Below, piece after piece: positions 1 through 64,000 of a stretch of DNA of 64,000 nt (positions are counted from its first letter, which is position 1; the number at the start of each line of letters is the position of its first letter). The translations under genes were made by a program, and so were the position numbers. The notes under the pieces were generated by a model. That model made no database searches, was not told where the DNA came from, and saw only the letters and a program-made list of their open reading frames with translations. Source of the stretch: Paenibacillus sp. FSL W8-0186 (GTDB lineage Bacteria > Bacillota > Bacilli > Paenibacillales > Paenibacillaceae); assembly GCF_037969765.1 (NCBI RefSeq), contig NZ_CP150207.1, positions 1,350,001 to 1,414,000 of the forward strand. Reading direction: 5' to 3'.

Positions 1-87
1 GCCTCGCATGCGCTGGCTTCTATAGGCAGACCGCAGCAGCGCGTAGCGCGGCTTGAGGCGTTGGCCGATTGGTTTGCGGTTCATTAA
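1..87 (+). CDS. C-terminal end of an unidentified protein (partial)
   Basis: An open frame runs from the window edge for 28 codons and stops at TAA 85-87, ending in ...EALADWFAVH. The 22-nt gap to the next gene holds that gene's ribosome site, so the two are probably co-transcribed. The fragment carries no motif I recognise and the function cannot be told. Confidence 0.5.
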   Translation, partial: ASHALASIGRPQQRVARLEALADWFAVH

Positions 88-109
88 CTAAGCATAAGGA
101 AGGTGCGCC

Positions 110-1270
110 TTGAGTAAATTGTTGGAATTTATTAACGGGCAGCGGGCTGCTTTACTGAAAGATCTGGAGCAGCTTGTGAACATGGATTCCCCGACCGGAA
201 GCAAAGTGCTGGTAGATCAAGCGATGGAGGTTGTCATCCAGCGGTTTCAGGAGCTGATCGGAGGGACGGTCGAACGGATTCCGCAGGAACAATTCGGGGA
301 TCAGGTCAAGCTGTATTTAAGGAAGGAAGCTGGAGCAGCAGCGGAGACAGGGGCTGGGCAAATTATGCTGCTGACGCATATCGATACGGTTTGGCCGGAG
401 GGAGAGGTGGCCTGCCGCCCTTTCAGGCAAGAAGGGAACCGCCTGTACGGGCCAGGTATTTTCGATATGAAATGCGGCCTGCTGCAGGGGCTGTATGCGA
501 TGTATGCCGTTGCGTCACAGTGTAATCCAACTAAAAATATCGTATTGTTCATCAATACGGATGAGGAAGTCGGCAGCCCGTCCTCCAGACGATGGATCGA
601 GGAGGAGGCGGCGAAGAGCGACGCCGTATTCGTATTGGAGCCGGCACTCGGCCCTGACGGGAAGCTAAAAACCGCGCGCAAGGGAGTGGGCAGATTCACA
701 CTGGAAATTGAGGGAGTTTCCGCCCACTCGGGAATCAACCACAGCGAAGGCGTGAGCGCCCTGGAGGAACTGGCTCATCAAATATTGTTCCTGCAGGGTT
801 TGACGAACTATGAGAAGGGCTCCACGGTTAATGTCGGTTTGGCCTCTGGCGGGACGGCCGTCAACGTGGTGAGCGATTATGCACGGGCGCAATTTGAGCT
901 GCGCATTGAGTCTAAAGACGAGGCCGATCGCCTTAGTCAGCTTATTAGCAATATGTCGCCCGTATTGAATAACGTCAAGCTTCGGGTGCAGGGAGGCATG
1001 GTGCGTCCGCCGATGGAACGGGCGATGAGCCGCGATTTATTCGCCAGTGCGCAGTCGGTCGCCCGCGAGTTGGGCTTCCCTTTGCAGGAGGCGGCTACGG
1101 GCGGAGCCAGTGACGGCAATTTTACCGCGGCATTAAATGTGCCGACGTTAGATGGACTGGGGGCCATAGGCCACGGTGCCCATGCGCTTGATGAATATGT
1201 CGAGCTGGATCACATTGCCCTGCGCAGTGCTTTATTAGCTCATTTATTGATGGAACAAATGAAAGATTAA
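110..1270 (+). CDS. M20 family metallopeptidase (carboxypeptidase G2-like)
   Basis: A 386-aa cytoplasmic zinc exopeptidase of the M20 family, closest in motif order to glutamate carboxypeptidase/CPG2. The metal-binding motif THIDTVW (H then D, near residues 89-91) is followed by GPGIFDMK with the bridging Asp, then the catalytic/metal pair TDEEVGS. A dimerisation segment contains SAHSG, and a late conserved His lies in GAIGHGAH. The start is TTG at 110 with AAGGAAGGTG about 5 nt upstream; no ATG fits better. No signal peptide is present. The family hydrolyses C-terminal glutamate or other acyl-amino acid bonds; the substrate cannot be read from sequence. The gene follows a truncated upstream gene closely and ends before a terminator, so it is the last gene of its unit. 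Confidence 0.85.
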   Translation: MSKLLEFINGQRAALLKDLEQLVNMDSPTGSKVLVDQAMEVVIQRFQELIGGTVERIPQEQFGDQVKLYLRKEAGAAAETGAGQIMLLTHIDTVWPEGEVACRPFRQEGNRLYGPGIFDMKCGLLQGLYAMYAVASQCNPTKNIVLFINTDEEVGSPSSRRWIEEEAAKSDAVFVLEPALGPDGKLKTARKGVGRFTLEIEGVSAHSGINHSEGVSALEELAHQILFLQGLTNYEKGSTVNVGLASGGTAVNVVSDYARAQFELRIESKDEADRLSQLISNMSPVLNNVKLRVQGGMVRPPMERAMSRDLFASAQSVARELGFPLQEAATGGASDGNFTAALNVPTLDGLGAIGHGAHALDEYVELDHIALRSALLAHLLMEQMKD

Positions 1271-1283
1271 CGCTGTTTGGAGA

Positions 1284-1330
1284 GGAGCATCCCCTTAGTA
1301 GATTACTCTGCTAGGGGACGGCTCCTTTTT
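1284..1330 (+). terminator. Intrinsic terminator after the M20 peptidase
   Basis: The hairpin pairs GAGC with GCTC and CCCCT with AGGGG around an 11-nt loop and is followed by TTTTT. It closes the upstream transcript. Confidence 0.8.
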
Positions 1331-1362
1331 GCTATTTGTCGTTGGAGAATTAATAGTTTGTA

Positions 1363-1725
1363 ATGCCTGCAACATTAGATGAATCTGCATCAAATGCTTC
1401 AAACGGTGATATTTTTGTACCTTCCAATGAAGCCTGTACGGTTGAGTTACTAACGTTAAATGATATAAAGGCTATTAATTGGCCCGATTCAGTTAATGGT
1501 TATTGGATATCTGTAGGGTTTTATCAAAATGATCAATTCAAAGGTCACGGATGGTTTTACAAAAATGATGGAGGCGGCGAAGCTATATTGTTAAATGGAA
1601 GTTTACAATATGATAGTACGACTTCGATTAAAGCAATGCGTTCTCTCTTTCAAAAAACTGTTGAATGTGAATGCAGCGGCTTAGTAAGTAAAGATTACTG
1701 GGATTTTAGACCGGATGAAATATAG
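1363..1725 (+). CDS. Small hypothetical protein, AT-rich
   Basis: A 120-aa acidic, soluble-looking protein that I do not recognise. It has a short polar N-terminus, then alternating hydrophobic/aromatic stretches such as NGYWISVGFYQN and GHGWFYKNDGGGEA that suggest a small beta-rich fold, and a helical segment with two cysteines (VECECSG). There is no signal peptide or transmembrane helix. The codon use is visibly more AT-rich than the flanking genes, which hints at acquisition. The ribosome site is weak: TTGGAG lies about 15 nt before ATG 1363. The gene stands alone between two terminators. Size and isolation would fit an orphan immunity-type protein, but nothing in the sequence proves that. 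Confidence 0.5.
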   Translation: MPATLDESASNASNGDIFVPSNEACTVELLTLNDIKAINWPDSVNGYWISVGFYQNDQFKGHGWFYKNDGGGEAILLNGSLQYDSTTSIKAMRSLFQKTVECECSGLVSKDYWDFRPDEI

Positions 1726-1726
1726 T

Positions 1727-1773
1727 GTTTGGTAAGAGAAAGTGGAAGATTAATTGTTCCCACTTTCCCAAAC
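1727..1773 (+). terminator. Hairpin after the small orphan gene
   Basis: GTTTGG...GAAAGTGG pairs with CCCACTTTCCCAAAC. A short T-rich stretch (CTTTTATAG) follows. The remaining sequence to 2010 holds no convincing gene. Confidence 0.55.
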
Positions 1774-2010
1774 CGATCTTTTATAGGGTTATCATATCTT
1801 TTTCTTACTTGATAGATGCAAAGACTTATCTGAGGGCAAAGGAAGATTTCGTAAGCATCGACGCTTGTATTACCCGTTTTCGCCTCATTTTCAATTGAAG
1901 ACCCATCTTTCTTTTTAACGATTTCTCGGTCTCCCCTTTCAGTGACAAGCATACAATAAGAAAGCAGGACTGGCTTGTCATTCCAATCTATGAAGGATGA
2001 TTGATTTCAT

Positions 2011-2667
2011 ATGAACTTGCCGTTCATCCCCAATCGAAATAAGACACTCTTCTATCGCCGTGTCATTAAGAAATTTTCCCTGATCACCGCCGGCTCCGTC
2101 ATGCAGGGATTCGCTATGGCTACTTTTCTGTTTCCTCATGCCATTCCCTCCGGAGGAGGAGCAGGAATCGCTGTCCTTTTGAATCATGCGTTCGGTTTGC
2201 CCATGGGCTTCGGGTTATGGTTTGCTAATACTATTTTTCTTGTGTTCACGGTCAATTATTTGGGCAGGATCAGCGCGTTTGGAACCGTGTTTGTCATCAC
2301 GGTAACGTCCGTATCCGTCAATTTCTTCGAGGTGTTCGTTGATCCTCCTTTTTCGAATGTATGGATCGATTTGTTGTTCGGTTCGGTCATTCTCGGAACC
2401 GCCATCGCGATCCTGATCAAGCAGCGGGTATCCAACGGAGGAATCGGTTATGTAGCTTTGGCGATCTACAAATACAAAAGAATCAATCCTGGCACTTCGT
2501 TGTTCTGGATGAACGGATTTATATTTGCCCTCACTGCATATGTCATTGACTGGAAAATTATTATTCTTGCCGTTGTGTGCCAGTGGCTGTCTACCCGGAT
2601 TGTCAACTGGTTCCATCAGTTCCCAGGTTTGAAGTCGGTTTTTTATCCTGCCTGGCGTAAAAAGTGA
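2011..2667 (+). CDS. yitE: YitT/YitE-family membrane protein (UPF0750, DUF161)
   Basis: A 218-aa polytopic membrane protein of the YitT/YitE type, without the cytoplasmic DUF2179 tail of the longer family members. About five hydrophobic segments are visible. The family signature occurs early: GSVMQGFAMATFLFPHAIPSGGGAGIA, with the Gly-rich loop, then GLWFANTIFL. The N-terminal 22 residues are basic and cytoplasmic. The start ATG 2011 is the only one possible, because a TGA lies in frame just upstream; GAAGGA is about 14 nt away. The molecular role of the family is not firmly known. In B. subtilis the paralogue yitE sits beside the sulfolactate genes yitC and yitD, and the same association here argues for a linked role, perhaps in transport of a sulfonate or precursor. 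Confidence 0.75.
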   Translation: MNLPFIPNRNKTLFYRRVIKKFSLITAGSVMQGFAMATFLFPHAIPSGGGAGIAVLLNHAFGLPMGFGLWFANTIFLVFTVNYLGRISAFGTVFVITVTSVSVNFFEVFVDPPFSNVWIDLLFGSVILGTAIAILIKQRVSNGGIGYVALAIYKYKRINPGTSLFWMNGFIFALTAYVIDWKIIILAVVCQWLSTRIVNWFHQFPGLKSVFYPAWRKK

Positions 2668-2708
2668 ATTCCCTCCGTATGTCCTATTCAAAAGACAAGA
2701 AAGACAAG

Positions 2709-2738
2709 AAAACCAGCCTTCAAGTGGGCTGGTTTTTT
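2709..2738. terminator. Bidirectional terminator between convergent genes
   Basis: AACCAGCC pairs with GGGCTGGTT and is followed by TTTTTT on the plus strand. On the minus strand the same hairpin is followed by a T-rich run. It therefore serves both the yitE-like and the yitC-like gene. Confidence 0.85.
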
Positions 2739-2768
2739 GGCAATGAGCGTATAAATGATTTTTCAAGT

Positions 2769-3482
2769 TCATTCATGATTTAATTCCTGTACCTGTACCT
2801 TCTCAATAAGCGGAAGTTCGTCCTTATAATTCACTTTCATAACAAATTCAGAAGACAGCTCTCGCGTGCAAAGCCCAATATCTTCTTGTAAGAAGTCCGG
2901 TTTCGCGGGATCGTAAAATTTCTTGGCCGCTTCCGACTTTCGAATCCGCTCGATCGTTTCATCAGCCGATATACGGTTTGAATTCTGTAAAATGCCTGAT
3001 ATATATTGCGCGCATGCCAGGTCATCATCCCCGGATGGGTGTGAAGCAATTAAATGAATGGATATGGCGGTGTCTTCTCTCAATAATTTATGCTTTATAA
3101 ACTCCGCTGTCGTCCTTGCATTAGTGAAACCCGTAACAAATATATGGTCTGCATTTAATGAGTTTAAGGTTGCTTTTACTCCGTTGGTTGTCTTCTGAAT
3201 CAGGAATTTCCCCCTTAGATCTGCATTTTGCAAACGTACGGGCGAATTATCCAGATCAAACCCCGCAATCGGAAGACCTTGGATCTCTCCCGCTAAAATA
3301 AACTCCGGGAATTGCCTTTTTAAACGAAAAGCATCATCTAAAGTTCCCGCCAGAATGATTCCCTGTACCCCCTTAATAAAAGCATAATGCGCTACAGTAA
3401 AAGCTCGGATAACATCAATGATGACATTAATTCTTGAAGCTCCGAGTGTATGGTTGTGCCCCTGTATAATCTTTATAGTCAT
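2769..3482 (-). CDS. yitC: 2-phosphosulfolactate phosphatase family protein (ComB/YitC)
   Basis: A 237-aa cytoplasmic protein of the ComB family, which removes phosphate from 2-phosphosulfolactate to give sulfolactate. The family blocks appear in order: VIIDVIRAFTVAHYA near residue 20, AGEIQGLPIAGFDLDNSP near residue 65, then QKTTNGVKA near residue 97 and a C-terminal region rich in Asp/His. The start on the minus strand is ATG with AAAGGGATG upstream. It is divergent from the MFS gene and the synthase (ComA) lies 1.6 kb away, so this is the second enzyme of the same two-step pathway. In bacilli such genes make the 3-sulfolactate stored in spores. The usual B. subtilis order is rearranged here, with the phosphatase alone on the minus strand. 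Confidence 0.85.
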   Translation of the reverse strand: MTIKIIQGHNHTLGASRINVIIDVIRAFTVAHYAFIKGVQGIILAGTLDDAFRLKRQFPEFILAGEIQGLPIAGFDLDNSPVRLQNADLRGKFLIQKTTNGVKATLNSLNADHIFVTGFTNARTTAEFIKHKLLREDTAISIHLIASHPSGDDDLACAQYISGILQNSNRISADETIERIRKSEAAKKFYDPAKPDFLQEDIGLCTRELSSEFVMKVNYKDELPLIEKVQVQELNHE

Positions 3483-3668
3483 TTAACATCCCTTTCAGCC
3501 AGCATAATGCGAGGTTTTATAACAGTATATTGGCCTAATTGAAAGTGGTGCTTCTCCCCGGTACATAAGAAATTTTAAGTATATCCGTTTCTAAGCTCAT
3601 AAGAAGAATACTTATTTTGCTATATGCAGATAATAACCGAACAATCCAGGTCAGGGGAGCTATCACAA

Positions 3669-4964
3669 ATGGAAAAAACAAAATCGCGAAAGCTGAATAT
3701 TAGCTTCCAGAGCGACATAGAACTGACAGAACCTACGAAATCAAAGGACACGTCGACAAAATCAGATAACGGCTCAAAAGGACGCATCTGGGAGTTTATT
3801 GCGCTTGCCACGATCCCTATCGTACTCGTTTTCGGCAATTCCATGCTGGTACCGGTTCTCCCCGTAATGCAAAGAGAGCTTGGAATCAGTAAATTCCAAA
3901 GCAGTTTAATCATATCTATTTTTTCTTTGGCTGCAGGAGTTTTCATTCCGGTGATCGGCTATCTGTCCGATCGTTTTGGCCGAAAGGTCATTATTGTGCC
4001 CGCCCTAATCATTTATGGGGGAGCCGGAATCTTGGCCGGGTTTGGTGCCATCTGGGACTCCTATGCGGTTATCATTGCCGCCAGAGCGATTCAGGGTCTT
4101 GCTGCAGCAGGAACGGCACCGATTGCTATGGCGCTCGTAGGTGATTTATACGATGGGGGGACGGAGAGCAAGGCACTTGGTTTGATCGAGGCATCGAACG
4201 GGACGGGAAAAGTTCTTAGTCCGATCATCGGTTCCCTGCTTGTTTTGATCGTCTGGTATGCCTCATTTTTCGCCTTTCCTGTATTTTGCGCTTTGTCTCT
4301 GTTAGCCGTGATCTTTCTGATCAAAGAACCGAAACAGAACGAAAAGAACGAGTTATCAAAATACATTAAAAAAATTGGACAAATATTCAGGGAAAAAGGG
4401 AAATGGCTCATCACTGCATTTTTCGCAGGTTCGTTAGGACTCTTTATATTGTTTGGGGTGCTTTTTTACTTATCTAATATTCTTGAGGAGAAACCTTACA
4501 ATATCGATGGAGTCATGAAAGGTTTGGTACTGGCCATTCCCTTATTAGGTATGGTCATTACTTCATATACCACGGGAAGCCTGATTAAAAAAAATGGCAA
4601 ATTAATGCGATGGCTTATGAATATCGGGTTGGTTGCCATGACGCTTTCTCTTGCTGCCACCTTGTTCTTTTTAAAAAATATATATGTATTTATCGGGTTG
4701 CTAACGGTTAGCAGCATTGGAACCGGCCTGCTCCTCCCCTGCTTAAATACGATGATCACCGGTGCGATTCAGAAAAGTGAACGGGGGATGATCACGTCCC
4801 TATATAACAGCTTGCGATTTTTGGGTGTAGCGGCGGGCCCCCCATTATTCGGCTGGATGATGGATAAGTCCGATAGCCTGGTTTTTATAACGGTTTCCAT
4901 ACTATCGCTTGGAACCCTTTGTTTTGTATTTTTTTTAATCAAACCCCCTCCTCAAATTGATTAA
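3669..4964 (+). CDS. yitG: MFS transporter, YitG-like (candidate sulfolactate exporter)
   Basis: A 431-aa 12-helix major facilitator. The cytoplasmic N-terminus is about 40 polar residues long. Helix 1 carries NSMLVPVLPVMQ, and the motif A loop GYLSDRFGRK follows between helices 2 and 3. The helix 4-5 region reads AARAIQGLAAAGTAPIAMALVGDLY. ATG 3669 is chosen because AGGGGAG lies 8 nt before it; an earlier in-frame ATG at 3624 has no ribosome site. The relatives are drug/H+ antiporters of the DHA1 type. Its place between sulfolactate phosphatase and synthase genes mirrors yitG in B. subtilis and makes sulfolactate or a related organic anion the most likely substrate, which is an inference from context. 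Confidence 0.75.
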   Translation: MEKTKSRKLNISFQSDIELTEPTKSKDTSTKSDNGSKGRIWEFIALATIPIVLVFGNSMLVPVLPVMQRELGISKFQSSLIISIFSLAAGVFIPVIGYLSDRFGRKVIIVPALIIYGGAGILAGFGAIWDSYAVIIAARAIQGLAAAGTAPIAMALVGDLYDGGTESKALGLIEASNGTGKVLSPIIGSLLVLIVWYASFFAFPVFCALSLLAVIFLIKEPKQNEKNELSKYIKKIGQIFREKGKWLITAFFAGSLGLFILFGVLFYLSNILEEKPYNIDGVMKGLVLAIPLLGMVITSYTTGSLIKKNGKLMRWLMNIGLVAMTLSLAATLFFLKNIYVFIGLLTVSSIGTGLLLPCLNTMITGAIQKSERGMITSLYNSLRFLGVAAGPPLFGWMMDKSDSLVFITVSILSLGTLCFVFFLIKPPPQID

Positions 4965-5074
4965 ATAGCTCTTATAAATTTCAAAGCTATGGGCACATGC
5001 CATGAAAAATCAGCATATGATGCCTATGTCATTGGAATGAAGCGACAAGTCAAAAAGAATTGAGGAGAATCCAG

Positions 5075-5944
5075 ATGAAAAGTTCCTTACATGAAATTTG
5101 GCCAACAGAATTAAGTGACCCGTGCGGATTTCGTAAACCATCTGTACTTGATAGCACGAACGAAACACACCTTGTTTCTAGTCGGGGACATACGATGGTT
5201 ATCGATAAGGGTCTTGGCAGAAACTCATTTATGGATCTGATGGAGACAGGTTCAAACTATATCGATTGTGTGAAATTTGGATTTGGAACGGCCCCGCTCT
5301 ATAATACTGAATTGCTGCTCTATAAAATCAACTTGGCCAAACTGCATGGGGTCACGGTTATGCCGGGCGGCACGTTATTGGAGACGGCCGTACAGCAAGA
5401 CGTAGTCCCGGATTTCTTCAACACCATATGCAATCTCGGTTTTAATGGTGTTGAAGTATCGGATGGTACGATTGAACTCTCCCGCGATAAACGTACGGAA
5501 TTGATCCAAGAAGGCAAAAAGTATGGCCTAAAGGTCTTTACGGAATACGGAAAAAAATTGTCGGGATCACTTATAGATGCAGCCGTGCTGGCCGATATGC
5601 TAGAGGCCGATCTGAAGGCAGGGGCAGAGCTACTAACGATTGAAGCTCGTGAGTCAGGCATGGGGGTCGGCGTTTTCGATGAACATGGTGAATGCCGGTT
5701 GAATCTTCTGGATGATGTGCTGAAGTTTGTAACGGATACGGATAAATTGATATGGGAAGCGCCTTTAAAGAGTCAGCAGGTGCTGTTTCTGAACAAATTC
5801 GGCCCTAACGCCAATTTAGGGAATATCTTTCCAGGCGATATTCTTTCTCTTGAAACGCTGCGGCGAGGACTCCGTCAGGATACTTTTACCTTTGGGGTCA
5901 GAACGAAAAAAGAAAAGGAAAAGGAATATTTTTATGTGATTTAA
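5075..5944 (+). CDS. yitD: Phosphosulfolactate synthase (ComA/YitD)
   Basis: A 289-aa TIM-barrel enzyme that adds sulfite to phosphoenolpyruvate to form 2-phosphosulfolactate. Recognised family segments include VIDKGLGRNSFMDLMETG near residue 48, DCVKFGFGTAPLY near residue 70, VTVMPGGTLLE, the Lys/Glu-rich FNGVEVSDGTIEL, and LLTIEARES with WEAPLKSQQ toward the C-terminus. The start ATG 5075 follows TTGAGGAGA at a 6-nt spacing; an in-frame TTG at 5060 is part of the ribosome site. With the ComB-like phosphatase it completes synthesis of 3-sulfolactate from PEP and bisulfite. No sulfolactate dehydrogenase is present, so the route ends at sulfolactate as in spores rather than leading to coenzyme M. 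Confidence 0.9.
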   Translation: MKSSLHEIWPTELSDPCGFRKPSVLDSTNETHLVSSRGHTMVIDKGLGRNSFMDLMETGSNYIDCVKFGFGTAPLYNTELLLYKINLAKLHGVTVMPGGTLLETAVQQDVVPDFFNTICNLGFNGVEVSDGTIELSRDKRTELIQEGKKYGLKVFTEYGKKLSGSLIDAAVLADMLEADLKAGAELLTIEARESGMGVGVFDEHGECRLNLLDDVLKFVTDTDKLIWEAPLKSQQVLFLNKFGPNANLGNIFPGDILSLETLRRGLRQDTFTFGVRTKKEKEKEYFYVI

Positions 5945-5969
5945 GCCTGGATGTCCATGGTGCAAAATC

Positions 5970-6008
5970 AGCGCGTACCGGGATTCAACGGGTACGCGCT
6001 ATTCTTTA
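5970..6008 (+). terminator. Intrinsic terminator after the phosphosulfolactate synthase
   Basis: AGCGCGTACC pairs with GGGTACGCGCT around a 10-nt loop, and ATTCTTTAATT follows. The stem is strong but the T tract is imperfect. Confidence 0.75.
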
Positions 6009-6086
6009 ATTGCCTGCTAATATGAAAAAATGCCTGAAGACAGTTACCTTTAATGAGTAGTTGAAAAGCAAGACCACTCTTTATAG

Positions 6087-6142
6087 CAACATTAAAAGCT
6101 TATTCCATTTCAGAAACGAGAAGGAATAAGCTTTTAATGTTG
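6087..6142. repeat. Perfect 20-bp inverted repeat with 16-nt loop
   Basis: The left arm 6087-6106 and the right arm 6123-6142 are exact reverse complements centred on AAGCTTATTCC/GGAATAAGCTT. No T tract follows on either strand, so it is not a normal terminator. It lies in the 450-nt gap between the sulfolactate cluster and kptA. It may be the remnant of a small mobile element or a structured RNA. Confidence 0.7.
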
Positions 6143-6251
6143 GGTGAAATTTTCTGGATAATTAACGGAGGTAGATAATACGGGTCAGGTCTTCCTTGAG
6201 AAATTAACTAACACGGGTGAACACTAAAAAACACTATATAGAAAGGGAGTT

Positions 6252-6407
6252 TTGAATGATTACTTGGAAAGTTGGGGGATCTTTACTATCATTATCCCAG
6301 GATTGTTGATGTTTTTAGTAACGTCCTTGGAACCTCACTCATTAGATGAACGGTTAGAGAACGGGAAAGAAAAAAGGAAAGGAGGGCATGGATATGAGAC
6401 AAGGTAA
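6252..6407 (+). CDS. Possible 51-aa single-helix membrane peptide
   Basis: A short open frame with TTG at 6252 encodes one convincing transmembrane helix (WGIFTIIIPGLLMFLVTS) followed by a charged tail rich in Glu, Lys and Arg, and stops at TAA 6405. It overlaps the first codons of kptA in another frame, so it would be translationally coupled. AAAGGGAG at 6243-6249 is too close to TTG 6252 but is well placed for ATG 6256, which opens a different frame of only 17 codons, or loosely for TTG 6264. The gene is therefore doubtful; it could also be a decayed small membrane gene with a frameshift near the G run 6274-6278. Confidence 0.3.
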   Translation: MNDYLESWGIFTIIIPGLLMFLVTSLEPHSLDERLENGKEKRKGGHGYETR

Positions 6408-6939
6408 ACAAGATGTTGAGCTGGGTCGTTTCCTGAGCCTGATCCTGCGTCATAATCCCGGAGTGGTGGGGATCAAGCTTGATGCGAACGGCTGGGCGGA
6501 TGTCAAGGAATTGCTTACAGGTCTGCACCGTGCGGGGCGTATCGTGGATATGAATACCCTGGAGCGGATTGTACGAGAGAATAGCAAACAGCGCTATAGT
6601 TTTAATGAAGACCACAGCAAAATTCGTGCCAATCAAGGCCACTCCCTTGCTGTAGATGTAGAACTTAAAGTAGAGGCTCCGCCAGAATACTTATACCATG
6701 GTACCGCAGCGCAATCCGTTGACAGTATTCGCATGCAGGGAATTACAAAACAATCCCGTCAGCATGTACATCTCACCTCGGAGAGGGAGACAGCCACCCG
6801 CGTGGGCGGCCGTCATGGCAAGCCGGTTGTTTTGAAAGTTCGGGCAGGAGCTATGCATCGGGATGGATTTATTTTTTACCGGTCGGAAAATCAGGTATGG
6901 TTATGTGATCATGTACCGTGGGAGTACATCGTTAAGTAA
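6394..6939 (+). CDS. kptA: RNA 2'-phosphotransferase, Tpt1/KptA family
   Basis: A 181-aa enzyme that moves an internal RNA 2'-phosphate to NAD+, giving ADP-ribose 1'',2''-cyclic phosphate. The family core residues are visible: Arg19-His20 in LRHNP, His83 in IRANQGHS, and the late block HLTSERETATRVGGRHGKP with the remaining catalytic Arg. The signature LDANGWADVKELL lies at 29-41. ATG 6394 is preferred over ATG 6388 because GGAGGG (6381-6386) is then 7 nt away rather than 1. Bacteria generally lack the fungal-type tRNA splicing that creates the known substrate, so its job here is open: possibly repair of 2'-phosphate RNA ends or other ADP-ribosyl transfer. The spermidine-synthase-like gene follows after 36 nt. 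Confidence 0.9.
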   Translation: MRQGKQDVELGRFLSLILRHNPGVVGIKLDANGWADVKELLTGLHRAGRIVDMNTLERIVRENSKQRYSFNEDHSKIRANQGHSLAVDVELKVEAPPEYLYHGTAAQSVDSIRMQGITKQSRQHVHLTSERETATRVGGRHGKPVVLKVRAGAMHRDGFIFYRSENQVWLCDHVPWEYIVK

Positions 6940-6975
6940 TATCTTTTAACTCAACATAGAAGGGAATTAGTTCGC

Positions 6976-7719
6976 TTGAAATTGTTGTATAAAACCTTCA
7001 GCCAAGGTCATGAGGTTGCCGTATATGAAGCAGTAGAATTGGATGGAGAGAAAGGGACTTTTCGTGTGCTGCAGTTTTCAGAAGAGGCGGTACAAGGGGC
7101 GATGGATATGGCTAATCCGGAGCGTGTCGTGCTGGAATACCCCCGGGCAATCTGTCATCTGATGGAATATAACCAACCCTCATTTGAACGTGTATTTCTG
7201 ATTGGACATGGGATTGGCACACTCTCTAGACACTTTGCGGACAAAACGTTTGATGTGGCGGAGTTGGATCAAGCGGTCGTAGATATTAGCCAGGAGTGGT
7301 TTGGATATTCCAAAGATAATGTGAAGGTTGGCGATGGTCGAGTTCTGTTGGAGAACGAACCTCTGCATGTCTATGATTATGTCGTCTTGGATGCATTTTC
7401 ACCTAAGGGGACGCCTAACCATCTTCTGTCCAGCGAGTTCTTTCATATGGCTGCAAGCAAGCTGGGGCACCACGGTTCGCTAATCATGAACCTCATGGGC
7501 AGGGGCGAGCAGGATCAATGGATGAATGCGATACATAGCACGCTTGGCGAAGTGTTTCCTTATACGAAGTGTTTTGCCTTGCCCGTTGAAGGGGACAGGG
7601 ATCTCCGCAATATTATTATGATGGGCAGCAAACAAAACATCCATTATCAACTTCGGCATATGGCGGGATTTATCGAGTTCGAGGCTGGGCAGGGTTATAT
7701 TATTTATGACCGTAGTTGA
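6976..7719 (+). CDS. Spermidine synthase-fold (SpeE-like) methyltransferase-type protein
   Basis: A 247-aa protein with the Rossmann fold of the spermidine synthase family. The N-terminal beta-hairpin portion (residues 1-60) is followed by the nucleotide-binding motif LIGHGIGTLSRHF near 74, the acidic loop AELDQAVV near 91, and YDYVVLDAFSPKGTPNHLLSSEFF near 132. The usual GGGDG motif of true spermidine synthases is degenerate here, so aminopropyl transfer is uncertain and a methyltransferase or other role is possible. The start is TTG 6976 with AGAAGGGA at a 10-nt spacing. It lies 36 nt after kptA and looks co-transcribed with it; a functional link with RNA phosphate metabolism is not established. 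Confidence 0.75.
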   Translation: MKLLYKTFSQGHEVAVYEAVELDGEKGTFRVLQFSEEAVQGAMDMANPERVVLEYPRAICHLMEYNQPSFERVFLIGHGIGTLSRHFADKTFDVAELDQAVVDISQEWFGYSKDNVKVGDGRVLLENEPLHVYDYVVLDAFSPKGTPNHLLSSEFFHMAASKLGHHGSLIMNLMGRGEQDQWMNAIHSTLGEVFPYTKCFALPVEGDRDLRNIIMMGSKQNIHYQLRHMAGFIEFEAGQGYIIYDRS

Positions 7720-7785
7720 TGATTCATGCAATAAGCGAAGGTTCGTTAATAATTGTTAGACAGTTTAACTTACAGTTTGTTGAGG

Positions 7786-7815
7786 AGGGGCTGGGATATA
7801 ACGCAGCCCTTTTCC
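7786..7815 (+). terminator. Weak terminator between convergent genes
   Basis: GGGCTG pairs with CAGCCC around a 10-nt loop, followed by TTTTCCCC. It separates the SpeE-like gene from the convergent LysR gene. Confidence 0.5.
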
Positions 7816-7837
7816 CCAGGTTTAACATTATATAATA

Positions 7838-8719
7838 TCAACCCGCTTTCACTGATTTATCAAAGTACCCGATGAGAAAATCACGAAACTTGCGCGCAGC
7901 GAGGGACAGATACCGTTTCTCGTGCCATGCAATTTGGAAATTGCGCTGGCAAACGGGGAACTCAATTCGCAGCAAGTTCAGCGGAGAGCCGGAGCCGCCG
8001 CAATTTCCTACAAGTGCAACGCCCAGCCCGGCGCGGACAAGGCTTGCAATACCGGCAGGTTCGTCGACCCGGCAGACGAAGTTAGGAGTGATCCCCGCTT
8101 CTTGAAACAGCAAATCGTTCATTTTCTGAACAGGAAACCCTTCCTTGTACCCGATAAACGGGTCCTCCGCCAGTTCACTCAAGCGGATGCTCTTTCTCCC
8201 GGCAAAGCGGTGTCCTTGGGGGACAGCCAAATAAACATCTTCCTTCAAAACAGACGCCGTGCTAATGTCAGGACGATCGATTGGCAGCGGCGTGAAGCAC
8301 ATGTCAACCTCGCCTGTCTCCACCAAATGCGCCATTTCCTCCATCGAAGCCTGTGTAATCCGAAAGTTGACTTCCGGATGAAGCGCTAGAAATTCGCCAA
8401 GTGCATCTGATAACCTGTCCAGCGTTGATGTCGCGAGGTGAATGCTCCCTTGTTCGAGTCCAGCCAGTTCGGACACTTCTTTCTTTCCTTCTTCCAATAG
8501 GGCGAGGGCCTTCTCAACTTTGTCGAGAAAAGCTTTACCGAACGCATTCAGGCGAATCCGCCCTCCGTGCCGGTCGAACAGTGGAACCCCAACGTTTTCC
8601 TCCAGTCTTGAAATCGTCTTGCTCAGCGCAGGCTGCGCGATGCACAGCTCCTCCGCAGCCTTCGTCATGTGCTCCATCCGGGCCACCGTTCGAAAATACC
8701 TCAACTGCAGCAGCTCCAT
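7838..8719 (-). CDS. LysR family transcriptional regulator
   Basis: A 293-aa LysR-type regulator. The N-terminal winged helix-turn-helix spans residues 1-60 with the typical AAEELCIAQPALSKTISRLEENVGVPLFDR. An inducer-binding domain of two alpha/beta lobes follows (about 90-290). The start on the minus strand is ATG preceded by GGGAGA. The gene is divergent from an MFS efflux pump, with a 153-nt gap holding a 7-bp-arm palindrome next to its own start. This arrangement is typical for a regulator that controls the neighbour and itself, and resembles B. subtilis yybE next to yybF. The inducer is unknown. Confidence 0.88.
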   Translation of the reverse strand: MELLQLRYFRTVARMEHMTKAAEELCIAQPALSKTISRLEENVGVPLFDRHGGRIRLNAFGKAFLDKVEKALALLEEGKKEVSELAGLEQGSIHLATSTLDRLSDALGEFLALHPEVNFRITQASMEEMAHLVETGEVDMCFTPLPIDRPDISTASVLKEDVYLAVPQGHRFAGRKSIRLSELAEDPFIGYKEGFPVQKMNDLLFQEAGITPNFVCRVDEPAGIASLVRAGLGVALVGNCGGSGSPLNLLRIEFPVCQRNFQIAWHEKRYLSLAARKFRDFLIGYFDKSVKAG

Positions 8720-8733
8720 ATTCGTCTCCCTCC

Positions 8734-8751
8734 CATATACCTCAGTATATG
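8734..8751. promoter_or_regulatory. Candidate LysR-type operator
   Basis: CATATAC-CTCA-GTATATG is a perfect palindrome with 7-bp arms, positioned 15 nt upstream of the LysR start in the divergent gap. It fits the T-N11-A pattern of LysR sites. The assignment rests on position and symmetry. Confidence 0.55.
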
Positions 8752-8872
8752 ATCTATATGTGTAAAGATATATTTTTGTTTATTTATAAGTGATTGTAAA
8801 ATAAAGCATGTAAGGAAAGCAATATGCTCTGCGTAAAAAATACCGCATAAGGCAGAGAGGAGGGCTCACGCT

Positions 8873-10279
8873 ATGAAAGCCGCATTCCAGCAACAAACCA
8901 GCGAAAAGTTGATTCGGATTCTGGCCTTCACGCTGGTCATTTCCGTCATGAGCGCAACGATGTTCAATATTGTGCTGCCTGAAATTGCTCTAGAATTCGA
9001 TTTATCCTTATCGCAGGTCAGTTGGGTGTCATCCGCCTTTTTGTTGATTTATGCGATCGGAACGGTGACCTATGGAAGGTTAGCCGATACGTATAAACTC
9101 AAACATTTGCTGACCTTCGGGCTGCTCTTCTTTGCGCTTGGCTCGATGATTGGTTTGTTCGCCCAGCAATATTGGACCGTTCTGCTCGGCAGAGTATTGC
9201 AAGCCGCAGGTGCTGCGGTTATTCCCGCTACAGCCGGCATTATCCCGGTTCGGTACTTCCCGCCGGAAAGCCGAGGGCGCGCGCTTGGCATTGCAATGAC
9301 CGGTCTTGCGCTGGGCAGCGGGCTCGGTCCGGTTATCGCTGCTTTGCTCGTGAGCGTTGTTCACTGGCGATGGCTGTTCTGCATGCCGCTGTTCACGCTG
9401 CTGGCGCTGCCTTATTACCGCAAATATTTGAATGATACGCCCGGGAATTCAAGCCGGATTGACTGGCTGGGAGGCGGATTGCTTGCAGGGACTGTAGCCT
9501 TGCTGCTGCTCGCGATTACGAATCAAGCGTGGATGCCCGCCGCCGGATGCTTGCTCTTGTTCGTCCTATTTATGACAAGAATTCACTCTGTACCGGATCC
9601 GTTCATCAAGCCCGTTCTGTTCCGAAGCAAAAGATATTCGCTTGGGCTGACGATTGCATTTCTGGCGACTGGAATAGGGTATTCGCTTGTATTTCTCAGC
9701 CCGCAGCTGTTGGCGCAAGTCAACCAGCTGGAACCGGGACTGGTAGGCTTCGCACTGGTTCCGGCTGCAGCTATAACGGCGGTTTTGGGACGCAAAGGCG
9801 GCAGGCTGGCAGATAAAAAGGGCAATTCGTTTCTATTCTACTTGGCATCGGCATTGCTGCTCGCATGTTTCGGGTTATTGTCCACCTTCGCAGGCATGCC
9901 GCCAGTGTTCATCGCAATCATCCTGATCTTCGGCAATGTCGGGCAATCTTTCCTATCCATTGCGTTGTCGAACGCGATTTCTCTTTCACTGCCAAAAGAA
10001 CAGACAGGCGTAGGCATGGGGTTGCTTGCGATGCTGAATTTTGTTTCCGGCGCCATTGCGGCGGGGGTTTACGCACAAATTGTCGATCAAGGCGCGAGCA
10101 TACGTTGGAATCCAGTGAACTCACATCCGTCAGCGTTCGTTTACAGCAATATTTATTTGGTTCTTGCGGTTTTGCATGCGGGTATTTTGTTGTTCTATTA
10201 TATGCAGTTCGGGAGAGCCAGGCATGCCGTTCAGAAAGAAGATAATTTGAAAAGAGCAAACAGGGAGGAACTCATATGA
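8873..10279 (+). CDS. MFS efflux transporter, DHA2 (14-helix, Tet(L)-like) type
   Basis: A 468-aa membrane transporter. Helix 1 carries MSATMFNIVLPEIALEF, followed by QVSWVSSAFLLIYAIGTVTYGRLADTYKLK (motif A region). The antiporter motif C is present as GLALGSGLGP in helix 5. Counting hydrophobic stretches gives about 14 helices, the DHA2 drug:H+ antiporter pattern that includes Tet(L). The start ATG follows GAGGAGGG at about 8 nt. It is divergent from a LysR regulator, and its stop overlaps the ATG of the FMN reductase (ATGA), so the two are translationally coupled. Export of a toxic organic compound is likely; the substrate is unknown. Confidence 0.85.
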   Translation: MKAAFQQQTSEKLIRILAFTLVISVMSATMFNIVLPEIALEFDLSLSQVSWVSSAFLLIYAIGTVTYGRLADTYKLKHLLTFGLLFFALGSMIGLFAQQYWTVLLGRVLQAAGAAVIPATAGIIPVRYFPPESRGRALGIAMTGLALGSGLGPVIAALLVSVVHWRWLFCMPLFTLLALPYYRKYLNDTPGNSSRIDWLGGGLLAGTVALLLLAITNQAWMPAAGCLLLFVLFMTRIHSVPDPFIKPVLFRSKRYSLGLTIAFLATGIGYSLVFLSPQLLAQVNQLEPGLVGFALVPAAAITAVLGRKGGRLADKKGNSFLFYLASALLLACFGLLSTFAGMPPVFIAIILIFGNVGQSFLSIALSNAISLSLPKEQTGVGMGLLAMLNFVSGAIAAGVYAQIVDQGASIRWNPVNSHPSAFVYSNIYLVLAVLHAGILLFYYMQFGRARHAVQKEDNLKRANREELI

Positions 10280-10818
10280 AACCACTAAACATCGGTATTA
10301 TTTTAGGAAGTACACGCCAAGGACGCGTCAGTCCACAAGTAGGTAATTGGGTTAAAGAAATCGCTGACAGGCGTGGAGATGCGAATTATGAAATCGTAGA
10401 TATCGCAGACTTTCAATTGCCCTTTTTTGGAGAAGGGACTGGTGAGGAGCCTGGTTTAATCGCTTGGTCTGAAAAGTTATCCAGCTTGGACGGGTTCGTA
10501 TTTATTGTCCAGGAATACAATCACAGCATTACCGGAGTGTTAAAAAATGCACTGGATTCAGCACGAAGCGAATGGAACAATAAGGCAGCGGGCATCGTTA
10601 GCTATGGTTCAACGGGCGGAGCCCGCGCAGCCGAACATTTACGCGGGATTTTAGGAGAACTACTCGTGGCGGACGTTCGTGCACATCCAACATTTTCGAT
10701 GTTTACGGATTTTGAGAACTTCAAAACATTTAAACCTGCCGAGCTGCACATAGATAAAATCAACGAAATGTTAGATCAGCTTATCGCATGGAGCGGCGCT
10801 TTAAAAACATTACGGTAA
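10276..10818 (+). CDS. NADPH-dependent FMN reductase
   Basis: A 180-aa flavodoxin-like protein of the NADPH-dependent FMN reductase family. The FMN-phosphate loop GIILGSTRQGRVSPQVGNWV is at 7-26. The second conserved block, FIVQEYNHSITGVLKNALD, is near 78-96, and YGSTGGARAAEHLR lies near 115. It supplies reduced flavin or acts as an azo/quinone reductase. The ATG overlaps the TGA of the efflux gene by 4 nt (ATGA), and its ribosome site GGGAGGAA lies inside the MFS coding region. Coupling to an efflux pump suggests a shared role in handling electrophilic or quinone-like compounds. It is followed 44 nt later by a quinone oxidoreductase-like gene. Confidence 0.88.
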   Translation: MKPLNIGIILGSTRQGRVSPQVGNWVKEIADRRGDANYEIVDIADFQLPFFGEGTGEEPGLIAWSEKLSSLDGFVFIVQEYNHSITGVLKNALDSARSEWNNKAAGIVSYGSTGGARAAEHLRGILGELLVADVRAHPTFSMFTDFENFKTFKPAELHIDKINEMLDQLIAWSGALKTLR

Positions 10819-10862
10819 TCGATGGCGCTATAAAATATGGGTAAGTAAGGGAGGGTTACACT

Positions 10863-11777
10863 ATGAAGGCAGCAGCATTTCGTTCGATTGGCGGGCCTGA
10901 GGTGATGGAGGTTATGTCGTTTCCCGATCCGCAGGCTGGTCCAGGCCAAGTCAGGGTCCGGGTAAAAACGGCCGGGGTACAGCATTATGATTGCGGCCTG
11001 CGAAGCGGCTGGACACCGCAGGGCGTCGTTATTCAACTTCCGCAAATTCCGGGCAATGAGTTCGCGGGCATCATCGATCAAGTGGGTGAAGGTGTTACGG
11101 GTTTTCAAATAGGCAGCGAGGTACTTGGCTTCGCGCTAATGAATTGTTACGCGGAATACGTGGTTGTGGGCATAGATCAAATCGTCAACAAGCCCCGCAG
11201 TATGACCTGGGAAGAGGCAGGGGGGCTGACCGGCAATGGCCAAGGGGCGTATATCGCCTTGAAAGCCATCGGCGTTGGGCCAGGCGATACTGTATTGATC
11301 AATGGCGCGGCTGGATCGCTGGGTGCTTTTGCCGTACAGCTGGCTAAGGAGTGGGGGGCCAAGACCGTCATTGGTACTGCCAGCGAGAGGAACCACGACT
11401 ACCTTCGTTCGTTGGGCGCTGTTCCGCTGACGTATGAGGAAGGACTGGCCGAGCGAGTACGCGCGATTGCGCCGGATGGCGTCGACGCCGCATTCGATAC
11501 CGCTGGAGGCGAGGGGCTTCGGGCTGCGGTGGACTTAGTGCGGGCCAAGGAACGGATATGCACGTTTTTCGCCTATGACCTGATCGAGGAGCTGGGCCTC
11601 CGCGTTGTCCGCGGCGAACGCTCGGCAGCCCGCCTTGCAGAACTGGTCGAACTGCATTCCAAAGGCAAACTGCACATCCATATCAGAGAGACCTTCCCGC
11701 TGGATCGGGTCGGCGATGCCCACCGGGCTATCGAAACAAGACGCGGCCGCGGGAAGATCGTCCTCACCCTCGACTAA
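10863..11777 (+). CDS. NADP-dependent zinc-less alcohol dehydrogenase/quinone oxidoreductase
   Basis: A 304-aa medium-chain dehydrogenase/reductase. The N-terminal GroES-like domain (about 1-120) includes the conserved IPGNEFAGIIDQVGEGV. The Rossmann domain carries GDTVLINGAAGSLGAFAVQLAKEWGA at about 141-166. The structural zinc cysteines are absent, as in the quinone oxidoreductase/zeta-crystallin branch. The family reduces quinones or enones with NADPH. GGGAGGG precedes ATG 10863 at 8 nt. The gene ends before a terminator and closes the LysR-linked unit of efflux pump, FMN reductase and oxidoreductase, a plausible detoxification set. Confidence 0.88.
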   Translation: MKAAAFRSIGGPEVMEVMSFPDPQAGPGQVRVRVKTAGVQHYDCGLRSGWTPQGVVIQLPQIPGNEFAGIIDQVGEGVTGFQIGSEVLGFALMNCYAEYVVVGIDQIVNKPRSMTWEEAGGLTGNGQGAYIALKAIGVGPGDTVLINGAAGSLGAFAVQLAKEWGAKTVIGTASERNHDYLRSLGAVPLTYEEGLAERVRAIAPDGVDAAFDTAGGEGLRAAVDLVRAKERICTFFAYDLIEELGLRVVRGERSAARLAELVELHSKGKLHIHIRETFPLDRVGDAHRAIETRRGRGKIVLTLD

Positions 11778-11798
11778 AGTTTGAGGCATTATTAGTTT

Positions 11799-11836
11799 AG
11801 GAGCCTACCAGATGATTAAATCGGAGGCTCTTTTTT
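11799..11836 (+). terminator. Intrinsic terminator
   Basis: GAGCCT pairs with AGGCTC and TTTTTT follows. It ends the efflux/oxidoreductase transcript. Confidence 0.75.
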
Positions 11837-11951
11837 GTTTGTATACTTTTTTTCGCTTATAAATTTACGATACGTGTGAAATAAATGGTGTTGTATTTCG
11901 TTATAGAAATGTCAGCCTCATTGACCAAGTCGTAAAATGGAGGGTTTATTC

Positions 11952-13376
11952 ATGGATTTACAAGGAATCATCGACAGACTGTTGCCGATTCTGCCGACGG
12001 CGCTGATCATAGCTTTGGTGTTCATCGGAGGCTCGTATTTATCCTACGCCTTATACCGAAAGAGAGGCGGGAGAAGAAACGTAACCGCCAGGCAGGTTAT
12101 CGCGACTTTCCTGATTCTGGCGTGGTTTGTTGTAGTTATGGTATTAACGACATTCAGCAGAGGCGCCAATTATGAGGGGTGGGTTAATTTCCGGATCTTC
12201 AGCGGTTATGTGAATGCATGGAATCAATGGTCGTTACAGGAATGGCAGTTGATTATTTTTAACATGCTGATGTTCGCTCCGCTCGGTTTCCTGCTGCCGC
12301 TTCTAGGCAAAACAACACGCCGTTTCGGTCCTGTTCTGCTTCTGTCGCTTCTTATAACGCTGGGGATTGAGTGCATTCAGATGTTGAGCCGCAGGGGTAT
12401 TTTTGAACTGGACGATATTCTACACAACACACTTGGAAGTATGGCGGGATATTTCGTGATGAGCGCAATCCTAAACACCGCTGAACGTCGAAAGCTCGCG
12501 GTCAGATCTGTATGGAAGGCGCTCAGTATACCGCTATTTTTTGCCCTGCTTTTTTCCGGAGCTATGCTTGTCTACAATATGAAAGAGCTTGGCAACCTGT
12601 CCATTCGTCCGGCGATTACGCAGGACATGAGTCATGTTAAAGTAACGCTTAACGCCAATTTACCAACCGAGGCCGAACCGGTATCTCTTTATTCCAACAG
12701 CCGCATTCATCATCTTAAATATGGGGAAGAGATGGCAGGGCTGATGAAGCGTACTTTTAACCTGCAGCAGGTCGGCGGCGTCCGCATGGATGGATTTAAC
12801 CGCATATGGATGCTTCATGCCGATGACGGAAAGGAATATACGTTTAATTACGCTGTCAACGATGGCGGATGGTGGTTATCAACCGAAGGTGATGGAAGCG
12901 GCCCGATGGAGCAGGAGGAATTGGCCAAGCATGGAGAGTATTATGGAAGCTGGATGCTTTCCAGCGGCATATTACCCCCAAATGCTGTATTCAGCACACA
13001 AAATGAAGATACGATTCGTTGGGATATTGAATGGTCCATCGCAGACATCGCTCGAGGAAATAACGATTATACAAGTGGAATGGTAATGATTGCACCTTCC
13101 GGAGAACACCAAATTCCACATAACTTATTTTACTCTTTGCAAGAGAACAAGTTTGTACGCAAAATTGAAATTATTAGTCCGGCTCAAGCCTATATGGATG
13201 TTGCCAAGGGGAACTTTTATGTTTTCAATAACTTGAAGAACGGCGACCAACTGAATGTGGACGAATATGAACTGACCTATACCTATGATTCAAAAGGGTA
13301 TTACCAACCCGTTTACCGGTTCACAGGAACGGTGAATGAATCGTCTTGGTCCACGTTGATTCCGGCAGTGAAATGA
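11952..13376 (+). CDS. VanZ-domain membrane protein with large C-terminal domain
   Basis: A 474-aa protein. Residues 1-195 form a VanZ-like domain of about five helices, with LTTFSRGANYEGWVNFRIF, NMLMFAPLGFLLPLLG and the conserved GIECIQMLSRRGIFELDDILHNTLGSMAGY. A further helix near 190-210 leads into about 260 residues that look like an exported beta-rich domain with many aromatic residues. VanZ itself is about 160 aa and gives low teicoplanin resistance; the long extension is unusual. ATG 11952 is chosen over the in-frame ATG 11937 because GGAGGG lies 6 nt before it. It is followed by a WYL regulator. The role is unknown; a cell-envelope function is likely. Confidence 0.75.
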   Translation: MDLQGIIDRLLPILPTALIIALVFIGGSYLSYALYRKRGGRRNVTARQVIATFLILAWFVVVMVLTTFSRGANYEGWVNFRIFSGYVNAWNQWSLQEWQLIIFNMLMFAPLGFLLPLLGKTTRRFGPVLLLSLLITLGIECIQMLSRRGIFELDDILHNTLGSMAGYFVMSAILNTAERRKLAVRSVWKALSIPLFFALLFSGAMLVYNMKELGNLSIRPAITQDMSHVKVTLNANLPTEAEPVSLYSNSRIHHLKYGEEMAGLMKRTFNLQQVGGVRMDGFNRIWMLHADDGKEYTFNYAVNDGGWWLSTEGDGSGPMEQEELAKHGEYYGSWMLSSGILPPNAVFSTQNEDTIRWDIEWSIADIARGNNDYTSGMVMIAPSGEHQIPHNLFYSLQENKFVRKIEIISPAQAYMDVAKGNFYVFNNLKNGDQLNVDEYELTYTYDSKGYYQPVYRFTGTVNESSWSTLIPAVK

Positions 13377-13445
13377 ATCATCGTTCACTCGATCTGAATT
13401 CTAATTAGTTCCCTTAATTTGAGGAAGGAAAAGAGGGTAAGTTCG

Positions 13446-14423
13446 ATGGCAAAATGGGATAACATGCTGTCTATGCTCTGGATGCTGCGCTCTGGAAGGA
13501 AGCTCACCGCTGCGCAGATCGCGGACAGTTTAGAGATTAGCGTCCGCACCGTGTATCGATATATCGATGCATTATGTGCCAGCGGTGTACCGGTAATCGC
13601 AGAATCAGGCCATGATGGCGGGATTCGCATTCTGGACAGCTTTAAGGAGACGCCACTGTTCTTCAATTCTTTAGAGCTGAAGGCGCTTGTGGACGCATTT
13701 AAATTTGCGCAAGGCGCAGGCTATCCATATACGGAGGAGTTACAGAGCGCATTGAAGAAGGTGGAAAACGGGCTGCATGAGGAGCAGCGCCATGATTTGT
13801 CCCGTCAGACAATCGGCTTGGATGTGATTGCTCCAGCGCGTCCGCCTTCCGTCATTCGGTTGCTCAGGGATCTAGAGCAGGCGGCGAAGGAGGGAAGAAC
13901 GGTCCGCATCGCCTATCGTAAAGCAAATGCTGAGCAGGCATACGAACGTAAGGTTGATCCGTACGGGCTGGCTTATGACCGGAATGAATGGTACGCTGTC
14001 GCCTTCTGCCATCGGTCTCAGGAGATTCGGACGTTCCGTGTAGACCGAATCGAGGGGCTGGAGGAGACCGAATTGCGATTTGATCAGCCTCTGCATTTCT
14101 CCGCGTCGACTTACCTCCGCGACCAGTCCGAGCGAAGTCGGGAGGCGGACGGACCGTTGACGGTCATTTGCATTGAGGGAGAGTCCGACGCACTGAATGC
14201 GGTTTGCTCCCACTGGCATTTGCGCCACTATTTGACCGAACGGAGCGATCGAGAGGCCCGGTTTCTGCTCGATGTCCCGACAATGAACAAGTACCTTCCG
14301 ATGTATCTGATCACGTTTGGCACGGCCATTCGGATTCGGGAACCGCTTGAGCTACAGTGTATGATCCGGGAAATGGCGTATGGAATCGCAGAACATTACG
14401 CTAACAATAGCGACGGAGCTTGA
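13446..14423 (+). CDS. WYL-domain (YafY-type) transcriptional regulator
   Basis: A 325-aa regulator. The N-terminal HTH (about 1-60, LTAAQIADSLEISVRTVYRYIDAL) is followed by an effector-binding WYL domain with RIAYRK, VDPYGLAYDRNEWYAVAFC and FRVDRIEGLE, then a WCX-type C-terminal region. ATG 13446 has AAGAGGG upstream; an in-frame ATG at 13419 lies inside the ribosome-site region. It is transcribed into dinB, and a CTGACA-N5-TGTCAG palindrome lies between the two genes. WYL regulators sense small ligands or nucleic acids. A second WYL regulator in this window has a related palindrome in front of it. Confidence 0.87.
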   Translation: MAKWDNMLSMLWMLRSGRKLTAAQIADSLEISVRTVYRYIDALCASGVPVIAESGHDGGIRILDSFKETPLFFNSLELKALVDAFKFAQGAGYPYTEELQSALKKVENGLHEEQRHDLSRQTIGLDVIAPARPPSVIRLLRDLEQAAKEGRTVRIAYRKANAEQAYERKVDPYGLAYDRNEWYAVAFCHRSQEIRTFRVDRIEGLEETELRFDQPLHFSASTYLRDQSERSREADGPLTVICIEGESDALNAVCSHWHLRHYLTERSDREARFLLDVPTMNKYLPMYLITFGTAIRIREPLELQCMIREMAYGIAEHYANNSDGA

Positions 14424-14429
14424 ACTTCA

Positions 14430-14468
14430 CTGACACCGATTGTCAGCGAATCCGGTATACGATAGAGA
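14430..14468 (+). promoter_or_regulatory. Candidate WYL operator and promoter of the DinB gene
   Basis: The palindrome CTGACA-CCGAT-TGTCAG spans 14430-14446. Its right arm supplies a -35-like TTGTCA at 14440-14445, and 17 nt later a weak -10-like TAGAGA lies at 14463-14468. A regulator bound to the palindrome would cover the -35 box. The same layout occurs in front of the WYL gene at 20034. Confidence 0.55.
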
Positions 14469-14525
14469 TACGGCTGCGGCAGTGACAGTCTAACGATGAC
14501 GAATCAAGGAGAGGTGAATTCATCT

Positions 14526-15044
14526 ATGCTTCAACACTCGCAACAATTATACGAATATCATGTTTGGGCGAATGACCGACTATTCGCTCACCTAGGGCAG
14601 CTTCCAGAGGATGTATTTCATGCAGAGGTGACGAGCGTGTTCCCGTCTGTAGCGCAAACGCTCGGACATATGTACTTATTCGAGCAGCTCTATATGTCTG
14701 TGCTCGCAGGAGAACCGAACGAGATTATTTTTTCGAAGATCCCGGAGTGGACAGAGGAAGCGCAGGTAAAAACCGTAGACGAGATGCAGCGACTGTTCGG
14801 CGGTGTAACTGAACAGTTCCGCGATTTGCTGCGGCGTACGCCGGATTTGGACAAGGCGATGACGATTGAGCATCCCAAGTATGGCCGGCTCGATACGCAT
14901 TTCTCCGATATTCTGCATCATGTGGTCAATCACGGGACGTATCACCGTGGCAATGTGACCGCGATGTTGAAGCAGCAAGGGTATGCTGGGGTTCCAACGG
15001 ATTATTTATTTTATTTGATGGAGTGCCAGGAAAGTCGGCAGTAA
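14526..15044 (+). CDS. DinB family protein
   Basis: A 172-aa four-helix-bundle protein of the DinB/YfiT superfamily. The three metal-ligand histidines typical of the family are in SVAQTLGHMYLFEQ (His near 45) and in DILHHVVNHGTYHRGNV (about 132-148). Members are metal-dependent thiol transferases or stress-induced proteins of unknown activity. ATG 14526 follows AAGGAGAGGTG by about 10 nt; an upstream in-frame ATG at 14496 has no site. It is probably controlled by the WYL regulator just upstream through the palindrome at 14430. Confidence 0.85.
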   Translation: MLQHSQQLYEYHVWANDRLFAHLGQLPEDVFHAEVTSVFPSVAQTLGHMYLFEQLYMSVLAGEPNEIIFSKIPEWTEEAQVKTVDEMQRLFGGVTEQFRDLLRRTPDLDKAMTIEHPKYGRLDTHFSDILHHVVNHGTYHRGNVTAMLKQQGYAGVPTDYLFYLMECQESRQ

Positions 15045-15139
15045 TTTCGGCAGCAATCCTGGCAGGCGAGTGACTTCGCAACTAGCCGGATGCGGACATC
15101 TCAAACAGCTTAGCCATAGTCAGAAGGGCGGGGTAGTTT

Positions 15140-15172
15140 CATAAATGGCCACCATTTTGGTGGCCATTTATG
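15140..15172. terminator. Perfect 15-bp hairpin between convergent genes
   Basis: CATAAATGGCCACCA pairs exactly with TGGTGGCCATTTATG across a TTT loop. No T tract follows in either direction, so termination may be inefficient or Rho-assisted. It sits between the convergent dinB-like and stress-protein genes. Confidence 0.55.
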
Positions 15173-15222
15173 AGAACCTGCCGTTACAGACGGCCGGAGA
15201 ACCCCGCCAATATAACATGGCC

Positions 15223-15714
15223 TCAACTCAAATTAACAATCTGATTCATATCCGTTCCCTCGGTATTCTTGCCTAACATTCTGCGGAACAAGAATTTGAC
15301 CATTTTGAATTTATTGCCCGAATCCCAGTACTCCGCAGTTTCCGCATTTACCTTGATGAGAACCAGATTAGGATCATCAGAAGTGGTTTCAAGCAGTTCC
15401 TCGTACATCGGATTCCACAGTTGTTGCAATTTCTCCTGATCCTCCACCAACTCAGCTTTACCGCGGATAGAGACAAAGGATTTTCCCGCATAGGCTGCGT
15501 TCACATGCTGATTCTGAAGCAGCTCGTGGAATTTGCCGCTATCCTTCTTTGTCAGGAACCAAAGAGTTCCGTCAAACTCGACATCCTGGGTTTTCATGGG
15601 CCGAGATACGAGTCCCTCTTCTGAAACTGTCGTTAGCATCGCGGTTTCGATCCCTTTGATTAATTCATGGACGGTTTTGATCGCTTCCTGATTGTCGGTA
15701 ACAGAACTCGTCAT
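15223..15714 (-). CDS. Pyridoxamine 5'-phosphate oxidase-fold general stress protein (GS26/YdaG-like)
   Basis: A 163-aa split-barrel flavin-binding protein of the general stress protein 26 family. Conserved segments are AMLTTVSEEGLVSRPMKTQDVEFDGTLWFLTKKDSGK (residues about 25-62), NAAYAGKSFVSIRGKAEL, and the C-terminal AEYWDSGN near 129. Relatives bind FMN or F420 and are induced by stress, but the reaction is unknown. The start ATG on the minus strand follows GAAAGGATG. A stretch rich in TAAAATATAAT lies just upstream as a likely -10. It stands alone as a transcription unit. Confidence 0.85.
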   Translation of the reverse strand: MTSSVTDNQEAIKTVHELIKGIETAMLTTVSEEGLVSRPMKTQDVEFDGTLWFLTKKDSGKFHELLQNQHVNAAYAGKSFVSIRGKAELVEDQEKLQQLWNPMYEELLETTSDDPNLVLIKVNAETAEYWDSGNKFKMVKFLFRRMLGKNTEGTDMNQIVNLS

Positions 15715-15838
15715 GTTTTCATCCTTTCAAAAAAATTATATTTTATCATCTGTTCTGTTACCTTTCCCTAATCCGAAAAAAAGTAGTACACGCTGGCTTA
15801 TGCTATACAAAGGTTATGACATAATGGAGTGCATTGTC

Positions 15839-16285
15839 TCAGTACATTAACGTAACCGTCGAATACTCGGCATTTGCGCTTAAAGGATTGTTCGTAATGG
15901 CAATGGCCAGTGAACGTGTATTCCGGGGGAGCTCGAAATGAATTTGTCCGTGCGGAACCGGGGAAAGCGGTGGGTTCAAGATTTGGCTTTTAGACAGATC
16001 AGGATAATAGCGGGTGCCTTCGGCATCCACTAAAGTGAAATACTCGGTCCGGAGTTCGATATTGTTGTCATCTGCTATTTTCGCACTAACGTTTACGGTT
16101 ACAATTCGGTTCCTATTCCGTTTCCTGTGATCCACAAACGATGCGACAGTAATATCCATATCCCCCACGGACACCGTTTCTTCAATGGGGATAGGAGTGT
16201 CAGCTCCCTCTGATGATGAAGAGTCGGTACTGCAACCGGCGACGACCATAATAAATAGTAAACATAGAATACTGAGTTTCTTCAT
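15839..16285 (-). CDS. Secreted lipoprotein with DUF4352-like domain
   Basis: A 148-aa exported lipoprotein. The N-terminus MKKLSILCLLFIMVVAGCS has a short basic region, a hydrophobic core and a lipobox VAGC with the acylated Cys at 18. A Ser-rich linker follows, and then an immunoglobulin-like beta domain (about 35-148) with VSVGDMDITVASF and ELRTEYFTLVDAEGTRYYPD, the pattern of DUF4352 proteins. ATG 16285 is chosen because GGAGGAAATC precedes it directly on the minus strand; a start 13 codons upstream would hide the signal peptide. The protein is anchored outside the membrane; its ligand or partner is unknown. Confidence 0.8.
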   Translation of the reverse strand: MKKLSILCLLFIMVVAGCSTDSSSSEGADTPIPIEETVSVGDMDITVASFVDHRKRNRNRIVTVNVSAKIADDNNIELRTEYFTLVDAEGTRYYPDLSKSQILNPPLSPVPHGQIHFELPRNTRSLAIAITNNPLSANAEYSTVTLMY

Positions 16286-16433
16286 GATTTCCTCCGACAA
16301 TAGTACTAGGTCATACCTTACCATATATGGACGGAGAGGGAAATATATGAAATTATACTAATATCCTTAGTGCTTATTATTTTGTTTATGGATGGCGTAA
16401 AAGGGACGTATGCTTATCATAGGCATATGAAAA

Positions 16434-16486
16434 GAAAAAAACTTAGTTCGCTCATTTATGGAAACTAAATAAGCGGACTAAGTTTG
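16434..16486 (-). terminator. Terminator of the DrrA/DrrB-type operon
   Basis: Read on the minus strand, AAACTTAGTCCGCT pairs with AGCGAACTAAGTTT around an 18-nt loop and is followed by TTTTCTTTTC. It ends the four-gene minus-strand operon. Confidence 0.8.
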
Positions 16487-16506
16487 ATCATCGCCGTTTC
16501 CCTCTC

Positions 16507-17316
16507 CTACCGCACTTGCCTCTTTAAGTAAACATATATTGTCAGCGGAGCGAAGATGACGATCAGCAGCAGGCCGACGCCGATGCCCGCCGCGAGGTCG
16601 ACTGCGTCCGCAGTTCCGTGAAACAGTCCGCGCGTCAGAGCAACGGCTGCACTGATCGGGTTCATATCGACCGCGACTTGCAGCCATCGGGGCATTGTCG
16701 ATGTGTCGACGAGCACGTTGCTGGCGAATAGGAGGGGGTACACGAGCATCATGCTTGTGCCCGATACCGTCTCGGGTTGCTTGGCCACATTACCTATGAG
16801 CGAAAACACCCAACTTACACTATAGGCAAAAAATAAAACATATATCCCCGCCAGCACAGCGCCACCGATACCCCCGTCCGGCCGGAATCCAAGCGCAAAT
16901 CCCATGGCCAGAACGGTGAGCACCGCTGCCAAGTAGCGCAAGCCATCGGCAATAACCGAACCGAAGAGGGCAGCGGGCTGCCAAAACGGCATTGTGCGGA
17001 ACCGATGATAGACGCCTCTGGCGATATCCGTGCATAACGTCGTACCGCTATAAACTGTCATCGGCACAACGGTCAGCACGAGGATGCCCGGCAGCAGATA
17101 CTGAATATACCCGCTGACAGAGCCGGCAATCGCCCCGCTGAACAAGAAGGTGAAGATGAGCAGCATGATAATCGGCGACAAGACCGCCTCAACAGCCAGG
17201 CCGAAGCCGTTGTTTCTCATATGATGCAGCGTTCTTCGCATGAATAGCGCAGTTGCAGCAAGGCCGCTTGGACTTCGCCGCGGTTTTCGCCCTTCATATG
17301 TCTGCAGAATACTCAT
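16507..17316 (-). CDS. ABC-2 type transporter permease (DrrB-like)
   Basis: A 269-aa membrane subunit of an ABC-2 exporter. A cytoplasmic N-terminal stretch (TALFMRRTLHHMRNNG) leads into six hydrophobic segments; the family motif region PETVSGTSMMLVYPLLFASNVLVDTSTMPRWLQ lies in the second half near 180-212. Its start overlaps the end of the ATPase gene by 4 nt (ATGA), so the two subunits are coupled. Together they form a DrrAB-type exporter like the daunorubicin pump. It is the last gene of an operon led by a WYL regulator and an NmrA-like reductase, followed by a terminator. Confidence 0.88.
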   Translation of the reverse strand: MSILQTYEGRKPRRSPSGLAATALFMRRTLHHMRNNGFGLAVEAVLSPIIMLLIFTFLFSGAIAGSVSGYIQYLLPGILVLTVVPMTVYSGTTLCTDIARGVYHRFRTMPFWQPAALFGSVIADGLRYLAAVLTVLAMGFALGFRPDGGIGGAVLAGIYVLFFAYSVSWVFSLIGNVAKQPETVSGTSMMLVYPLLFASNVLVDTSTMPRWLQVAVDMNPISAAVALTRGLFHGTADAVDLAAGIGVGLLLIVIFAPLTIYVYLKRQVR

Positions 17317-18269
17317 GTTGCCACCTCATTTCCATTTCCGCGATCTGGGGTCAGCGCGAAGTACACATCGTCAAGGTTCGGCTCGTTCAAGGCGAAGTCG
17401 TCGATCATTATCCCTTGACTGATAAGGTTGCCGATGACCGCATGCGCCAGCGCGGCTTCCGGCACCGCTGCTTTCACAGTCAGCCCGTCTTCTTCCGAAT
17501 GGGCTGTTAGACCATGTTCGTTTGCGAGCAGATGACAAATGCCAGCTAAATCGGTCCCCTCCGCCAGTCGGATCGTCAGCGTCTTGCCGCCGATCGACGC
17601 TTTTAACTGCTCTGGCGTGCCGACGGCGATGACCTTGCCTTGAGCGATAAAACCGATACGATCGGCCAATTGGTCGGCTTCTTCCAGGTACTGAGTCGTC
17701 AATAGCACAGTTGTCCCGTTCTTCACCAAATGGCGCACCGCTGCCCACAGCTCACGCCGGCTCTGGGGATCAAGCCCGGTCGTTGGCTCATCAAGGAACA
17801 TCACCTGGGGCGCCGGGAGAATGGCGGCTGCAAGATCCAGCCGTCGGCGCATGCCGCCGGAATATGTTCCGACGGTTCGGCTGCCCGCATCCTCCAATTT
17901 GAACGATCCGAGCAATTCTGCCGCAAGCGCGTGGGCATCCTTGCGTGAATAGCCGTGAAGCCCCGCGAACAGGGTCAGGTTTTGCCAGCCGGTCAGCGAT
18001 TCGTCCAGCGCCGCGTACTGACCCGTGACACTGATATGTCTGCGCACGACAGCGGCATCCTTCACCACGTCGTACCCACAGATGCTCGCCGTTCCCTCGT
18101 CCGGACGCAGCAGTGTGGTCAGCATATGGATCATCGTTGTCTTGCCGGCGCCGTTCGGACCGAGGAGCGTGAACAGCTCCCCTTGCCGAATCGCCAGGTC
18201 CACTCCGCGCACAGCCTCATGCGTCTGGAACGATTTGCGCAAGCCATGCGCTTCTATGGCGTACGCCAT
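17313..18269 (-). CDS. ABC transporter ATP-binding protein (DrrA-like, daunorubicin-resistance family)
   Basis: A 318-aa nucleotide-binding subunit. Walker A is GPNGAGKTT (about 38-46), the Q-loop follows, the signature is YSGGMRRRLDLAAA (about 134), and Walker B is VMFLDEPTTGLDPQSR. A C-terminal extension of about 90 residues (from KTLTIRLAEG) is typical of DrrA proteins and ends in the conserved PNLDDVYFALT. It energises export through the coupled DrrB-like permease. It lies 23 nt downstream of the NmrA-like gene on the minus strand. The substrate is likely a hydrophobic drug or antibiotic. Confidence 0.9.
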   Translation of the reverse strand: MAYAIEAHGLRKSFQTHEAVRGVDLAIRQGELFTLLGPNGAGKTTMIHMLTTLLRPDEGTASICGYDVVKDAAVVRRHISVTGQYAALDESLTGWQNLTLFAGLHGYSRKDAHALAAELLGSFKLEDAGSRTVGTYSGGMRRRLDLAAAILPAPQVMFLDEPTTGLDPQSRRELWAAVRHLVKNGTTVLLTTQYLEEADQLADRIGFIAQGKVIAVGTPEQLKASIGGKTLTIRLAEGTDLAGICHLLANEHGLTAHSEEDGLTVKAAVPEAALAHAVIGNLISQGIMIDDFALNEPNLDDVYFALTPDRGNGNEVAT

Positions 18270-18292
18270 CTTTATCCCTCCTCTGATCCCCG

Positions 18293-19123
18293 TTAGGATA
18301 GAAACATCCGCTTATGCTCCTCTGCCCACTCGGCAAACGTCCGGGCTGGCCGCCCAAGTACTTGCTCAATCGTCGGGAGCACGGTATAGCCAGCCTCTGG
18401 CGGATTTTTCGCGATCTGTACGAAAAAATCAACGCTCTCTTCGTCATAGCCCTGATCCCGCCATTGCTGACGTGCTTCTTCCTCGGTCAGCTCGATGAAG
18501 GGGATGTCCTTACCGGCCGCCGCTGCGATCGCGCGAACCGTTTCTCGGCGTGTCAGCGCTTCGGGTCCAGTCAGCGGATAGCTTCGACCGTGATGGCCCC
18601 TGCCTAATAGTGCCTCAACGGCAACGGCGGCAATATCGCCCTCGTGTACCCGCGCGCTCAGCGCGTCCCCGTAGAACTCCCGCACGACGCCTTCCGTTCG
18701 GATGGTCTCCCCCCAATCCGCCAGCACGTTGGCCATAAATTCGGCTGGCTTAACCAGCGTCCATTGCATGCCGCTGGCTCGCAGCGTTTCCTCTACGATG
18801 CCTTCCTCATAGCCGACCAGTACGACAACTCGCTTCACGCCGGCAGCTTCCGCCAGCGCTATAACTTGAGGGTCCGTGTAGAGATCAGCATGGGGTTCGT
18901 CGCTGGAGATAATCAAGAACATGGCCTCGATCCCTTGCAACGCTTCCTTCAGTGTCTCCGGCTTCATCAGATCGCCCGCCGCAATCTCTACGCCTTCCGG
19001 CAGCTTGGCTTTTGCCCGTTCGGGATGACGCGTTAGCGCCCTAACGGAACTTCCCCGCTGCACCAGCAGCTCCGTTACATGTTGTCCAACCGTTCCTGTT
19101 GCCCCTGTCACCAAAATCGTCAT
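18293..19123 (-). CDS. NmrA-like NAD(P)-binding reductase (atypical SDR)
   Basis: A 276-aa atypical short-chain dehydrogenase with the N-terminal dinucleotide motif ILVTGATGTVGQHVTELL (3-20), a basic stretch ALTRHPERAK that favours NADP, and the late segment YPLTGPEALTRRETVRAIAAAAGKDIPFIEL typical of NmrA/HSCARG and azoreductase-like proteins. The classical catalytic Tyr-x3-Lys is not evident, so redox sensing or quinone reduction are alternatives. Its ATG overlaps the stop of the WYL regulator (ATGA), so it is translated with it, and it precedes the DrrAB exporter. The operon suggests response to a toxic redox-active compound. Confidence 0.83.
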   Translation of the reverse strand: MTILVTGATGTVGQHVTELLVQRGSSVRALTRHPERAKAKLPEGVEIAAGDLMKPETLKEALQGIEAMFLIISSDEPHADLYTDPQVIALAEAAGVKRVVVLVGYEEGIVEETLRASGMQWTLVKPAEFMANVLADWGETIRTEGVVREFYGDALSARVHEGDIAAVAVEALLGRGHHGRSYPLTGPEALTRRETVRAIAAAAGKDIPFIELTEEEARQQWRDQGYDEESVDFFVQIAKNPPEAGYTVLPTIEQVLGRPARTFAEWAEEHKRMFLS

Positions 19124-20034
19124 ATTCCATTTCCTCCTCGTTTTTTCGCATAATGCTGGCGGATGGCTTCGATATGGGCGATGACATCATCCTGCAGTTC
19201 AGCCGGCGATACAATCTCGACGTTCGTTCCGTAGCTGGCAATGACCGATAACGCATACTCTTTCTTGTAAAAGGTCGTGTGCACATCGATCCAATCCCCC
19301 TGATACGTGCATTCACCCGGGAATTGCTCGAATACGCGGGTACGAACCGCCAAGCCGAAACGAAGATGGGCGCAAATTCCTTGAATTTCGCTCTCTTCCG
19401 ACTCGTCCGGAATTTGCCGTGGGACGAATATTTCCCCGCACACATCGAGCGAGGCGATTCGCGACACGCGAAAATACCGTTTCGATTGCCGCGATCGACA
19501 GTACCCTTCCAAGTACCAGACGCCTTTTTCCCATAAGAGATTCAGAGGCTCCACGCTGCGCTCGGTTGCCTTGCCGGATGTGCTTGTGTATTCCAGCCTG
19601 ACGACGCGGGATTGCCGGACAGCTCGGAAAAGCTCCTGAACAATATCTCTCTCATAGTCCGACGTGCTGATGCTTAGAATGACGGCTTCGTGGCTTCCTT
19701 CGTTCGCCAGATCCGGATTCAGGCTGGCCAGCTTCCGCATTGCGGGTGCCACGGCACCTCCCATAGCTCTTTCCATCGCCTTCAAAAGCGTATAGATCAC
19801 CGATAAATCATCGACCGAGAAGTGCTGCCTCGTCAGGAAAAATCCGTTCATCAACTCGAACCCGCCGTCCGCACCGGTAAACGAAGCGACCGGGATGCCA
19901 GCCTGATTGATCAGTTCGACATCACGGTAGATGGTCCGAATCGAAACCTCGAACTTGGCGGCGAGTTCCGCAGCGGTTACTCTTTTTTTGGCCATCAGTT
20001 CCAGCGCGATTCCCAACAAACGATCCAGTCTCAA
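19120..20034 (-). CDS. WYL-domain (YafY-type) transcriptional regulator
   Basis: A 304-aa regulator. The HTH (about 1-60, VTAAELAAKFEVSIRTIYRDVELINQAGIPV) precedes a WYL domain with RLEYTSTSGK, VEPLNLLWEKGVWYLEGYC and YFRVSRI. It leads a minus-strand operon with the NmrA-like reductase and the DrrAB exporter, and overlaps the reductase start by 4 nt. Upstream is a perfect 12-bp-arm palindrome (20093-20119), which makes autoregulation likely. The start codon on the minus strand is TTG or the nearby ATG; GGGGGAGGATATCC precedes the TTG, so 20034 is kept. It resembles the WYL regulator at 13446. Confidence 0.85.
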   Translation of the reverse strand: MRLDRLLGIALELMAKKRVTAAELAAKFEVSIRTIYRDVELINQAGIPVASFTGADGGFELMNGFFLTRQHFSVDDLSVIYTLLKAMERAMGGAVAPAMRKLASLNPDLANEGSHEAVILSISTSDYERDIVQELFRAVRQSRVVRLEYTSTSGKATERSVEPLNLLWEKGVWYLEGYCRSRQSKRYFRVSRIASLDVCGEIFVPRQIPDESEESEIQGICAHLRFGLAVRTRVFEQFPGECTYQGDWIDVHTTFYKKEYALSVIASYGTNVEIVSPAELQDDVIAHIEAIRQHYAKKRGGNGI

Positions 20035-20074
20035 GGATATCCTCCCCCTCGGTCAGTGAAGTGTGGTCACCTGT

Positions 20075-20119
20075 CTCTTATCCTAAACTAACAATCCTGA
20101 CAACATAGTTGTCAGGATT
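20075..20119 (-). promoter_or_regulatory. Palindromic operator and promoter of the WYL-reductase-exporter operon
   Basis: AATCCTGACAAC-ATA-GTTGTCAGGATT (20093-20119) is a perfect palindrome with 12-bp arms, containing CTGACA-N7-TGTCAG. On the minus strand the proximal arm provides TTGTCA as a -35-like box, followed after 17 nt by TAAGAG (20075-20080), a weak -10. The layout matches the dinB promoter at 14430. Confidence 0.65.
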
Positions 20120-20206
20120 AAAAGCGAGGTGTTTTCTTTTTCAATACTTTTTCGATGTATGTAATATATTCAGATTCTTCGCGGCTCTACCTGTTTCATG
20201 ATCCTA

Positions 20207-20890
20207 TTAAACATGATCTGCCCCGCCCAACACCCGATTCACCAACTGATCCGCTTGGCGGGTCGTCTCCGGCAGGCGGTAATGCGGAGCCAGCTTCAAT
20301 ATCCAATCACAGGCGGTCGCGAGTGAAATCTTATGACCTACCGAGACGAATATCGGCTTGATCCCATCCTGCGTTCTTACTGCGCTGCCAATGACTTCGC
20401 CGCGATCCATAAGCGAGGACATAGCCCCTCTATCCAAGCCGGGCTCCTCGAATTCCCCTAGTAATCTTGTCTTGCCGCAGCCAATGGCAGGCATGTTGAA
20501 CAGGACGCCCAAATGGCTGGCCAAGCCGAAACGCCGGGGATGAGCCAATCCCTGGCCATCGCACACAATCAGTTGCGGCGGCGTCTTGATTTGCTGAAAT
20601 GCCTGAATGACGGGCGGCAGCTCCCTAAACGAGAATAGCCCCGGGATATACGGGAATTGCACGTGGTCTTCCACGACGACGGATTCTGCAACTTTCAAGG
20701 AATCCGCCTCCAAAATTACGACGGCAGCGATTAACTTGCCGCTATGCTTGCTATAAGCCACATCGACTCCGGCGATATACTGGACGTCAGCCAGATGATC
20801 CTCCGCGATCACTTGCCTTGCCAGCTCCTGCTGCAATTGGACGGCTTCCTCTTCCGTCAGCTTCCACGAATGCTTAACTCTGGGTTCCAT
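20207..20890 (-). CDS. nfi: Endonuclease V (deoxyinosine 3'-endonuclease)
   Basis: A 227-aa repair enzyme that cuts DNA one base 3' of deoxyinosine and acts also on other damaged or flapped DNA. Family hallmarks are the metal-binding Asp43 in GVDVAY, the wedge/catalytic segment YIPGLFSFRE, VCDGQGLAHPRRFGLASHLGV with the second catalytic Asp, and CGKTRLLG followed by VGHKISL. The start 20890 is preferred because GGAGG lies 6 nt upstream, within the codons of a longer in-frame reading from 20911. It is monocistronic, upstream of the WYL operon on the same strand. Confidence 0.92.
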   Translation of the reverse strand: MEPRVKHSWKLTEEEAVQLQQELARQVIAEDHLADVQYIAGVDVAYSKHSGKLIAAVVILEADSLKVAESVVVEDHVQFPYIPGLFSFRELPPVIQAFQQIKTPPQLIVCDGQGLAHPRRFGLASHLGVLFNMPAIGCGKTRLLGEFEEPGLDRGAMSSLMDRGEVIGSAVRTQDGIKPIFVSVGHKISLATACDWILKLAPHYRLPETTRQADQLVNRVLGGADHV

Positions 20891-21026
20891 ACCGGGCCTC
20901 CATCTACTCATCTATACACTGATTATAACCGAATCGCGTCCCCCTGCCATTTCCTAACACTCACACAATTCATCTAGACACCTACCCCTAAAGTGATACA
21001 ATAAAATCACTCAAGGAGGGGATGCC

Positions 21027-22838
21027 TTGCTATATCGTTGGTTCATTTTTCCATTCCGGCGGAGCATCCGGAACAAGCTGATCCTGATCATGATTCTGAT
21101 ATCCGTTGTTCCGCTCATCGTCGTGACGGTCCTGTCTGCCGAGAATACGAGAAAATCGATGGAAAGCGAAGTGATCCAGTCCAACATCACGCGAATTACC
21201 TGGACAGGCGGATATTTGGAAGAGAAGTTCATTCAGCTCAATAATCTCATTTATACGATTCTGATCAGCAATACGCTAGATGAATATATTAATAAAATGG
21301 ACGGCTCGACCTTGTCCAATCAGTTCAACGCCCAGCGCAGCATCATCGATACGATGACGTCAGTCTATTATTCGGGGAATAATCATCTGCTGGGAATCCA
21401 GCTATACTTGAAGGAGAAGAACAAGCTGTTCACGATCAACAGCATGCAGAAGCAGATCAGCACGCCCCCAGAGGTGCCGGCCATGTGGAACGAAGTGACA
21501 TCCAGCGGCATGAACTTCATGATCACGAGCAACGAGAGCGATCCGTCGAAATTCAATCTCATCCGCAGCGTAAACCGGTTCGAAAACAAGGAACTGCTGG
21601 GCAGCATCCTGCTGGAGGTTAAATGGCAGATGATGGACAGCGCTCTGGAGCTGCTGCGGTCGGAGCCGGATTATTCTGTATTTATCGCCGACCGGGACGG
21701 CCAAATCATGTATATGCCAGGCCCGGAGAATCAGAACGAAGCCCCGGAACGTATAGCGAATGTGCTGAAAAAGCTGGGGAATACGGACAGCGGCCCGGGA
21801 TATATCCAGACAAAGGACAGCTATATTTTTTACAATACGGTGGAGCCCTGGAACCTGAAGCTGGTGAAGATCATTCCTGCCGAATATATTAATCAGAGCG
21901 CAAGGACGAACCTCAATTACGGGTTGATTGTGGGCATTATTTCAGCGGGTGTGTCGCTGCTGATCGCAGTCATTTTAGCCTGGAGCACCTCCAAGCCGAT
22001 CGTCAGTCTGGCCAAGTCAATGCGCGGCATCAGCATCATTCAAGACCGGGAGCCGCCGGTCAGCAAGCGGATCGATGAGCTTGGATTCCTGGAATTTAAG
22101 CTATATAATATGTCCCACCGGCTTCGAGAGTACATCAAGACTGAATACAGCATGAATCTGGAAAAAAAGACCGCCCAATTGAAAGCGCTTCAATCACAAA
22201 TCAATCCGCACTTCCTGCAAAATACACTGCAACTGATCGGCGGACTCGCCTTCTCCAGCAAGCCTGAAGAGATCAACGAGCTGATCCGTTCGCTGAGCCA
22301 TATGTTCCGGTATGTTGTCCGCGGACCGAATGATTTGGCAACGATCCAGGCCGAGCTGGATCACCTGAATAACTATATGCATATCCAGATGCAGCGTTTC
22401 TCGCCGCGGATCAGCTACGAAATAGAATGTGATCCAGAGACCCTGAACTGCCGGATTCCGAAGCTGACGCTGCAGCCCATCGTCGAGAACGCCTTCCAGC
22501 ATGGACTCGACAAGAAGCCGGGGGATTGGCGCCTCAAGGTGCAGGTACGGCAAAATCAGCACGGCGTCAACATTCTCGTTGAAGATAACGGGGTGGGGAT
22601 GAACGCAGCGGCCCTAAAGGAACTGCAAACGAGCTTGCGCCGCGAGACCGATCAAATCTGGACAAGCGGAGACCGCATCGGCATGAATAACGTAGCCTCC
22701 CGCATCAAAATGCATTTCGGGCTGCAATACGGCGTATCCGTAGAGAGCGAGTCTGGGGTCGGCACAAGAGTAAGCATTCAAATTCCGATGATGAAAGAGG
22801 GTGACAGCTCCTATGATCAGAACGTTAATCGTGGATGA
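21027..22838 (+). CDS. Sensor histidine kinase, YesM family
   Basis: A 603-aa membrane kinase. TM1 lies at about 17-38 (LILIMILISVVPLIVVTVL), an extracellular sensor domain of about 250 residues follows, and TM2 is at about 293-315. The HAMP linker leads to the His_kinase domain with the phospho-acceptor in QSQINPHFLQNTLQLIGG (His about 395). The ATPase has VENAFQHGLDK, EDNGVGM and GDRIGMNNVASRI. The start is TTG 21027 after AAGGAGGGG; no in-frame ATG fits. The gene overlaps the response-regulator start. YesM/YesN pairs usually control the adjacent carbohydrate importer, here the binding protein, permeases and glycosidases that follow. Confidence 0.9.
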   Translation: MLYRWFIFPFRRSIRNKLILIMILISVVPLIVVTVLSAENTRKSMESEVIQSNITRITWTGGYLEEKFIQLNNLIYTILISNTLDEYINKMDGSTLSNQFNAQRSIIDTMTSVYYSGNNHLLGIQLYLKEKNKLFTINSMQKQISTPPEVPAMWNEVTSSGMNFMITSNESDPSKFNLIRSVNRFENKELLGSILLEVKWQMMDSALELLRSEPDYSVFIADRDGQIMYMPGPENQNEAPERIANVLKKLGNTDSGPGYIQTKDSYIFYNTVEPWNLKLVKIIPAEYINQSARTNLNYGLIVGIISAGVSLLIAVILAWSTSKPIVSLAKSMRGISIIQDREPPVSKRIDELGFLEFKLYNMSHRLREYIKTEYSMNLEKKTAQLKALQSQINPHFLQNTLQLIGGLAFSSKPEEINELIRSLSHMFRYVVRGPNDLATIQAELDHLNNYMHIQMQRFSPRISYEIECDPETLNCRIPKLTLQPIVENAFQHGLDKKPGDWRLKVQVRQNQHGVNILVEDNGVGMNAAALKELQTSLRRETDQIWTSGDRIGMNNVASRIKMHFGLQYGVSVESESGVGTRVSIQIPMMKEGDSSYDQNVNRG

Positions 22839-23871
22839 TGAGAAGATGCCGCGCGAGATGATCAAGCGGTACGGGTCATGGGATGAGTATGGCATGGAAA
22901 TTGTCGGTGAGGCGGATGATGGTTTGGAGGCGCTGCGCCTGATCGAGGCCCGCTCTCCGCAGCTGGTTATTACGGATATGCGCATGCCTGGAGCGGATGG
23001 ACTGGAACTGCTGGGCATTTTGAATGAGCGCTATCCGGAGACGAAGGTGATCGTGGTCAGCGGTTATGACGACTTCACCTATTTGAAGCAGGCGATTCGC
23101 TGCAAAGCCAAGGATTACATTCTTAAGCCGATCGATCCGAAGGAGTTAAATGCCGCCCTGTTAAAATGCAAAAATGAGCTGGAATCCTCCCGCGTCATAT
23201 ACCGCGAGCAATTTACGCTGCAGATCGATTTCCTGCAAATCGCCAAAGGATACAAGCCGGCGCTCGCGTCTTACTATAACCGGCTGGATGTCTCCGGCAT
23301 CCGGGATACGTTCCAGGAGCTGCTCCGGCAGCTTGGCAATGCGGAGGCGGAGCAGGCGAGGATGCAGGACCGGATTTATCAGGAATTCATCGTACTGCTC
23401 CGGGAGCTGATGATCGCCAACTCGCAGACCGTAGAGGGCTTCCGGTTCGAAATCGACGAAGCCGCGCTGCAATCCTATGAGCGTCTGCTAAGCGATGTGA
23501 CGAAGCTGTATTTGCTGGCGATGAACCAGCTTGAGGAGCATCGGAAATACCGGCGGAAGCTCAACCTGCCGGAAATCAAGCATTATGTCGAGGCCAATTT
23601 CTGCAAGCCGATTACGCTTGAGCAGATTGCGTCCGCGTTCTTCGTCAGCAAAGAATATTTAAGCCGCGCCTTCAAGAACGAGTTCCGCCAAAATCTGTCC
23701 GATTACATCCTGCAGCTGCGGATGGAGAAGTCGAAGGCGCTGCTGCTGGAAGGCAAGCTGCCGATCAAGGCCATTGCCGAAAGCTGCGGCTACGAGGAGC
23801 TCGCTTATTTCTACCGCGTGTTCAAGAAGCATTATGGCATCGCACCGGGTGAAATGAGGAAAGAGCGTTAA
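22813..23871 (+). CDS. Response regulator with AraC-type DNA-binding domain, YesN family
   Basis: A 352-aa regulator. The receiver domain (1-120) has acidic DD at 8-9, the phospho-acceptor Asp55 in VITDMRMPG, and Lys in KDYILKP. A linker of about 120 residues follows, then two AraC helix-turn-helix units at about 250-350 (LEQIASAFFVSKEYLSRAFKNEF and IKAIAESCGYEELAYFYRVFKKHYG). ATG 22813 follows AAAGAGGG; an in-frame GTG at 22801 is less favoured. It overlaps the kinase gene by 26 nt, so the two are translated together, and it is followed by a strong terminator before the importer genes it probably activates. Confidence 0.9.
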   Translation: MIRTLIVDDEKMPREMIKRYGSWDEYGMEIVGEADDGLEALRLIEARSPQLVITDMRMPGADGLELLGILNERYPETKVIVVSGYDDFTYLKQAIRCKAKDYILKPIDPKELNAALLKCKNELESSRVIYREQFTLQIDFLQIAKGYKPALASYYNRLDVSGIRDTFQELLRQLGNAEAEQARMQDRIYQEFIVLLRELMIANSQTVEGFRFEIDEAALQSYERLLSDVTKLYLLAMNQLEEHRKYRRKLNLPEIKHYVEANFCKPITLEQIASAFFVSKEYLSRAFKNEFRQNLSDYILQLRMEKSKALLLEGKLPIKAIAESCGYEELAYFYRVFKKHYGIAPGEMRKER

Positions 23872-23911
23872 TTTCATATTGAGAAGGCAAGAACGAGGTT
23901 CAAAATTGTAC

Positions 23912-23957
23912 AAAGAAAGAGGTTAATTTCGTCGAATTAATCTCTTTCTTTGTTATT
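23912..23957 (+). terminator. Terminator between the two-component genes and the importer operon
   Basis: AAAGAAAGAGGTTAATT pairs with AATTAATCTCTTTCTTT (one G-T pair) and is followed by a T-rich run. It separates constitutive regulator expression from the inducible importer operon. Confidence 0.85.
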
Positions 23958-23962
23958 TTACA

Positions 23963-23977
23963 ATGTAAGCGTAACCA
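23963..23977 (+). promoter_or_regulatory. CcpA cre site upstream of the sugar importer
   Basis: ATGTAAGCGTAACCA matches the Gram-positive cre consensus WTGNAANCGNWNNCW at every fixed position. It lies 26 nt before the binding-protein start, so carbon catabolite control of this operon is likely. Confidence 0.75.
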
Positions 23978-24003
23978 ACATCAGACATGGGGAGGTCAAA
24001 AGC

Positions 24004-25311
24004 ATGAAGAACAAATGGAAACTGCTGCTTAGCGCAATATTGGTTGTAGGCCTGCTGGCAGGCTGCGGATCGGGAGGCGGCTCTTCATCTGGAAGCGCGA
24101 ACAGCGGTGATTCCGGCAAGACAGATACGGGGGGCAAGGCGCAGACCGTCAATCTGAAGGTGTTTATCGCCCAGCCTCGCTTCAAGGAACAGTACGATAA
24201 GTACATTGCCGACTTCATTGCCAAACAGAAAGCAGAGAAAAATATCGATGTTAAGGTTCAACTCGAAATGCCGAATGCGGACAATGCGCCGCAAATTCTG
24301 AAGACGAGACTGGCTTCGAATGATGCGCCGGACGTATTCAGTCTTCATGCTGTTAACGAGGTGCCGACGTTCTATAAAGCGGGTTACCTCGAAGATTTGT
24401 CCAGCCAGCCATTCGTTGATAAATTGCTCGACAGCGTAAAGCCTTCCGTTACGTATGACGACAAGGTCGTTGCGGTACCACTGGAGACGTTATCCTGGGG
24501 TTACCTATACAACAAACAAATCTTCTCCGATCTGGGACTGACGCCTCCAGCGACGTTAACCGAAATGAAAGCAGTAGTAGAGAAGCTGAAGGAGAACAAC
24601 ATCACGCCGTTTGTGCTGTCCTACCAGGAAGCGTGGATTCCGCAGCTGTTCCTGCCGCTGGCCGTAGGAGCCCTTACGGAGACCGATAATCCTGATTTCG
24701 TCGACAGAATGTACAGCAATAACGGTTCCTTCTCCGAAATGAAGTCGATGTTCGAGATCATCGATCTGGTAAATGCGAACGGAACGGACAAGGCGCTGGA
24801 AGTCAGCGGCGACGACGGCGCGGCCGCCTTCGCTGCAGGGAAAGGCGCGATGTGGATCCAAGGCCCATGGTATGCCGAGACGATTCTGAAATCCAATCCG
24901 GATCTTGATTTCGGAGTTGCCCCGCTGCCGATCAACGACAATCCTAATGCAACACTGATCAACTTGAGTACTTCCACTTCGCTCGCCGTGTCGCCGACCA
25001 GCAAGAACAAAGAAGTGGCGCTGGACCTGGTCAACTATATTTTGGACGAGAACGATTCCAATGAGTTTTTCCAGAGCTTGAAATTCAATCCGTTGGCTAC
25101 CGTACACACGTTTGAAAGCTATCCATGGGTCAATGATGCTACCGAATATGTGAAGGCCGGCAAATCGTATCAGGATCCGCGGATTCCTCAGGCGGTCAAG
25201 GACGAGGTCGGTAAAGGGCTGCAAAGCTATTTCGCGAAGCAAATGTCTCAGGAGGACGTGCTGAATGCACTGGATAAGGCTTGGAAGGATTTCAATAAAG
25301 TGAACAAGTAG
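24004..25311 (+). CDS. Sugar ABC transporter substrate-binding lipoprotein (family 1)
   Basis: A 435-aa extracellular solute-binding protein. The signal peptide MKNKWKLLLSAILVVGLLAGC ends in the lipobox LLAGC, so the mature protein is lipid-anchored at Cys21. A Gly/Ser linker follows, and then a two-lobed family 1 binding domain with APDVFSLHAVNEVPTFYKAGYLEDL, GWGYLYNKQIF-type hinge (LSWGYLYNKQIFSDLGL) and AAFAAGKGAMWIQGPWY. ATG 24004 is chosen because GGGGAGG precedes it and the leader starts there. It delivers a mono- or oligosaccharide to the two permeases downstream; the glycosidases in the operon suggest beta-linked oligosaccharides. No ATPase is encoded, so a shared MsmX-type ATPase elsewhere is expected. 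Confidence 0.9.
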   Translation: MKNKWKLLLSAILVVGLLAGCGSGGGSSSGSANSGDSGKTDTGGKAQTVNLKVFIAQPRFKEQYDKYIADFIAKQKAEKNIDVKVQLEMPNADNAPQILKTRLASNDAPDVFSLHAVNEVPTFYKAGYLEDLSSQPFVDKLLDSVKPSVTYDDKVVAVPLETLSWGYLYNKQIFSDLGLTPPATLTEMKAVVEKLKENNITPFVLSYQEAWIPQLFLPLAVGALTETDNPDFVDRMYSNNGSFSEMKSMFEIIDLVNANGTDKALEVSGDDGAAAFAAGKGAMWIQGPWYAETILKSNPDLDFGVAPLPINDNPNATLINLSTSTSLAVSPTSKNKEVALDLVNYILDENDSNEFFQSLKFNPLATVHTFESYPWVNDATEYVKAGKSYQDPRIPQAVKDEVGKGLQSYFAKQMSQEDVLNALDKAWKDFNKVNK

Positions 25312-25322
25312 GTTCCGGTAAG

Positions 25323-25355
25323 GAAGGGCGGCGTGGGTTTGTGGCGCTGCCTTTC
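25323..25355 (+). promoter_or_regulatory. Intercistronic hairpin after the binding-protein gene
   Basis: GAAGGGCGGCG pairs with GCGCTGCCTTTC with G-T pairs. It lacks a good T tract and probably attenuates or stabilises the message so that the binding protein is made in excess over the permeases. Confidence 0.45.
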
Positions 25356-25393
25356 TACTAACCCAATACTCGAACATCTGAGGTGATGTAACC

Positions 25394-26278
25394 ATGCTCT
25401 CTAAAGGTTATCGGAAGTACCTGTCTTTCTTTGCCTTTCTAGCGCCAGCATTTATAATCTACAGCATTTTCCTGCTCATTCCAACGCTTGGCGGCATGTT
25501 CTACAGCTTGACCGACTGGAACGGGCTAAACCGTGCCTATGATTTTGTAGGACTTGCTAACTTCGTGGAAATTTTGCGCGATGATCCGGATTTCATGCAT
25601 TCCCTGTGGTTTACGCTGAAATACGTGGTGATCATGGTCGTATTGCAGAACGTCTTCGCTTTGTTCCTTGCGGTGTTGATTGAATCAAAACGAAGATCGA
25701 AGGGATTTTTTAGAACGATATTTTTTATGCCCAATATGATCAGTCTGATCATCAGCGCGTTTATGTGGTCCTTTGTATTTACGCAAGTGCTGCCGCAAAT
25801 CGCCGAGAAAACGATACTCACCTTTCTCGATCAAGGGTGGATCGGCGATCCGAACGTTTCGTTCTACTCCATTATTATTGTGTCACTCTGGAACGGCGTC
25901 GGGTACATGATGATCATTTACTTGGCGGGACTGCAGGGCGTACCTCAGCACTTGCAGGAGGCGGCCATTATTGACGGAGCGAATGTGTACCAGCGCTTCA
26001 TGCGTGTAACCTTGCCAATGATCACCCACGCCTTGACCATCTGCTTGTTCCTTACGCTCAATGGTGCGTTCAAAGTGTTTGATGTCGTGTACGGCTTGAC
26101 CGGGGGCGGTCCGGGGCGCAGCACGCAGGTGATCACCTTGAACATATACGAGGAGGCGTTCTCCAACAACTTCAGGTACGGGTACGCCAGCGCAAAGTCG
26201 ATCATCCTGTTCCTGTTCATCCTCGTTTTTACCTTTATCCAAATTAGCGTCATGAAGAGAAAAGAGGTGGAATCATGA
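25394..26278 (+). CDS. Carbohydrate ABC transporter permease (UgpA/LacF type)
   Basis: A 294-aa inner-membrane subunit with six helices. The EAA motif that contacts the ATPase is visible as LQEAAIIDGANVYQRFMRVTLPMI near 195-218. The N-terminal region reads YLSFFAFLAPAFIIYSIFLLIPTL. The gene overlaps the next permease by 4 nt (ATGA), so both are made in equal amounts. It belongs to the CUT1 family, which imports oligosaccharides and uses a shared ATPase. Confidence 0.92.
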   Translation: MLSKGYRKYLSFFAFLAPAFIIYSIFLLIPTLGGMFYSLTDWNGLNRAYDFVGLANFVEILRDDPDFMHSLWFTLKYVVIMVVLQNVFALFLAVLIESKRRSKGFFRTIFFMPNMISLIISAFMWSFVFTQVLPQIAEKTILTFLDQGWIGDPNVSFYSIIIVSLWNGVGYMMIIYLAGLQGVPQHLQEAAIIDGANVYQRFMRVTLPMITHALTICLFLTLNGAFKVFDVVYGLTGGGPGRSTQVITLNIYEEAFSNNFRYGYASAKSIILFLFILVFTFIQISVMKRKEVES

Positions 26279-27102
26279 GAAAGCGAACAGCAGCCTCTTA
26301 TTTCGTTACTTTACTGCTCGCCGTGCTGGCCGCGGTTTCCTTTTTCCCCATTTACCTGGCGGTCATTAACTCGTTTAAGACCCAGGGGGAAATGTTCAGT
26401 TCTGTCATGGCGCTGCCGACGAAGCTTCACTTTGAAAACTATGTGTACGCTTTTCAGCAAATCAATCTGCTCAACAGCGTGAAGAACTCGGTGATCGTGT
26501 CGATTATGGGAGTTGGCGGTATTATTTTTGCGGCTGGCTTGGCTGGATATAAACTGTCGCGTACACCCGGGAAGCTGAGCAACTTCATTTTCTTCCTGTT
26601 CATCGCTTCGATGCTCGTGCCGTTTCATTCCATCATGATTTCGCTGACCAGAGTGGCTAAGAGCTTGGCCGTACAAGGCACGACCTACGGATTGGGCCTG
26701 ATCTATATCGGGCTTGGCGTGAATATGGCGGTGTTCCTGTATCACGGCTTCGTCAAGACCATTCCGAAGGAGCTGGAGGAGTCGGCGAGAATCGATGGCT
26801 GCGGCGATTTTCAGACTTATTTTCGCATCATCTTCCCCTTGCTGCTGCCGATTTCAGTCACGATTGGAATTCTGAACTTCCTGTGGATCTGGAATGACTT
26901 CCTGCTTCCGCTGCTTATGCTGACCGACGTTAACCGGTACACGTTGATTCTGTCCACGAACATGCTGTTCGGCGAGTACAACAAAGAGTGGTCGCTCATT
27001 CTGGCGGCGCTCGTACTAACGGCCATTCCGGTCGTCATTATTTATTCGATCTTCCAGCGCTTTATTATGGAAGGCATTACGGAGGGTGCGGTTAAGGGGT
27101 AG
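26275..27102 (+). CDS. Carbohydrate ABC transporter permease (UgpE/LacG type)
   Basis: A 275-aa partner permease with six helices and the EAA motif LEESARIDGCGDFQTYFRIIFPLL near 170-193. The C-terminus IFQRFIMEGITEGAVKG is the classic ending of CUT1 second permeases. It starts inside the end of the first permease (ATGA overlap). It is followed after 70 nt by the GH42 gene in the same direction, so the operon couples import to cytoplasmic hydrolysis. Confidence 0.92.
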   Translation: MRKRTAASYFVTLLLAVLAAVSFFPIYLAVINSFKTQGEMFSSVMALPTKLHFENYVYAFQQINLLNSVKNSVIVSIMGVGGIIFAAGLAGYKLSRTPGKLSNFIFFLFIASMLVPFHSIMISLTRVAKSLAVQGTTYGLGLIYIGLGVNMAVFLYHGFVKTIPKELEESARIDGCGDFQTYFRIIFPLLLPISVTIGILNFLWIWNDFLLPLLMLTDVNRYTLILSTNMLFGEYNKEWSLILAALVLTAIPVVIIYSIFQRFIMEGITEGAVKG

Positions 27103-27172
27103 GCAGGCAGCCACGTTAAGAGGGCGCGTGAGAAGAATGGAAGAATGCTTCATCAAGAGAGGAGAGACGACT

Positions 27173-29185
27173 GTGCAGAAAATGCAAAAGCTTTATTATG
27201 GAGTCGCTTATTACGATGAGTATATGCCTTACGACCGGTTGGATCAGGATATTCAAATGATGAAGGATGCCGGCATTAATGTGGTGCGCATCGGGGAATC
27301 GACCTGGAGCACGCATGAGCCGCAGAGCGGTGTGTTTGATTTTACCTCGCTGGATCGCGTCTTAGAGGCGATGCATGCAGCGGGTATTCAGGTCATCGTC
27401 GGAACCCCGACTTATGCGGTTCCTACCTGGATGGTGAAGGAGCACCCGGATGTGCTGGCGGTGACGCCGCAAGGAGAAGGGCGCTATGGAGCAAGGCAAA
27501 TCATGGACATAACGAATCCAAAATACCTGTTCTACGCCGAGAGAATCATCCGCAAAATGATGGAGCGCGTGAAGGATCATCCGGCCGTCATCGGGTACCA
27601 GACCGACAATGAGACGAAGCATTATCATACGGCAGGGCCCAACGTACAGGTACAGTTCGTGAAATATATGAGAGAGAAATTCAGAACCGTGGAGAAGGTA
27701 AACGAGGAGTTTGGACTCGCTTACTGGAGCAACCGGATCAACAGCTGGGAGGACTTCCCTTCGGTCGTCGCGACGATCAACGGCAGCCTGGGCGCCGAGT
27801 TTGCCCGCTTCCAGCGGAAGCTGGTGACCGACTTTCTGGCCTGGCAGGTGGCCATTGTAAACGAGTATAAACGTCCGGATCAATTCGTGACCCAGAACTT
27901 CGATTTCGAGTGGCGGGGTTATTCCTATGGGGTACAGCCGGATGTCGACCATTTCGCGGCTTCCGAAGCTTTTGACATTACCGGGGTCGATATTTACCAT
28001 CCGTCGCAGGATGATTTGACCGGCATCGAAATTTCGTTCGGCGGCGATGTGGCCCGTTCTACGAAAGGAACCAGCTATCTCGTGCTGGAGACGGAAGCTC
28101 AGGCGTTTGCCCATTGGGTCCCGTATCCGGGTCAGCTGCGGTTGCAGGCGTTCAGCCATCTCGCCTCCGGGGCAAATATGGTGGCATACTGGCACTGGCA
28201 TTCAATCCATAATTCATTCGAGACGTATTGGAAAGGACTGCTCAGTCATGATTTTGAGCCGAACCCGGTCTATAACGAGGCGAAGACGATCGGACGCGAT
28301 TTTGCCAGACTATCTTCGAAGCTCGTGAATTTGCAGAAAAAAAATCAGGCCGCCATGCTCGTCAGCAACGAAGCGCTGACTGCGCTGGAGTGGTTCAAGC
28401 TGCCGGGCCAGGAGAAGAATTACAACGATGTGGTTCGACTCATGTACGACCAGTTGTACAAGATGAACATCGGCTGCGATATCGTGCATCCATCCAGCGC
28501 CAATCTGAATGACTATAAGCTGCTGATCGTACCGGCATTGTATGCAGCATCTGATGAGCTGCTCGAAAGATTGAATAATTTTGTACGCCAAGGCGGACAT
28601 ATCGTCTATTCCTTCAAGAGCGGATTTACGAACGAACACATAAAGGTAAGAACGACACATCAGCCAGGCATCATCAACGAAGCCTGCGGCATTTATTACA
28701 GCATGTTCGTCGAGCCGAACAATGTGTCGCTGAAAGGCGATCCCTTCGGCGTCGGCGAGGAGCACAATGTTGTGGAGACGTGGATGGAGCTGATTACGCC
28801 GACGACGGCGGAGGTGCTTGCCTATTATGACCACCCGCATTGGGGAGTCTATGCGGCGATTACCCGCAATACGTACGGCGACGGGGTCGCGACTTATATC
28901 GGCTGTCTGCCGAGCCCGGCGATTATGCGCCAGGTGCTGGAGCAAGCGGTGAAGGAGGCGGGACTGTGGGGCAAGGATCAGGAGATCGCTTTCCCGCTGA
29001 TCACGAAGTCCGGCTGGAACGAAGCGGGCAAGCTCGTCCATTACTATATGAACTATTCCGATGAAGAGCAGGTCATGACGTACCCGCATCCGAACGGCGA
29101 GGAATTGCTGGCGGGACGAAGCGTGGCAAGCGGGGAGCAGTTGACCCTGGAGCGCTGGGGCGTACTGATTATAGAGGAGAAGTGA
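27173..29185 (+). CDS. Beta-galactosidase, glycoside hydrolase family 42
   Basis: A 670-aa cytoplasmic retaining glycosidase. The TIM barrel opens with YGVAYYDEYMPYDRLDQDIQMMKDAGINVVRIGESTWS. The acid/base is Glu147 in YQTDNE and the nucleophile Glu306 in LVLETEAQ. A trimerisation domain (about 390-600, AMLVSNEALTALEWFKLPG onward) and a small C-terminal beta domain complete the GH42 plan and the normal length. The start is assigned to GTG 27173 after GAGAGGAGAG; ATG 27182 is the alternative. There is no signal peptide, so it acts on imported beta-galactosides. A longer in-frame extension overlapping the permease gene has no ribosome site. Confidence 0.9.
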   Translation: MQKMQKLYYGVAYYDEYMPYDRLDQDIQMMKDAGINVVRIGESTWSTHEPQSGVFDFTSLDRVLEAMHAAGIQVIVGTPTYAVPTWMVKEHPDVLAVTPQGEGRYGARQIMDITNPKYLFYAERIIRKMMERVKDHPAVIGYQTDNETKHYHTAGPNVQVQFVKYMREKFRTVEKVNEEFGLAYWSNRINSWEDFPSVVATINGSLGAEFARFQRKLVTDFLAWQVAIVNEYKRPDQFVTQNFDFEWRGYSYGVQPDVDHFAASEAFDITGVDIYHPSQDDLTGIEISFGGDVARSTKGTSYLVLETEAQAFAHWVPYPGQLRLQAFSHLASGANMVAYWHWHSIHNSFETYWKGLLSHDFEPNPVYNEAKTIGRDFARLSSKLVNLQKKNQAAMLVSNEALTALEWFKLPGQEKNYNDVVRLMYDQLYKMNIGCDIVHPSSANLNDYKLLIVPALYAASDELLERLNNFVRQGGHIVYSFKSGFTNEHIKVRTTHQPGIINEACGIYYSMFVEPNNVSLKGDPFGVGEEHNVVETWMELITPTTAEVLAYYDHPHWGVYAAITRNTYGDGVATYIGCLPSPAIMRQVLEQAVKEAGLWGKDQEIAFPLITKSGWNEAGKLVHYYMNYSDEEQVMTYPHPNGEELLAGRSVASGEQLTLERWGVLIIEEK

Positions 29186-29264
29186 CGGAAGCACAGCAGC
29201 TCAGCAGCTTAGCAACTTAGCGGCTCTTCAACGGACATCATAATACTCAGGAGGTTCAGTCCCA

Positions 29265-30629
29265 ATGAATAAGACATGGATTTCTACGACGCAGCAGGAA
29301 TATTGGCAGGAGCAGGTGCTCCCCCTTGCGGGAGCTAGTGCGTTCAACATATCGCCAAATGCAGGGAACGAAGCGGGTTCAACTCACCTGCCGGCAAGCC
29401 TGCAGGTAACGGAGGAGCAGTACCAGACCGTAGATGGCTTTGGCGGATGCTTCAATGAGCTCGGTTATTTTGCGCTCCAGCACATCTCCGATGAAGAGCG
29501 AAAGGAGGTGATGAAGAAACTGTTCGATCCTGACGGAGAATGCCGGTTCAGCATTTGCCGGCTGCCGATGGGAGCGAGCGATTATGCCGCCGAGTGGTAC
29601 AGCCTGAACGAGACGGACGGCGATTACGCGATGGAGCATTTCTCAATCGAGCGGGACAAGCAGGTTCTCATTCCTTATATAAAAGAAGCACTGCGCTGGA
29701 ACCCCAATCTGACGTTATTCGCTTCGCCTTGGAGCCCGCCGACCTGGATGAAGCATCCGAAAGCGTACAACTACGGAACGCTGCGGTGGGAGCCGGACGT
29801 TCTGCAAGCCTACGCCTTATACTTCGTCAAATTCGTTCAAGCTTATGCCGAGGAAGGCATCACGATTCATCAAGTGTATGTACAGAACGAGCCTGTCGCC
29901 GATCAGAAGTTCCCTTCCTGCGTGTGGACCGGCGAGCAGCTGCGCGACTTCATTCGCGATTATCTCGGCCCGGCCTTCCGGGAGCACGGATTGACCACGG
30001 AAATTTGGCTGGGAACGATTAACGGCCCTGATCCGTACCGTCAGGAGAACACCGATTATGATGTCTATGCCAATGTGGTGCTGAGCGATCCGGAGGCCAG
30101 ACAGTACATCAGCGGTGTCGGCTATCAGTGGGCCGGTAAATATGCCCTGCAGCGCACGGTAGAGAGCTACCCCGAGCTCCGCTACATGCAGACGGAGAAT
30201 GAATGCGGCGATGGCAAAAACAGCTGGGAATATGCTCATTACGTGTTCAACCTGTACAAGCATTATTACACCAATGGCGTAAACAGCTACATCTATTGGA
30301 ATATGGTGCTGGAGCCGGGCGGCCGCAGCACTTGGGGCTGGACGCAAAACGCGATGATCACGGCCGATCCGGATACGAAGCGGGTCGTTTACAATCCCGA
30401 ATATTACGTGATGCGCCATTTCTCGTACTTTATCCAGCCGGGAGCCGTACGTCTTGGCATCCGAGGAACGTCGGCCGGGAACGCGCTTGCTTTCCAGAAC
30501 CCGGACGGAGGCCGGATCGTAATCGTAGCGAACCCGTTTAAAGAGCCAAGAACGCTGTCGCTGCAGGTCGGGAGCGAATCCATCTCCTGCGAGCTGCCGG
30601 CATTATCGTTCCATACGTTCAACATTTAA
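29265..30629 (+). CDS. Glycoside hydrolase family 30 protein
   Basis: A 454-aa (beta/alpha)8 enzyme with a side beta-domain. The opening QTVDGFGGCFNELGYFALQHIS is the GH30 signature, followed by ICRLPMGASDYAAEWYSLNE and the ASPWSPPTWMK loop. The acid/base is Glu209 in YVQNEPV and the nucleophile Glu311 in MQTENECG. The C-terminal strand-rich part returns to the side domain (GRIVIVANPFKEPRTLSLQVG). No signal peptide is present, so it is cytoplasmic, unlike many secreted GH30 enzymes. The family includes beta-glucosylceramidase-type, beta-1,6-glucanase and beta-xylosidase activities; the exact one cannot be read. Its coupling to a GH42 suggests successive trimming of an imported beta-linked oligosaccharide. 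Confidence 0.88.
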   Translation: MNKTWISTTQQEYWQEQVLPLAGASAFNISPNAGNEAGSTHLPASLQVTEEQYQTVDGFGGCFNELGYFALQHISDEERKEVMKKLFDPDGECRFSICRLPMGASDYAAEWYSLNETDGDYAMEHFSIERDKQVLIPYIKEALRWNPNLTLFASPWSPPTWMKHPKAYNYGTLRWEPDVLQAYALYFVKFVQAYAEEGITIHQVYVQNEPVADQKFPSCVWTGEQLRDFIRDYLGPAFREHGLTTEIWLGTINGPDPYRQENTDYDVYANVVLSDPEARQYISGVGYQWAGKYALQRTVESYPELRYMQTENECGDGKNSWEYAHYVFNLYKHYYTNGVNSYIYWNMVLEPGGRSTWGWTQNAMITADPDTKRVVYNPEYYVMRHFSYFIQPGAVRLGIRGTSAGNALAFQNPDGGRIVIVANPFKEPRTLSLQVGSESISCELPALSFHTFNI

Positions 30630-30640
30630 TCGTGTTTGCA

Positions 30641-30671
30641 AAGAGAGTTGTGAACCACAGCTCTCTTTTTT
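30641..30671 (+). terminator. Terminator of the glycosidase operon
   Basis: AGAGAGTTGTG pairs with CACAGCTCTCT (one mismatch) and TTTTTT follows. Confidence 0.85.
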
Positions 30672-30769
30672 GCTTGATGATATTGAAAGGCATGCGGACT
30701 TGAAATTTCATGGATTATACAAATCAAAGGCCGCAACCTGTCCGCTCCTTGACCGGAGCCTGTCCCACT

Positions 30770-30883
30770 TTGCCAAGATAACCGGGCTATTATGATAGTG
30801 TGGGAATGAGATTCAGGGACACCACAAATGGGCAGACAACTTATGTCATGGCTGGCGATTCGCCGGCTTTTTTTGTTGTGGTG
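30770..30883 (+). promoter_or_regulatory. Leader of the tailocin operon with nested hairpins and an internal terminator
   Basis: A weak promoter is possible (TTGCCA at about 30770, TATGAT 15 nt later). Inside the leader, GCTGGCG-ATT-CGCCGGC (30851-30867) is followed by seven T residues, a full intrinsic terminator only about 60 nt before the first tail gene. An outer stem CACCACAA (30820-30827) with TTGTGGTG (30876-30883) encloses it. This suggests an attenuator or a short terminated RNA that gates tail expression; no leader peptide was found. Confidence 0.5.
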
Positions 30884-30935
30884 CAAATCCCAGATCCATT
30901 CCCGCTCAAGATCGATGATAAGAAAGGAGGGGGCT

Positions 30936-31379
30936 ATGAACACAGTAAGTTTAAATCGCATTCGTAAGGGGATCGCAGGCGCTCTGGCGAAAGCATTTCC
31001 TGGCACAACTATTTACGACGAAGAGATTGAGAATCAGCAGGGCCTGGAAACACCATATTTCATGGTTCAATTGCTAACAACATCACAAGTGCAAGAACTG
31101 GACAGGCGCTATCACCGCACTCATACCTTCGACATTGGCTTTTTCCCGGAAGGCCCGCAATACAACGAAGAGGCTCATGCAACCGCAGAAATACTCTATG
31201 ATGCGCTAGCGACAGTAGAGATCGATGGCGAATTATACCGGGGACTGAATATGAAGCATGAAGTTAATGATCAGACATTACATTTCTTCGTGGATTATAA
31301 CTTCTGGGTGTGGAAGCCGCAGCCGGAAACACCAAAAATGCAAACACTCGAGCGGGAGGGATTCTTAAATTATGGCTAA
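30936..31379 (+). CDS. Phage tail terminator-like protein (XkdJ-position, DUF6838-like)
   Basis: A 147-aa protein, first gene of the tail cluster. The N-terminal helix TVSLNRIRKGIAGALAKAFP leads into a small alpha/beta fold with FMVQLLTTSQVQELDRRYHRTHTFDIGFFP. Proteins of this size and pattern occupy the place before the sheath gene in PBSX-type loci and are taken to cap the tail. ATG 30936 follows AAAGGAGGGGG; a longer in-frame reading from 30828 crosses the leader terminator and is rejected. It overlaps the next gene by 8 nt. Confidence 0.75.
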   Translation: MNTVSLNRIRKGIAGALAKAFPGTTIYDEEIENQQGLETPYFMVQLLTTSQVQELDRRYHRTHTFDIGFFPEGPQYNEEAHATAEILYDALATVEIDGELYRGLNMKHEVNDQTLHFFVDYNFWVWKPQPETPKMQTLEREGFLNYG

Positions 31380-31566
31380 AAAAGAAGAAGATACAAAGCA
31401 AAAGACGAACGCAGCTCGCTTTACGAAGGAACAATTTGTGCAATCTGAGCAGTGGCAAGGTGTTGATCGAGATATCCTTAGCAGCGTGCTGGAGGATAAC
31501 AAGACTTATACCATCGCACAAGCGAAACAGTTAGTAGAACAATTTATGATCAGAGAGGTGAAATAA
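31372..31566 (+). CDS. YqzN/YkzM-like small phage protein
   Basis: A 64-aa basic, helical protein. Its core FTKEQFVQSEQWQGVDRDILSSVLEDNKTYTIAQAKQLV resembles the small YqzN/YkzM proteins found just before the sheath gene in PBSX and skin prophages. Position and pattern support the assignment. It overlaps the preceding gene by 8 nt, and its stop directly abuts the sheath ATG. The function is unknown; it may be a sheath or assembly accessory. Confidence 0.75.
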   Translation: MAKKEEDTKQKTNAARFTKEQFVQSEQWQGVDRDILSSVLEDNKTYTIAQAKQLVEQFMIREVK

Positions 31567-32892
31567 ATGGGCGGCACATGGACTACACAAAACAAAGTAT
31601 TGCCTGATGTGTACATTAATTTCAAATCTGAAGCTCAGGCACTTGGTAAATTAGGAGAACGAGGTATATTGGCGGTTCCCGCTCATCTGCCTTGGGGGAG
31701 AGAAGGAATCACGACACTTGAAGCAAGCACATTTATGCAGAACTCGTTAGCTGCTATCGGCTTTCATGCGGTCGACTCACGGATCAGGCATATTTCTGCG
31801 GCACTTTCCCATGTTAATCAAGTATTGATTTATCGCTTAGGAGCAAACGGGGCAGTGAAGGCAAGCGCCGTGTCAGGCAGTTTGACAGCGACGGCTAAAT
31901 ACGGCGGCTCGCGAGGAAATGACCTGAAAGTATCGATCCAGTCCAACATAGATATGCTGGGCTTTTTTAATGTCATTACCTATTTGGATCAGGAGGAAGT
32001 GGATATTCAGACTGTCGAAAAAGCAGAGGATCTGGTATCCAATGACTTTGTGGACTTTAGTGGTACAGGCGTGCTGACAGACGCTGCTGTGACCTCCTTG
32101 GAGGGCGGGGCGGACGGTTCTGGCGGAGCTGGGGAATATGCCGCGGCCCTTGCTGCGTTTGAGGCGGAGGAATTTGACGTGTTGGCGGTGCCTACAGAAG
32201 ATAGTGTCATTAAATCACTCGCAACGGCCTATACCAAACGTCTCCGGGAGAACGAGGGGAAGAAGTTTCAGACCATGCTGTGCAACTATCCTGAAGCGGA
32301 TCATGAAGGTGTAATCAGCCTGAAAAACGGTGTTGTGACCGCTGACGGATTAACGGTAGAACCGACCTATCTGGTATGGGAGATTGCAGCTATGGAAGCA
32401 GGGGCAAACGTCAACCAATCTTTGACTTGTGCGGTGATCCCTAACGCTGCTGATGTATCTCCGAAATATACGAAGACAGAGCTTGTTCAGGCGATTAGTA
32501 ATGGCGAAATGGTGCTTGCAGCCGACAACGGACAGGTACGAATTGTGCAGGATATTAATACGCTCACGACATTTACGATGGACCGGGGTAAGCATTTTAG
32601 CAAAAACCGGATTATTCGCACCTTGGACGCCATCGCTAATGATATATCCAGGGTGTTCAAACAGCACTTTCTCGGCAAAGTATCCAATGATGCAGACGGA
32701 CGAAATCTGTTTAAAGCCGAAGCGGTCTCTTATCTCGAGAGCTTGCAGAATATTGGTGCGATCCAAAATTTTGACTCTCAAAAAGATATTGAAGTGTTGC
32801 CGGGCAAGGATTCAGATTCCATTGGAATCAACCTTTGGATTCAAGCCGTGGATAGCGTCGAAAAAATTTATATCAGTGTCACAGTACGTTAA
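31567..32892 (+). CDS. Contractile tail sheath protein (XkdK-like)
   Basis: A 441-aa sheath subunit, the contracting outer tube of the tail particle. The N-terminal GTWTTQNKVLPDVYINFKSEA arm, a core with TATAKYGGSRGNDLKVSIQ and a Gly-rich loop (EGGADGSGG), and the C-terminal region RVFKQHFLGKVSNDADGRNLFKAEAVSYLESLQNIGAIQNF match myovirus-like sheath proteins of the PBSX type. The length is usual. AGAGAGGTGA precedes the ATG. It is followed 14 nt after its stop by the tube gene, the conserved sheath-tube pair. Confidence 0.9.
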   Translation: MGGTWTTQNKVLPDVYINFKSEAQALGKLGERGILAVPAHLPWGREGITTLEASTFMQNSLAAIGFHAVDSRIRHISAALSHVNQVLIYRLGANGAVKASAVSGSLTATAKYGGSRGNDLKVSIQSNIDMLGFFNVITYLDQEEVDIQTVEKAEDLVSNDFVDFSGTGVLTDAAVTSLEGGADGSGGAGEYAAALAAFEAEEFDVLAVPTEDSVIKSLATAYTKRLRENEGKKFQTMLCNYPEADHEGVISLKNGVVTADGLTVEPTYLVWEIAAMEAGANVNQSLTCAVIPNAADVSPKYTKTELVQAISNGEMVLAADNGQVRIVQDINTLTTFTMDRGKHFSKNRIIRTLDAIANDISRVFKQHFLGKVSNDADGRNLFKAEAVSYLESLQNIGAIQNFDSQKDIEVLPGKDSDSIGINLWIQAVDSVEKIYISVTVR

Positions 32893-32906
32893 GGGAGGAT
32901 TCATAA

Positions 32907-33368
32907 ATGGGAGTATTTAATGTTAAAGATGCCATTAGCGGCAAGACTGCACGAGCCTTTGTAACCATCAACGGACGGGTGGAGGAATTACTCTACGGCA
33001 AGACCGGGGAAGCCACCGCCGAGAAAAACAAAGTGGATGTGCCTGTGCTTGGTAAAACGAATACGCCACAGCGTGCTGCTGGATGGAAGGGCACCGGCAC
33101 GTTGACGGTCTATTATGTAACGTCGCTGTTTAGGGAATTGATGATCAACTATATTAAAACAGGTGAGGATTTTTGGTTTGATCTAATGATGGTCAACGAG
33201 CAGCCGGGAAGTGCTGCGGGTAAGCAAACCATCATTCTCAAAAACTGCAATGTCGATAGTCTGATCCTCTCCAAATTTGATGCCACCAGCGACGATATGC
33301 TGGAGGAGGAAATTCCGTTTACGTTTGAGGATGTGGACATGCCGGATATGTTTAATACTATTCAATAA
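32907..33368 (+). CDS. Tail tube protein (XkdM-like)
   Basis: A 153-aa inner-tube protein (DUF2001/XkdM). Characteristic segments are DAISGKTARAFVTINGRVEELLYGK at the N-terminus, GKTNTPQRAAGWKGTGTLTVYYVTSLFRELM in the middle, and the C-terminal LEEEIPFTFEDVDMPDMFN. It forms hexamer rings stacked inside the sheath. It lies directly after the sheath gene with AGGGAGG upstream. Confidence 0.9.
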   Translation: MGVFNVKDAISGKTARAFVTINGRVEELLYGKTGEATAEKNKVDVPVLGKTNTPQRAAGWKGTGTLTVYYVTSLFRELMINYIKTGEDFWFDLMMVNEQPGSAAGKQTIILKNCNVDSLILSKFDATSDDMLEEEIPFTFEDVDMPDMFNTIQ

Positions 33369-33388
33369 AAGAGAAAGAGGGAATAGAT

Positions 33389-33966
33389 ATGAGCTTGCAA
33401 GATTTTTTGAACGCTAACCCCATTGATGGTTTGACGGAAGAAGTGACCGTGTCCAAGCGGTTTAAAGATGCGGAGGGAAACCTGTTAAAGTTCAAGATCA
33501 AGGCCATGACAGGTCCTGATTTTGAGGAGCTTCGCAAACGTTCAACCACCATCCTTAAAAAAGGGAAGGTAGAGTTTAATGCGCAGCAGTTTAACACGAC
33601 ATCTGTCATCAATAACACGCTCGTACCTGACTTTAAAGATGCGGAGTCCATCAGTAAACTTGGTTGTACCACTCCTGAGCAATACGTAAATAAAGTGCTG
33701 TTGCCCGGTGAGATTGCTACGCTTGCTGAACACATCCAACGGCTGAGCGGTTTTGATGTTGGGATGGAGGATCTGGTGGAAGAAGCAAAAAACTAATCCG
33801 GGAGGGCGACAGTGAGGCAAATTATGCTTACTATGCCCTCCACAAGTTTCATAAATGGCCTAATGAGTTTTTAGCCCTTTCTAGAGAAGAGAGGGCTTTT
33901 GTTATGGCTTGCATTGATGAAAGGGTAGCAGCGGAAGATAAAGCGGCGAAAAAGATGAAGAGATAG
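33389..33966 (+). CDS. Tail assembly chaperone with programmed -1 frameshift (XkdN-like)
   Basis: The zero-frame product is 135 aa (33389-33796) and resembles XkdN, with VTVSKRFKDAEGNLLKFKIKAMTGPDFEELRKR. At 33787-33793 the zero frame contains A-AAA-AAC, a classic -1 slippery heptamer, directly before the TAA stop. The -1 frame stays open for 57 codons to TAG 33964-33966 and encodes YAYYALHKFHKWPNEFLALS, the pattern of downstream chaperone parts in other tail loci. A stem GGAGGGC (33801-33807) with GCCCTCC (33835-33841) starts 7 nt after the heptamer. The long form would be about 192 aa. Such G/GT-type pairs load the tape measure during tail assembly. Confidence 0.85.
33787..33841 (+). other. 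Programmed -1 ribosomal frameshift element
   Basis: Heptamer A-AAA-AAC at 33787-33793, a 7-nt spacer including the zero-frame stop, then a 7-bp stem GGAGGGC/GCCCTCC with a 27-nt loop. Spacing and composition are those of known -1 sites. Confidence 0.8.
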
Positions 33967-33997
33967 GTATTTGCTTCGAAAGAAGGTGAAGTACAAA

Positions 33998-35926
33998 GTG
34001 GCAACAGTGCAAGCGACTCTGAATTTGATTAACAATCACCAGAAGATGATTCATATGACACAGGCAATCAACAACAATTACCAGCAAATCAACACCACAT
34101 TAAACGATGCAAATATAACTATTAACAATGGCTTGAAGCAAACGGAATCCTCAGTTAAAAAGCTCGTTGGTGTTATATCCAAGGGGGTTAAACTTGCCCA
34201 ACAACTAGGGGGCGTGATAGGTGAGGCCATGGCGGTGTCCGATGACATGGCTGCTACCAACGCCCGTTTAGCTTTTGTTAATGATGGTTTGCGCACCCAG
34301 GCTGGGTTACAACAACAAGTTTTAGATATAGCCAATAGAACAAGGATGAGTTATAGCGCAACTGCCGGGTTAGTCACCAAGCTTGGAGTAGGCACGCAAG
34401 GTTTATTCAAGAACAACGATGATTTGCTTGATTTCACGGATAACTTTAACAAATCCCTGGTGATTAGTGGAGTTTCAGCAGCAGATGCCGAAAGTGCGAT
34501 GCAACGTATGTCTCAAGCGTTGGGAGATGGGGTTGTGCAAGGCGATGAACTCCGTCAGCTTTTAGATAACGCTCCGGGCATGATGCAGATTTTATCAAAT
34601 GGGTTGGGAGTTTCCGGCGGACAATTGATGCAAATGGCAGCTAACGATGAATTAACAGCTGATCAATTCGTTAAGGCTTTCCAGAATCAATCGGGACAGA
34701 TTGACAAGATGTTTGAGGAAATGCCGGTGACCTTTGGTGGTGCGATGACCGTTCTCGACAATATCATTAAGGGCTGGGTCGGGAGCTTAGGGGAAGCAGG
34801 GGGCCCTTTAAGCAGAATTACCGAACTGGTAGTCCTGTTAACTACTTACTTGCAGTCTGATGGCGTGACTAATTTTCTGGACGGATTAGCCATGGGCATA
34901 TCTACGGTGGTATCGTGGATGATTGAGCTAGTCGAGTATGCAGCGCAAGTATATAGCTTCTTCTCTGAAAATTGGTCCATTCTCGGCCCAATTGTATGGG
35001 GATTGGCGGCAGCGATCGGGGGGTTAACCTTAGCGCTAAACTGGAGCACGATAGCTACATATGCAGCAGCGATAGCTACAAATGCAGCAGCGATAGCTAC
35101 AAGGATTGCAGCCATAGCCCAGGCGCTATGGAATGCGATCATGAACGCTAATCCCATCGTTTTAATCATAACTTTGATTGCATCCTTAATTTTGGCGCTT
35201 TATAAACTGTGGACAACCAACGACGATTTTGTAGCTGGTGTTATGCGAGTATGGAACTTTCTTCTTAATTCCCTTGATCTGCTTCCAGCTTTTTTCTGGG
35301 ATTTGGTTGAACGCATGATGGCCCCCATTAAAAAATGGGCGCAAAAGATCGACATGCTAGTTAACGGAATCATCGCTAAAATAAACGATGTGTTAGACAC
35401 TATCAATAAAGTAACAGGGTCTAATTTTCAAATACAAGGGACATTCAGTTTGACTAACTTGATAGATCAAATCGATAATTTCGCTGGCAATAAAAAAGCT
35501 GAAGCCTTAGCGAGAGCTGCAAAAAATAAACATGAACGAGAACAAAAGTTGTCGGATATGCTCGCGGACAAGGCAGCGCAAAGAGCAAAACAACAAACAG
35601 ATGAAGAAGCGAAAGGCGGCCCTGGGGGATCTGGCGTTTCTTTGTTCAGTCAAACCGGTGTACCTGCAGCATCTATTGACAAAGTTGATAAAGTGGGCAG
35701 TGTTGGAAAAATTGAAGACAAGGTGGACATCAGTAGTGAAGACCTCAAAACGATGCGTGAATTGGCAGAAATGAAGTCGATCCAAAATTTCGTAACGCTA
35801 ACACCTACGGTATCCGTCAGCACCGGCGATATTCATAACGGTACAGATTTGGATACGATCATTTCGCAAATTACAGTTACATTGGAAGAAGAAATAGCAT
35901 CGAGTGCATCGAGATTATACGCGTAA
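33998..35926 (+). CDS. Tail tape measure protein (XkdO-like)
   Basis: A 642-aa protein that sets tail length. The N-terminus is helical and Asn/Gln-rich; a tape-measure domain (about 75-260) contains NDGLRTQAGLQQQVLDIANRTRMSYSATAGLVTKLG and EADQFVKAFQNQSG-type repeats; two hydrophobic helices occupy about 325-430, including SILGPIVWGLAAAIGGLTLAL. A charged coiled-coil tail rich in Lys/Glu follows. No lysozyme or peptidase domain is seen. GTG 33998 is preferred with AAGGTGA 8 nt upstream; TTG 33971 is the longer alternative. At about 640 residues it is much shorter than the PBSX tape measure, so a short tail is expected. Three 21-bp tandem repeats lie at 35050-35112. Confidence 0.85.
   Translation: MATVQATLNLINNHQKMIHMTQAINNNYQQINTTLNDANITINNGLKQTESSVKKLVGVISKGVKLAQQLGGVIGEAMAVSDDMAATNARLAFVNDGLRTQAGLQQQVLDIANRTRMSYSATAGLVTKLGVGTQGLFKNNDDLLDFTDNFNKSLVISGVSAADAESAMQRMSQALGDGVVQGDELRQLLDNAPGMMQILSNGLGVSGGQLMQMAANDELTADQFVKAFQNQSGQIDKMFEEMPVTFGGAMTVLDNIIKGWVGSLGEAGGPLSRITELVVLLTTYLQSDGVTNFLDGLAMGISTVVSWMIELVEYAAQVYSFFSENWSILGPIVWGLAAAIGGLTLALNWSTIATYAAAIATNAAAIATRIAAIAQALWNAIMNANPIVLIITLIASLILALYKLWTTNDDFVAGVMRVWNFLLNSLDLLPAFFWDLVERMMAPIKKWAQKIDMLVNGIIAKINDVLDTINKVTGSNFQIQGTFSLTNLIDQIDNFAGNKKAEALARAAKNKHEREQKLSDMLADKAAQRAKQQTDEEAKGGPGGSGVSLFSQTGVPAASIDKVDKVGSVGKIEDKVDISSEDLKTMRELAEMKSIQNFVTLTPTVSVSTGDIHNGTDLDTIISQITVTLEEEIASSASRLYA
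35050..35112 (+). repeat. Three tandem 21-bp repeats in the tape measure gene
   Basis: Units 35050-35070 and 35071-35091 differ at one base; unit 35092-35112 is diverged at its end. Each encodes a heptad like AIATNAA in an Ala-rich hydrophobic helix. Confidence 0.85.
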
Positions 35927-35952
35927 ATTATAGTGCAGAAAGGAGGGGTTCC

Positions 35953-36639
35953 GTGGATAAGTACACCCTTACCCTATCATTCAACAATCGAACCGAAGCG
36001 ATTGAATTCCCGGTCCTTCCCGGTAAAATTGAAGTGCAATCCAGCGGAGATAGTAAGACATACGAAATATCCCAGTTAGGCGAAATTAACGTCATCAAAA
36101 ATATGAAGCTGAAAGAAATTGCATTTGAGAGCTTCTTCCCGGCAAGTTGGTTCCCGGGGGTTAATGTAGAACGCAGAGCGATGTTCAAGCCGGCTTATTA
36201 CATTGATAAAATTGAAGATTGGCGAAGTAAAAAACGCCCGGTTCGGTTGGTGCTCACCGGTTCGAATTTGAATATCAATATGGCAGTGAGTATTGAAAAG
36301 TTTGGCTGGGGTGAAGAGGCCGGTACTGTTGGGGACATACACTATCAAATCTCGTTTAAAGAATATCGTTTCTATGCCGCAAGGAAGGTCGGATTTGTAA
36401 AGGATGCAACAGGCAAAGAAACGGCAATTTCTAATAACCAGTCAGCGTCTCGCGCAGATACACGGGTACAGCCTGAGACTTATACCCTTGTAGCGGGGGA
36501 CAACCTTTGGAAAGTGGCTAAACAATTTTTGGGTGATGGCAGCAAATATAAGCAAATACAAACGCTGAATGGGATCAAAGACAGTGAATTAAAACGGCTG
36601 CCCATTGGTAAAGTCATTAAGCTGCCAAAGGAGGGGTAA
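35953..36639 (+). CDS. LysM-domain baseplate/tail protein (XkdP-like)
   Basis: A 228-aa protein with an N-terminal region of about 150 residues (KYTLTLSFNNRTEAIEFPVLPGKIEVQSSGDSKTYEI) typical of XkdP and a C-terminal LysM module at about 176-226 (TLVAGDNLWKVAKQFLGDGSKYKQI). It joins tube and baseplate and may touch peptidoglycan. The start is GTG 35953 after AGGAGGGG. The stop is followed at once by the hub gene's ATG, whose ribosome site lies in this gene. Confidence 0.88.
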   Translation: MDKYTLTLSFNNRTEAIEFPVLPGKIEVQSSGDSKTYEISQLGEINVIKNMKLKEIAFESFFPASWFPGVNVERRAMFKPAYYIDKIEDWRSKKRPVRLVLTGSNLNINMAVSIEKFGWGEEAGTVGDIHYQISFKEYRFYAARKVGFVKDATGKETAISNNQSASRADTRVQPETYTLVAGDNLWKVAKQFLGDGSKYKQIQTLNGIKDSELKRLPIGKVIKLPKEG

Positions 36640-36640
36640 C

Positions 36641-37597
36641 ATGCTGGAAGTAATAACCGACGATAAACAAGGCGGTGTATATGATATATCGGAGCTTGTC
36701 ACGGATGCAACCTGGAAAACATCCAGGATCGGCAAGCCGGGAAGCCTAGATTTTACGATGCTGCAAGATCGTAACTATATGATTCAAAACGGGGATATCG
36801 TCACTGTGAAGTATGAGGATAAGCCCCTTTTTTATGGCTATGTATTTTCAATCGGGCGAAGCCAAGAAGAAACGCTCAAGATCAAGGCGTATGATCAGAT
36901 TCGATACTTAACCGCTACAGACACCTACGTATTTAAAAATAAGACGGCAGCTGCGATTATCAAGCAGATTGCCAACGACTTCGAGTTGAAGTGGGGCAAT
37001 ATCGCAGATACCAAATATGCAATTCCCAATTTGATCGAGGATGGCCAGAAGCTGATTGATATCATCGACAAAGCTTTAGCACTCACAACGGTCAACACGG
37101 GAAGCATCTACGTGTTTTACGACGACTACGGTAATCTGGCGTTGCAAAATGTAAAGGATATGAAGCTGGATATAGCGATCGGGGACGAGAGTCTGATGAC
37201 CGGGTTCAGCTTTGAAAAGAGCATCGACAGCGAAACGTATAACCAGATCAAACTGGTACGTGACAACAAAGACACCAAGAAGCGGGATGTACATATCGCC
37301 CAGGATAGCGCCAATATGGCCAAATGGGGGAGACTACAGTATTACGAAAAAGTAGACGAGAACATGAATGATGCTCAAATTCGTCAGCTTCTCGACCAGC
37401 TGGTCAAACTTAAAAACCGCGAAACCAAAAGCTTAAAGGTGGATGCCCTTGGAAATCCGTCCATTCGCGCTGGCTGTTATATCCATATAGAGATCGGAGA
37501 ATTGGCGATCAACCAGCTTTACTTGGTTGAGGAATGTTCCCACCGTTTCAGCGGCGAAGAATACACATTGCAAATTGAATTGAAGGTGATCGAATGA
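36641..37597 (+). CDS. Baseplate hub protein (XkdQ-like)
   Basis: A 318-aa hub protein of the XkdQ/gp27-like type. The N-terminal part LEVITDDKQGGVYDISELVTDATWKTSRIGKPGSLDFTML and a middle region with QIANDFELKWG and LALTTVNTGSIYVFYDDYGNLAL are conserved in this group, and the C-terminal oligosaccharide-binding-like strand region ends with RFSGEEYTLQIELKVIE. ATG 36641 is chosen because AAAGGAGGGG precedes it; a frame start at 36605 lies in the LysM gene. It overlaps the next gene by 4 nt (ATGA). Confidence 0.85.
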   Translation: MLEVITDDKQGGVYDISELVTDATWKTSRIGKPGSLDFTMLQDRNYMIQNGDIVTVKYEDKPLFYGYVFSIGRSQEETLKIKAYDQIRYLTATDTYVFKNKTAAAIIKQIANDFELKWGNIADTKYAIPNLIEDGQKLIDIIDKALALTTVNTGSIYVFYDDYGNLALQNVKDMKLDIAIGDESLMTGFSFEKSIDSETYNQIKLVRDNKDTKKRDVHIAQDSANMAKWGRLQYYEKVDENMNDAQIRQLLDQLVKLKNRETKSLKVDALGNPSIRAGCYIHIEIGELAINQLYLVEECSHRFSGEEYTLQIELKVIE

Positions 37598-37935
37598 GTC
37601 TGGCCAATGCGATAAAGCAAATCACCATGAATCTGAATGAAGCAGAGCATCCTGTAGCGGTCATGTTTGGCACAGTGACCAAAGAACAACCTTTGGAAAT
37701 CCTCGTCGATCAGCGTTTATTGCTGGATGAGGATTTTTTTGTTCTGACCGAACAATTGACTAGGCATGAAATGGATCTGAAACACAGCCATCAAATCAAT
37801 GATAGTTCAACCCAGGATGCGTTAACAGAAAAGATCGTTATTCGTGAGGGCCTAAAGGCGGGGGATGGTGTTTTGCTGTTAAGAATGCAGGGGGGACAAC
37901 AATATGTGGTGCTGGATAAGGTGGTGAGACCATGA
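37594..37935 (+). CDS. Baseplate protein, DUF2577 (XkdR-like)
   Basis: A 113-aa small beta protein. It begins SLANAIKQITMNLNEAEHPVAVMFGTVTKEQPLEILVDQRLLL and ends with GDGVLLLRMQGGQQYVVLDKVV, the DUF2577 pattern seen in XkdR. It may form the small spike/hub connector. ATGA overlaps link it to both the hub gene upstream and the XkdS-like gene downstream. Confidence 0.85.
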   Translation: MSLANAIKQITMNLNEAEHPVAVMFGTVTKEQPLEILVDQRLLLDEDFFVLTEQLTRHEMDLKHSHQINDSSTQDALTEKIVIREGLKAGDGVLLLRMQGGQQYVVLDKVVRP

Positions 37936-38327
37936 TACCGTTGGGCGGCAATTTAATGACGGCAGAGGCCGCACTGGAAACGAGCCGGACATACGGCATA
38001 GATTTTCATAAAGGCCGGTGCACGGGCATGATTGACGGTTTGGATGCGGTCAGGCAAGCCGTGTATAAAATACTCCAAACCGACCGGTTCACACACCTTA
38101 TCTATGATGCGAATTTCGGCAGCGAGTTATCAGGATTGCAGGGGCAAAGTCAGGGGTATGTGCGATCGGAAATAAATCGTCTTATAAAGGAAGCATTATT
38201 AGCGGACAACCGTATATCTGGGGTGGAAAACATGCAAATCACAATCACCGGGGATGAAGCGGTAGCCACGTTTACGGTAGTTTCTATCTTCGGGGATTTT
38301 AAGAGCGAGGTGACAATGAATGTATGA
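37932..38327 (+). CDS. Baseplate wedge protein, DUF2634 (XkdS-like, gp25-like)
   Basis: A 131-aa gp25-type protein. GLDAVRQAVYKILQTDRFTHLIYDANFGSEL is the hallmark, followed by EINRLIKEALLADNRISGVEN. It sits at the inner baseplate next to the sheath. It starts in an ATGA overlap with XkdR and ends inside the baseplate J gene start. Confidence 0.9.
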   Translation: MIPLGGNLMTAEAALETSRTYGIDFHKGRCTGMIDGLDAVRQAVYKILQTDRFTHLIYDANFGSELSGLQGQSQGYVRSEINRLIKEALLADNRISGVENMQITITGDEAVATFTVVSIFGDFKSEVTMNV

Positions 38328-39399
38328 ACAACAAACCTATGAACATATTTTGAAAAGAATGCTAGATAAGGTATCCCATAATGTCGATAAACGCCAGGGA
38401 TCCATCATTTACGACGCTCTGGCTCCTGCTGCAGCGGAGCTGGCCCAGATGTATATGGAGCTGGACATAAACAACAACCTTGCATACGCCGATACGGCCA
38501 CAGCAGAATATTTGGAACGGCGTACAGCCGAGTTCGGGATTCACCGTGAACCAGCAACGAAAGCAAGGCGGAAAGCTTTGTTCTATGGCTCCAATAACGT
38601 TCCTATCGATGTGCCTGCAGGTTCCAGGTTCTCAATCAACGATCTTGATTATGTTGCAGTCAGCAGGATCGCTACAGGCGAGTGGGTTGTAGAATGCGAA
38701 ACGCCGGGGGTAGCCGGCAATCAGGAGTACGGGGGAATGCTTCCCATCCAATATGTTGCAGGCCTGGTTCGTGCTGAACTGACGGATGTACTCGTACCGG
38801 GAGAGGATGCAGAAAGTGATGAAGCCTTGCGGAAGCGGTACATGGATGCGATTAACGAGCAGCCTTTTGGCGGCAACATCGCGGATTACAAGAAAAAGAT
38901 TAACGAAATTTCCGGTGTAGGCGGTGTTAAAGTATTTCCGGCATGGAATGGCGGGGGGACGGTAAGGGCGACAATTCTCGCGGCCGATTTCAGCCAGCCT
39001 TCTCAAACGCTGATCGACGAGGTTCAAACGAGGATTGATCCAGAACAAAATCAAGGCCAGGGCTTGGGACTGGCGCCGATTGGCCATGAGGTAACGATCA
39101 CGGGGGCCGAGGCGTGCGTAATGGATGTCGCAGCGTCATTGACACTAGCTCCTGAAGCAGTTTTGGGACAAGTACAAAGTGATGTTGAAGATGCGATAAG
39201 CGCTTATCTGTTATCCCTTCGGCAATCGTGGGCCAATGCCCCATCCCTGATCGTTCGCGTCGCGCACATCGAATCTCGCATTTTGACTGTTCAGGGTGTG
39301 GTTGATGTCACCCATACGATGCTGAATGGAGCGGCTGTGAATGTCGTACTGACCGATGAACAGATCCCAATCATGGGGACGGTGACGCTGAGTGAATAG
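38320..39399 (+). CDS. Baseplate J-like protein (XkdT-like)
   Basis: A 359-aa wedge protein. It has the opening YEHILKRMLDKVSHNVDKRQGSIIYDALAPAAAELAQMYMEL, the J core VPAGSRFSINDLDYV and GEDAESDEALRKRYMDAINEQPFGGNIADYKKKINEISGVGGVKVFP. The length is typical. It starts inside the end of the XkdS-like gene and its stop overlaps the XkdU-like GTG start, so translation is coupled along the baseplate block. Confidence 0.9.
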   Translation: MYEQQTYEHILKRMLDKVSHNVDKRQGSIIYDALAPAAAELAQMYMELDINNNLAYADTATAEYLERRTAEFGIHREPATKARRKALFYGSNNVPIDVPAGSRFSINDLDYVAVSRIATGEWVVECETPGVAGNQEYGGMLPIQYVAGLVRAELTDVLVPGEDAESDEALRKRYMDAINEQPFGGNIADYKKKINEISGVGGVKVFPAWNGGGTVRATILAADFSQPSQTLIDEVQTRIDPEQNQGQGLGLAPIGHEVTITGAEACVMDVAASLTLAPEAVLGQVQSDVEDAISAYLLSLRQSWANAPSLIVRVAHIESRILTVQGVVDVTHTMLNGAAVNVVLTDEQIPIMGTVTLSE

Positions 39400-39973
39400 G
39401 TTCATGCAGTACCTCCCGGACTTATACCATGATGTCGTGGATTTTGTGGAATTGACAGAGACAGAGTCGCAGGAATGGATCAGTGTCGAGAAGGCCATTA
39501 ACCAATTGCTGGATGACCAGTTCGTAGTTAGTGCTTCGATGCAGGCAATTAAACGACGGGAAAAGATTCTAGGCATACAGGCCGACCCTGCCACAGAAAC
39601 GCTAGAGTTCAGAAGAAAGCGGCTGATCAATCGGTATTCTACGAAACCGCCATTTACTGTGCGGTATTTGCAGCGTCAGCTTGATTTTTTAGTTGGGGCT
39701 GGACTCACGATTGTCAGTGTAGATCCCCAAGCTTTTAAGTTAACCGTTACAACCAATCTTGATGATGCAGCCGTATTTAAAGAGGTTGAATATACGGTTA
39801 AGATGTTAAAGCCTGCGAACATGATCTACCAGCAGCAGACTAGCTTAGGAGATGTCATCGGCTTGGAAGAGAGGATAACTGCCAAGGAAATCGATTGGAA
39901 CTATAAATTAGGCGAGTGGAAGCTGGGAGCAAAACCATTTGCCGACTTCGGCCCGGAGGTGGTGATTAAGTGA
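39392..39973 (+). CDS. Tail protein, DUF2313 (XkdU/YmfQ-like)
   Basis: A 193-aa protein (gpI-like) that links baseplate wedge and tail fibre. It starts MQYLPDLYHDVVDFVELTETESQEWISVEKAINQLLDDQFVVSAS, followed by the conserved RREKILGIQADPATETLEFRRKRLINRYSTKPPFTVRYLQRQLD. The start is GTG 39392, overlapping the J gene. It overlaps the next small gene by 4 nt (GTGA). Confidence 0.88.
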   Translation: MNRFMQYLPDLYHDVVDFVELTETESQEWISVEKAINQLLDDQFVVSASMQAIKRREKILGIQADPATETLEFRRKRLINRYSTKPPFTVRYLQRQLDFLVGAGLTIVSVDPQAFKLTVTTNLDDAAVFKEVEYTVKMLKPANMIYQQQTSLGDVIGLEERITAKEIDWNYKLGEWKLGAKPFADFGPEVVIK

Positions 39974-40251
39974 TGGTAAGCTCTTTTTTGAATGATGTGG
40001 CTCGATTTGTTGATGCGAATATTTCGAAGGTCGTGTTGAATGATACGGTCGAGATTACTAGCTTTAGTGCAAAGGAAGTAACCGGTTCAACTGTGGGAAT
40101 GCAGTATATCGTCCCGGCAGCCGATGTGTCGCTAGTTACGAAAATTGAGCTTAAAGATGCGCATAACAACATTAAAACAACCAATAACGTTTATGTACCG
40201 ATCACGACAGATACTCTTCTGCTGCATACGGTACAAGTTAAGGAGGTATAA
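39970..40251 (+). CDS. Small tail protein of unknown function
   Basis: A 93-aa protein with a likely beta-strand pattern (VSSFLNDVARFVDANISKVVLNDTVEITSFSAKEVTGS). It lies between the XkdU-like gene and the fibre gene, where tail loci often encode a fibre connector or chaperone. The start is GTG 39970 in a GTGA overlap or ATG 39973; GGAGGTG lies upstream. I recognise no family with confidence. Confidence 0.65.
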   Translation: MMVSSFLNDVARFVDANISKVVLNDTVEITSFSAKEVTGSTVGMQYIVPAADVSLVTKIELKDAHNNIKTTNNVYVPITTDTLLLHTVQVKEV

Positions 40252-40253
40252 GA

Positions 40254-41384
40254 ATGGCGAAGACAGACTGGAGTTTGAACGACACGGTTCAGCCGCAAGA
40301 TATGAATGCAATCGGGGAAGAGATCAATCAACTACGTCAAGATGTAGATCATATCGAAATCCCTCCGGCATCAGTAGCGGAGGCGGGGATTGTGAAGCTA
40401 TCTAACGCTACGAACAGCACTAGCGAGACTTTGGCAGCAACACCACGGGCAGTAAAGTCGGCCTATGATGCGGCCACCGCAGCGCAAACTACGGCTAATG
40501 CGGCGAATACAGCTGCCGCAACTGCGCAATCGAGGGCTGATTCGGCTTTTCAGCTTGGCAATGAGCGGAAAGCGGAAGTGGTTGCCGCGCTTGTTGCCAA
40601 AGGGATTTCGGCATCCACAAGCGAGAGTTGGGATTCGTTGATTACAAAACTCAACTCTATCGTAAAGGCGACCGGGAATGCAAGCGCCGCGCAGCTACTG
40701 AATGGGTACACAGCGAGTAATGCAAACGGTTCTATTACAGGGGGGATGCCTGACCGTGGGGCTGTGACCTCTACAATAACGATGCAAGGTGGGCAATATA
40801 CCATACCTGCAGGATATCATAACGGTACGGGTAAAATCACAGCTTCGTTTGCTAATTTGATTGCGGGTAACGTACGTAAAGATATTAACATCGGGGGTAT
40901 CCTAGGTACACTAGAACAAGGTAATTACCTACCTATGAATTACCTAGATACATCAGAAGTGGGTGCTACCGTCGTCAAGGATATATATTCATTCCCCGCA
41001 GGGTTATCTAAATTAATGTTTATAACGGAAGCTGAGGGGGCGGGGTTTGCTTCTAGAGTTGGCGTAGGTAGTTACTCGGGGTACCAAAAAAATATAGTAT
41101 CGCTTATTAGTGATAAGACAGGAGCGTATCCTATCCTTAATATACTAACCGCTAATAAAGGTTTAGAATCCCTTCTTGCGTTGTACTTGGATTTTATCGC
41201 AGGTAAGATTGTTAAAATTTATATCGGCGAAAATAGCAGCTACGCATCAATTTCCAGTTACACCTATCCAACGTCATTATACGATTCTACGGTCCCTTTG
41301 AAGATAAGAAATACACGCGAAAATGGTCTTGCCTCTTCTATGGCATACCAAACTAAATTGGTAGGGTACTGGCTGTATATTTAA
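40254..41384 (+). CDS. Tail fibre protein (receptor-binding)
   Basis: A 376-aa fibre. The N-terminal 45 residues include a short coiled coil (EEINQLRQDVDHIE), followed by a phage-fibre repeat VKLSNATNSTSETLAATPRAVKSAYDAATAAQ and a long Ala-rich coiled coil to about residue 105. A middle region with GNASAAQLLNGYTASNANGSITGGMPDRGA and QYTIPAGYHNGTGKI is common in Firmicute fibres. The last 150 residues (from about NYLPMNYLDTSE) are compositionally different, AT-rich in DNA, Ser/Tyr-rich, and probably form the receptor-binding tip. It defines target range. No separate fibre-assembly chaperone of known type is present; the 95-aa gene downstream could serve. Confidence 0.85.
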   Translation: MAKTDWSLNDTVQPQDMNAIGEEINQLRQDVDHIEIPPASVAEAGIVKLSNATNSTSETLAATPRAVKSAYDAATAAQTTANAANTAAATAQSRADSAFQLGNERKAEVVAALVAKGISASTSESWDSLITKLNSIVKATGNASAAQLLNGYTASNANGSITGGMPDRGAVTSTITMQGGQYTIPAGYHNGTGKITASFANLIAGNVRKDINIGGILGTLEQGNYLPMNYLDTSEVGATVVKDIYSFPAGLSKLMFITEAEGAGFASRVGVGSYSGYQKNIVSLISDKTGAYPILNILTANKGLESLLALYLDFIAGKIVKIYIGENSSYASISSYTYPTSLYDSTVPLKIRNTRENGLASSMAYQTKLVGYWLYI

Positions 41385-41516
41385 AAAATAAGGAGAGGTT
41401 TTTTAAATCGAAGATTGCCTAGAAATTATTGAGTTTGCTGGCAAGGATATTAAAGTAATTTTAAATTATTCACTATTAGTTTGAAATAAAAACAACTTGA
41501 AGGGTGTTGAAAGTGA

Positions 41517-41804
41517 TTGAAAATGATCAGAATATTTAAATCCAAAGACTGCGTGGAAGCAGTTGAATTTAAAGATTTGTCGTCGATCCACACGATCATA
41601 TTACTGACAGGTGTGGGGGTATCAGTTAATTTCTCGCCCGAAGGTGTGCTGAAGTCATTAACCCTAAAAGATGGGGCTCATGAGCTCGTGGCCATCCCAG
41701 GACAGTTTGTGTATAAGAATGATACAGGAACTATCGGTATTTGCAACTATGAACACCTGGCTGAGAGGTACGAGGAAGTCACGGAAAGCGAAATAGCAGA
41801 ATAG
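41517..41804 (+). CDS. Small protein of unknown function at the end of the tail operon
   Basis: A 95-aa protein (IRIFKSKDCVEAVEFKDLSS..., acidic C-terminus EEVTESEIAE). It follows the fibre gene by 130 nt, is before the operon terminator, and has the AT-rich codon use of the fibre tip. The start is uncertain: TTG 41517 with GAAGGGTG upstream or ATG 41523. It may be a fibre-tip partner or an XkdX-position protein. No family was recognised. No holin or endolysin follows. Confidence 0.55.
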   Translation: MKMIRIFKSKDCVEAVEFKDLSSIHTIILLTGVGVSVNFSPEGVLKSLTLKDGAHELVAIPGQFVYKNDTGTIGICNYEHLAERYEEVTESEIAE

Positions 41805-41955
41805 CCATGAGGAACGCCGCAAGACGTGTTATTTATGACAAAATTTCAAACCGAACAAGATTACAAACATATGGTAGTTATAGCGCATTTAATTTAGTTA
41901 GCGAGCAATATAACATGACTTCACTTATTTTCCATAGGGTGTCATTTTTATTATC

Positions 41956-41990
41956 AAGGAAGCGGCCGTTTCAGGAAGCTTCCCTTTTTG
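41956..41990 (+). terminator. Terminator of the tail operon
   Basis: GGAAGC (41958-41963) pairs with GCTTCC (41978-41983), followed by CTTTTTG. The stretch 41805-41955 before it holds nothing I can support as a gene. Confidence 0.7.
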
Positions 41991-42058
41991 TATGCTATGC
42001 CATAACCTGGATTGATTTTTGAGTACATCTTGCATGTTGGTTCGTATATAGTAATAGT

Positions 42059-42084
42059 CCAATCGATTATTTATGATCGATTGG
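42059..42084. promoter_or_regulatory. Palindrome upstream of the P-type ATPase gene
   Basis: CCAATCGAT-N8-ATCGATTGG is a perfect palindrome with 9-bp arms, 58 nt before the ATPase start. It could be an operator for an unidentified metal- or stress-responsive regulator. No T tract follows. Confidence 0.45.
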
Positions 42085-42141
42085 GTTTACAATATAGGTA
42101 AGATTACATGCATTTTATCAAAAATAAGAGGTGTTTCTTTA

Positions 42142-44766
42142 ATGTGGCATTTGAAATCGCAGGAAGAAGTGCTCAAGGAGCTGCAGGTCGATCCGGCTGT
42201 CGGGCTTTCTCATGAAGAAGTACGCGCGAGGCTGGAGCAGCACGGGCCGAACAGATTAAAGGGCAAGCCGAAGAAAAGCATGGTCGCTCTATTTTTGGCC
42301 CAGTTAAAGGATATGCTCATTTATGTGCTCTTGGGCGCAGCGATAGTTACGCTCATCGTAGGCGAATATGTGGATGCCATCATTATTCTTGCTGTCGTTC
42401 TGCTGAATGCGCTGATCGGTGTGTTCCAGGAGCAAAAGGCGGAGAAGGCCATCGAAGCCCTGCAGCAAATGACCACGCCTAAATCGCTCGTTCGCCGTCA
42501 AGGTGAGGTGAAGGAGATTAATTCCGAGGACATCGTGCCCGGGGATATTGTCATACTGGATGCAGGCCGATACATACCGGCTGATCTTCGGCTGCTGGAT
42601 AGCGCCAATTTGCAGATCGAGGAATCCGCGTTGACCGGGGAGTCTGTTCCTTCCGACAAAGACGCCGAAGCACGTCTGGACGATCCCAAAATCACGGTTG
42701 GCGATATGTCCAATATGGCATTCATGTCCACCCTTGTAACCTATGGAAGGGGAGAAGGGATTGCCGTAGCGACCGGAATGAATACGGAAATGGGGAAAAT
42801 CGCCACCATTCTCGATGAGGATACGCAAGAGCTGACCCCACTGCAGAAAAAATTAGAGGAGCTCGGCAAAACGCTGGGCTACATCGCCATTGGTATCTGC
42901 GTCTTGATCTTTGTGATCGGGCTGATTCAGAAACGCGATTTGTTCGAGCTATTCTTAACCGCGATCAGTCTAGCCGTAGCGGCGATCCCGGAAGGGCTTC
43001 CGGCTATCGTCGCGATCGTTCTCGCGCTGGGCGTTACCCGCATGTCGCGGATTCATGCGATCGTGAAGAAGCTGCCCGCCGTGGAGACACTGGGCTCCGT
43101 CAGTATCATTTGCTCGGATAAGACAGGTACCTTGACTCAGAATAAAATGACGGTCGTAAAATACTATACTGCTACGCCGCTGGGTGATGAACCTCCGGTG
43201 GAGCTGATTAAGACCTTCGTGCTCTGCTCCGACGCGACCCATGAGAACGGAGAAAGTACGGGCGACCCGACGGAAGTGGCCCTTGTCATTTATGGCGAGC
43301 AGAACAATATTATGAAAAAATCGCTGGAAGCGGAATACAAGCGGGTTTCCGAGAGGCCCTTCGATTCCGACCGCAAGCTCATGTCTACGCTAAACAAGAC
43401 GAGACAGGGCTACCGTGTTCATACGAAAGGGGCCATCGACCAGCTGCTGAAGATCTCTACTTCGGCCGTTGTGGGCGGAGAGGTGGTTCCGCTGACCGAG
43501 GAGCTGAAGCAGCAGTACTTGCAGGCGGCCGAAGGGATGTCGGACGACGCTTTGAGGGTTCTCGGCGCAGCCTATAAGGATACCGAGGAAATGCTGGAGC
43601 CTGAGCAGATGGAACAGGATTTGACGATTCTGGGCTTCGTCGGCATGATTGATCCGCCAAGAGTCGAAGTGAAGGATTCCATTCACGAAGCGAAGATGGC
43701 GGGCATTACGCCAATCATGATTACCGGCGACCATCGGAACACCGCCGTGGCGATCGCCAAGGAGCTTGGCATTGCCAGCTCAATCGAGCAGAGCATGACG
43801 GGCGCGGAAATCGATGAGCTCTCCGATGAGGCTTTTGCCCAGAAGATTAAAAATATTCGCGTCTTTGCCCGTGTATCCCCAGAGCACAAAGTTAAAATCG
43901 TCAAAGCATTCAAAGCGCAAGGCAATATCGTCTCAATGACTGGCGACGGGGTGAATGATGCGCCATCTTTGAAAAACGCCGATATCGGCGTAGCGATGGG
44001 CATTACCGGCACCGATGTCTCGAAGGGTGCCAGCGACATGATCTTGACCGACGACAATTTCACCACCATCGTGCATGCGATCCGGGAAGGACGGAATATC
44101 TATTCGAACATTCGCAAGACGGTCACCTTCCTTCTGTCCTGTAATTTCGGTGAAGTTGTAGCGATTCTGGCCTCGATTCTGTTCTTTTGGCCGCTGCCGC
44201 TCCTGGCGACCCAGATTCTCTGGATCAACCTGGTGACGGATACTTTGCCGGCGATCGCGCTTGGGGTGGATCCAGGCGAGAAAGATGTGATGAAACGGAA
44301 GCCGCGGGATCCGAAGGAGAGCTTCTTCGCCGGCGGAGCGGCGTTCCGGGCGATTCTCGGCGGTCTTCTGATCGGTTCTCTGACTTTGGTAGCCTTCTAC
44401 TTGGGGCTGCGAGAACATGGTTTCAGCATGACCTCGGCGAATATTTCTGATGAAGCGATGACGTATGCACGGACGATGGCTTTCGTTGTATTGGCCGCAT
44501 CGCAGCTGTTCTACTCCTTTACGAAGCGGAGCGACACGAAGTCCATTTTCCAGGTCGGACTGTTCTCCAACAAGCTTCTGGTCGGCGCGGTTATTGCCGG
44601 GCTTGTTCTGCAGTTTGCCTCGATCAGTATTCCGTTCCTGGCTGCGGCATTCAAAGTGCATAACCTGTCCCTCGCGGATTGGGGAGTCGTCATTGGGCTG
44701 GCCTTGATTCCGCTCCTTATAAACGAGTTGATTAAGGTGTTCATGCGCCTAAGAACAGCAAAATAA
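42142..44766 (+). CDS. Calcium-type P-type ATPase (P2A, YloB-like)
   Basis: An 874-aa cation pump of ten helices. The actuator TGES motif is ALTGESVPSDK (about 166), the M4 signature AAIPEGLPAIVAI marks the P2A (SERCA-like) class, the phosphorylation site is CSDKTGTLTQNKM, and the hinge is MTGDGVNDAPSLKNADIGVAMG. C-terminal helices include LLATQILWINLVTDTLPAIALG. It exports Ca2+ or possibly Mn2+ from the cytoplasm; B. subtilis YloB is the spore-related equivalent. ATG 42142 follows AAGAGGTG; a longer frame from 42073 lies in the palindrome and is rejected. Confidence 0.93.
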   Translation: MWHLKSQEEVLKELQVDPAVGLSHEEVRARLEQHGPNRLKGKPKKSMVALFLAQLKDMLIYVLLGAAIVTLIVGEYVDAIIILAVVLLNALIGVFQEQKAEKAIEALQQMTTPKSLVRRQGEVKEINSEDIVPGDIVILDAGRYIPADLRLLDSANLQIEESALTGESVPSDKDAEARLDDPKITVGDMSNMAFMSTLVTYGRGEGIAVATGMNTEMGKIATILDEDTQELTPLQKKLEELGKTLGYIAIGICVLIFVIGLIQKRDLFELFLTAISLAVAAIPEGLPAIVAIVLALGVTRMSRIHAIVKKLPAVETLGSVSIICSDKTGTLTQNKMTVVKYYTATPLGDEPPVELIKTFVLCSDATHENGESTGDPTEVALVIYGEQNNIMKKSLEAEYKRVSERPFDSDRKLMSTLNKTRQGYRVHTKGAIDQLLKISTSAVVGGEVVPLTEELKQQYLQAAEGMSDDALRVLGAAYKDTEEMLEPEQMEQDLTILGFVGMIDPPRVEVKDSIHEAKMAGITPIMITGDHRNTAVAIAKELGIASSIEQSMTGAEIDELSDEAFAQKIKNIRVFARVSPEHKVKIVKAFKAQGNIVSMTGDGVNDAPSLKNADIGVAMGITGTDVSKGASDMILTDDNFTTIVHAIREGRNIYSNIRKTVTFLLSCNFGEVVAILASILFFWPLPLLATQILWINLVTDTLPAIALGVDPGEKDVMKRKPRDPKESFFAGGAAFRAILGGLLIGSLTLVAFYLGLREHGFSMTSANISDEAMTYARTMAFVVLAASQLFYSFTKRSDTKSIFQVGLFSNKLLVGAVIAGLVLQFASISIPFLAAAFKVHNLSLADWGVVIGLALIPLLINELIKVFMRLRTAK

Positions 44767-44804
44767 ATACATGGAGAGGGGGCTGTCCAACAAGCCCCTA
44801 AAAT

Positions 44805-44847
44805 AAAAGTTAGACGGAAAACGCGATGTTTTTCGTCTAACTTTTTA
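44805..44847 (+). terminator. Terminator of the P-type ATPase gene
   Basis: AAAAGTTAGACG pairs with CGTCTAACTTTT with an inner GAAAAC/GTTTTC stem and a T tract. A second hairpin, AGGGGCT/AGCCCCT, lies just upstream at about 44777-44799. Confidence 0.85.
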
Positions 44848-44955
44848 CATATCTGCAATTGCTGTTATAAGTCAGCTGGTTGTCGGCCGTTCGTTGCCGG
44901 CTTGTATGCTGTGTGGCTTGGGTGGCTGGCTGGGCAACTGAATATATGCAATCCT

Positions 44956-45138
44956 AAACGGACACAGGGGGCGTTATTTGTGAAAAAACGAGGATTCTTG
45001 AGAGCCAACGGACTTACGTTCCGCTATTGCTCCTCGAAGCCTGTTTATTGCAGTCAATTTGGTTGAATAACGGAACCAGTGTCCGTAAGCATAGCGAAAG
45101 GGGCCTATTTCCACGATTAGCGGATCTCCTGTCCGTTA
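44956..45138. repeat. 183-bp imperfect palindrome built from four 24-nt units
   Basis: Related 24-nt units lie at 44956-44979 and 45006-45029 (direct) and at 45065-45088 and 45115-45138 (inverted). In one orientation they share ACGGAC-N7/8-CCGYTA, for example ACGGACACTGGTTCCGTTAT. Start spacing is 50, 59 and 50 nt, symmetric about 45047. It is a REP-like or MITE-like element with no coding capacity. Confidence 0.7.
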
Positions 45139-45158
45139 GCGGTTGTTAGCGGGTGACC

Positions 45159-45419
45159 AGCTCCAGGAGTTCAGCCAATTCCACCATTTAATCCAACAGC
45201 TCCAACGTTCCCAGCAATCTCATCAGTCGAATCAGTCCGATCACTCCCATCACTCCCATCACTCCCATCACTCCCATTAGTCGCATTAGTCGCATAAATC
45301 GCATTTGTCCCATAATTCCCATGGTTCCTATCGTTCCTATCGTTTCCATCAATCCCATCAATCCCATCAATCCCATCAATCCCATCAATCCCATCAATCC
45401 CAACATTCCCACCCGTCCC
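45159..45419. repeat. Degenerate 9-nt tandem repeat, about 29 units
   Basis: Units keep strict 9-nt phase from 45159 to 45419. The centre has four copies of ATCACTCCC (45240-45275) and six of ATCAATCCC (45348-45401); flanking units are diverged. Because 9 is a multiple of 3, the array keeps several frames open; the minus strand could read Gly-Ile-Asp repeats, but no ribosome site supports translation. Confidence 0.85.
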
Positions 45420-45456
45420 CATCATTCTGCTCGATCCCAGCAAATTCACTCTCATG

Positions 45457-45624
45457 CTACACCGTAAATCCAGAGGTAATATTCCACAGCTTCTCGACAA
45501 TGGCGGACAGCTGTCCGGCCGCAGCTTCGAGCTCGTTTATGGCGCTGAGCTGATCTTGGAAGCTTGCGCTGATTTGCTCCGTGCCGGCGGCGATTTCACT
45601 GGTCGAGACGGCGATATGGCTCAT
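45457..45624 (-). pseudogene. Remnant of a methyl-accepting chemotaxis protein C-terminus
   Basis: On the minus strand about 54 codons read STSEIAAGTEQISASFQDQL followed by SAINELEAAAGQLSAIVEKL and end ...TSGFTV-stop. This is the end of the signalling domain of chemoreceptors. The upstream part of the gene is missing: the sequence before it in this frame is unrelated. It is a decayed fragment left in a repeat-rich spacer. Confidence 0.7.
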
Positions 45625-45783
45625 CACTCTCGATTTATGCAAGAAGATTCGTTTGTGCGGAGATTCCCGCATCACCTTGACCGGCTTAATTCAATTTGAA
45701 TGGACGCTGAAAGCTTACTGAAAGAATTACATGTTTTGAAAAACAGCAAATAGCATTGCGAACTTTGGGTTTCCTGTGCTACT

Positions 45784-45880
45784 ATAACGTTGTCACCGAA
45801 AACGTTACCGAAAAGGATTCCGATCCCATTTTCGGAAACGTTTCCGAAAACGCTACCATGTTTATTTCAAAGCGTTTTCA
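45784..45880 (+). promoter_or_regulatory. Operator array of the second sugar importer (LacI-type sites, cre-like site)
   Basis: TTCGGAAAC-GTTTCCGAA (45831-45848) is a perfect 18-bp palindrome centred on CG, the form of a LacI-family operator. Related CG-centred sites lie at 45788, 45803 and 45851. The first overlaps a likely -10 TATAAC (45785-45790). TTCAAAGCGTTTTCA (45866-45880) matches the cre consensus except at the G. The regulator is probably the LacI protein encoded at 49238. Confidence 0.7.
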
Positions 45881-45918
45881 TGACAACTGATATTCATTAA
45901 GGAAGAGGGGTCTAGACG

Positions 45919-47310
45919 ATGAACAAGCTGAAGAAAATGCTGGGGATTATGCTTGTATTCACTCTGGTAACTGTGCTGGCTGCGGCATGCGGCAAGGGTG
46001 ATAATTCGGCTGCCGGGGAGAATGGCGCCAAAGGCGAAGGAGCTTCTGGCGGAGCAAAAGAAATTTATTTCCTGAACTTCAAGCCGGAGATTGCGGAAGT
46101 ATACGAGAAGATCGCCAAGGATTATGAAGCGGAAACAGGGGTTAAGGTCAAAGTTGTTACGGCAGCAAGCGGTACTTATGAAACGAAATTGAAATCGGAA
46201 ATATCCAAGAAGGATGCGCCGACGATTTTTCAAATCAACGGACCTGTCGGCTATCAAGCATGGAAGGATTACACACTCGATCTGAAAGATACGAAGCTTT
46301 ACAGTTACTTATCTGATCCAAGCCTCGCGGTGACAAGTGAAGGCGGCGTGTACGGCATACCTTACGTCGTGGAAGGCTACGGCATCATTTATAATGATGC
46401 GATCATGCAGAAATTCTTTGCGCTGCCGGATAAAGCGGTCTCCATTTCGTCCGCGTCCGAAATCAACAACTTTAGTACTTTGAAAGCGGTTGTCGAGGAC
46501 ATGACGGCGAAGAAGGATCAGCTTGGCATCAAAGGCGTATTTGCATCTACTTCGCTTGGCGCTGGCGAGCAATGGAGATGGCAGACGCACTTGGCCAACC
46601 TGCCGCTGTACTATGAATTCAAGGACAATACGGAGTTTGACAACACCGTACTGGCCGGTCTTGCAGCGAATGAAGTGCAGTTCAAATATGCGGACAACTT
46701 CAAGAACATTTTTGACCTGTATACGAACAATTCGGTGACGAAGGGAGCGCTGCTGGGAGGCAAATCCGTAGCCGACTCTATGGCTGAATTTGCGCTTGGC
46801 CAAGCGGCGATGGTTCAGAACGGGAACTGGGCCTGGGGCCAAATCAATGAAGTAGGCGGCAACGTGGTCAAGGCGGAGGATATCAAATTCCTACCGATCT
46901 ACACCGGAGTTAGCGGCGAAGAGAAGCAAGGTCTGGCCATCGGTACCGAGAACTACCTTGCGATCAATAGCAAAGTGTCGCCTGAGAAGCAGCAGGCTTC
47001 AATCAATTTCCTGGAATGGCTGTTCACCAGTGATAAGGGAAAAGCTTATGTAACGCAGGAGCTGGGCTTTATCGCACCGTTCAATACGTTTAATGAAAAC
47101 GAGAAGCCGGCTGACCCGCTGGCGAAAGAAGTGATGTCCTGGATGGAGAAGGATGTGACCTCTGTTCCTTGGACGTTCGCGGCGTTCCCGAGCGAGGAGT
47201 TCAAGAATCAGTTCGGTGATGCTTTGCTGCAATACGTTCAAGGCAACCAATCCTGGGATGAAGTTGTGAAGGTGTTCACGGAGAGCTGGGCAGCAGAAAA
47301 GGCAAAATGA
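45919..47310 (+). CDS. Sugar ABC transporter substrate-binding lipoprotein
   Basis: A 463-aa binding protein. The signal peptide MNKLKKMLGIMLVFTLVTVLAAAC ends in a lipobox with the acylated Cys at 24, followed by a Gly/Ala linker. The two-lobe domain contains APTIFQINGPVGYQAWKDYTLDL, GIPYVVEGYGIIYNDAI, FALGQAAMVQNGNWAWGQI and NFLEWLFTSDKGKAYV. AAGAGGGG precedes the ATG. It heads a binding protein-permease-permease operon under the LacI-type operator array. No hydrolase is encoded nearby, so the sugar is not indicated. ATP hydrolysis must come from a shared ATPase elsewhere. Confidence 0.9.
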   Translation: MNKLKKMLGIMLVFTLVTVLAAACGKGDNSAAGENGAKGEGASGGAKEIYFLNFKPEIAEVYEKIAKDYEAETGVKVKVVTAASGTYETKLKSEISKKDAPTIFQINGPVGYQAWKDYTLDLKDTKLYSYLSDPSLAVTSEGGVYGIPYVVEGYGIIYNDAIMQKFFALPDKAVSISSASEINNFSTLKAVVEDMTAKKDQLGIKGVFASTSLGAGEQWRWQTHLANLPLYYEFKDNTEFDNTVLAGLAANEVQFKYADNFKNIFDLYTNNSVTKGALLGGKSVADSMAEFALGQAAMVQNGNWAWGQINEVGGNVVKAEDIKFLPIYTGVSGEEKQGLAIGTENYLAINSKVSPEKQQASINFLEWLFTSDKGKAYVTQELGFIAPFNTFNENEKPADPLAKEVMSWMEKDVTSVPWTFAAFPSEEFKNQFGDALLQYVQGNQSWDEVVKVFTESWAAEKAK

Positions 47311-47324
47311 CGTCGGGTGTATGC

Positions 47325-47361
47325 GATGCCACTGGGTTACCAATAGAAGCCCAGTGGCATC
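47325..47361 (+). promoter_or_regulatory. Intercistronic hairpin after the binding-protein gene
   Basis: GATGCCACTGGG pairs perfectly with CCCAGTGGCATC across a 13-nt loop. There is no T tract, so it is more likely a 3'-end stabiliser or partial attenuator that favours binding-protein expression. Confidence 0.6.
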
Positions 47362-47446
47362 AATCCCATTTCCATCCGATGATCGATGAATGAACAGGCA
47401 TTCCGTTATCATCATCATGTTGAATACTGAGATAGGAGAAGAAAAC

Positions 47447-48289
47447 ATGCAAAAGTCGATGAAAAAATATTTTGCCCTTTTTGCATTGCCTACGATCATC
47501 GCCTTTTCGGTAGCTTTTGTTCTACCGTTCATATTAGGTGTATACCTCTCCTTCACGGAATTTACGACCGTGAACGATGCAAAGTGGGTAGGATTAAGCA
47601 ATTACGTCAAAGCGTTCTCGAACCAGGACTTTTTGAATGCATTATGGTTTACAGTAAAATTCACTGTAGTTTCGGTACTGACAATCAATGTGTTCGCCTT
47701 CATTCTTGCGATGCTGCTCACCCGCGGGAAGAAAGGAACGAACCTGTTCCGCACGGTGTTCTTCATGCCGAATCTGATCGGCGGGATCGTGCTCGGTTAC
47801 ATCTGGCAGCTGATCATTAACGGCGTGCTGTATAAATTCGATCTCACTCTGACGTTCGATCCGAAGTACGGCTTTTGGGGACTCGTCGTGCTGATGAACT
47901 GGCAGCTGATCGGTTATATGATGATTATTTACGTCGCGGGTATACAGAACGTGCCTAAGGATGTCATTGAGGTGGCGAAAATCGACGGCGCCTCCCGGTT
48001 TCAGGTACTGCGCAACGTGACGCTGCCGCTCGTTATGCCATCGATTACAATTTGTCTGTTCCTAACCTTGTCGAACTCGTTCAAGCTGTTTGACCAGAAC
48101 CTGGCTCTCACAGCAGGCGCGCCGGCGAAGCAGACGGCGATGCTGGCATTGGATATTTACAACACCTTCTATGGTAAGACGGGTTGGGAAGGCGTAGGCC
48201 AGGCCAAAGCGGTTGTATTTTTTGTCCTGGTGGCCTTGATTGCGCTTGTTCAACTGCTGATTACTAGAAGGAAGGAGGTTGAGAGCTGA
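47447..48289 (+). CDS. Carbohydrate ABC transporter permease
   Basis: A 280-aa permease with six helices. It starts KYFALFALPTIIAFSVAFVLPFILGVYLSFTEF and has the EAA motif IEVAKIDGASRFQVLRNVTLPLV near 180-202. ATG 47447 follows TAGGAGAAG; a longer frame from 47390 has no site. Its TGA overlaps the ATG of the next permease. CUT1 family, first permease. Confidence 0.92.
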   Translation: MQKSMKKYFALFALPTIIAFSVAFVLPFILGVYLSFTEFTTVNDAKWVGLSNYVKAFSNQDFLNALWFTVKFTVVSVLTINVFAFILAMLLTRGKKGTNLFRTVFFMPNLIGGIVLGYIWQLIINGVLYKFDLTLTFDPKYGFWGLVVLMNWQLIGYMMIIYVAGIQNVPKDVIEVAKIDGASRFQVLRNVTLPLVMPSITICLFLTLSNSFKLFDQNLALTAGAPAKQTAMLALDIYNTFYGKTGWEGVGQAKAVVFFVLVALIALVQLLITRRKEVES

Positions 48290-49125
48290 TGCAAAAGACA
48301 AACAAAGGAGCAGATACGCTCATCTTTCTGATTTTGTTCCTATTGGCGGTTGCCTTCATTTCTCCGATCCTGATCGTATTAATGAACTCATTTAAAGGAA
48401 AGTTCTTTATCAGCGATACCCCGTTTTTGCTGCCCAATAGCGAAACGTTTTCCGGGCTCAGCAACTATACGAGCGGGATCGCCAAGACGGATTTCATATC
48501 GGCGTTTGGCATGTCGCTGTTCATCACCGTTTTCTCCGTAGCCGTGATTGTCCTATTTACGTCCATGACCGCTTGGTATATAACGAGAGTCAAGACGAAA
48601 TTCAATCAATTGCTGTATTACATTTTTGTATTCTCCATGATCGTGCCGTTCCAGATGGTGATGTTTACGATGACGAAGACGGCCAACGTCCTGAATCTCG
48701 ACAACCCGGTCGGCATCATTCTCATTTACCTCGGCTTTGGCTCGGGATTATCCGTCTTTCTATTTAGCGGGTTCGTGAAGTCGATTCCGATCGAAATCGA
48801 AGAAGCAGTTATGATTGACGGCTGCAACCCCGCGCAGTCCTTCTTTAAGGTTGTGCTGCCGATCCTTAAGCCGATTGCGATCACGGTCGCCATTCTGAAC
48901 GTCATGTGGGTATGGAACGACTACCTGCTCCCCGATCTCGTCATCGGAAGCGAGTACAAGACGATCCCGATTGCGATCCAGTACCTGAAAGGCGGATACG
49001 GCTCTATCGATATGGGTGCTATGATGGCCATGCTGGTGCTGGCGATCGTGCCGATCGTCATATTCTATTTGCTCTGTCAGAAGTATATTATAGAAGGCGT
49101 TGTTGCAGGGGCGGTCAAAGGCTGA
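48289..49125 (+). CDS. Carbohydrate ABC transporter permease
   Basis: A 278-aa CUT1 second permease with six helices, the EAA motif IEEAVMIDGCNPAQSFFKVVLPIL near 170-193 and the typical C-terminus QKYIIEGVVAGAVKG. It overlaps the previous stop by 1 nt, with AAGGAGGTTGAG upstream inside the first permease gene. It is followed by the LacI gene 112 nt later. Confidence 0.92.
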   Translation: MQKTNKGADTLIFLILFLLAVAFISPILIVLMNSFKGKFFISDTPFLLPNSETFSGLSNYTSGIAKTDFISAFGMSLFITVFSVAVIVLFTSMTAWYITRVKTKFNQLLYYIFVFSMIVPFQMVMFTMTKTANVLNLDNPVGIILIYLGFGSGLSVFLFSGFVKSIPIEIEEAVMIDGCNPAQSFFKVVLPILKPIAITVAILNVMWVWNDYLLPDLVIGSEYKTIPIAIQYLKGGYGSIDMGAMMAMLVLAIVPIVIFYLLCQKYIIEGVVAGAVKG

Positions 49126-49237
49126 CGGCTGCTGTGTTTTGGACGGAATCCGCCTTGTTTTCTGGAACTTTAACTGCTATTCTAATGAAATGTATCCGGT
49201 GTAGCTGTTTAGATTACGATGTAAGGGAAGAACAAAT

Positions 49238-50269
49238 ATGGCTTCTATTACAATTAAAGATATTGCCAAGATGTGCGGCGTCGGGGTAACTACGGTTTCC
49301 AGAGCGATCAACAACCACCCCGATATTAGCGAAGAGACCAAGGCGATGATCATGCAGGTCATCAAAGACAATCATTACGTGCCGAACAACAGCGCGAGAA
49401 ATTTGAAGCGTTCGGTGTCCAAGACGATCGCGGTGTTGATCAAGGGGATCACCAACCCGTTCTTCAACCCGATGATTCAGGTGTTCGAGCGGGAAATTCA
49501 GCGGAAGAAGTATTCCTTCATCCTGCAGCGCGTCGACGAGAAGCAGGATGAAATCGAAGTGGCGATCGAGCTGGAGAAGGAGAAGCGGCTGAAGGGCATT
49601 GTGTTCCTCGGCGGGTATTTCTCGCATTCCAAAGAGAAGCTGGATCAGTTAACCGTGCCGTTCGTGCTCAGTACGATCGGGATGACGGAAGAATTCGATC
49701 CTAACGATTACTCCTCCGTTTCGGTCGACGACGTCAAGGAGAGCTATAAAATCGTCGATTATTTATGCAATGAAGGACATCGCAAAATCGCGATCATTAC
49801 CGCGCCAATGGATGACGTAAGTATTGGCAAGCTGAGATACGAAGGATATAAGAAAGCCTTGAAGCAGCACGGCATCGAATACAATGAGCGGCTGGTGCGC
49901 CCTATGCGGGAGGATATCGACAGCTACTCCATGGAGAACGGTTATGAGGTCACCAAGGAGCTGCTTCAGTCCGGTGAAGAGTTCACGGCGATTTACGCCG
50001 TATCCGACAGCCTCGCGATCGGGGCATGCAAAGCGATATTTGAAGCGGGCCTAAGCGTGCCTGAGGACTATTCTGTTGTAGGTTTTGACGGGCTGGATAT
50101 TTCCTTCTATTATAATCCGTCGATCACGACCATCAAGCAGCCGACAGAGGAAATAGCGCAGGAGACGATTAAGATCTTATTTGATTTAATAGATAAAAAA
50201 ATAACTCACGCCCATAAAACCTTCCCCGGCGAGCTGGTCATCCGGAATTCGACGAAACGTCTCAACTAG
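49238..50269 (+). CDS. LacI family transcriptional regulator
   Basis: A 343-aa repressor. The N-terminal HTH and hinge read ITIKDIAKMCGVGVTTVSRAINNHPDISEETK (4-35) with the hinge NNSARNLKRS. A periplasmic-binding-like effector domain follows (about 60-340), with FVLSTIGM, SVDDVKESYKIVDYLCNEGHRKIA and TAIYAVSDSLAIGACKAI. It is the last gene of the importer cluster, and its likely operators are the CG-centred palindromes at 45784-45880. GGGAAGAAC precedes the ATG. Confidence 0.92.
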   Translation: MASITIKDIAKMCGVGVTTVSRAINNHPDISEETKAMIMQVIKDNHYVPNNSARNLKRSVSKTIAVLIKGITNPFFNPMIQVFEREIQRKKYSFILQRVDEKQDEIEVAIELEKEKRLKGIVFLGGYFSHSKEKLDQLTVPFVLSTIGMTEEFDPNDYSSVSVDDVKESYKIVDYLCNEGHRKIAIITAPMDDVSIGKLRYEGYKKALKQHGIEYNERLVRPMREDIDSYSMENGYEVTKELLQSGEEFTAIYAVSDSLAIGACKAIFEAGLSVPEDYSVVGFDGLDISFYYNPSITTIKQPTEEIAQETIKILFDLIDKKITHAHKTFPGELVIRNSTKRLN

Positions 50270-50322
50270 CGAAGCGGCTTGCTGCGCTGGAGGACAGGCC
50301 TGTTCAATCCGTGGAATGTTAA

Positions 50323-50360
50323 GAGCCCTGTCTCCCTTGCTAAGGGAGAACAGGGCTCTA
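50323..50360. terminator. Strong hairpin between convergent genes
   Basis: AGAGCCCTGT pairs with ACAGGGCTCT with an inner CTCCCTT/AAGGGAG stem. T tracts are weak on both strands; it likely stops transcription from both sides. Confidence 0.6.
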
Positions 50361-50383
50361 TGTATGAGGGCGTTACATCGTGA

Positions 50384-50776
50384 TCAGCTATTGGCCCGGA
50401 ACAGCCTTTTATCGAAAAATAAAATAACGACGAACAGGGCGATGGCGAGCAGCAGGACACAGGCTGGCAGGATGAAGGCCAGCAACGTCGCCGTACTTTG
50501 CATTTTGTAGTAGACGAGCATGCCGAAGGGCATCAATCCGCCGCCGATGATGCTGCACCATACGTGCAGCTTGGCCGTTCTGACCATGCTGATCTCTTTG
50601 AAGATATAGTAGAACATGCCGTAGGCGAACAAGGTCAGCCAGCCGACGACGAGAATATGGGCATGAGCGGGAGTCAGCGTGTAATCATATCGCCCAGCCA
50701 TATCCGCACCGATCAAAGCGCCGATAAGAGAATAAATTGCCGCAATGCGGATTAACCATTTGCTGTATTTTACCAT
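50384..50776 (-). CDS. Small heme-copper oxidase subunit I-like membrane protein
   Basis: A 130-aa protein with four transmembrane helices. The second helix contains PAHAHILVVGWLTLFAYGMFYYIF, resembling the His-bearing helix of cytochrome c oxidase subunit I/NnrS-like proteins; the two His residues could bind heme. The protein is far shorter than a true oxidase subunit (12 helices), so it is not a complete oxidase. Many Firmicutes carry such mini-proteins of unknown role. It is monocistronic on the minus strand; a strong hairpin separates it from the LacI gene. Confidence 0.65.
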   Translation of the reverse strand: MVKYSKWLIRIAAIYSLIGALIGADMAGRYDYTLTPAHAHILVVGWLTLFAYGMFYYIFKEISMVRTAKLHVWCSIIGGGLMPFGMLVYYKMQSTATLLAFILPACVLLLAIALFVVILFFDKRLFRANS

Positions 50777-50933
50777 AACACACTCCCCGAATTTGAATGT
50801 AAGGCCCCTTCAATATAGAACGCGAATATGAACGCAATATGAACAAAGTATGTCAGTGCAGCTATGGCGGGCTATTCGTCAAGCTAGGCGAAGCATGCTA
50901 CAATAGCGGGGAATGGAAAGGAGTGAGATAGCA

Positions 50934-51203
50934 ATGGCATTGGAAGTCGATGTACAGGCCACCCCGAATCCGAACGCCGTGAAGATCAGCGCGAAGGAAG
51001 CGCTGTTCGAAGGCACGCGCAGCATATCCTTGAAGAGCGGCGAGGCAACGGATCATCCGCTGGCCAGCGCCCTTCTGGGCATTGAAGGCGTGGATAACAT
51101 TTTTGGATTAAGAGATTTCGTGACGATTACAAAGAAGCCGGAAGCGGACTGGGATCCAATTCTGGAACAAGCGGAAGAAGCGTTCAAGAAAATTTACGGT
51201 TAA
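50934..51203 (+). CDS. NifU N-terminal (scaffold protein Nfu/NifU N) domain protein
   Basis: An 89-aa single-domain protein. The family signature is VDVQATPNPNAVKIS at the N-terminus, with LASALLGIEGVDNIFGLRDFVTITKKPEADWDPI. It is thought to assist iron-sulfur cluster assembly, although this short form lacks the Cys-containing C-terminal Nfu domain. ATG 50934 follows AAAGGAGTGAG; an upstream ATG at 50913 is part of that region. The gene is followed by a terminator. Confidence 0.85.
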   Translation: MALEVDVQATPNPNAVKISAKEALFEGTRSISLKSGEATDHPLASALLGIEGVDNIFGLRDFVTITKKPEADWDPILEQAEEAFKKIYG

Positions 51204-51282
51204 CAAAATGTTGGTTTGCGATAAGTCTGCAGTAAGCGATTATACGGATTTATCTTTAGGTGAAATGGATGCTTTAGAAGAA

Positions 51283-51316
51283 AAAAGGCGATTCCTTAGG
51301 GAACCGTCTTTTTTTC
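51283..51316 (+). terminator. Intrinsic terminator
   Basis: AAGGCGATTCC pairs with GGAACCGTCTT (with G-T pairs), followed by TTTTTTTC. Confidence 0.75.
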
Positions 51317-51324
51317 TTGCTGTG

Positions 51325-51351
51325 TGTCACAAATCCGGCTCCTTTGCCGTC
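51325..51351 (+). promoter_or_regulatory. ECF41-type sigma factor promoter
   Basis: TGTCACA (51325-51331), 16-nt spacer, CGTC (51348-51351). Published ECF41 target promoters have TGTCACA at -35 and CGTC at -10. It lies 33 nt before the oxidoreductase start, and the gene two below encodes an ECF41 sigma factor, so autoregulation is expected. Confidence 0.75.
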
Positions 51352-51383
51352 CCATGGGAAACAGCATAAAGGAGTTGGGAAAG

Positions 51384-52583
51384 ATGAACGAATTAATATG
51401 CTTGGTTGTAGGCGGGGGTTACGCAGGAATAAATGCGATTCAATCTATCCGGCAAGCATTTCAAAAAGCAGGTGAGACAAGGAAGATACGAATTGTTCTG
51501 ATCGATAAGGAGCCCTATCATTTGCGGAAGGTGCTGCTCTTTAAGCCTGCTGCCCATCAGGAGGAGATCACGATTCCTTTTACGCGCATGTTTTCGGATA
51601 TCCAGGTTATTAGAGGAACTGTTGGAAGAATCGAGCATGATCAGAAGCAAGCTCGCTATCGGGATGGCGAAGGCAAGGAGCATACGCTTGCGTACGATAT
51701 TGCCGTAGTTACGGTTGGCAGCATCGTAAGGCGGCCTAAACCTGATCAGGGGGGGATCGCTTTAACGGAGCTGAAGGCGGCTGCGGCAATACGTCAGCAA
51801 TGGCAGGAGAATATGCGCCAGGCTGCAGAGGCGACGGATCCCGTGGAGAAGCAGCGGCTGCTGACTACGGTGGTGGCCGGGGCTGGCATTAGCGGAATCG
51901 AAAATTCGGCCGAACTGGCCTGGTTCATGCGCCAGGAAGCCGGGGCCCTGGAAATCGATCCGGAGATGATCAAGGTGTATTTGATCAATGCCCAGGCGAG
52001 GCTGTTCCCGGAGGGTCCTCTCAAAGTGGGGCGCAGGCTGGAACACAAGCTTCATAATTATGGCGTAACCGTGTTGCATGAAGTCAAGGCGCTTCAGGAA
52101 AAAGAGGGGATGGTGTCATTGTCAAGCGGCGAGGTTATCCCGGCGGGATTATGCGTGTGGACGCTAGGCTTGCTGCCGAATCCAGCACTAAGGGAGATGG
52201 GGCTGCCGCTTACGGCTGACGGGCAGGTTATCGTAGATGCAAGCTACCGGGTGCAAGGCATGCCGGGGATGTACAGCATTGGGGACTGCGCGAGAATCGT
52301 CGATCCGGCTACCGGCCGCGCTGACACCATGACATGCAAAGAAGGAGGCGCACAGGCGTCCAGATTGGGAGCGATTGTGCTGGCGGACTTGAACGGCCGC
52401 CCGGCTCCACAGCATAAGGGTTATATGGATGCGTACTGCTTCGGCTTGGGAGGGGAGCGGGGGATGGTCTGGACGCGGCAATGGGGGCTGGATATGATAA
52501 TTACAGGCAGGCTGGGTTGGAAAATTCGCCAATATACTTGGGATATCGCAAGCCTGTTGAAGCAGCCCCATCGGAAACCGTGA
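51384..52583 (+). CDS. NAD(P)/FAD-dependent oxidoreductase (type II NADH dehydrogenase-like)
   Basis: A 399-aa flavoprotein with two dinucleotide folds: the FAD motif LVVGGGYAGINAIQSIR at the N-terminus and the NAD motif VVAGAGISGIENSAELAWF near 172. A late FAD contact is GMYSIGDCARI. It resembles NDH-2/NADH:quinone oxidoreductases, which feed electrons into the quinone pool at the membrane surface. ATG 51384 follows AAAGGAG; the in-frame extension from 51324 covers the promoter and is rejected. It forms an operon with the ECF41 sigma factor 13 nt downstream and is the oxidoreductase partner expected for this sigma group. Confidence 0.87.
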   Translation: MNELICLVVGGGYAGINAIQSIRQAFQKAGETRKIRIVLIDKEPYHLRKVLLFKPAAHQEEITIPFTRMFSDIQVIRGTVGRIEHDQKQARYRDGEGKEHTLAYDIAVVTVGSIVRRPKPDQGGIALTELKAAAAIRQQWQENMRQAAEATDPVEKQRLLTTVVAGAGISGIENSAELAWFMRQEAGALEIDPEMIKVYLINAQARLFPEGPLKVGRRLEHKLHNYGVTVLHEVKALQEKEGMVSLSSGEVIPAGLCVWTLGLLPNPALREMGLPLTADGQVIVDASYRVQGMPGMYSIGDCARIVDPATGRADTMTCKEGGAQASRLGAIVLADLNGRPAPQHKGYMDAYCFGLGGERGMVWTRQWGLDMIITGRLGWKIRQYTWDIASLLKQPHRKP

Positions 52584-52596
52584 AAGGACGATGCCA

Positions 52597-53454
52597 ATGC
52601 ATGAGCTTTATGAAAAATACAGAAGATTGCTGTTTACTCTCGCCTACCAGTTGACCGGTTCGGCAGCGGATGCGGAGGATGCGGTACAGGAAGTATTCTT
52701 GAAGGTCTATGCCATGAATACGGACCATATCGAGGAGCCCAAAGCTTATTTATGCAAAATGGTGACGAATCGCTGCCTGGATTTACTGCGGTCGTCCCGG
52801 AAACGGCGCGAGCAGTATGTTGGCCCCTGGCTGCCCGAGCCCGTGCCAACGCCGGAAGAGGATGCCCTGCAAACGCTGATGCGCAATGAGCTCCTGTCTT
52901 ACGCTATGCTCGTTCTCCTCGAGCGATTGTCTCCAGCCGAACGGGCTGTCTTCGTGCTTCGCGAGGCGCTCGGGTTCGATTATTTTGAAATCGCCGGACT
53001 GCTGGACAAGAGCGAGGCGAATTGCCGGAAGCTCATGAGCAGGGCCCGGGGGAAGATGGGGGCTGACGCTGCCGGCATCCTAAACAACAGGGAAGCGACA
53101 GGTCAGCGCTGGGTTCAGGCCTTCTTGCAGGCGCTGGAGCAGGGGAATATGGATGTATTGTTAGCGATGCTTACCGAAGATGTCGTCGTTCTCTCCGATG
53201 GAGGAGGCAAAGTAGCGGCAGCAGTGCGTCCGATCACATCGCGGGATCATGTCAGCCGTTTCCTGCTTGGTTTAATGCGGCAGCTAGATCAGCAAGGGGA
53301 TGTTCATTTCGAGCTGGCTACGATAAACGGAGATACCGGCGTCATTGTTCGCTCGTCAGGCAGCATAGATACGATTGTACTGCTGCAAGTTGAAGACGGG
53401 GCAGCCCGAGGCATCTATTTTATTAGAAATCCGGATAAGTTAACGCATATGTAG
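52597..53454 (+). CDS. ECF sigma factor, ECF41 group (SigJ-like) with C-terminal SnoaL-like domain
   Basis: A 285-aa sigma factor. Region 2 (about 1-70) includes LTGSAADAEDAVQEVFLKVY, and region 4 (about 105-160) RLSPAERAVFVLREALGFDYFEIAGLLDKSEANCRKLMSRAR. A fused C-terminal domain (about 170-285) carries the ECF41 hallmarks DGGGK and NPDKL. In ECF41 the C-terminal extension controls core-polymerase binding in place of an anti-sigma factor; none is encoded here, in agreement. ATG 52597 fits AAAGGA 8 nt upstream better than ATG 52591. It probably transcribes its own operon from the 51325 promoter. Confidence 0.92.
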   Translation: MHELYEKYRRLLFTLAYQLTGSAADAEDAVQEVFLKVYAMNTDHIEEPKAYLCKMVTNRCLDLLRSSRKRREQYVGPWLPEPVPTPEEDALQTLMRNELLSYAMLVLLERLSPAERAVFVLREALGFDYFEIAGLLDKSEANCRKLMSRARGKMGADAAGILNNREATGQRWVQAFLQALEQGNMDVLLAMLTEDVVVLSDGGGKVAAAVRPITSRDHVSRFLLGLMRQLDQQGDVHFELATINGDTGVIVRSSGSIDTIVLLQVEDGAARGIYFIRNPDKLTHM

Positions 53455-53463
53455 CATAACGGG

Positions 53464-53493
53464 TTGACTTTAAATTTTACTATATGGTATATA
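53464..53493 (+). promoter_or_regulatory. htpG promoter
   Basis: TTGACT (53464-53469) and TATATA (53488-53493) are 18 nt apart, a good housekeeping promoter. The transcript would start at or just before the CIRCE element. Confidence 0.65.
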
Positions 53494-53503
53494 AAAGAAA
53501 GAA

Positions 53504-53530
53504 TTAGCACTCTGCGAACTTGAGTGCTAA
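53504..53530 (+). promoter_or_regulatory. CIRCE element (HrcA operator)
   Basis: TTAGCACTC-N9-GAGTGCTAA, a perfect match to the CIRCE consensus, located directly downstream of the -10 box of htpG. HrcA binding would repress htpG until heat stress. Confidence 0.95.
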
Positions 53531-53585
53531 CAAGGTGAAGGATCTAAGTAGCTAGAAGCAAAGGAACGAAAGGAGATTATTGTTC

Positions 53586-55460
53586 ATGGCAAAAAAGCAG
53601 TTTCAGGCGGAATCCAAAAGATTGCTGGAAATGATGATTAACTCCATTTATACACAAAGAGAAATTTTTCTAAGAGAGCTCATCTCCAATGCCAGCGATG
53701 CGATCGATAAAATATACTACAAGGCGCTGACCGACGACAATCTCGTGTTCAACCGCGAGGATTACTACATTAAAATTACGCCGGACAAGGAGAATCGCAC
53801 GCTGACGATTTCCGATACCGGGATCGGCATGACCGAGGAAGAGCTGGAGAACAACCTCGGGATTATTGCGAAGAGCGGCTCTTTGGCGTTCAAGAAAGAG
53901 AATGAAGCGAAGGACGGCCACAACATCATCGGCCAATTCGGTGTAGGCTTCTATTCGGCGTTTATGGTAGCTGACGTGGTAACCGTGATCAGCAAGCCGT
54001 TTGGCAGCGACCAAGCCTTCAAATGGGAGTCCGAAGGGGCGGACGGCTACACGATCGTTCCGTTCGACAAGGCGACGCCAGGCACCGATATTATTCTAAA
54101 AATTAAAGAGAACACGGAAGAGGATCAATACGATGAGTTCCTGGAAGAGTACCGTCTAAGAGCGATCATCAAGAAGTACTCCGACTTCATCCGTTATCCG
54201 ATCAAGATGGATGTAAGCGGACAACGTCCTAAGGAAGGCACGGAGAACGAGTTCGAGGAATACAAGGAAGAGCAAACGATCAACAGCATGGTGCCGATTT
54301 GGCGGAAAAATAAAAACGAGCTGACCGCAGAGGACTACGAGAATTTCTACCACGAGAAGCGCTACGGCTTCGACAAACCGCTGAAGCATATCCATATTAG
54401 CGCGGACGGCGCAGTCGTGTACAATGCGATCCTGTTCATTCCGGAGAACATTCCGTTTGATTACTATACGAAGGAATACGAGAAAGGACTGGAGCTGTAT
54501 TCCAACGGCGTGCTGATCATGGACAAATGCGGCGACCTCTTGCCGGATTACTTCGGCTTCGTCAAAGGGATGGTCGATTCCGAGGATCTGTCGCTCAACA
54601 TTTCCAGGGAGCTGCTGCAGCATGACCGTCAGCTTACGCTGATCGCCCGCAACATCAAGAACAAGATCAAGGGGCAGCTGCAAAGCATGCTGAAGGATGA
54701 AAGAGCGCAGTACGAGAAGTTCTACAATTCCTTCGGCCGCCAATTGAAATTTGGTGTGTACAACGACTATGGCATGCACAAAGAAGATCTTCAGGATCTG
54801 CTTATGTTCTACTCCTCCAAGGAGAAGAAGCTGGTTACACTGGATGAATACGTCTCGAGAATGCCTGAGGATCAGAAGTATATCTACTATGCTTCCGGCG
54901 AATCGATCGAGCGGATCGAGAAGCTGCCGCAGACGGAGCTTGTCGCCGATAAAGGCTATGAAATCCTGTACCTCACTGACGATATCGACGAGTTCGCGCT
55001 CAAGACGATTCTGAACTACAAGGAGAAGGAATTCAAATCGGTATCGAGCGGAGACCTCGGCATCGAGCCAGACGAGAAGGATCAGGAAACAGACGAGAGC
55101 AGCAACAAAGAGCTGTTTGAGGCGATGCAGGGCATTCTGGGCGGCAAAGTGAAGAGTGTTAAAGCCTCGAAGCGGCTGAAATCTCATCCGGTCTGCTTGT
55201 CGGCCGAGGGAGACCTATCGATCGAGATGGAGAAAATATTGAAGGCGATGCCGAGCGGCCAGGACGTTCAGGCCGACAAAGTGCTGGAAATCAACGTGAA
55301 CCACGAGGTGTTCCAATCGCTTAAGGCCGCGCATGAGAACGATAAGGAGAAGCTGAGCCTGTATACCAACCTGTTGTACAACCAGGCGCTGCTGATCGAA
55401 GGCCTGCCTGTGCAGGATCCGGTGGAATTTACGAATGATATCTGCAAAATCATGGTGTAA
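53586..55460 (+). CDS. htpG: Molecular chaperone HtpG (Hsp90)
   Basis: A 624-aa cytoplasmic Hsp90. The N-terminal ATPase contains [44 protein letters not shown] and [16 protein letters not shown]. The middle domain has the catalytic-loop segment [14 protein letters not shown] (Arg), and the C-terminal dimerisation domain ends at residue 624. ATG 53586 fits AAAGGAGA; an in-frame TTG at 53580 is less favoured. It refolds or remodels clients with DnaK under heat stress. It is preceded by a CIRCE element, so HrcA controls it together with groEL and dnaK, unlike B. subtilis htpG, which is not CIRCE-controlled. Confidence 0.95.
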
Positions 55461-55506
55461 TCCCTGATTTAATCCCTGATTTTACAATTGGATCAGCTTT
55501 AAGTTA

Positions 55507-55552
55507 AAATGACGGAAGGAGCTTTTGTTCTAAGCGCCTTTCGTCATTTTTA
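55507..55552 (+). terminator. htpG terminator
   Basis: AAATGACGGAAGGAGC pairs with GCGCCTTTCGTCATTT and is followed by TTATT. Confidence 0.85.
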
Positions 55553-55603
55553 TTGCCATGTTCAAGGATGCATGAGCTTATACAGGAAAGAGGTTGCTAT
55601 CAG

Positions 55604-55630
55604 ATGATTCATTACATTCGGTTGCGTTAA
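55604..55630 (+). CDS. RLR-type leader peptide upstream of the rRNA methyltransferase gene
   Basis: An 8-codon open frame reads MIHYIRLR and stops at TAA 55628. GGAAAGAGG lies 10 nt upstream, a good ribosome site. The Arg-Leu-Arg ending matches the macrolide-stalling +x+ motif of Erm leader peptides; the ErmD leader begins MTHSMRLR. The stop codon is only 4 nt before the stem of an intrinsic terminator. A ribosome stalled by a macrolide at the RLR codons would cover the start of this stem and allow read-through into the methyltransferase gene. This is inferred from sequence; expression is unproven. Confidence 0.6.
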   Translation: MIHYIRLR

Positions 55631-55634
55631 TGAG

Positions 55635-55703
55635 AGGTACAGAAGGATAACCCCGGGTTTTTAAGAATGAAGATGCCTGGGTTTATTTAACTGTGCCTTT
55701 TTT
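55635..55703 (+). terminator. Attenuator terminator in the rlmA leader
   Basis: AGGTACAG (55635-55642) pairs with CTGTGCCT (55691-55698) followed by six T residues. Inside, AACCCCGG (55649-55656) pairs with CCTGGGTT (55676-55683). A competing hairpin TCATTA/TAATGA (55609-55633) and an outer stem GTTAATGA (55626-55633) with TCATTAAC (55703-55710) share bases with the leader stop region. Confidence 0.7.
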
Positions 55704-55738
55704 CATTAACTCAATACGAATGAATGAGGTGCGATAGC

Positions 55739-56833
55739 ATGTTAATATTTCATACCATACCTGCCGGAACAGTCATTTGTCCGGTGTGCTCGGGTCCGCT
55801 AGATTTACAGGACAATAGTCTAATTTGCAAAAACCGTCATTGCTTTGATATCGCAAAGCAGGGGTACGTCAATTTCCTGCTGCAAGCTCCGAAGGAGAAA
55901 TACGACAAGCGATTGTTTCAATCGCGTGCCCGAGTTAGCCGGGCAGGGGTGTTTCGCGGGCTGACCGACCGCCTGGGCGAGATTGTCCGGAACGAGTTGG
56001 AGCGTCAGGACTTGAAGCGGCGAGAGAGTCGATCGCATGGGCTGAAGAAGCAAGGACTTCAGCAGCGAGAACGTCAGCAGCAGGAAATGCAGCAGCATCA
56101 ACTTCAGCGGCAAGCTGCCATGCAGCAGGAGCTGCAGAATAAAGTGCTTGAGCGACAGGCGCGGCAGCGGGGAGAGCTGGTACAACAAAAAGTGGTGCGG
56201 CCCAGCCTGGGTCAGAGTCCAGGGGAAAGGCAATGTACCGCTGCTGCGATACTGGATGCAGGCTGCGGAGAAGGCTCCCATCTATCGGCGTTGGTGCGCC
56301 ATCTGGCGGGCACGTCAGGGTGCAAGCTTGTCGCCGCAGGGATAGATATTTCCAAAGCCGGCATCCAATTGGCGGCTAAGGCCAATCCCGGAATGCTGTG
56401 GGGAGTTGCCGATCTTGCCAAATGTCCTTTTGCCAACGGTTCCTTCGATGTTATCCTGAACATCTTGTCCCCGGCGAATTACTCCGAGTTTCACCGTATG
56501 CTTGCGGATGATGGCTTGGTGATGAAGGTGATCCCGGGCACGGAGTATTTGCAGGAAATACGGCGGGCGCTGCATAGCGAGACAGCGCGGCGGACGTATT
56601 CCAATGACAGGACGGTTGAGCTGTTTCGCCGTCATTTTGAGCTTGTGGACATGCAGCAGGTAAAATACGAGCTTCTAATAGAGCAGAAAGATCTGGCGGA
56701 TTTGCTGCAGATGACTCCGCTGGCCTGGCAGGCCGGTGAGGAGCAGCTTCGCCTGATGCAGACGATGAACAAGCAGCCTGTCATAACCTTCGATTTTGTC
56801 ATTTTGATAGGCAGAAAGAGATATAAAAGATGA
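55739..56833 (+). CDS. rlmA: 23S rRNA guanine-N1 methyltransferase, RlmA/TlrB family, with a Gln-rich insertion
   Basis: A 364-aa SAM-dependent methyltransferase. The N-terminal zinc ribbon is C14-P-V-C17...C30-K-N-R-H34, followed by the family block DIAKQGYVNFLL. The SAM motif ILDAGCGEGSHLSAL is at about 171-185, and ILSPANYSEFHRML follows. RlmA enzymes methylate G745 or G748 in 23S rRNA helix 35; the G748 enzymes give tylosin-type macrolide resistance. Residues 86-165 are a highly polar Gln/Arg-rich coiled-coil insertion (QQRERQQQEMQQHQLQRQ) absent from usual 270-280-aa members. ATG 55739 follows GAGGTG. The upstream RLR leader peptide and terminator point to macrolide-inducible expression. 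Confidence 0.82.
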   Translation: MLIFHTIPAGTVICPVCSGPLDLQDNSLICKNRHCFDIAKQGYVNFLLQAPKEKYDKRLFQSRARVSRAGVFRGLTDRLGEIVRNELERQDLKRRESRSHGLKKQGLQQRERQQQEMQQHQLQRQAAMQQELQNKVLERQARQRGELVQQKVVRPSLGQSPGERQCTAAAILDAGCGEGSHLSALVRHLAGTSGCKLVAAGIDISKAGIQLAAKANPGMLWGVADLAKCPFANGSFDVILNILSPANYSEFHRMLADDGLVMKVIPGTEYLQEIRRALHSETARRTYSNDRTVELFRRHFELVDMQQVKYELLIEQKDLADLLQMTPLAWQAGEEQLRLMQTMNKQPVITFDFVILIGRKRYKR

Positions 56834-57502
56834 ACCAAAAAAGTGGGATGCAGGCAAGGAAGAAAAATGCTTCTGAAGAAATTGAAAGATGTCTGGTAGA
56901 AAGCTGCTTCGGAAGCATAGCATGTGATCGCCTTAAAGCTGCTTCGAGAGTTTAGGCATCCGGTCGCCTTTGTGATCGGATTCGTACCTCTTACGAATCT
57001 ATATAATCCAAGAAAACGGGGGGCAACAGCGATCGGGGAAGATTTGCGGAACTTGCCCCCCCCATCATTGTAGCAGCAGCACTTGTCGCGCATCCATTTC
57101 AATAGTTGTTTACATTTTTAAATGGATTTATAGCAGTTAGTTTCTACGCTAAGGAAGCGAAAGCAGATTTAAATGTATTTCATGTCATTAAAAGAAGGAA
57201 GAAGGCTATTTTGGGCTGGATTCTTGATTTTAGATGCATAAAATCCATCTACCCCTCTGAAACATTTGTTTAGAGCATGATTAGATACATGATTTCCATT
57301 TAGTTTACGACACAGCTTAGTGGACACGCAGCTTATATAAAATGAACTAATAAGTGGGATTGCAATGTTTCAACTTATAATAGTGAAAATATAAACGGAT
57401 CGGTTATAGATGAAAGGGAACCACAACCTTGGCAACAATGCAGGGCTGTGGTTCTTTTGCCAATATAGATTCTATGCCACTATAGGGATAGGAGAGATAA
57501 AG
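56834..57502 (+). other. Gene-poor spacer with several hairpins
   Basis: About 670 nt without a supported gene. It holds a direct repeat AAAGCTGCTTCG (about 56911 and 56936), a perfect hairpin GATTCGTA/TACGAATC (56979-56999), and a hairpin GGGGGGCAA/TTGCCCCCC (57018-57061) with a 26-nt loop. The rest is AT-rich and ends in the MocR promoter/attenuator region. A 41-codon frame starting in the rlmA stop overlap (56830) has no clear ribosome site or family. Confidence 0.5.
57376..57458 (+). promoter_or_regulatory. Promoter and putative attenuator of the MocR-family gene
   Basis: A perfect -10 TATAAT is at 57376-57381, with a weak -35. About 40 nt downstream GAACCACA (57418-57425) pairs with TGTGGTTC (57447-57454), followed by TTTT, a terminator 45 nt before the coding start. 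Transcription would mostly stop here unless the hairpin is opposed. No sensor domain was recognised. Confidence 0.5.
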
Positions 57503-58957
57503 ATGTATCAGGATTTCAAATTAGTGGAAGGCCGGCCGGCCTACGTTCAGGTAAAAGAATACTTGAAGCGCATGATCATGAAAAGCGTTCTCCAGCCGCA
57601 TCAGAAGCTTCCTTCAACCCGGGAGCTCAGCGAACTGATGAGCGTGAGCCGCAATACGATTATTTCGGCTTACCTGGGACTGGAGGAAGAGGGCCTGGTT
57701 TACACCGTGAAGGGGAAAGGGAGCTACATTGCCCAGATCACAGCTAGCGCGGCCGCGCCATCATGGCGGCTGGACTGGCAGGAGCGCATGAATGAACAAG
57801 CTCGGATGGCCGAGGCAATGGACCTGATGAAGCACGGCATACGCGCGGAGCGGGGCACGATTTCTTTTACGAGCATTGCCCCGAACGAGAAGCTGTTTGA
57901 TCTCGGCAACGTCAAGCGGGCGTTCCTTGACCGGATGGCGGTGGAAGGCGAAGTTCTGCTCAACTACGGTTACGCCAAAGGCTACAAGCCGCTAATTGAT
58001 CTGTTGAAGCAGTATATGGAGCAAAAAGGCGTGGACCTGGCGGGGAAGGATTTGCTCATTACGAACGGCTTCACGGAGGGCCTGGATTTGGTGCTGTCAT
58101 CCTTGACGAAGCGGAGCGGAGCCGTTATATGTGAAAATCCGACCCACCATACCGCGATCAAAAATTTGCGGCTGCATGGGTACGAGATCACTGGCATCGG
58201 CATGGAAAGAGACGGCATCGATTTGGAGCAGCTGGAGCAGGCTCTGCGGCGGCAATCCTTCGATTGTGCTTATTTGGTGCCTTCCTACCACAATCCGACC
58301 GGAATCGTTATGTCCCCGGAGAAACGGCTGGAGCTCATGAAGCTGCTGACCCGCTATCAGGTTCCCGTTATCGAAGACGGGTTCAACGAAGAGCTTCGCT
58401 ACTCCGGCTCCCATGTGTCTCCGCTGATCGCAGCGGTTGGCCAGGGCAATGGGGTAATTTATCTGGGCAGCTTCTCCAAGGTGCTGTTTCCCGGTCTCCG
58501 GGTAGGCTGGGTTCTGGCGGATCAGGAGCTGATCTACTATCTGGAAAGCCTGAAGCGGGCCCGCAGCATCCATACATCAACACTGGATCAATCGATACTT
58601 TATCAATATTTGCTCAATGGCAACCTGGATAAATATTTGCGCAAAGCCAGGACGGAATACAAACGGAAATACGAATGGACGAAGCAGTGCTGCGAAGCGT
58701 ATTTGCCATATAACCGGCTGACGGGAGACGGAGGATTGCATCTGTTCGTATCTTTCAGCGAAGGTGCGGATACGAGACAACTGCTGGAGATTTGCAAGCA
58801 GCGGGGCGTCATATTTACGCCGGGGGATATTTTCCATACGGATGGCACTGGGCAGCATACGATGCGGCTGGGCTTCTCCCGCGTAAGCGACGAGGACATC
58901 GAAGCGGGGATAAGGATCATCGGTGAAGCGGCCAGGGAGATGTTCACTCAAACGTGA
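57503..58957 (+). CDS. MocR/PdxR-type regulator (GntR HTH fused to aminotransferase-like domain)
   Basis: A 484-aa regulator. The GntR winged HTH (about 1-75) reads YLKRMIMKSVLQPHQKLPSTRELSELMSVSRNTIISAYLGLEEEG. A fold-type I aminotransferase-like domain follows (about 120-480), with NPTHHTAIKNLRLHG, SYHNPTGIVMSPEKRLELM and the PLP lysine in GSFSKVLFPGLRVGW. Such proteins sense PLP or PLP-amino acid adducts. ATG 57503 follows TAGGAGAG; an in-frame ATG at 57410 precedes the hairpin and is rejected. The aminotransferase downstream is a likely target or partner. Confidence 0.9.
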   Translation: MYQDFKLVEGRPAYVQVKEYLKRMIMKSVLQPHQKLPSTRELSELMSVSRNTIISAYLGLEEEGLVYTVKGKGSYIAQITASAAAPSWRLDWQERMNEQARMAEAMDLMKHGIRAERGTISFTSIAPNEKLFDLGNVKRAFLDRMAVEGEVLLNYGYAKGYKPLIDLLKQYMEQKGVDLAGKDLLITNGFTEGLDLVLSSLTKRSGAVICENPTHHTAIKNLRLHGYEITGIGMERDGIDLEQLEQALRRQSFDCAYLVPSYHNPTGIVMSPEKRLELMKLLTRYQVPVIEDGFNEELRYSGSHVSPLIAAVGQGNGVIYLGSFSKVLFPGLRVGWVLADQELIYYLESLKRARSIHTSTLDQSILYQYLLNGNLDKYLRKARTEYKRKYEWTKQCCEAYLPYNRLTGDGGLHLFVSFSEGADTRQLLEICKQRGVIFTPGDIFHTDGTGQHTMRLGFSRVSDEDIEAGIRIIGEAAREMFTQT

Positions 58958-59029
58958 CCTCGCCTCAACCCTGTGGATGATGATTGATTCTCCAGCGGGA
59001 AGTAAATGAATGGGACGGAGTGGGCTGAA

Positions 59030-60199
59030 ATGAGAAATGACTGGATTAATCCGGTAGTACAGGAGATACCTCCATCTGGAATCAGGGCGTTTGTCGGTGC
59101 GGCGGATGAGCATGTCATATCGCTCGCTGTAGGCGAGCCGGATTTTGTAACGCCAAGACCTGTAGTCGAGGCTTGCATCGCAGCGCTGAATCGCGGGACG
59201 ACGGGATACACCCCGAATGCCGGGCTTATGGAGCTTCGGGAGGAAATCGCCGGCTATCTGCAGGCAAGATTCGGCTTAGACTACGGCCCAGCGGATGAAA
59301 TGTTCGTAACCGTAGGCAGCAGTGAGGCGGTCGATTTGGCGCTTCGTACCATTCTGATGCCGGGGGATGAGGTGATCGTACCGACGCCAAGCTACATTGC
59401 ATATACGCCAATCGCCCAGCTGCATGGAGGCAAGGTTGTAGAGGTGCAGACCTCGGCAGAAGAGGAGTTCAAGCTGCGCGCCCGGGATCTCCGGCGTCAT
59501 CTCACGCCCCGTTCCAAGGTGCTGATATTGAATTATCCCAACAATCCGACCGGGGCCGTCATGACGAGGGAGGACTTGGTGCCGATCGCCGAGCTGGCTG
59601 TCGCCCATGATCTCATTGTCATTTCGGATGAAATTTATGCAGAGCTGAGCTATGGGCAGAGCCACGTCAGCATCGCCTCGCTGCCTGGGATGAAGGAACG
59701 CACGCTCGTGATCAGCGGTTTCTCGAAGGCCTTCGCCATGACAGGCTGGCGGGTCGGCTATGTGTGCGGCCCTGCCGAACTGATCGCAGCCATGCTGAAA
59801 ATCCATCAATACACGGCGATGTGCGCACCAGTGATGGGACAGGTGGCAGCGATCGCATCCTTGCGCCGCGGTATGCAGGAGATGGAGGGAATGATCCGCT
59901 CCTACGATCAGCGCAGGCAGTGGTTCGTCTCCGCACTGCGGGATATTGGCCTTCCATGTCACGCGCCGGCGGGAGCTTTCTATGTGTTCCCGTCAATTGC
60001 CGGCACCGGCCTGAGCTCGCAGGAGTTCGCGCAGCGCTTGCTGAAGGAGGCGGGAGTAGCCGCCGTGCCCGGCCAGGTGTTCGGGGCAGGCGGAGAAGGC
60101 TATATCCGCTGCTCCTATGCCACGGGCATGTCCCAGCTGCAGGAGGCCGTGGATCGCATCGAGCGCTTCGTGAGGCTGCCGCTGCGGCAATCGTCGTAG
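59030..60199 (+). CDS. Aminotransferase, class I/II (PatA/aspartate-aminotransferase-like)
   Basis: A 389-aa PLP enzyme. It has ISLAVGEPDFVTPRPVVEAC at the N-terminus, YTPNAGLMELREEIAGYL, the NPTG loop ILNYPNNPTGAVM, DEIYAELSYG, and the PLP lysine in SGFSKAFAMTGWRVGY, typical of aminotransferases of the PatA/AspC type that act on aromatic, branched or acetyl-diamino substrates. ATG 59030 fits GGAG upstream; ATG 59006 is less likely. It follows the MocR gene by 72 nt, suggesting a shared control, possibly linked to PLP or amino-acid supply. Confidence 0.87.
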   Translation: MRNDWINPVVQEIPPSGIRAFVGAADEHVISLAVGEPDFVTPRPVVEACIAALNRGTTGYTPNAGLMELREEIAGYLQARFGLDYGPADEMFVTVGSSEAVDLALRTILMPGDEVIVPTPSYIAYTPIAQLHGGKVVEVQTSAEEEFKLRARDLRRHLTPRSKVLILNYPNNPTGAVMTREDLVPIAELAVAHDLIVISDEIYAELSYGQSHVSIASLPGMKERTLVISGFSKAFAMTGWRVGYVCGPAELIAAMLKIHQYTAMCAPVMGQVAAIASLRRGMQEMEGMIRSYDQRRQWFVSALRDIGLPCHAPAGAFYVFPSIAGTGLSSQEFAQRLLKEAGVAAVPGQVFGAGGEGYIRCSYATGMSQLQEAVDRIERFVRLPLRQSS

Positions 60200-60221
60200 A
60201 AGCTGGATATAGCTTAAATCT

Positions 60222-60250
60222 AGCGCTCGCCTTCCGGCGGGCGTTATTTG
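60222..60250 (+). terminator. Terminator after the aminotransferase gene
   Basis: GCGCTCGCC pairs with GGCGGGCGT (one G-T pair) around a TTCC loop; the T tract is short (TTATTTG). Confidence 0.55.
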
Positions 60251-60334
60251 TGTTGGTCTTTTTTGCAGCAGGTTTGTTATGTTCTGTATGTAGTTCCAGT
60301 TGAAAGGTGAATCAACGGAATAAACAGGAAACGG

Positions 60335-60402
60335 ACATGACATTTATCATGTTCAAGTACTGACGGATATATCTGTCTCACCTAGGCCGTATTTTTTATA
60401 AT
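60335..60402 (+). promoter_or_regulatory. Desaturase promoter with DesR-type operator
   Basis: ACATGA-CATTTA-TCATGT is a palindrome with 6-bp arms (60335-60352). A perfect -10 TATAAT lies at 60397-60402, while the -35 region (TGTCTC) is poor. The operator centre is about 65 nt before the expected start, where phosphorylated DesR binds at the B. subtilis des promoter. The layout fits activator-dependent cold induction. Confidence 0.6.
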
Positions 60403-60480
60403 TAGAATACATCAAAGATTGCGGCGTTCCAGTCGTTAGATTAATAAATGGCGCGTCAGGCCCGGGGAGGAAAATGAAAG

Positions 60481-61542
60481 ATGAACAAATCCAACCGTCT
60501 GTCAGATTTGAAGAAAAACGTAGCTCCTTACGAGGAGATTGACATGAAATCAAGTGTCCGCCAACTGATTAATACCTTGCTGCCCTTAGCACTTCTATGG
60601 TATGGCGCTTATTTAAGCCTCTCGGTATCCTATTGGTTGACCTTGCCGATCACCATCATTGCTGGCGGTTTTCTAGTCAGAACCTTTATCATATTCCATG
60701 ACTGCTGTCATCAGTCTTTTTTCAAGAGCCGGTTGGCTAATGAAATACTTGGGACGATCACGGGTGTTCTCACACTGTGTCCTTATCAGCAATGGAAAAA
60801 TACCCACTCGATCCACCACGCAACGAGCAGCAATCTCGATAAGCGCGGAGTTGGAGACATGTGGCTCCTTACGATCGATGAGTATATGGCTGCCTCGGCC
60901 TGGACGAAATTCGTCTATCGGATGTATCGCAATCCGTTTATGATGCTTGTTATCGGACCGATCTATATATTCCTTGTGGCTTATCGGTTTAATCGTAAAG
61001 ATGCGCGGAGAAAAGAAAGAATTAGCACTTACGTGACCAATGTGGCGCTAGTCGGCTTGTATGGATTATTAATATGGGCGATCGGCTGGCAGGCCTTCTT
61101 GCTGGTACAACTGCCGATCTTTTTTGTATCCGGTATGCTGGGGATTTGGTTATTCTATGTTCAGCATCAGTTCGAGCATTCTTACTTTGAGCATGATGAA
61201 GAATGGGAATATGTGAACGCAGCGGTGGAAGGAAGCTCCTATTACAAGCTGCCGAAAATTTTGCAATGGATTACTGGCAACATCGGGTTCCATCATGTTC
61301 ATCATTTGAGCCCGAAGGTGCCGAACTACAATCTGGAGAAGGCCCATGAGGCTACGCCGCCTTTGCAGAAAGCGACGACGATCACGATCCGAACAAGTCT
61401 TAAATCGCTGCGCTTCCGTCTGTGGGACGAACGGAGCAAGACGTTTATTTCTTTTAAGGAGCTTAAGGAGGTTAAGGAAGTTCAGCGCAAACCTACCGTT
61501 GGGCACAATCCTAGTCCGCTACCAAGCGTTCAAGCGAAATAA
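60481..61542 (+). CDS. des: Membrane fatty acid desaturase (Des)
   Basis: A 353-aa acyl-lipid desaturase that introduces a double bond into membrane phospholipid acyl chains. Three His boxes bind the di-iron centre: HDCCHQ (His73), HSIHH (from His109) and HHVHH (from His271). Four transmembrane helices surround them. The length matches B. subtilis Des (352 aa). ATG 60481 follows GGGGAGG at 10 nt. DesK and DesR genes follow, so the cold-sensing pathway is encoded together: at low temperature DesK phosphorylates DesR, which activates des. Confidence 0.92.
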   Translation: MNKSNRLSDLKKNVAPYEEIDMKSSVRQLINTLLPLALLWYGAYLSLSVSYWLTLPITIIAGGFLVRTFIIFHDCCHQSFFKSRLANEILGTITGVLTLCPYQQWKNTHSIHHATSSNLDKRGVGDMWLLTIDEYMAASAWTKFVYRMYRNPFMMLVIGPIYIFLVAYRFNRKDARRKERISTYVTNVALVGLYGLLIWAIGWQAFLLVQLPIFFVSGMLGIWLFYVQHQFEHSYFEHDEEWEYVNAAVEGSSYYKLPKILQWITGNIGFHHVHHLSPKVPNYNLEKAHEATPPLQKATTITIRTSLKSLRFRLWDERSKTFISFKELKEVKEVQRKPTVGHNPSPLPSVQAK

Positions 61543-61543
61543 A

Positions 61544-61590
61544 GAAGAACAAGCCCTTTATTTTGGATAGTAATGGGCTTGTTCTTTGTT
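61544..61590 (+). terminator. des terminator
   Basis: AAGAACAAGCCC pairs with GGGCTTGTTCTT and is followed by TGTTT. It separates des from desKR. Confidence 0.85.
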
Positions 61591-61654
61591 TATACTAACT
61601 GCATAATGGGGTATTGAAAAAAATGAATCATCTTAACAAAAGGTGGCGGGGAAA

Positions 61655-62791
61655 ATGCAGAAATGGTATCAGATTTTTCAAAGAAATACCGGGTTGAGTC
61701 CATACATCTGGGTTGTTTTCTACATTTTGCCCTTTTACTTCATATTCCGATCGTCCGCGCCTTACCAGATGGTGTTGGGAAGCTTGTTGATCATCGCTTT
61801 CTTCGTTTGTTATGTTCTGTCATTTGTGTCCAGGGGCTGGAAGGTATATTTCTGGACCAGCTTGCAGATCGCTATTTCAATTACGATGACGATGTTATTC
61901 GGCTATGTGTATTTCTCTTTGTTTCTGGCCTTCTTCATAGGAAATATCAAAAACAAGGTAGGCTTTATTACGTTGTATACAATTCACCTGGTCACAACGG
62001 TGGTAACGATAAATTGGGGATTTCTTACGAAAACCTCGTGGTTCATTACGCAGCTCCCATTCGTTCTTGTCAGCTTGATCGGCGTTATTCTGCTGCCGGT
62101 TACGACGTATAACCGCAATAAGAGTGATCGATTGCAGGGACAGTTGGAGGATGCCAACAAGCGGATTTCGGAGCTGGTGAAGCTGGAGGAGCGTCAGCGG
62201 ATTGCTCGGGATTTGCACGATACGCTGGGCCAGAAGCTGTCTTTAATCGGTCTGAAAAGCGATCTTGCAGGCCGACTGATGGATGAAGATCCTTCCCGAG
62301 CACAGGCCGAGATTGCTGATGTGCGCCAGACAGCTAGAGTGGCATTGAAGGAAGTTCGCGAGTTGGTTACTCAGATGAGAGGAACGAGACTACAGGATGA
62401 GATATTTCGGATCAAGCAAATATTGAAGGCTGCTCAAATTGAATTTTCGCTGGAAGGGGATCCTGAGCAGCTGGACATTTCGTTGATGAATGAGAATGTG
62501 CTCAGCATGTGTCTTAAGGAAGCTGTAACGAACATCGTCAAGCATAGCAGCGCTACGGCCTGTTCTATTGCAATTAGACCGTCTCGCGGTGAATTAATCG
62601 TTACAATACAGGATAATGGGGTAGGCATAGCCGTCAACTCCTACTATTTCAAGGGAAATGGTCTGCGAGGGATGAAGGAACGCCTCGAATTTGTTAACGG
62701 GAGCATGGAAATTGCTTCAAATGGAGGGACGGTGCTGACAATTAAAGTACCCAGCTCACTAAAACAACCCGTAGAGGAGGCATCGATATGA
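61655..62791 (+). CDS. desK: Membrane thermosensor histidine kinase DesK
   Basis: A 378-aa sensor. Residues 1-150 hold four to five closely spaced helices without a large external loop, as expected for bilayer-thickness sensing. The DHp domain has the HisKA_3 box ERQRIARDLHDTLGQ, in which the phospho-acceptor is His188, the same number as in B. subtilis DesK. The ATPase carries LKEAVTNIVKHSSAT and DNGVGI...KGNGLRGMKERL. ATG 61655 follows AAAGGTGG; an upstream GTG at 61643 is possible. It overlaps desR by 4 nt. Confidence 0.92.
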   Translation: MQKWYQIFQRNTGLSPYIWVVFYILPFYFIFRSSAPYQMVLGSLLIIAFFVCYVLSFVSRGWKVYFWTSLQIAISITMTMLFGYVYFSLFLAFFIGNIKNKVGFITLYTIHLVTTVVTINWGFLTKTSWFITQLPFVLVSLIGVILLPVTTYNRNKSDRLQGQLEDANKRISELVKLEERQRIARDLHDTLGQKLSLIGLKSDLAGRLMDEDPSRAQAEIADVRQTARVALKEVRELVTQMRGTRLQDEIFRIKQILKAAQIEFSLEGDPEQLDISLMNENVLSMCLKEAVTNIVKHSSATACSIAIRPSRGELIVTIQDNGVGIAVNSYYFKGNGLRGMKERLEFVNGSMEIASNGGTVLTIKVPSSLKQPVEEASI

Positions 62792-63387
62792 TCCGAATTG
62801 TCATTGCCGAAGATCAGCGCATGCTGCTCGGAGCTCTAGCTTCAATCCTTGATTTGGAGGAAGATATGACGGTAGTCGGCAGGGCCAGCAATGGGGAAGA
62901 TGCAGTCCGGCTAGTTCATCAGCATAAGCCGGATATTTGTATTATGGATATTGAAATGCCCGTGAAGAATGGTCTGGATGCGGCAGAAGAGCTGAAAGGC
63001 TCCGGCTGTAAAGTGATGATTCTAACGACCTTTGCTCGCTCGGGGTATTTTGAACGGGCGATTAAAGCCGGGGCAAGCGGGTATTTGCTGAAAGACAGTC
63101 CCAGCGAGGAATTGGCAACTTCCATTCGCAGTATTATGGCGGGGCGCAGAATCTACGCATCAGAGCTTGTCGATGAGGCCTACGGGGAAGTGAACCCGTT
63201 AACCGAGCGGGAGAAAGAAGTACTGGGGCTTGTCGCCGACGGGAAAAATACCAAGGAAATTGCTAGCGAGCTGTTCATTACTACAGGGACGGTTCGCAAT
63301 TATATTTCCGTCATCCTGGATAAGCTGGGAGTAAGCAATCGAATCGAGGCCATTACCCGCTTTAAAGAGAAGGGATGGTTTAAGTAG
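62788..63387 (+). CDS. desR: Response regulator DesR (NarL/LuxR type)
   Basis: A 199-aa regulator of the same length as B. subtilis DesR. The receiver has AEDQ at 7-10, the phospho-acceptor Asp54 in CIMDIEMP, and Lys near 103 in GYLLKDS. The LuxR HTH is at about 135-195 (LTEREKEVLGLVADGKNTKEIASELFITTGTVRNYISVILDKLG). Its ATG overlaps the desK stop (ATGA). It most likely binds the palindrome at 60335 and activates des on membrane chilling. Confidence 0.92.
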   Translation: MIRIVIAEDQRMLLGALASILDLEEDMTVVGRASNGEDAVRLVHQHKPDICIMDIEMPVKNGLDAAEELKGSGCKVMILTTFARSGYFERAIKAGASGYLLKDSPSEELATSIRSIMAGRRIYASELVDEAYGEVNPLTEREKEVLGLVADGKNTKEIASELFITTGTVRNYISVILDKLGVSNRIEAITRFKEKGWFK

Positions 63388-63441
63388 GCTTCGGGCTACT
63401 CTCCATCGTAAGTCATCATAGAGAAGGAGATGTGTCAGCAA

Positions 63442-63942
63442 ATGTCATTCGAAATTGAGCGTAAATTTCTGCTTCAGGAGATTCCCCAATCTTTAATCGA
63501 AGAAGGGGAGCTGCAACTGCAATCAGAGCATCGAATCGAGCAGACCTATCTGGCGCTGGCTGGCGATCAGGAACTGCGCGTGCGTAAAATCAAGGACTTG
63601 TCGACAGGCGAGGTTACATATACGCATACCTTTAAGAAGGGGCATGGTCTGCTTCGGGAGGAAGTAGAGTACGAAATATCGGAAGGGATCTACGAACAGA
63701 TTACAGGGATACACCAGGCAGTGCCCTTAACAAAGAACCGGGTAACGGCGAATTGGAACGGACGAATCATTGAGGTCGACCTGTATGATCAAATTGATTT
63801 GATGGTGCTTGAGGTGGAGTTTGCATCCGAAGAGGAAGCGGTCGGGTTTACGCCGCCGGACTGGTTCGGTCTGGACATTAGCACGAATAAGGAATATAGC
63901 AACAAGAAAGTATGGAAGGAACTGCAGGAGCGCTCGAGTTGA
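63442..63942 (+). CDS. CYTH domain protein (class IV adenylate cyclase/thiamine-triphosphatase fold)
   Basis: A 166-aa triphosphate-tunnel metalloenzyme. The N-terminal ExExK signature is FEIERKF (residues 3-9). Alternating charged strands follow: ELRVRKI, YTHTFKKG, LLREEVEYEIS, NRVTANWNGRIIEVDLYDQI and VLEVEFASEEEA, the tunnel lining of Arg/Lys/Glu. Family members hydrolyse inorganic or thiamine triphosphate, or make cAMP; the activity here is open. ATG 63442 fits AAGGAG upstream and the family's usual start; ATG 63430 is the alternative. It stands alone after desR. Confidence 0.88.
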   Translation: MSFEIERKFLLQEIPQSLIEEGELQLQSEHRIEQTYLALAGDQELRVRKIKDLSTGEVTYTHTFKKGHGLLREEVEYEISEGIYEQITGIHQAVPLTKNRVTANWNGRIIEVDLYDQIDLMVLEVEFASEEEAVGFTPPDWFGLDISTNKEYSNKKVWKELQERSS

Positions 63943-64000
63943 ACTTGTAGATTCGATGCCATCTTACTGTTTTTCACCCCGCGTGCCTTCTCAGCGCGCG

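Follow-up and report, generated by a model that had tools for sequence, protein, structure and literature searches.

A probable tlrB-type macrolide-sensing leader before rlmA in Paenibacillus sp. FSL W8-0186 and an apparent family of such leaders before other macrolide resistance genes

Introduction

Erm enzymes methylate A2058. In Bacillus subtilis, the product of yxjB, renamed tlrB, methylates G748, which leads to tylosin resistance (PMC6851288). According to the accessible part of that paper, tlrB is preceded by the leader peptide MIIQFIRYR, tandem stops and a NusA-dependent terminator. An SD-sequestering hairpin was mapped there by RNase T1, and a NusG-dependent pause was abolished by altering a T stretch. 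Tylosin gave a toeprint at the RYR of the leader, whereas erythromycin gave neither a toeprint nor induction in the experiments covered by that part. The paper also mentions 180 leader peptides upstream of tlrB homologs.

A second system is ErmDL, in which telithromycin and erythromycin cause a stall at Arg6-Leu7-Arg8 (PMC8298421, available in part). A section heading of that paper states that the stall with erythromycin is independent of the last Arg, and a primer name gives MTHSM for ErmDL. Macrolide esterases of the Gram-positive alpha/beta hydrolase type raised tylosin MICs, but not those of 14-/15-membered macrolides (PMC12704417). In its main text, neither 'leader peptide' nor 'regulat' occurs. 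The streptococcal macrolide efflux operon mef(E)/mel is likewise described as being under transcription attenuation in the accessible part of PMC4335068.

The locus studied here lies in a 64,000-nucleotide stretch (the window) of the 5.66 Mb chromosome of Paenibacillus sp. FSL W8-0186 (NZ_CP150207.1, positions 1,350,001 to 1,414,000), between htpG and a gene for an RlmA-family methyltransferase. A preliminary description had proposed a macrolide-sensing switch at this place, knew of no firmly described case and suggested a possible new ribo-regulator. As the B. subtilis case had been described in 2019 (PMC6851288), the suggestion of novelty fell. The idea of a switch gained from the same source, since the mechanism was shown for B. 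subtilis tlrB and its sequence parts are present here.

Features of the locus

The features found in the window are collected in Table 1.

Table 1. Features at the leader and rlmA locus (positions in the window)
Feature	Position	Strand	Basis
Likely sigma-A promoter of rlmA, TTTACA-18 nt-TAAAAT	55481..55510	+	inferred from consensus match (10/12)
Inverted repeat AAATGACG.../...CGTCATTT, 3' of htpG	55507..55549	+	sequence
Leader-peptide ribosome site AAAGAGG	55587..55593	+	sequence; 10 nt upstream of ATG
Leader ORF MIHYIRLR, RLR = residues 6-8	55604..55630	+	ATG 55604, TAA 55628-55630
Complete conserved RNA element, SD-sequestering long hairpin enclosing terminator and inner hairpin	55607..55731	+	covariance model and fold
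Predicted intrinsic terminator, AGGTACAG 55635-55642 / CTGTGCCT 55691-55698, T6 55698-55703	55635..55703	+	sequence, fold, comparison
Inner pause-type hairpin, T-rich TTTATTT at 55682-55688	55645..55688	+	fold
rlmA ribosome site GAGGTG, predicted to be paired in folded read-through RNA	55726..55731	+	window fold
RlmA-family 23S rRNA methyltransferase, 364 aa	55739..56833	+	Pfam, NCBIfam, structure match

The leader frame with its ribosome site and the terminator with its T6 and inner stem were found in the sequence as the preliminary description had claimed, and the first arm of the terminator begins at the fifth base after the stop. The rlmA ATG lies 35 nt past the T run, also as claimed, and 108 nt past the leader stop. 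The SD-hiding hairpin of rlmA, the tandem stop and the candidate pause element had been overlooked. The TAA of the leader is followed in frame by a TGA (55631-55633). By analogy with B. subtilis, the TTTATTT after the inner hairpin is a natural candidate for a NusG-dependent pause element.

The predicted RNA folds were far from chance. Positions 55630-55706 folded at -31.7 kcal/mol (z -6.57) and positions 55570-55760 at -65.2 kcal/mol (z -6.65), and in both cases 0 of 200 dinucleotide shuffles were as low. In the window fold of the read-through RNA, the region around the rlmA ribosome site is base-paired to codons of the leader. Beside this site, AATGA (55719-55723) can also pair with TCATT (55703-55707), an alternative to the SD-sequestering pairing. 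A simple terminator scan with a loop limit of 3-8 nt did not list 55635-55703; the hairpin there has an inner stem. Neither the window nor six relatives reached the gathering score of any Rfam family, and the matches obtained at E up to 10 were all far below the gathering scores.

The TTTACA of the promoter was kept in all five relatives compared (L002, L003, L005, L006 and L007; L004 was not included). The second hexamer was TAAAAT in three of them and TAGAAT in two. From its sequence, the inverted repeat 3' of htpG is the probable htpG terminator, and it overlaps the -10 hexamer of the likely rlmA promoter.

The rlmA product scored 53.2 bits with Pfam Zn_ribbon_RlmA (PF21302; cut-off 27), and Methyltransf_25 was above its cut-off too. 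NCBIfam PRK11088 gave 162.5 bits, which is below its cut-off of 303, and the NCBIfam G745 and G748 models listed for this protein were all below theirs. The match to the E. coli RlmA structure 1p91 had an E of 1.4e-29. The zinc-ribbon residues C14, C17, C30 and H34 were invariant in 18 aligned rows. Between the zinc ribbon and the methyltransferase domain, the protein carries a Gln/Arg-rich linker insert of ~50 residues (window 56000-56165). The RlmA of L002, which is 95% identical, is without this insert, which looks like a fast-changing expansion.

With B. subtilis tlrB, as far as it is described in the accessible part of PMC6851288, the locus shares the gene family, the leader position, the C-terminal RxR, the tandem stops, the predicted terminator, and a predicted SD-sequestering hairpin with a candidate pause hairpin at its apex and a T-rich stretch. 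The differences are in the leader, which has 8 residues with RLR here and 9 residues with RYR in B. subtilis, and in the distance from the start site to rlmA, which is predicted to be ~220 nt here compared with 177 nt there. With ErmDL (PMC8298421, in part), the leader shares RLR at residues 6-8 and a place upstream of a 23S methyltransferase gene. However, it serves rlmA and not an Erm gene, and it lacks the long intergenic region of ErmDL: 276 nt separate ErmDL from ermD, against the 108 nt found here.

Conservation of the leader among rlmA loci

RlmA loci were gathered in three samplings. In the genus, 32 of 40 genomes had an RlmA match at E 0.001, the weak ones among them probably being other methyltransferases. 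From named genomes, the best 80 of 430 were taken. In the order, 93 of 296 genomes had a match at E 1e-20, and loci were taken from the best 30. This gave 140 loci, six of them without an rlmA ORF recognised by the script. After removal of duplicates, 109 loci had a recognisable rlmA ORF.

The mini-ORF screen and a covariance model together placed a leader directly 5' of rlmA in 69 of these 109 loci. L066 was counted via the covariance model because its leader lies further out than the mini-ORF screen reached. The apparent leader of L100 was discarded as a chance mini-ORF match, as the covariance model gives none. At L061, the leader stands 5' of an erm-rlmA pair, and the element is cut by the end of the locus. 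Since 39 of the 109 loci are without a leader, including 8 of the 25 loci with an rlmA ORF in the genus of the window (the other 17 have one), rlmA does not need it.

Presence of the leader was clustered on a quick RlmA tree, with 9 changes compared with a mean of 33.1 for shuffled labels; in this tree L100 was relabelled, and L066 and L061 are still labelled leaderless. The eight leaderless loci of the genus fall in one group of 11 leaderless rows. Among the 69 leader peptides of the mini-ORF screen, the most common were MIIKFIRLR (19), MIIQFIRYR (17) and MIHYIRLR (12). The leader of L054 (Bacillus swezeyi), MIIQFIRYR, is identical to the published B. subtilis peptide (PMC6851288, in part).

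The leader is present in all six of the closest tree neighbours (L002-L007); its peptide is MVHYIRLR in L002, and both L006 and L007 have MIIKFIRLR. This retention, together with the fact that every part is intact in the window, makes it highly improbable that the leader is decayed or silent and has no function in this strain, even though decayed copies occur elsewhere (L378, L195, L206 and L376).

Codon constraint and RNA structure

In 67 aligned leaders, the Ile codon was ATT in 64 and the first Arg codon was CGN in all 67. The second Arg position was more variable, with seven codons, one of them for Lys. At the codon paired with the SD region, ATC was used in 53 of the 67. Constraint falls on the leader codons whose pairing partner is CGAATGAATG, next to the rlmA ribosome site, and RNA pairing thus explains the constraint that goes beyond the peptide.

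For alignment A2, seven near-identical leaders, L100 and L071 were removed first, which left 60 leaders. The five helices were paired in 92.9% of cells, compared with 31.9-45.6% with slid partners. Cells changed on both sides numbered 38, compared with 12.0 after shuffling, and 0 of 500 shuffles were as high. The number of pairs with a change on both sides (7 of 35) was unexceptional, as 97 of 500 shuffles reach 7. The terminator and inner helices carry five of these seven pairs, and the SD-sequestering helices 1-3, with 19 pairs in all, carry only two. Much of the support for the SD helices is therefore invariance, which the codons of the leader peptide partly explain.

The terminator was the best conserved helix, with 99.4% of cells paired in the 60 loci, and its pair 82-154 was altered on both sides in eight sequences. 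The GGTTTATTT region of the inner hairpin was strongly conserved across relatives, and TTNTTT followed the inner hairpin in 59 of 62 rlmA sites. The preliminary description had named conservation of the RLR codons and stem pairs in relatives as a check, and most leader-bearing loci passed it. Given this conservation, the leader-terminator feature is not due to chance.

The RNAalifold consensus contained the terminator, the inner helix and also a small hairpin that competes, and was without the SD-sequestering pairing. The small hairpin (A2 columns 162-168 with 201-207) was paired in 97.4% of cells in the relatives. It is not claimed here because its covariation was weak, and 21 of 500 shuffles reach its value.

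The strong conservation of the terminator would suit pure transcription attenuation as put forward in the preliminary description, in which a stalled ribosome only blocks the terminator and the rlmA ribosome site plays no part. We consider this very unlikely. For 58 of the 60 loci, the minimum-energy fold pairs half or more of the SD, the ATC codon that pairs with the SD region is kept as described above, and B. subtilis uses both layers (PMC6851288).

The leader before other resistance genes

Covariance model R1 rests on 40 rlmA leaders, each taken as far as the ribosome site, after removal of L060 and L106 and then of 18 of the 58 rows left (alignment A3). It scored the element of the window, which is one of its training rows, at 111.6 bits. 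A search with R1 gave a match in 61 of 197 family genomes and in 10 of 398 phylum genomes. In several of the matched genomes there was more than one site, or the site was not accompanied by rlmA.

Model R2 combined R1-type leaders with erm, esterase and mef-like leaders, and matched in 140 of 392 order genomes and in 57 of 398 class genomes. We examined 210 sites: 150 order rows, taken among the matches listed, and 60 of 81 class rows. The class rows left out were 13 for the window and genomes already seen and 8 opposite-strand echoes. The 210 sites include training rows such as the window, L187, L193, L198, L199, L201 and L202. The class of the next gene was set by coordinates (73 sites, all rlmA) or by BLASTP against reference proteins. 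The 73 coordinate-assigned rlmA sites include some partial or broken genes (in G038 the gene is in two pieces), and L260 and L353, assigned to RlmA by BLASTP, are short.

Among the matches listed, the next ORF at the 210 sites was RlmA in 132, Erm in 37, a macrolide esterase in 24, a macrolide 2'-phosphotransferase (Mph) in 9 and a Mef-like pump in 3. The remaining sites had a broken rlmA (2), a broken erm (1) or no resistance gene (2). More than one resistance class was present in 36 of the 182 genomes with a classified site, again among the matches listed. Outside the class, two erm sites and another four rlmA sites were seen; at one of the latter the gene is partial.

The Erm proteins next to the leader scored 221.7 (L187), 212.3 (L188) and 222.4 bits (L190) with a curated cut-off of 212, and the macrolide esterases 459.1 (L193) and 477.5 bits (L198) with an NCBIfam macro_16_ester cut-off of 420. 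The best families of the leader-adjacent MFS pumps were Mef(B) and Mef(A), far below the cut-offs of those families. The Mph class rests on one protein with 314.6 bits in NCBIfam Mph(C), below the cut-off of 550; the other eight, one of which is short, are 62-97% identical to it. Across the fetched sites, identity to the references was never below 38% for RlmA, 45% for Erm proteins, 55% for esterases or 81% for Mef-like proteins, and these minima were reached.

One could object that the way the model was built makes it pick out resistance genes; we rejected this. The model stops at the ribosome site, the rlmA-only R1 already found erm, esterase and mef-like sites, and no training set contained mph leaders.

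In alignment A4, four classes align through the leader core. The nearest leader from another genome was of the same class in 133 of 143 sites. Mean leader identity was 0.607 between classes (0.583 within one genome), compared with 0.66-0.81 within classes. The leaders look like one family. This pattern suggests that the cassette entered each class long ago and has stayed there since.

The classes differed in structure. The mean fold z was -7.03 for rlmA, -7.55 for erm, -4.24 for mph, -4.01 for mef-like and -2.84 for esterase leaders, of which 10 of 26 had a z under -3. In A4, the erm leaders (3 rows) kept all helices at 90-100% of cells. The esterase leaders (6 rows) reached 44% for the SD pairing and 58% for D:B, and the mef-like leaders (4 rows) 58% for SD, 69% for the terminator and 56% for D:B. 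In the esterase and mef-like classes, the mechanism may thus be a reduced or another one. TTNTTT followed the inner hairpin at all 9 mph and all 6 mef-like sites, at 25 of 26 esterase sites and at 33 of 40 erm sites. The mph leaders (L379-L386) keep the peptide and the pause region and have a different terminator stem sequence, as if the stem had been replaced with the pairing kept.

Some sites showed other arrangements. In L356 (G875), the leader is followed by erm and then directly by rlmA (frames 321-1205 and 1190-1822), an apparent leader-erm-rlmA operon. In L341 (G1067), a short erm-like piece lies upstream of rlmA. At L188 and L189 (G362 and G387), co-oriented leader-erm and leader-rlmA cassettes are only ~8 and 9.5 kb apart. 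The leader peptide frame of L206 (G399) is without the RxR end, and the rlmA frame downstream is not intact either, which looks like joint decay. L195 (G291) and L378 (G923) are leader relics without an adjacent resistance gene; in L195 the peptide is without the usual start codon, and the ORF that follows encodes an O-methyltransferase from a different family.

The leader was also found on plasmids: with rlmA in Priestia megaterium (L388) and with an esterase gene in Bacillus arachidis (L389), both plasmids being typed as mobilizable. A blastn search with an erm leader matched two plasmids, and the annotated 'RNA methyltransferase' of one of them is RlmA.

Class-specific leader peptides

Among the fetched sites, which are without the 73 coordinate-assigned ones, II-x-F[IM]R-type peptides stood before 40 of 62 rlmA and 25 of 26 esterase genes. 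None of the 40 erm, 9 mph and 6 mef-like sites had one. RlmA(II) and esterases of this family both act against tylosin (PMC6851288 and PMC12704417, each in part), which suggests as a hypothesis that the leader peptide encodes the drug spectrum.

Leader ends of the R-x-W type occurred only among the erm and mef-like sites of the fetched set. They were seen in L281, L287 and L315 (erm) and in L202 and L205 (mef-like), and L280 (erm) has R-x-W-K. Such ends fit stalling for which the last Arg is dispensable, as stated for ErmDL with erythromycin in a heading of PMC8298421.

A short ORF that ends with two Arg codons could also belong to an attenuator for arginine or amino-acid starvation, or to a general response to slow translation. 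With macrolide resistance genes or their remains following 208 of the 210 sites examined (among the matches listed), and with leaders that end in R-x-W or R-x-W-K, we give this reading almost no credence.

The tylosin specificity of the B. subtilis leader may not carry over to the 8-residue RLR peptide. The same switch could be tuned to erythromycin- or ketolide-type drugs instead of tylosin. This is a variant of the main reading, and the confidence given to the two overlaps. One pointer is a mef-like leader of the same family (L318), which reads MTHSMRLR, the sequence given in the preliminary description as the start of the ErmD leader. Moreover, the RLR of the window stands at positions 6-8, as in ErmDL, which is stalled by telithromycin and erythromycin (PMC8298421, in part). 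On the other hand, the controlled gene is RlmA, and its B. subtilis homolog confers tylosin resistance (PMC6851288, in part). Furthermore, all 25 of the II-x-F[IM]R-type leaders at the 26 esterase sites have a terminal RLR. As such esterases raised MICs of tylosin and not of 14- or 15-membered macrolides (PMC12704417, in part), RLR alone does not mean erythromycin. On balance, the variant is possible but doubtful.

Discussion

Taken as one joint reading, a tlrB-type macrolide-sensing leader with the mechanism set out below, belonging to a portable cassette family, is in our view a highly probable account of the window. By analogy, the mechanism is very likely that of tlrB. Without drug, RNA polymerase would probably pause after the inner hairpin. 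The ribosome would translate MIHYIRLR and depart at the tandem stops, and the terminator would form. Any read-through RNA would fold into the long hairpin, in which the leader codons are base-paired to the region around the rlmA ribosome site. When a macrolide occupies its exit tunnel, the ribosome would stall at RLR, with Leu7 in the P site and Arg8 in the A site. The stalled ribosome would cover the 5' arm, so that termination would fail and the rlmA ribosome site would be freed. RlmA would then be expressed and would methylate the drug site G748. We infer stalling, pausing, drug dependence and the G748 target in the window from B. subtilis and ErmDL.

The switch of the window itself is already known in kind, as it is of the tlrB type in an 8-residue RLR form. 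The new part appears to be the cassette common to RlmA, Erm, macrolide esterase, Mph and Mef-like pump genes. Among the papers listed in searches of a partial literature without subscription journals, no title or displayed abstract described this leader before esterase, mph or mef-like genes, which is weak evidence of novelty. That a single ancestral cassette precedes five unrelated macrolide resistance mechanisms in Bacillota, with a peptide that diverged along with the gene and sets the inducing macrolides, is a reading we favour with some reserve.

The gain for the window is modest, being one more tlrB-type member in the 8-residue RLR form. If the wider reading is true, the ~200 natural sensor variants, each tied to a known resistance mechanism, would be material on the recognition of macrolides by nascent peptides. 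The sensor, in place of the gene's own sequence, could be used to find resistance genes, and genes under its control may look silent in drug-free tests. A single sensor would serve target methylation, drug cleavage, drug phosphorylation and efflux. Macrolide resistance in many Bacillota would then draw on one reusable RNA-peptide sensor and not on separately invented switches.
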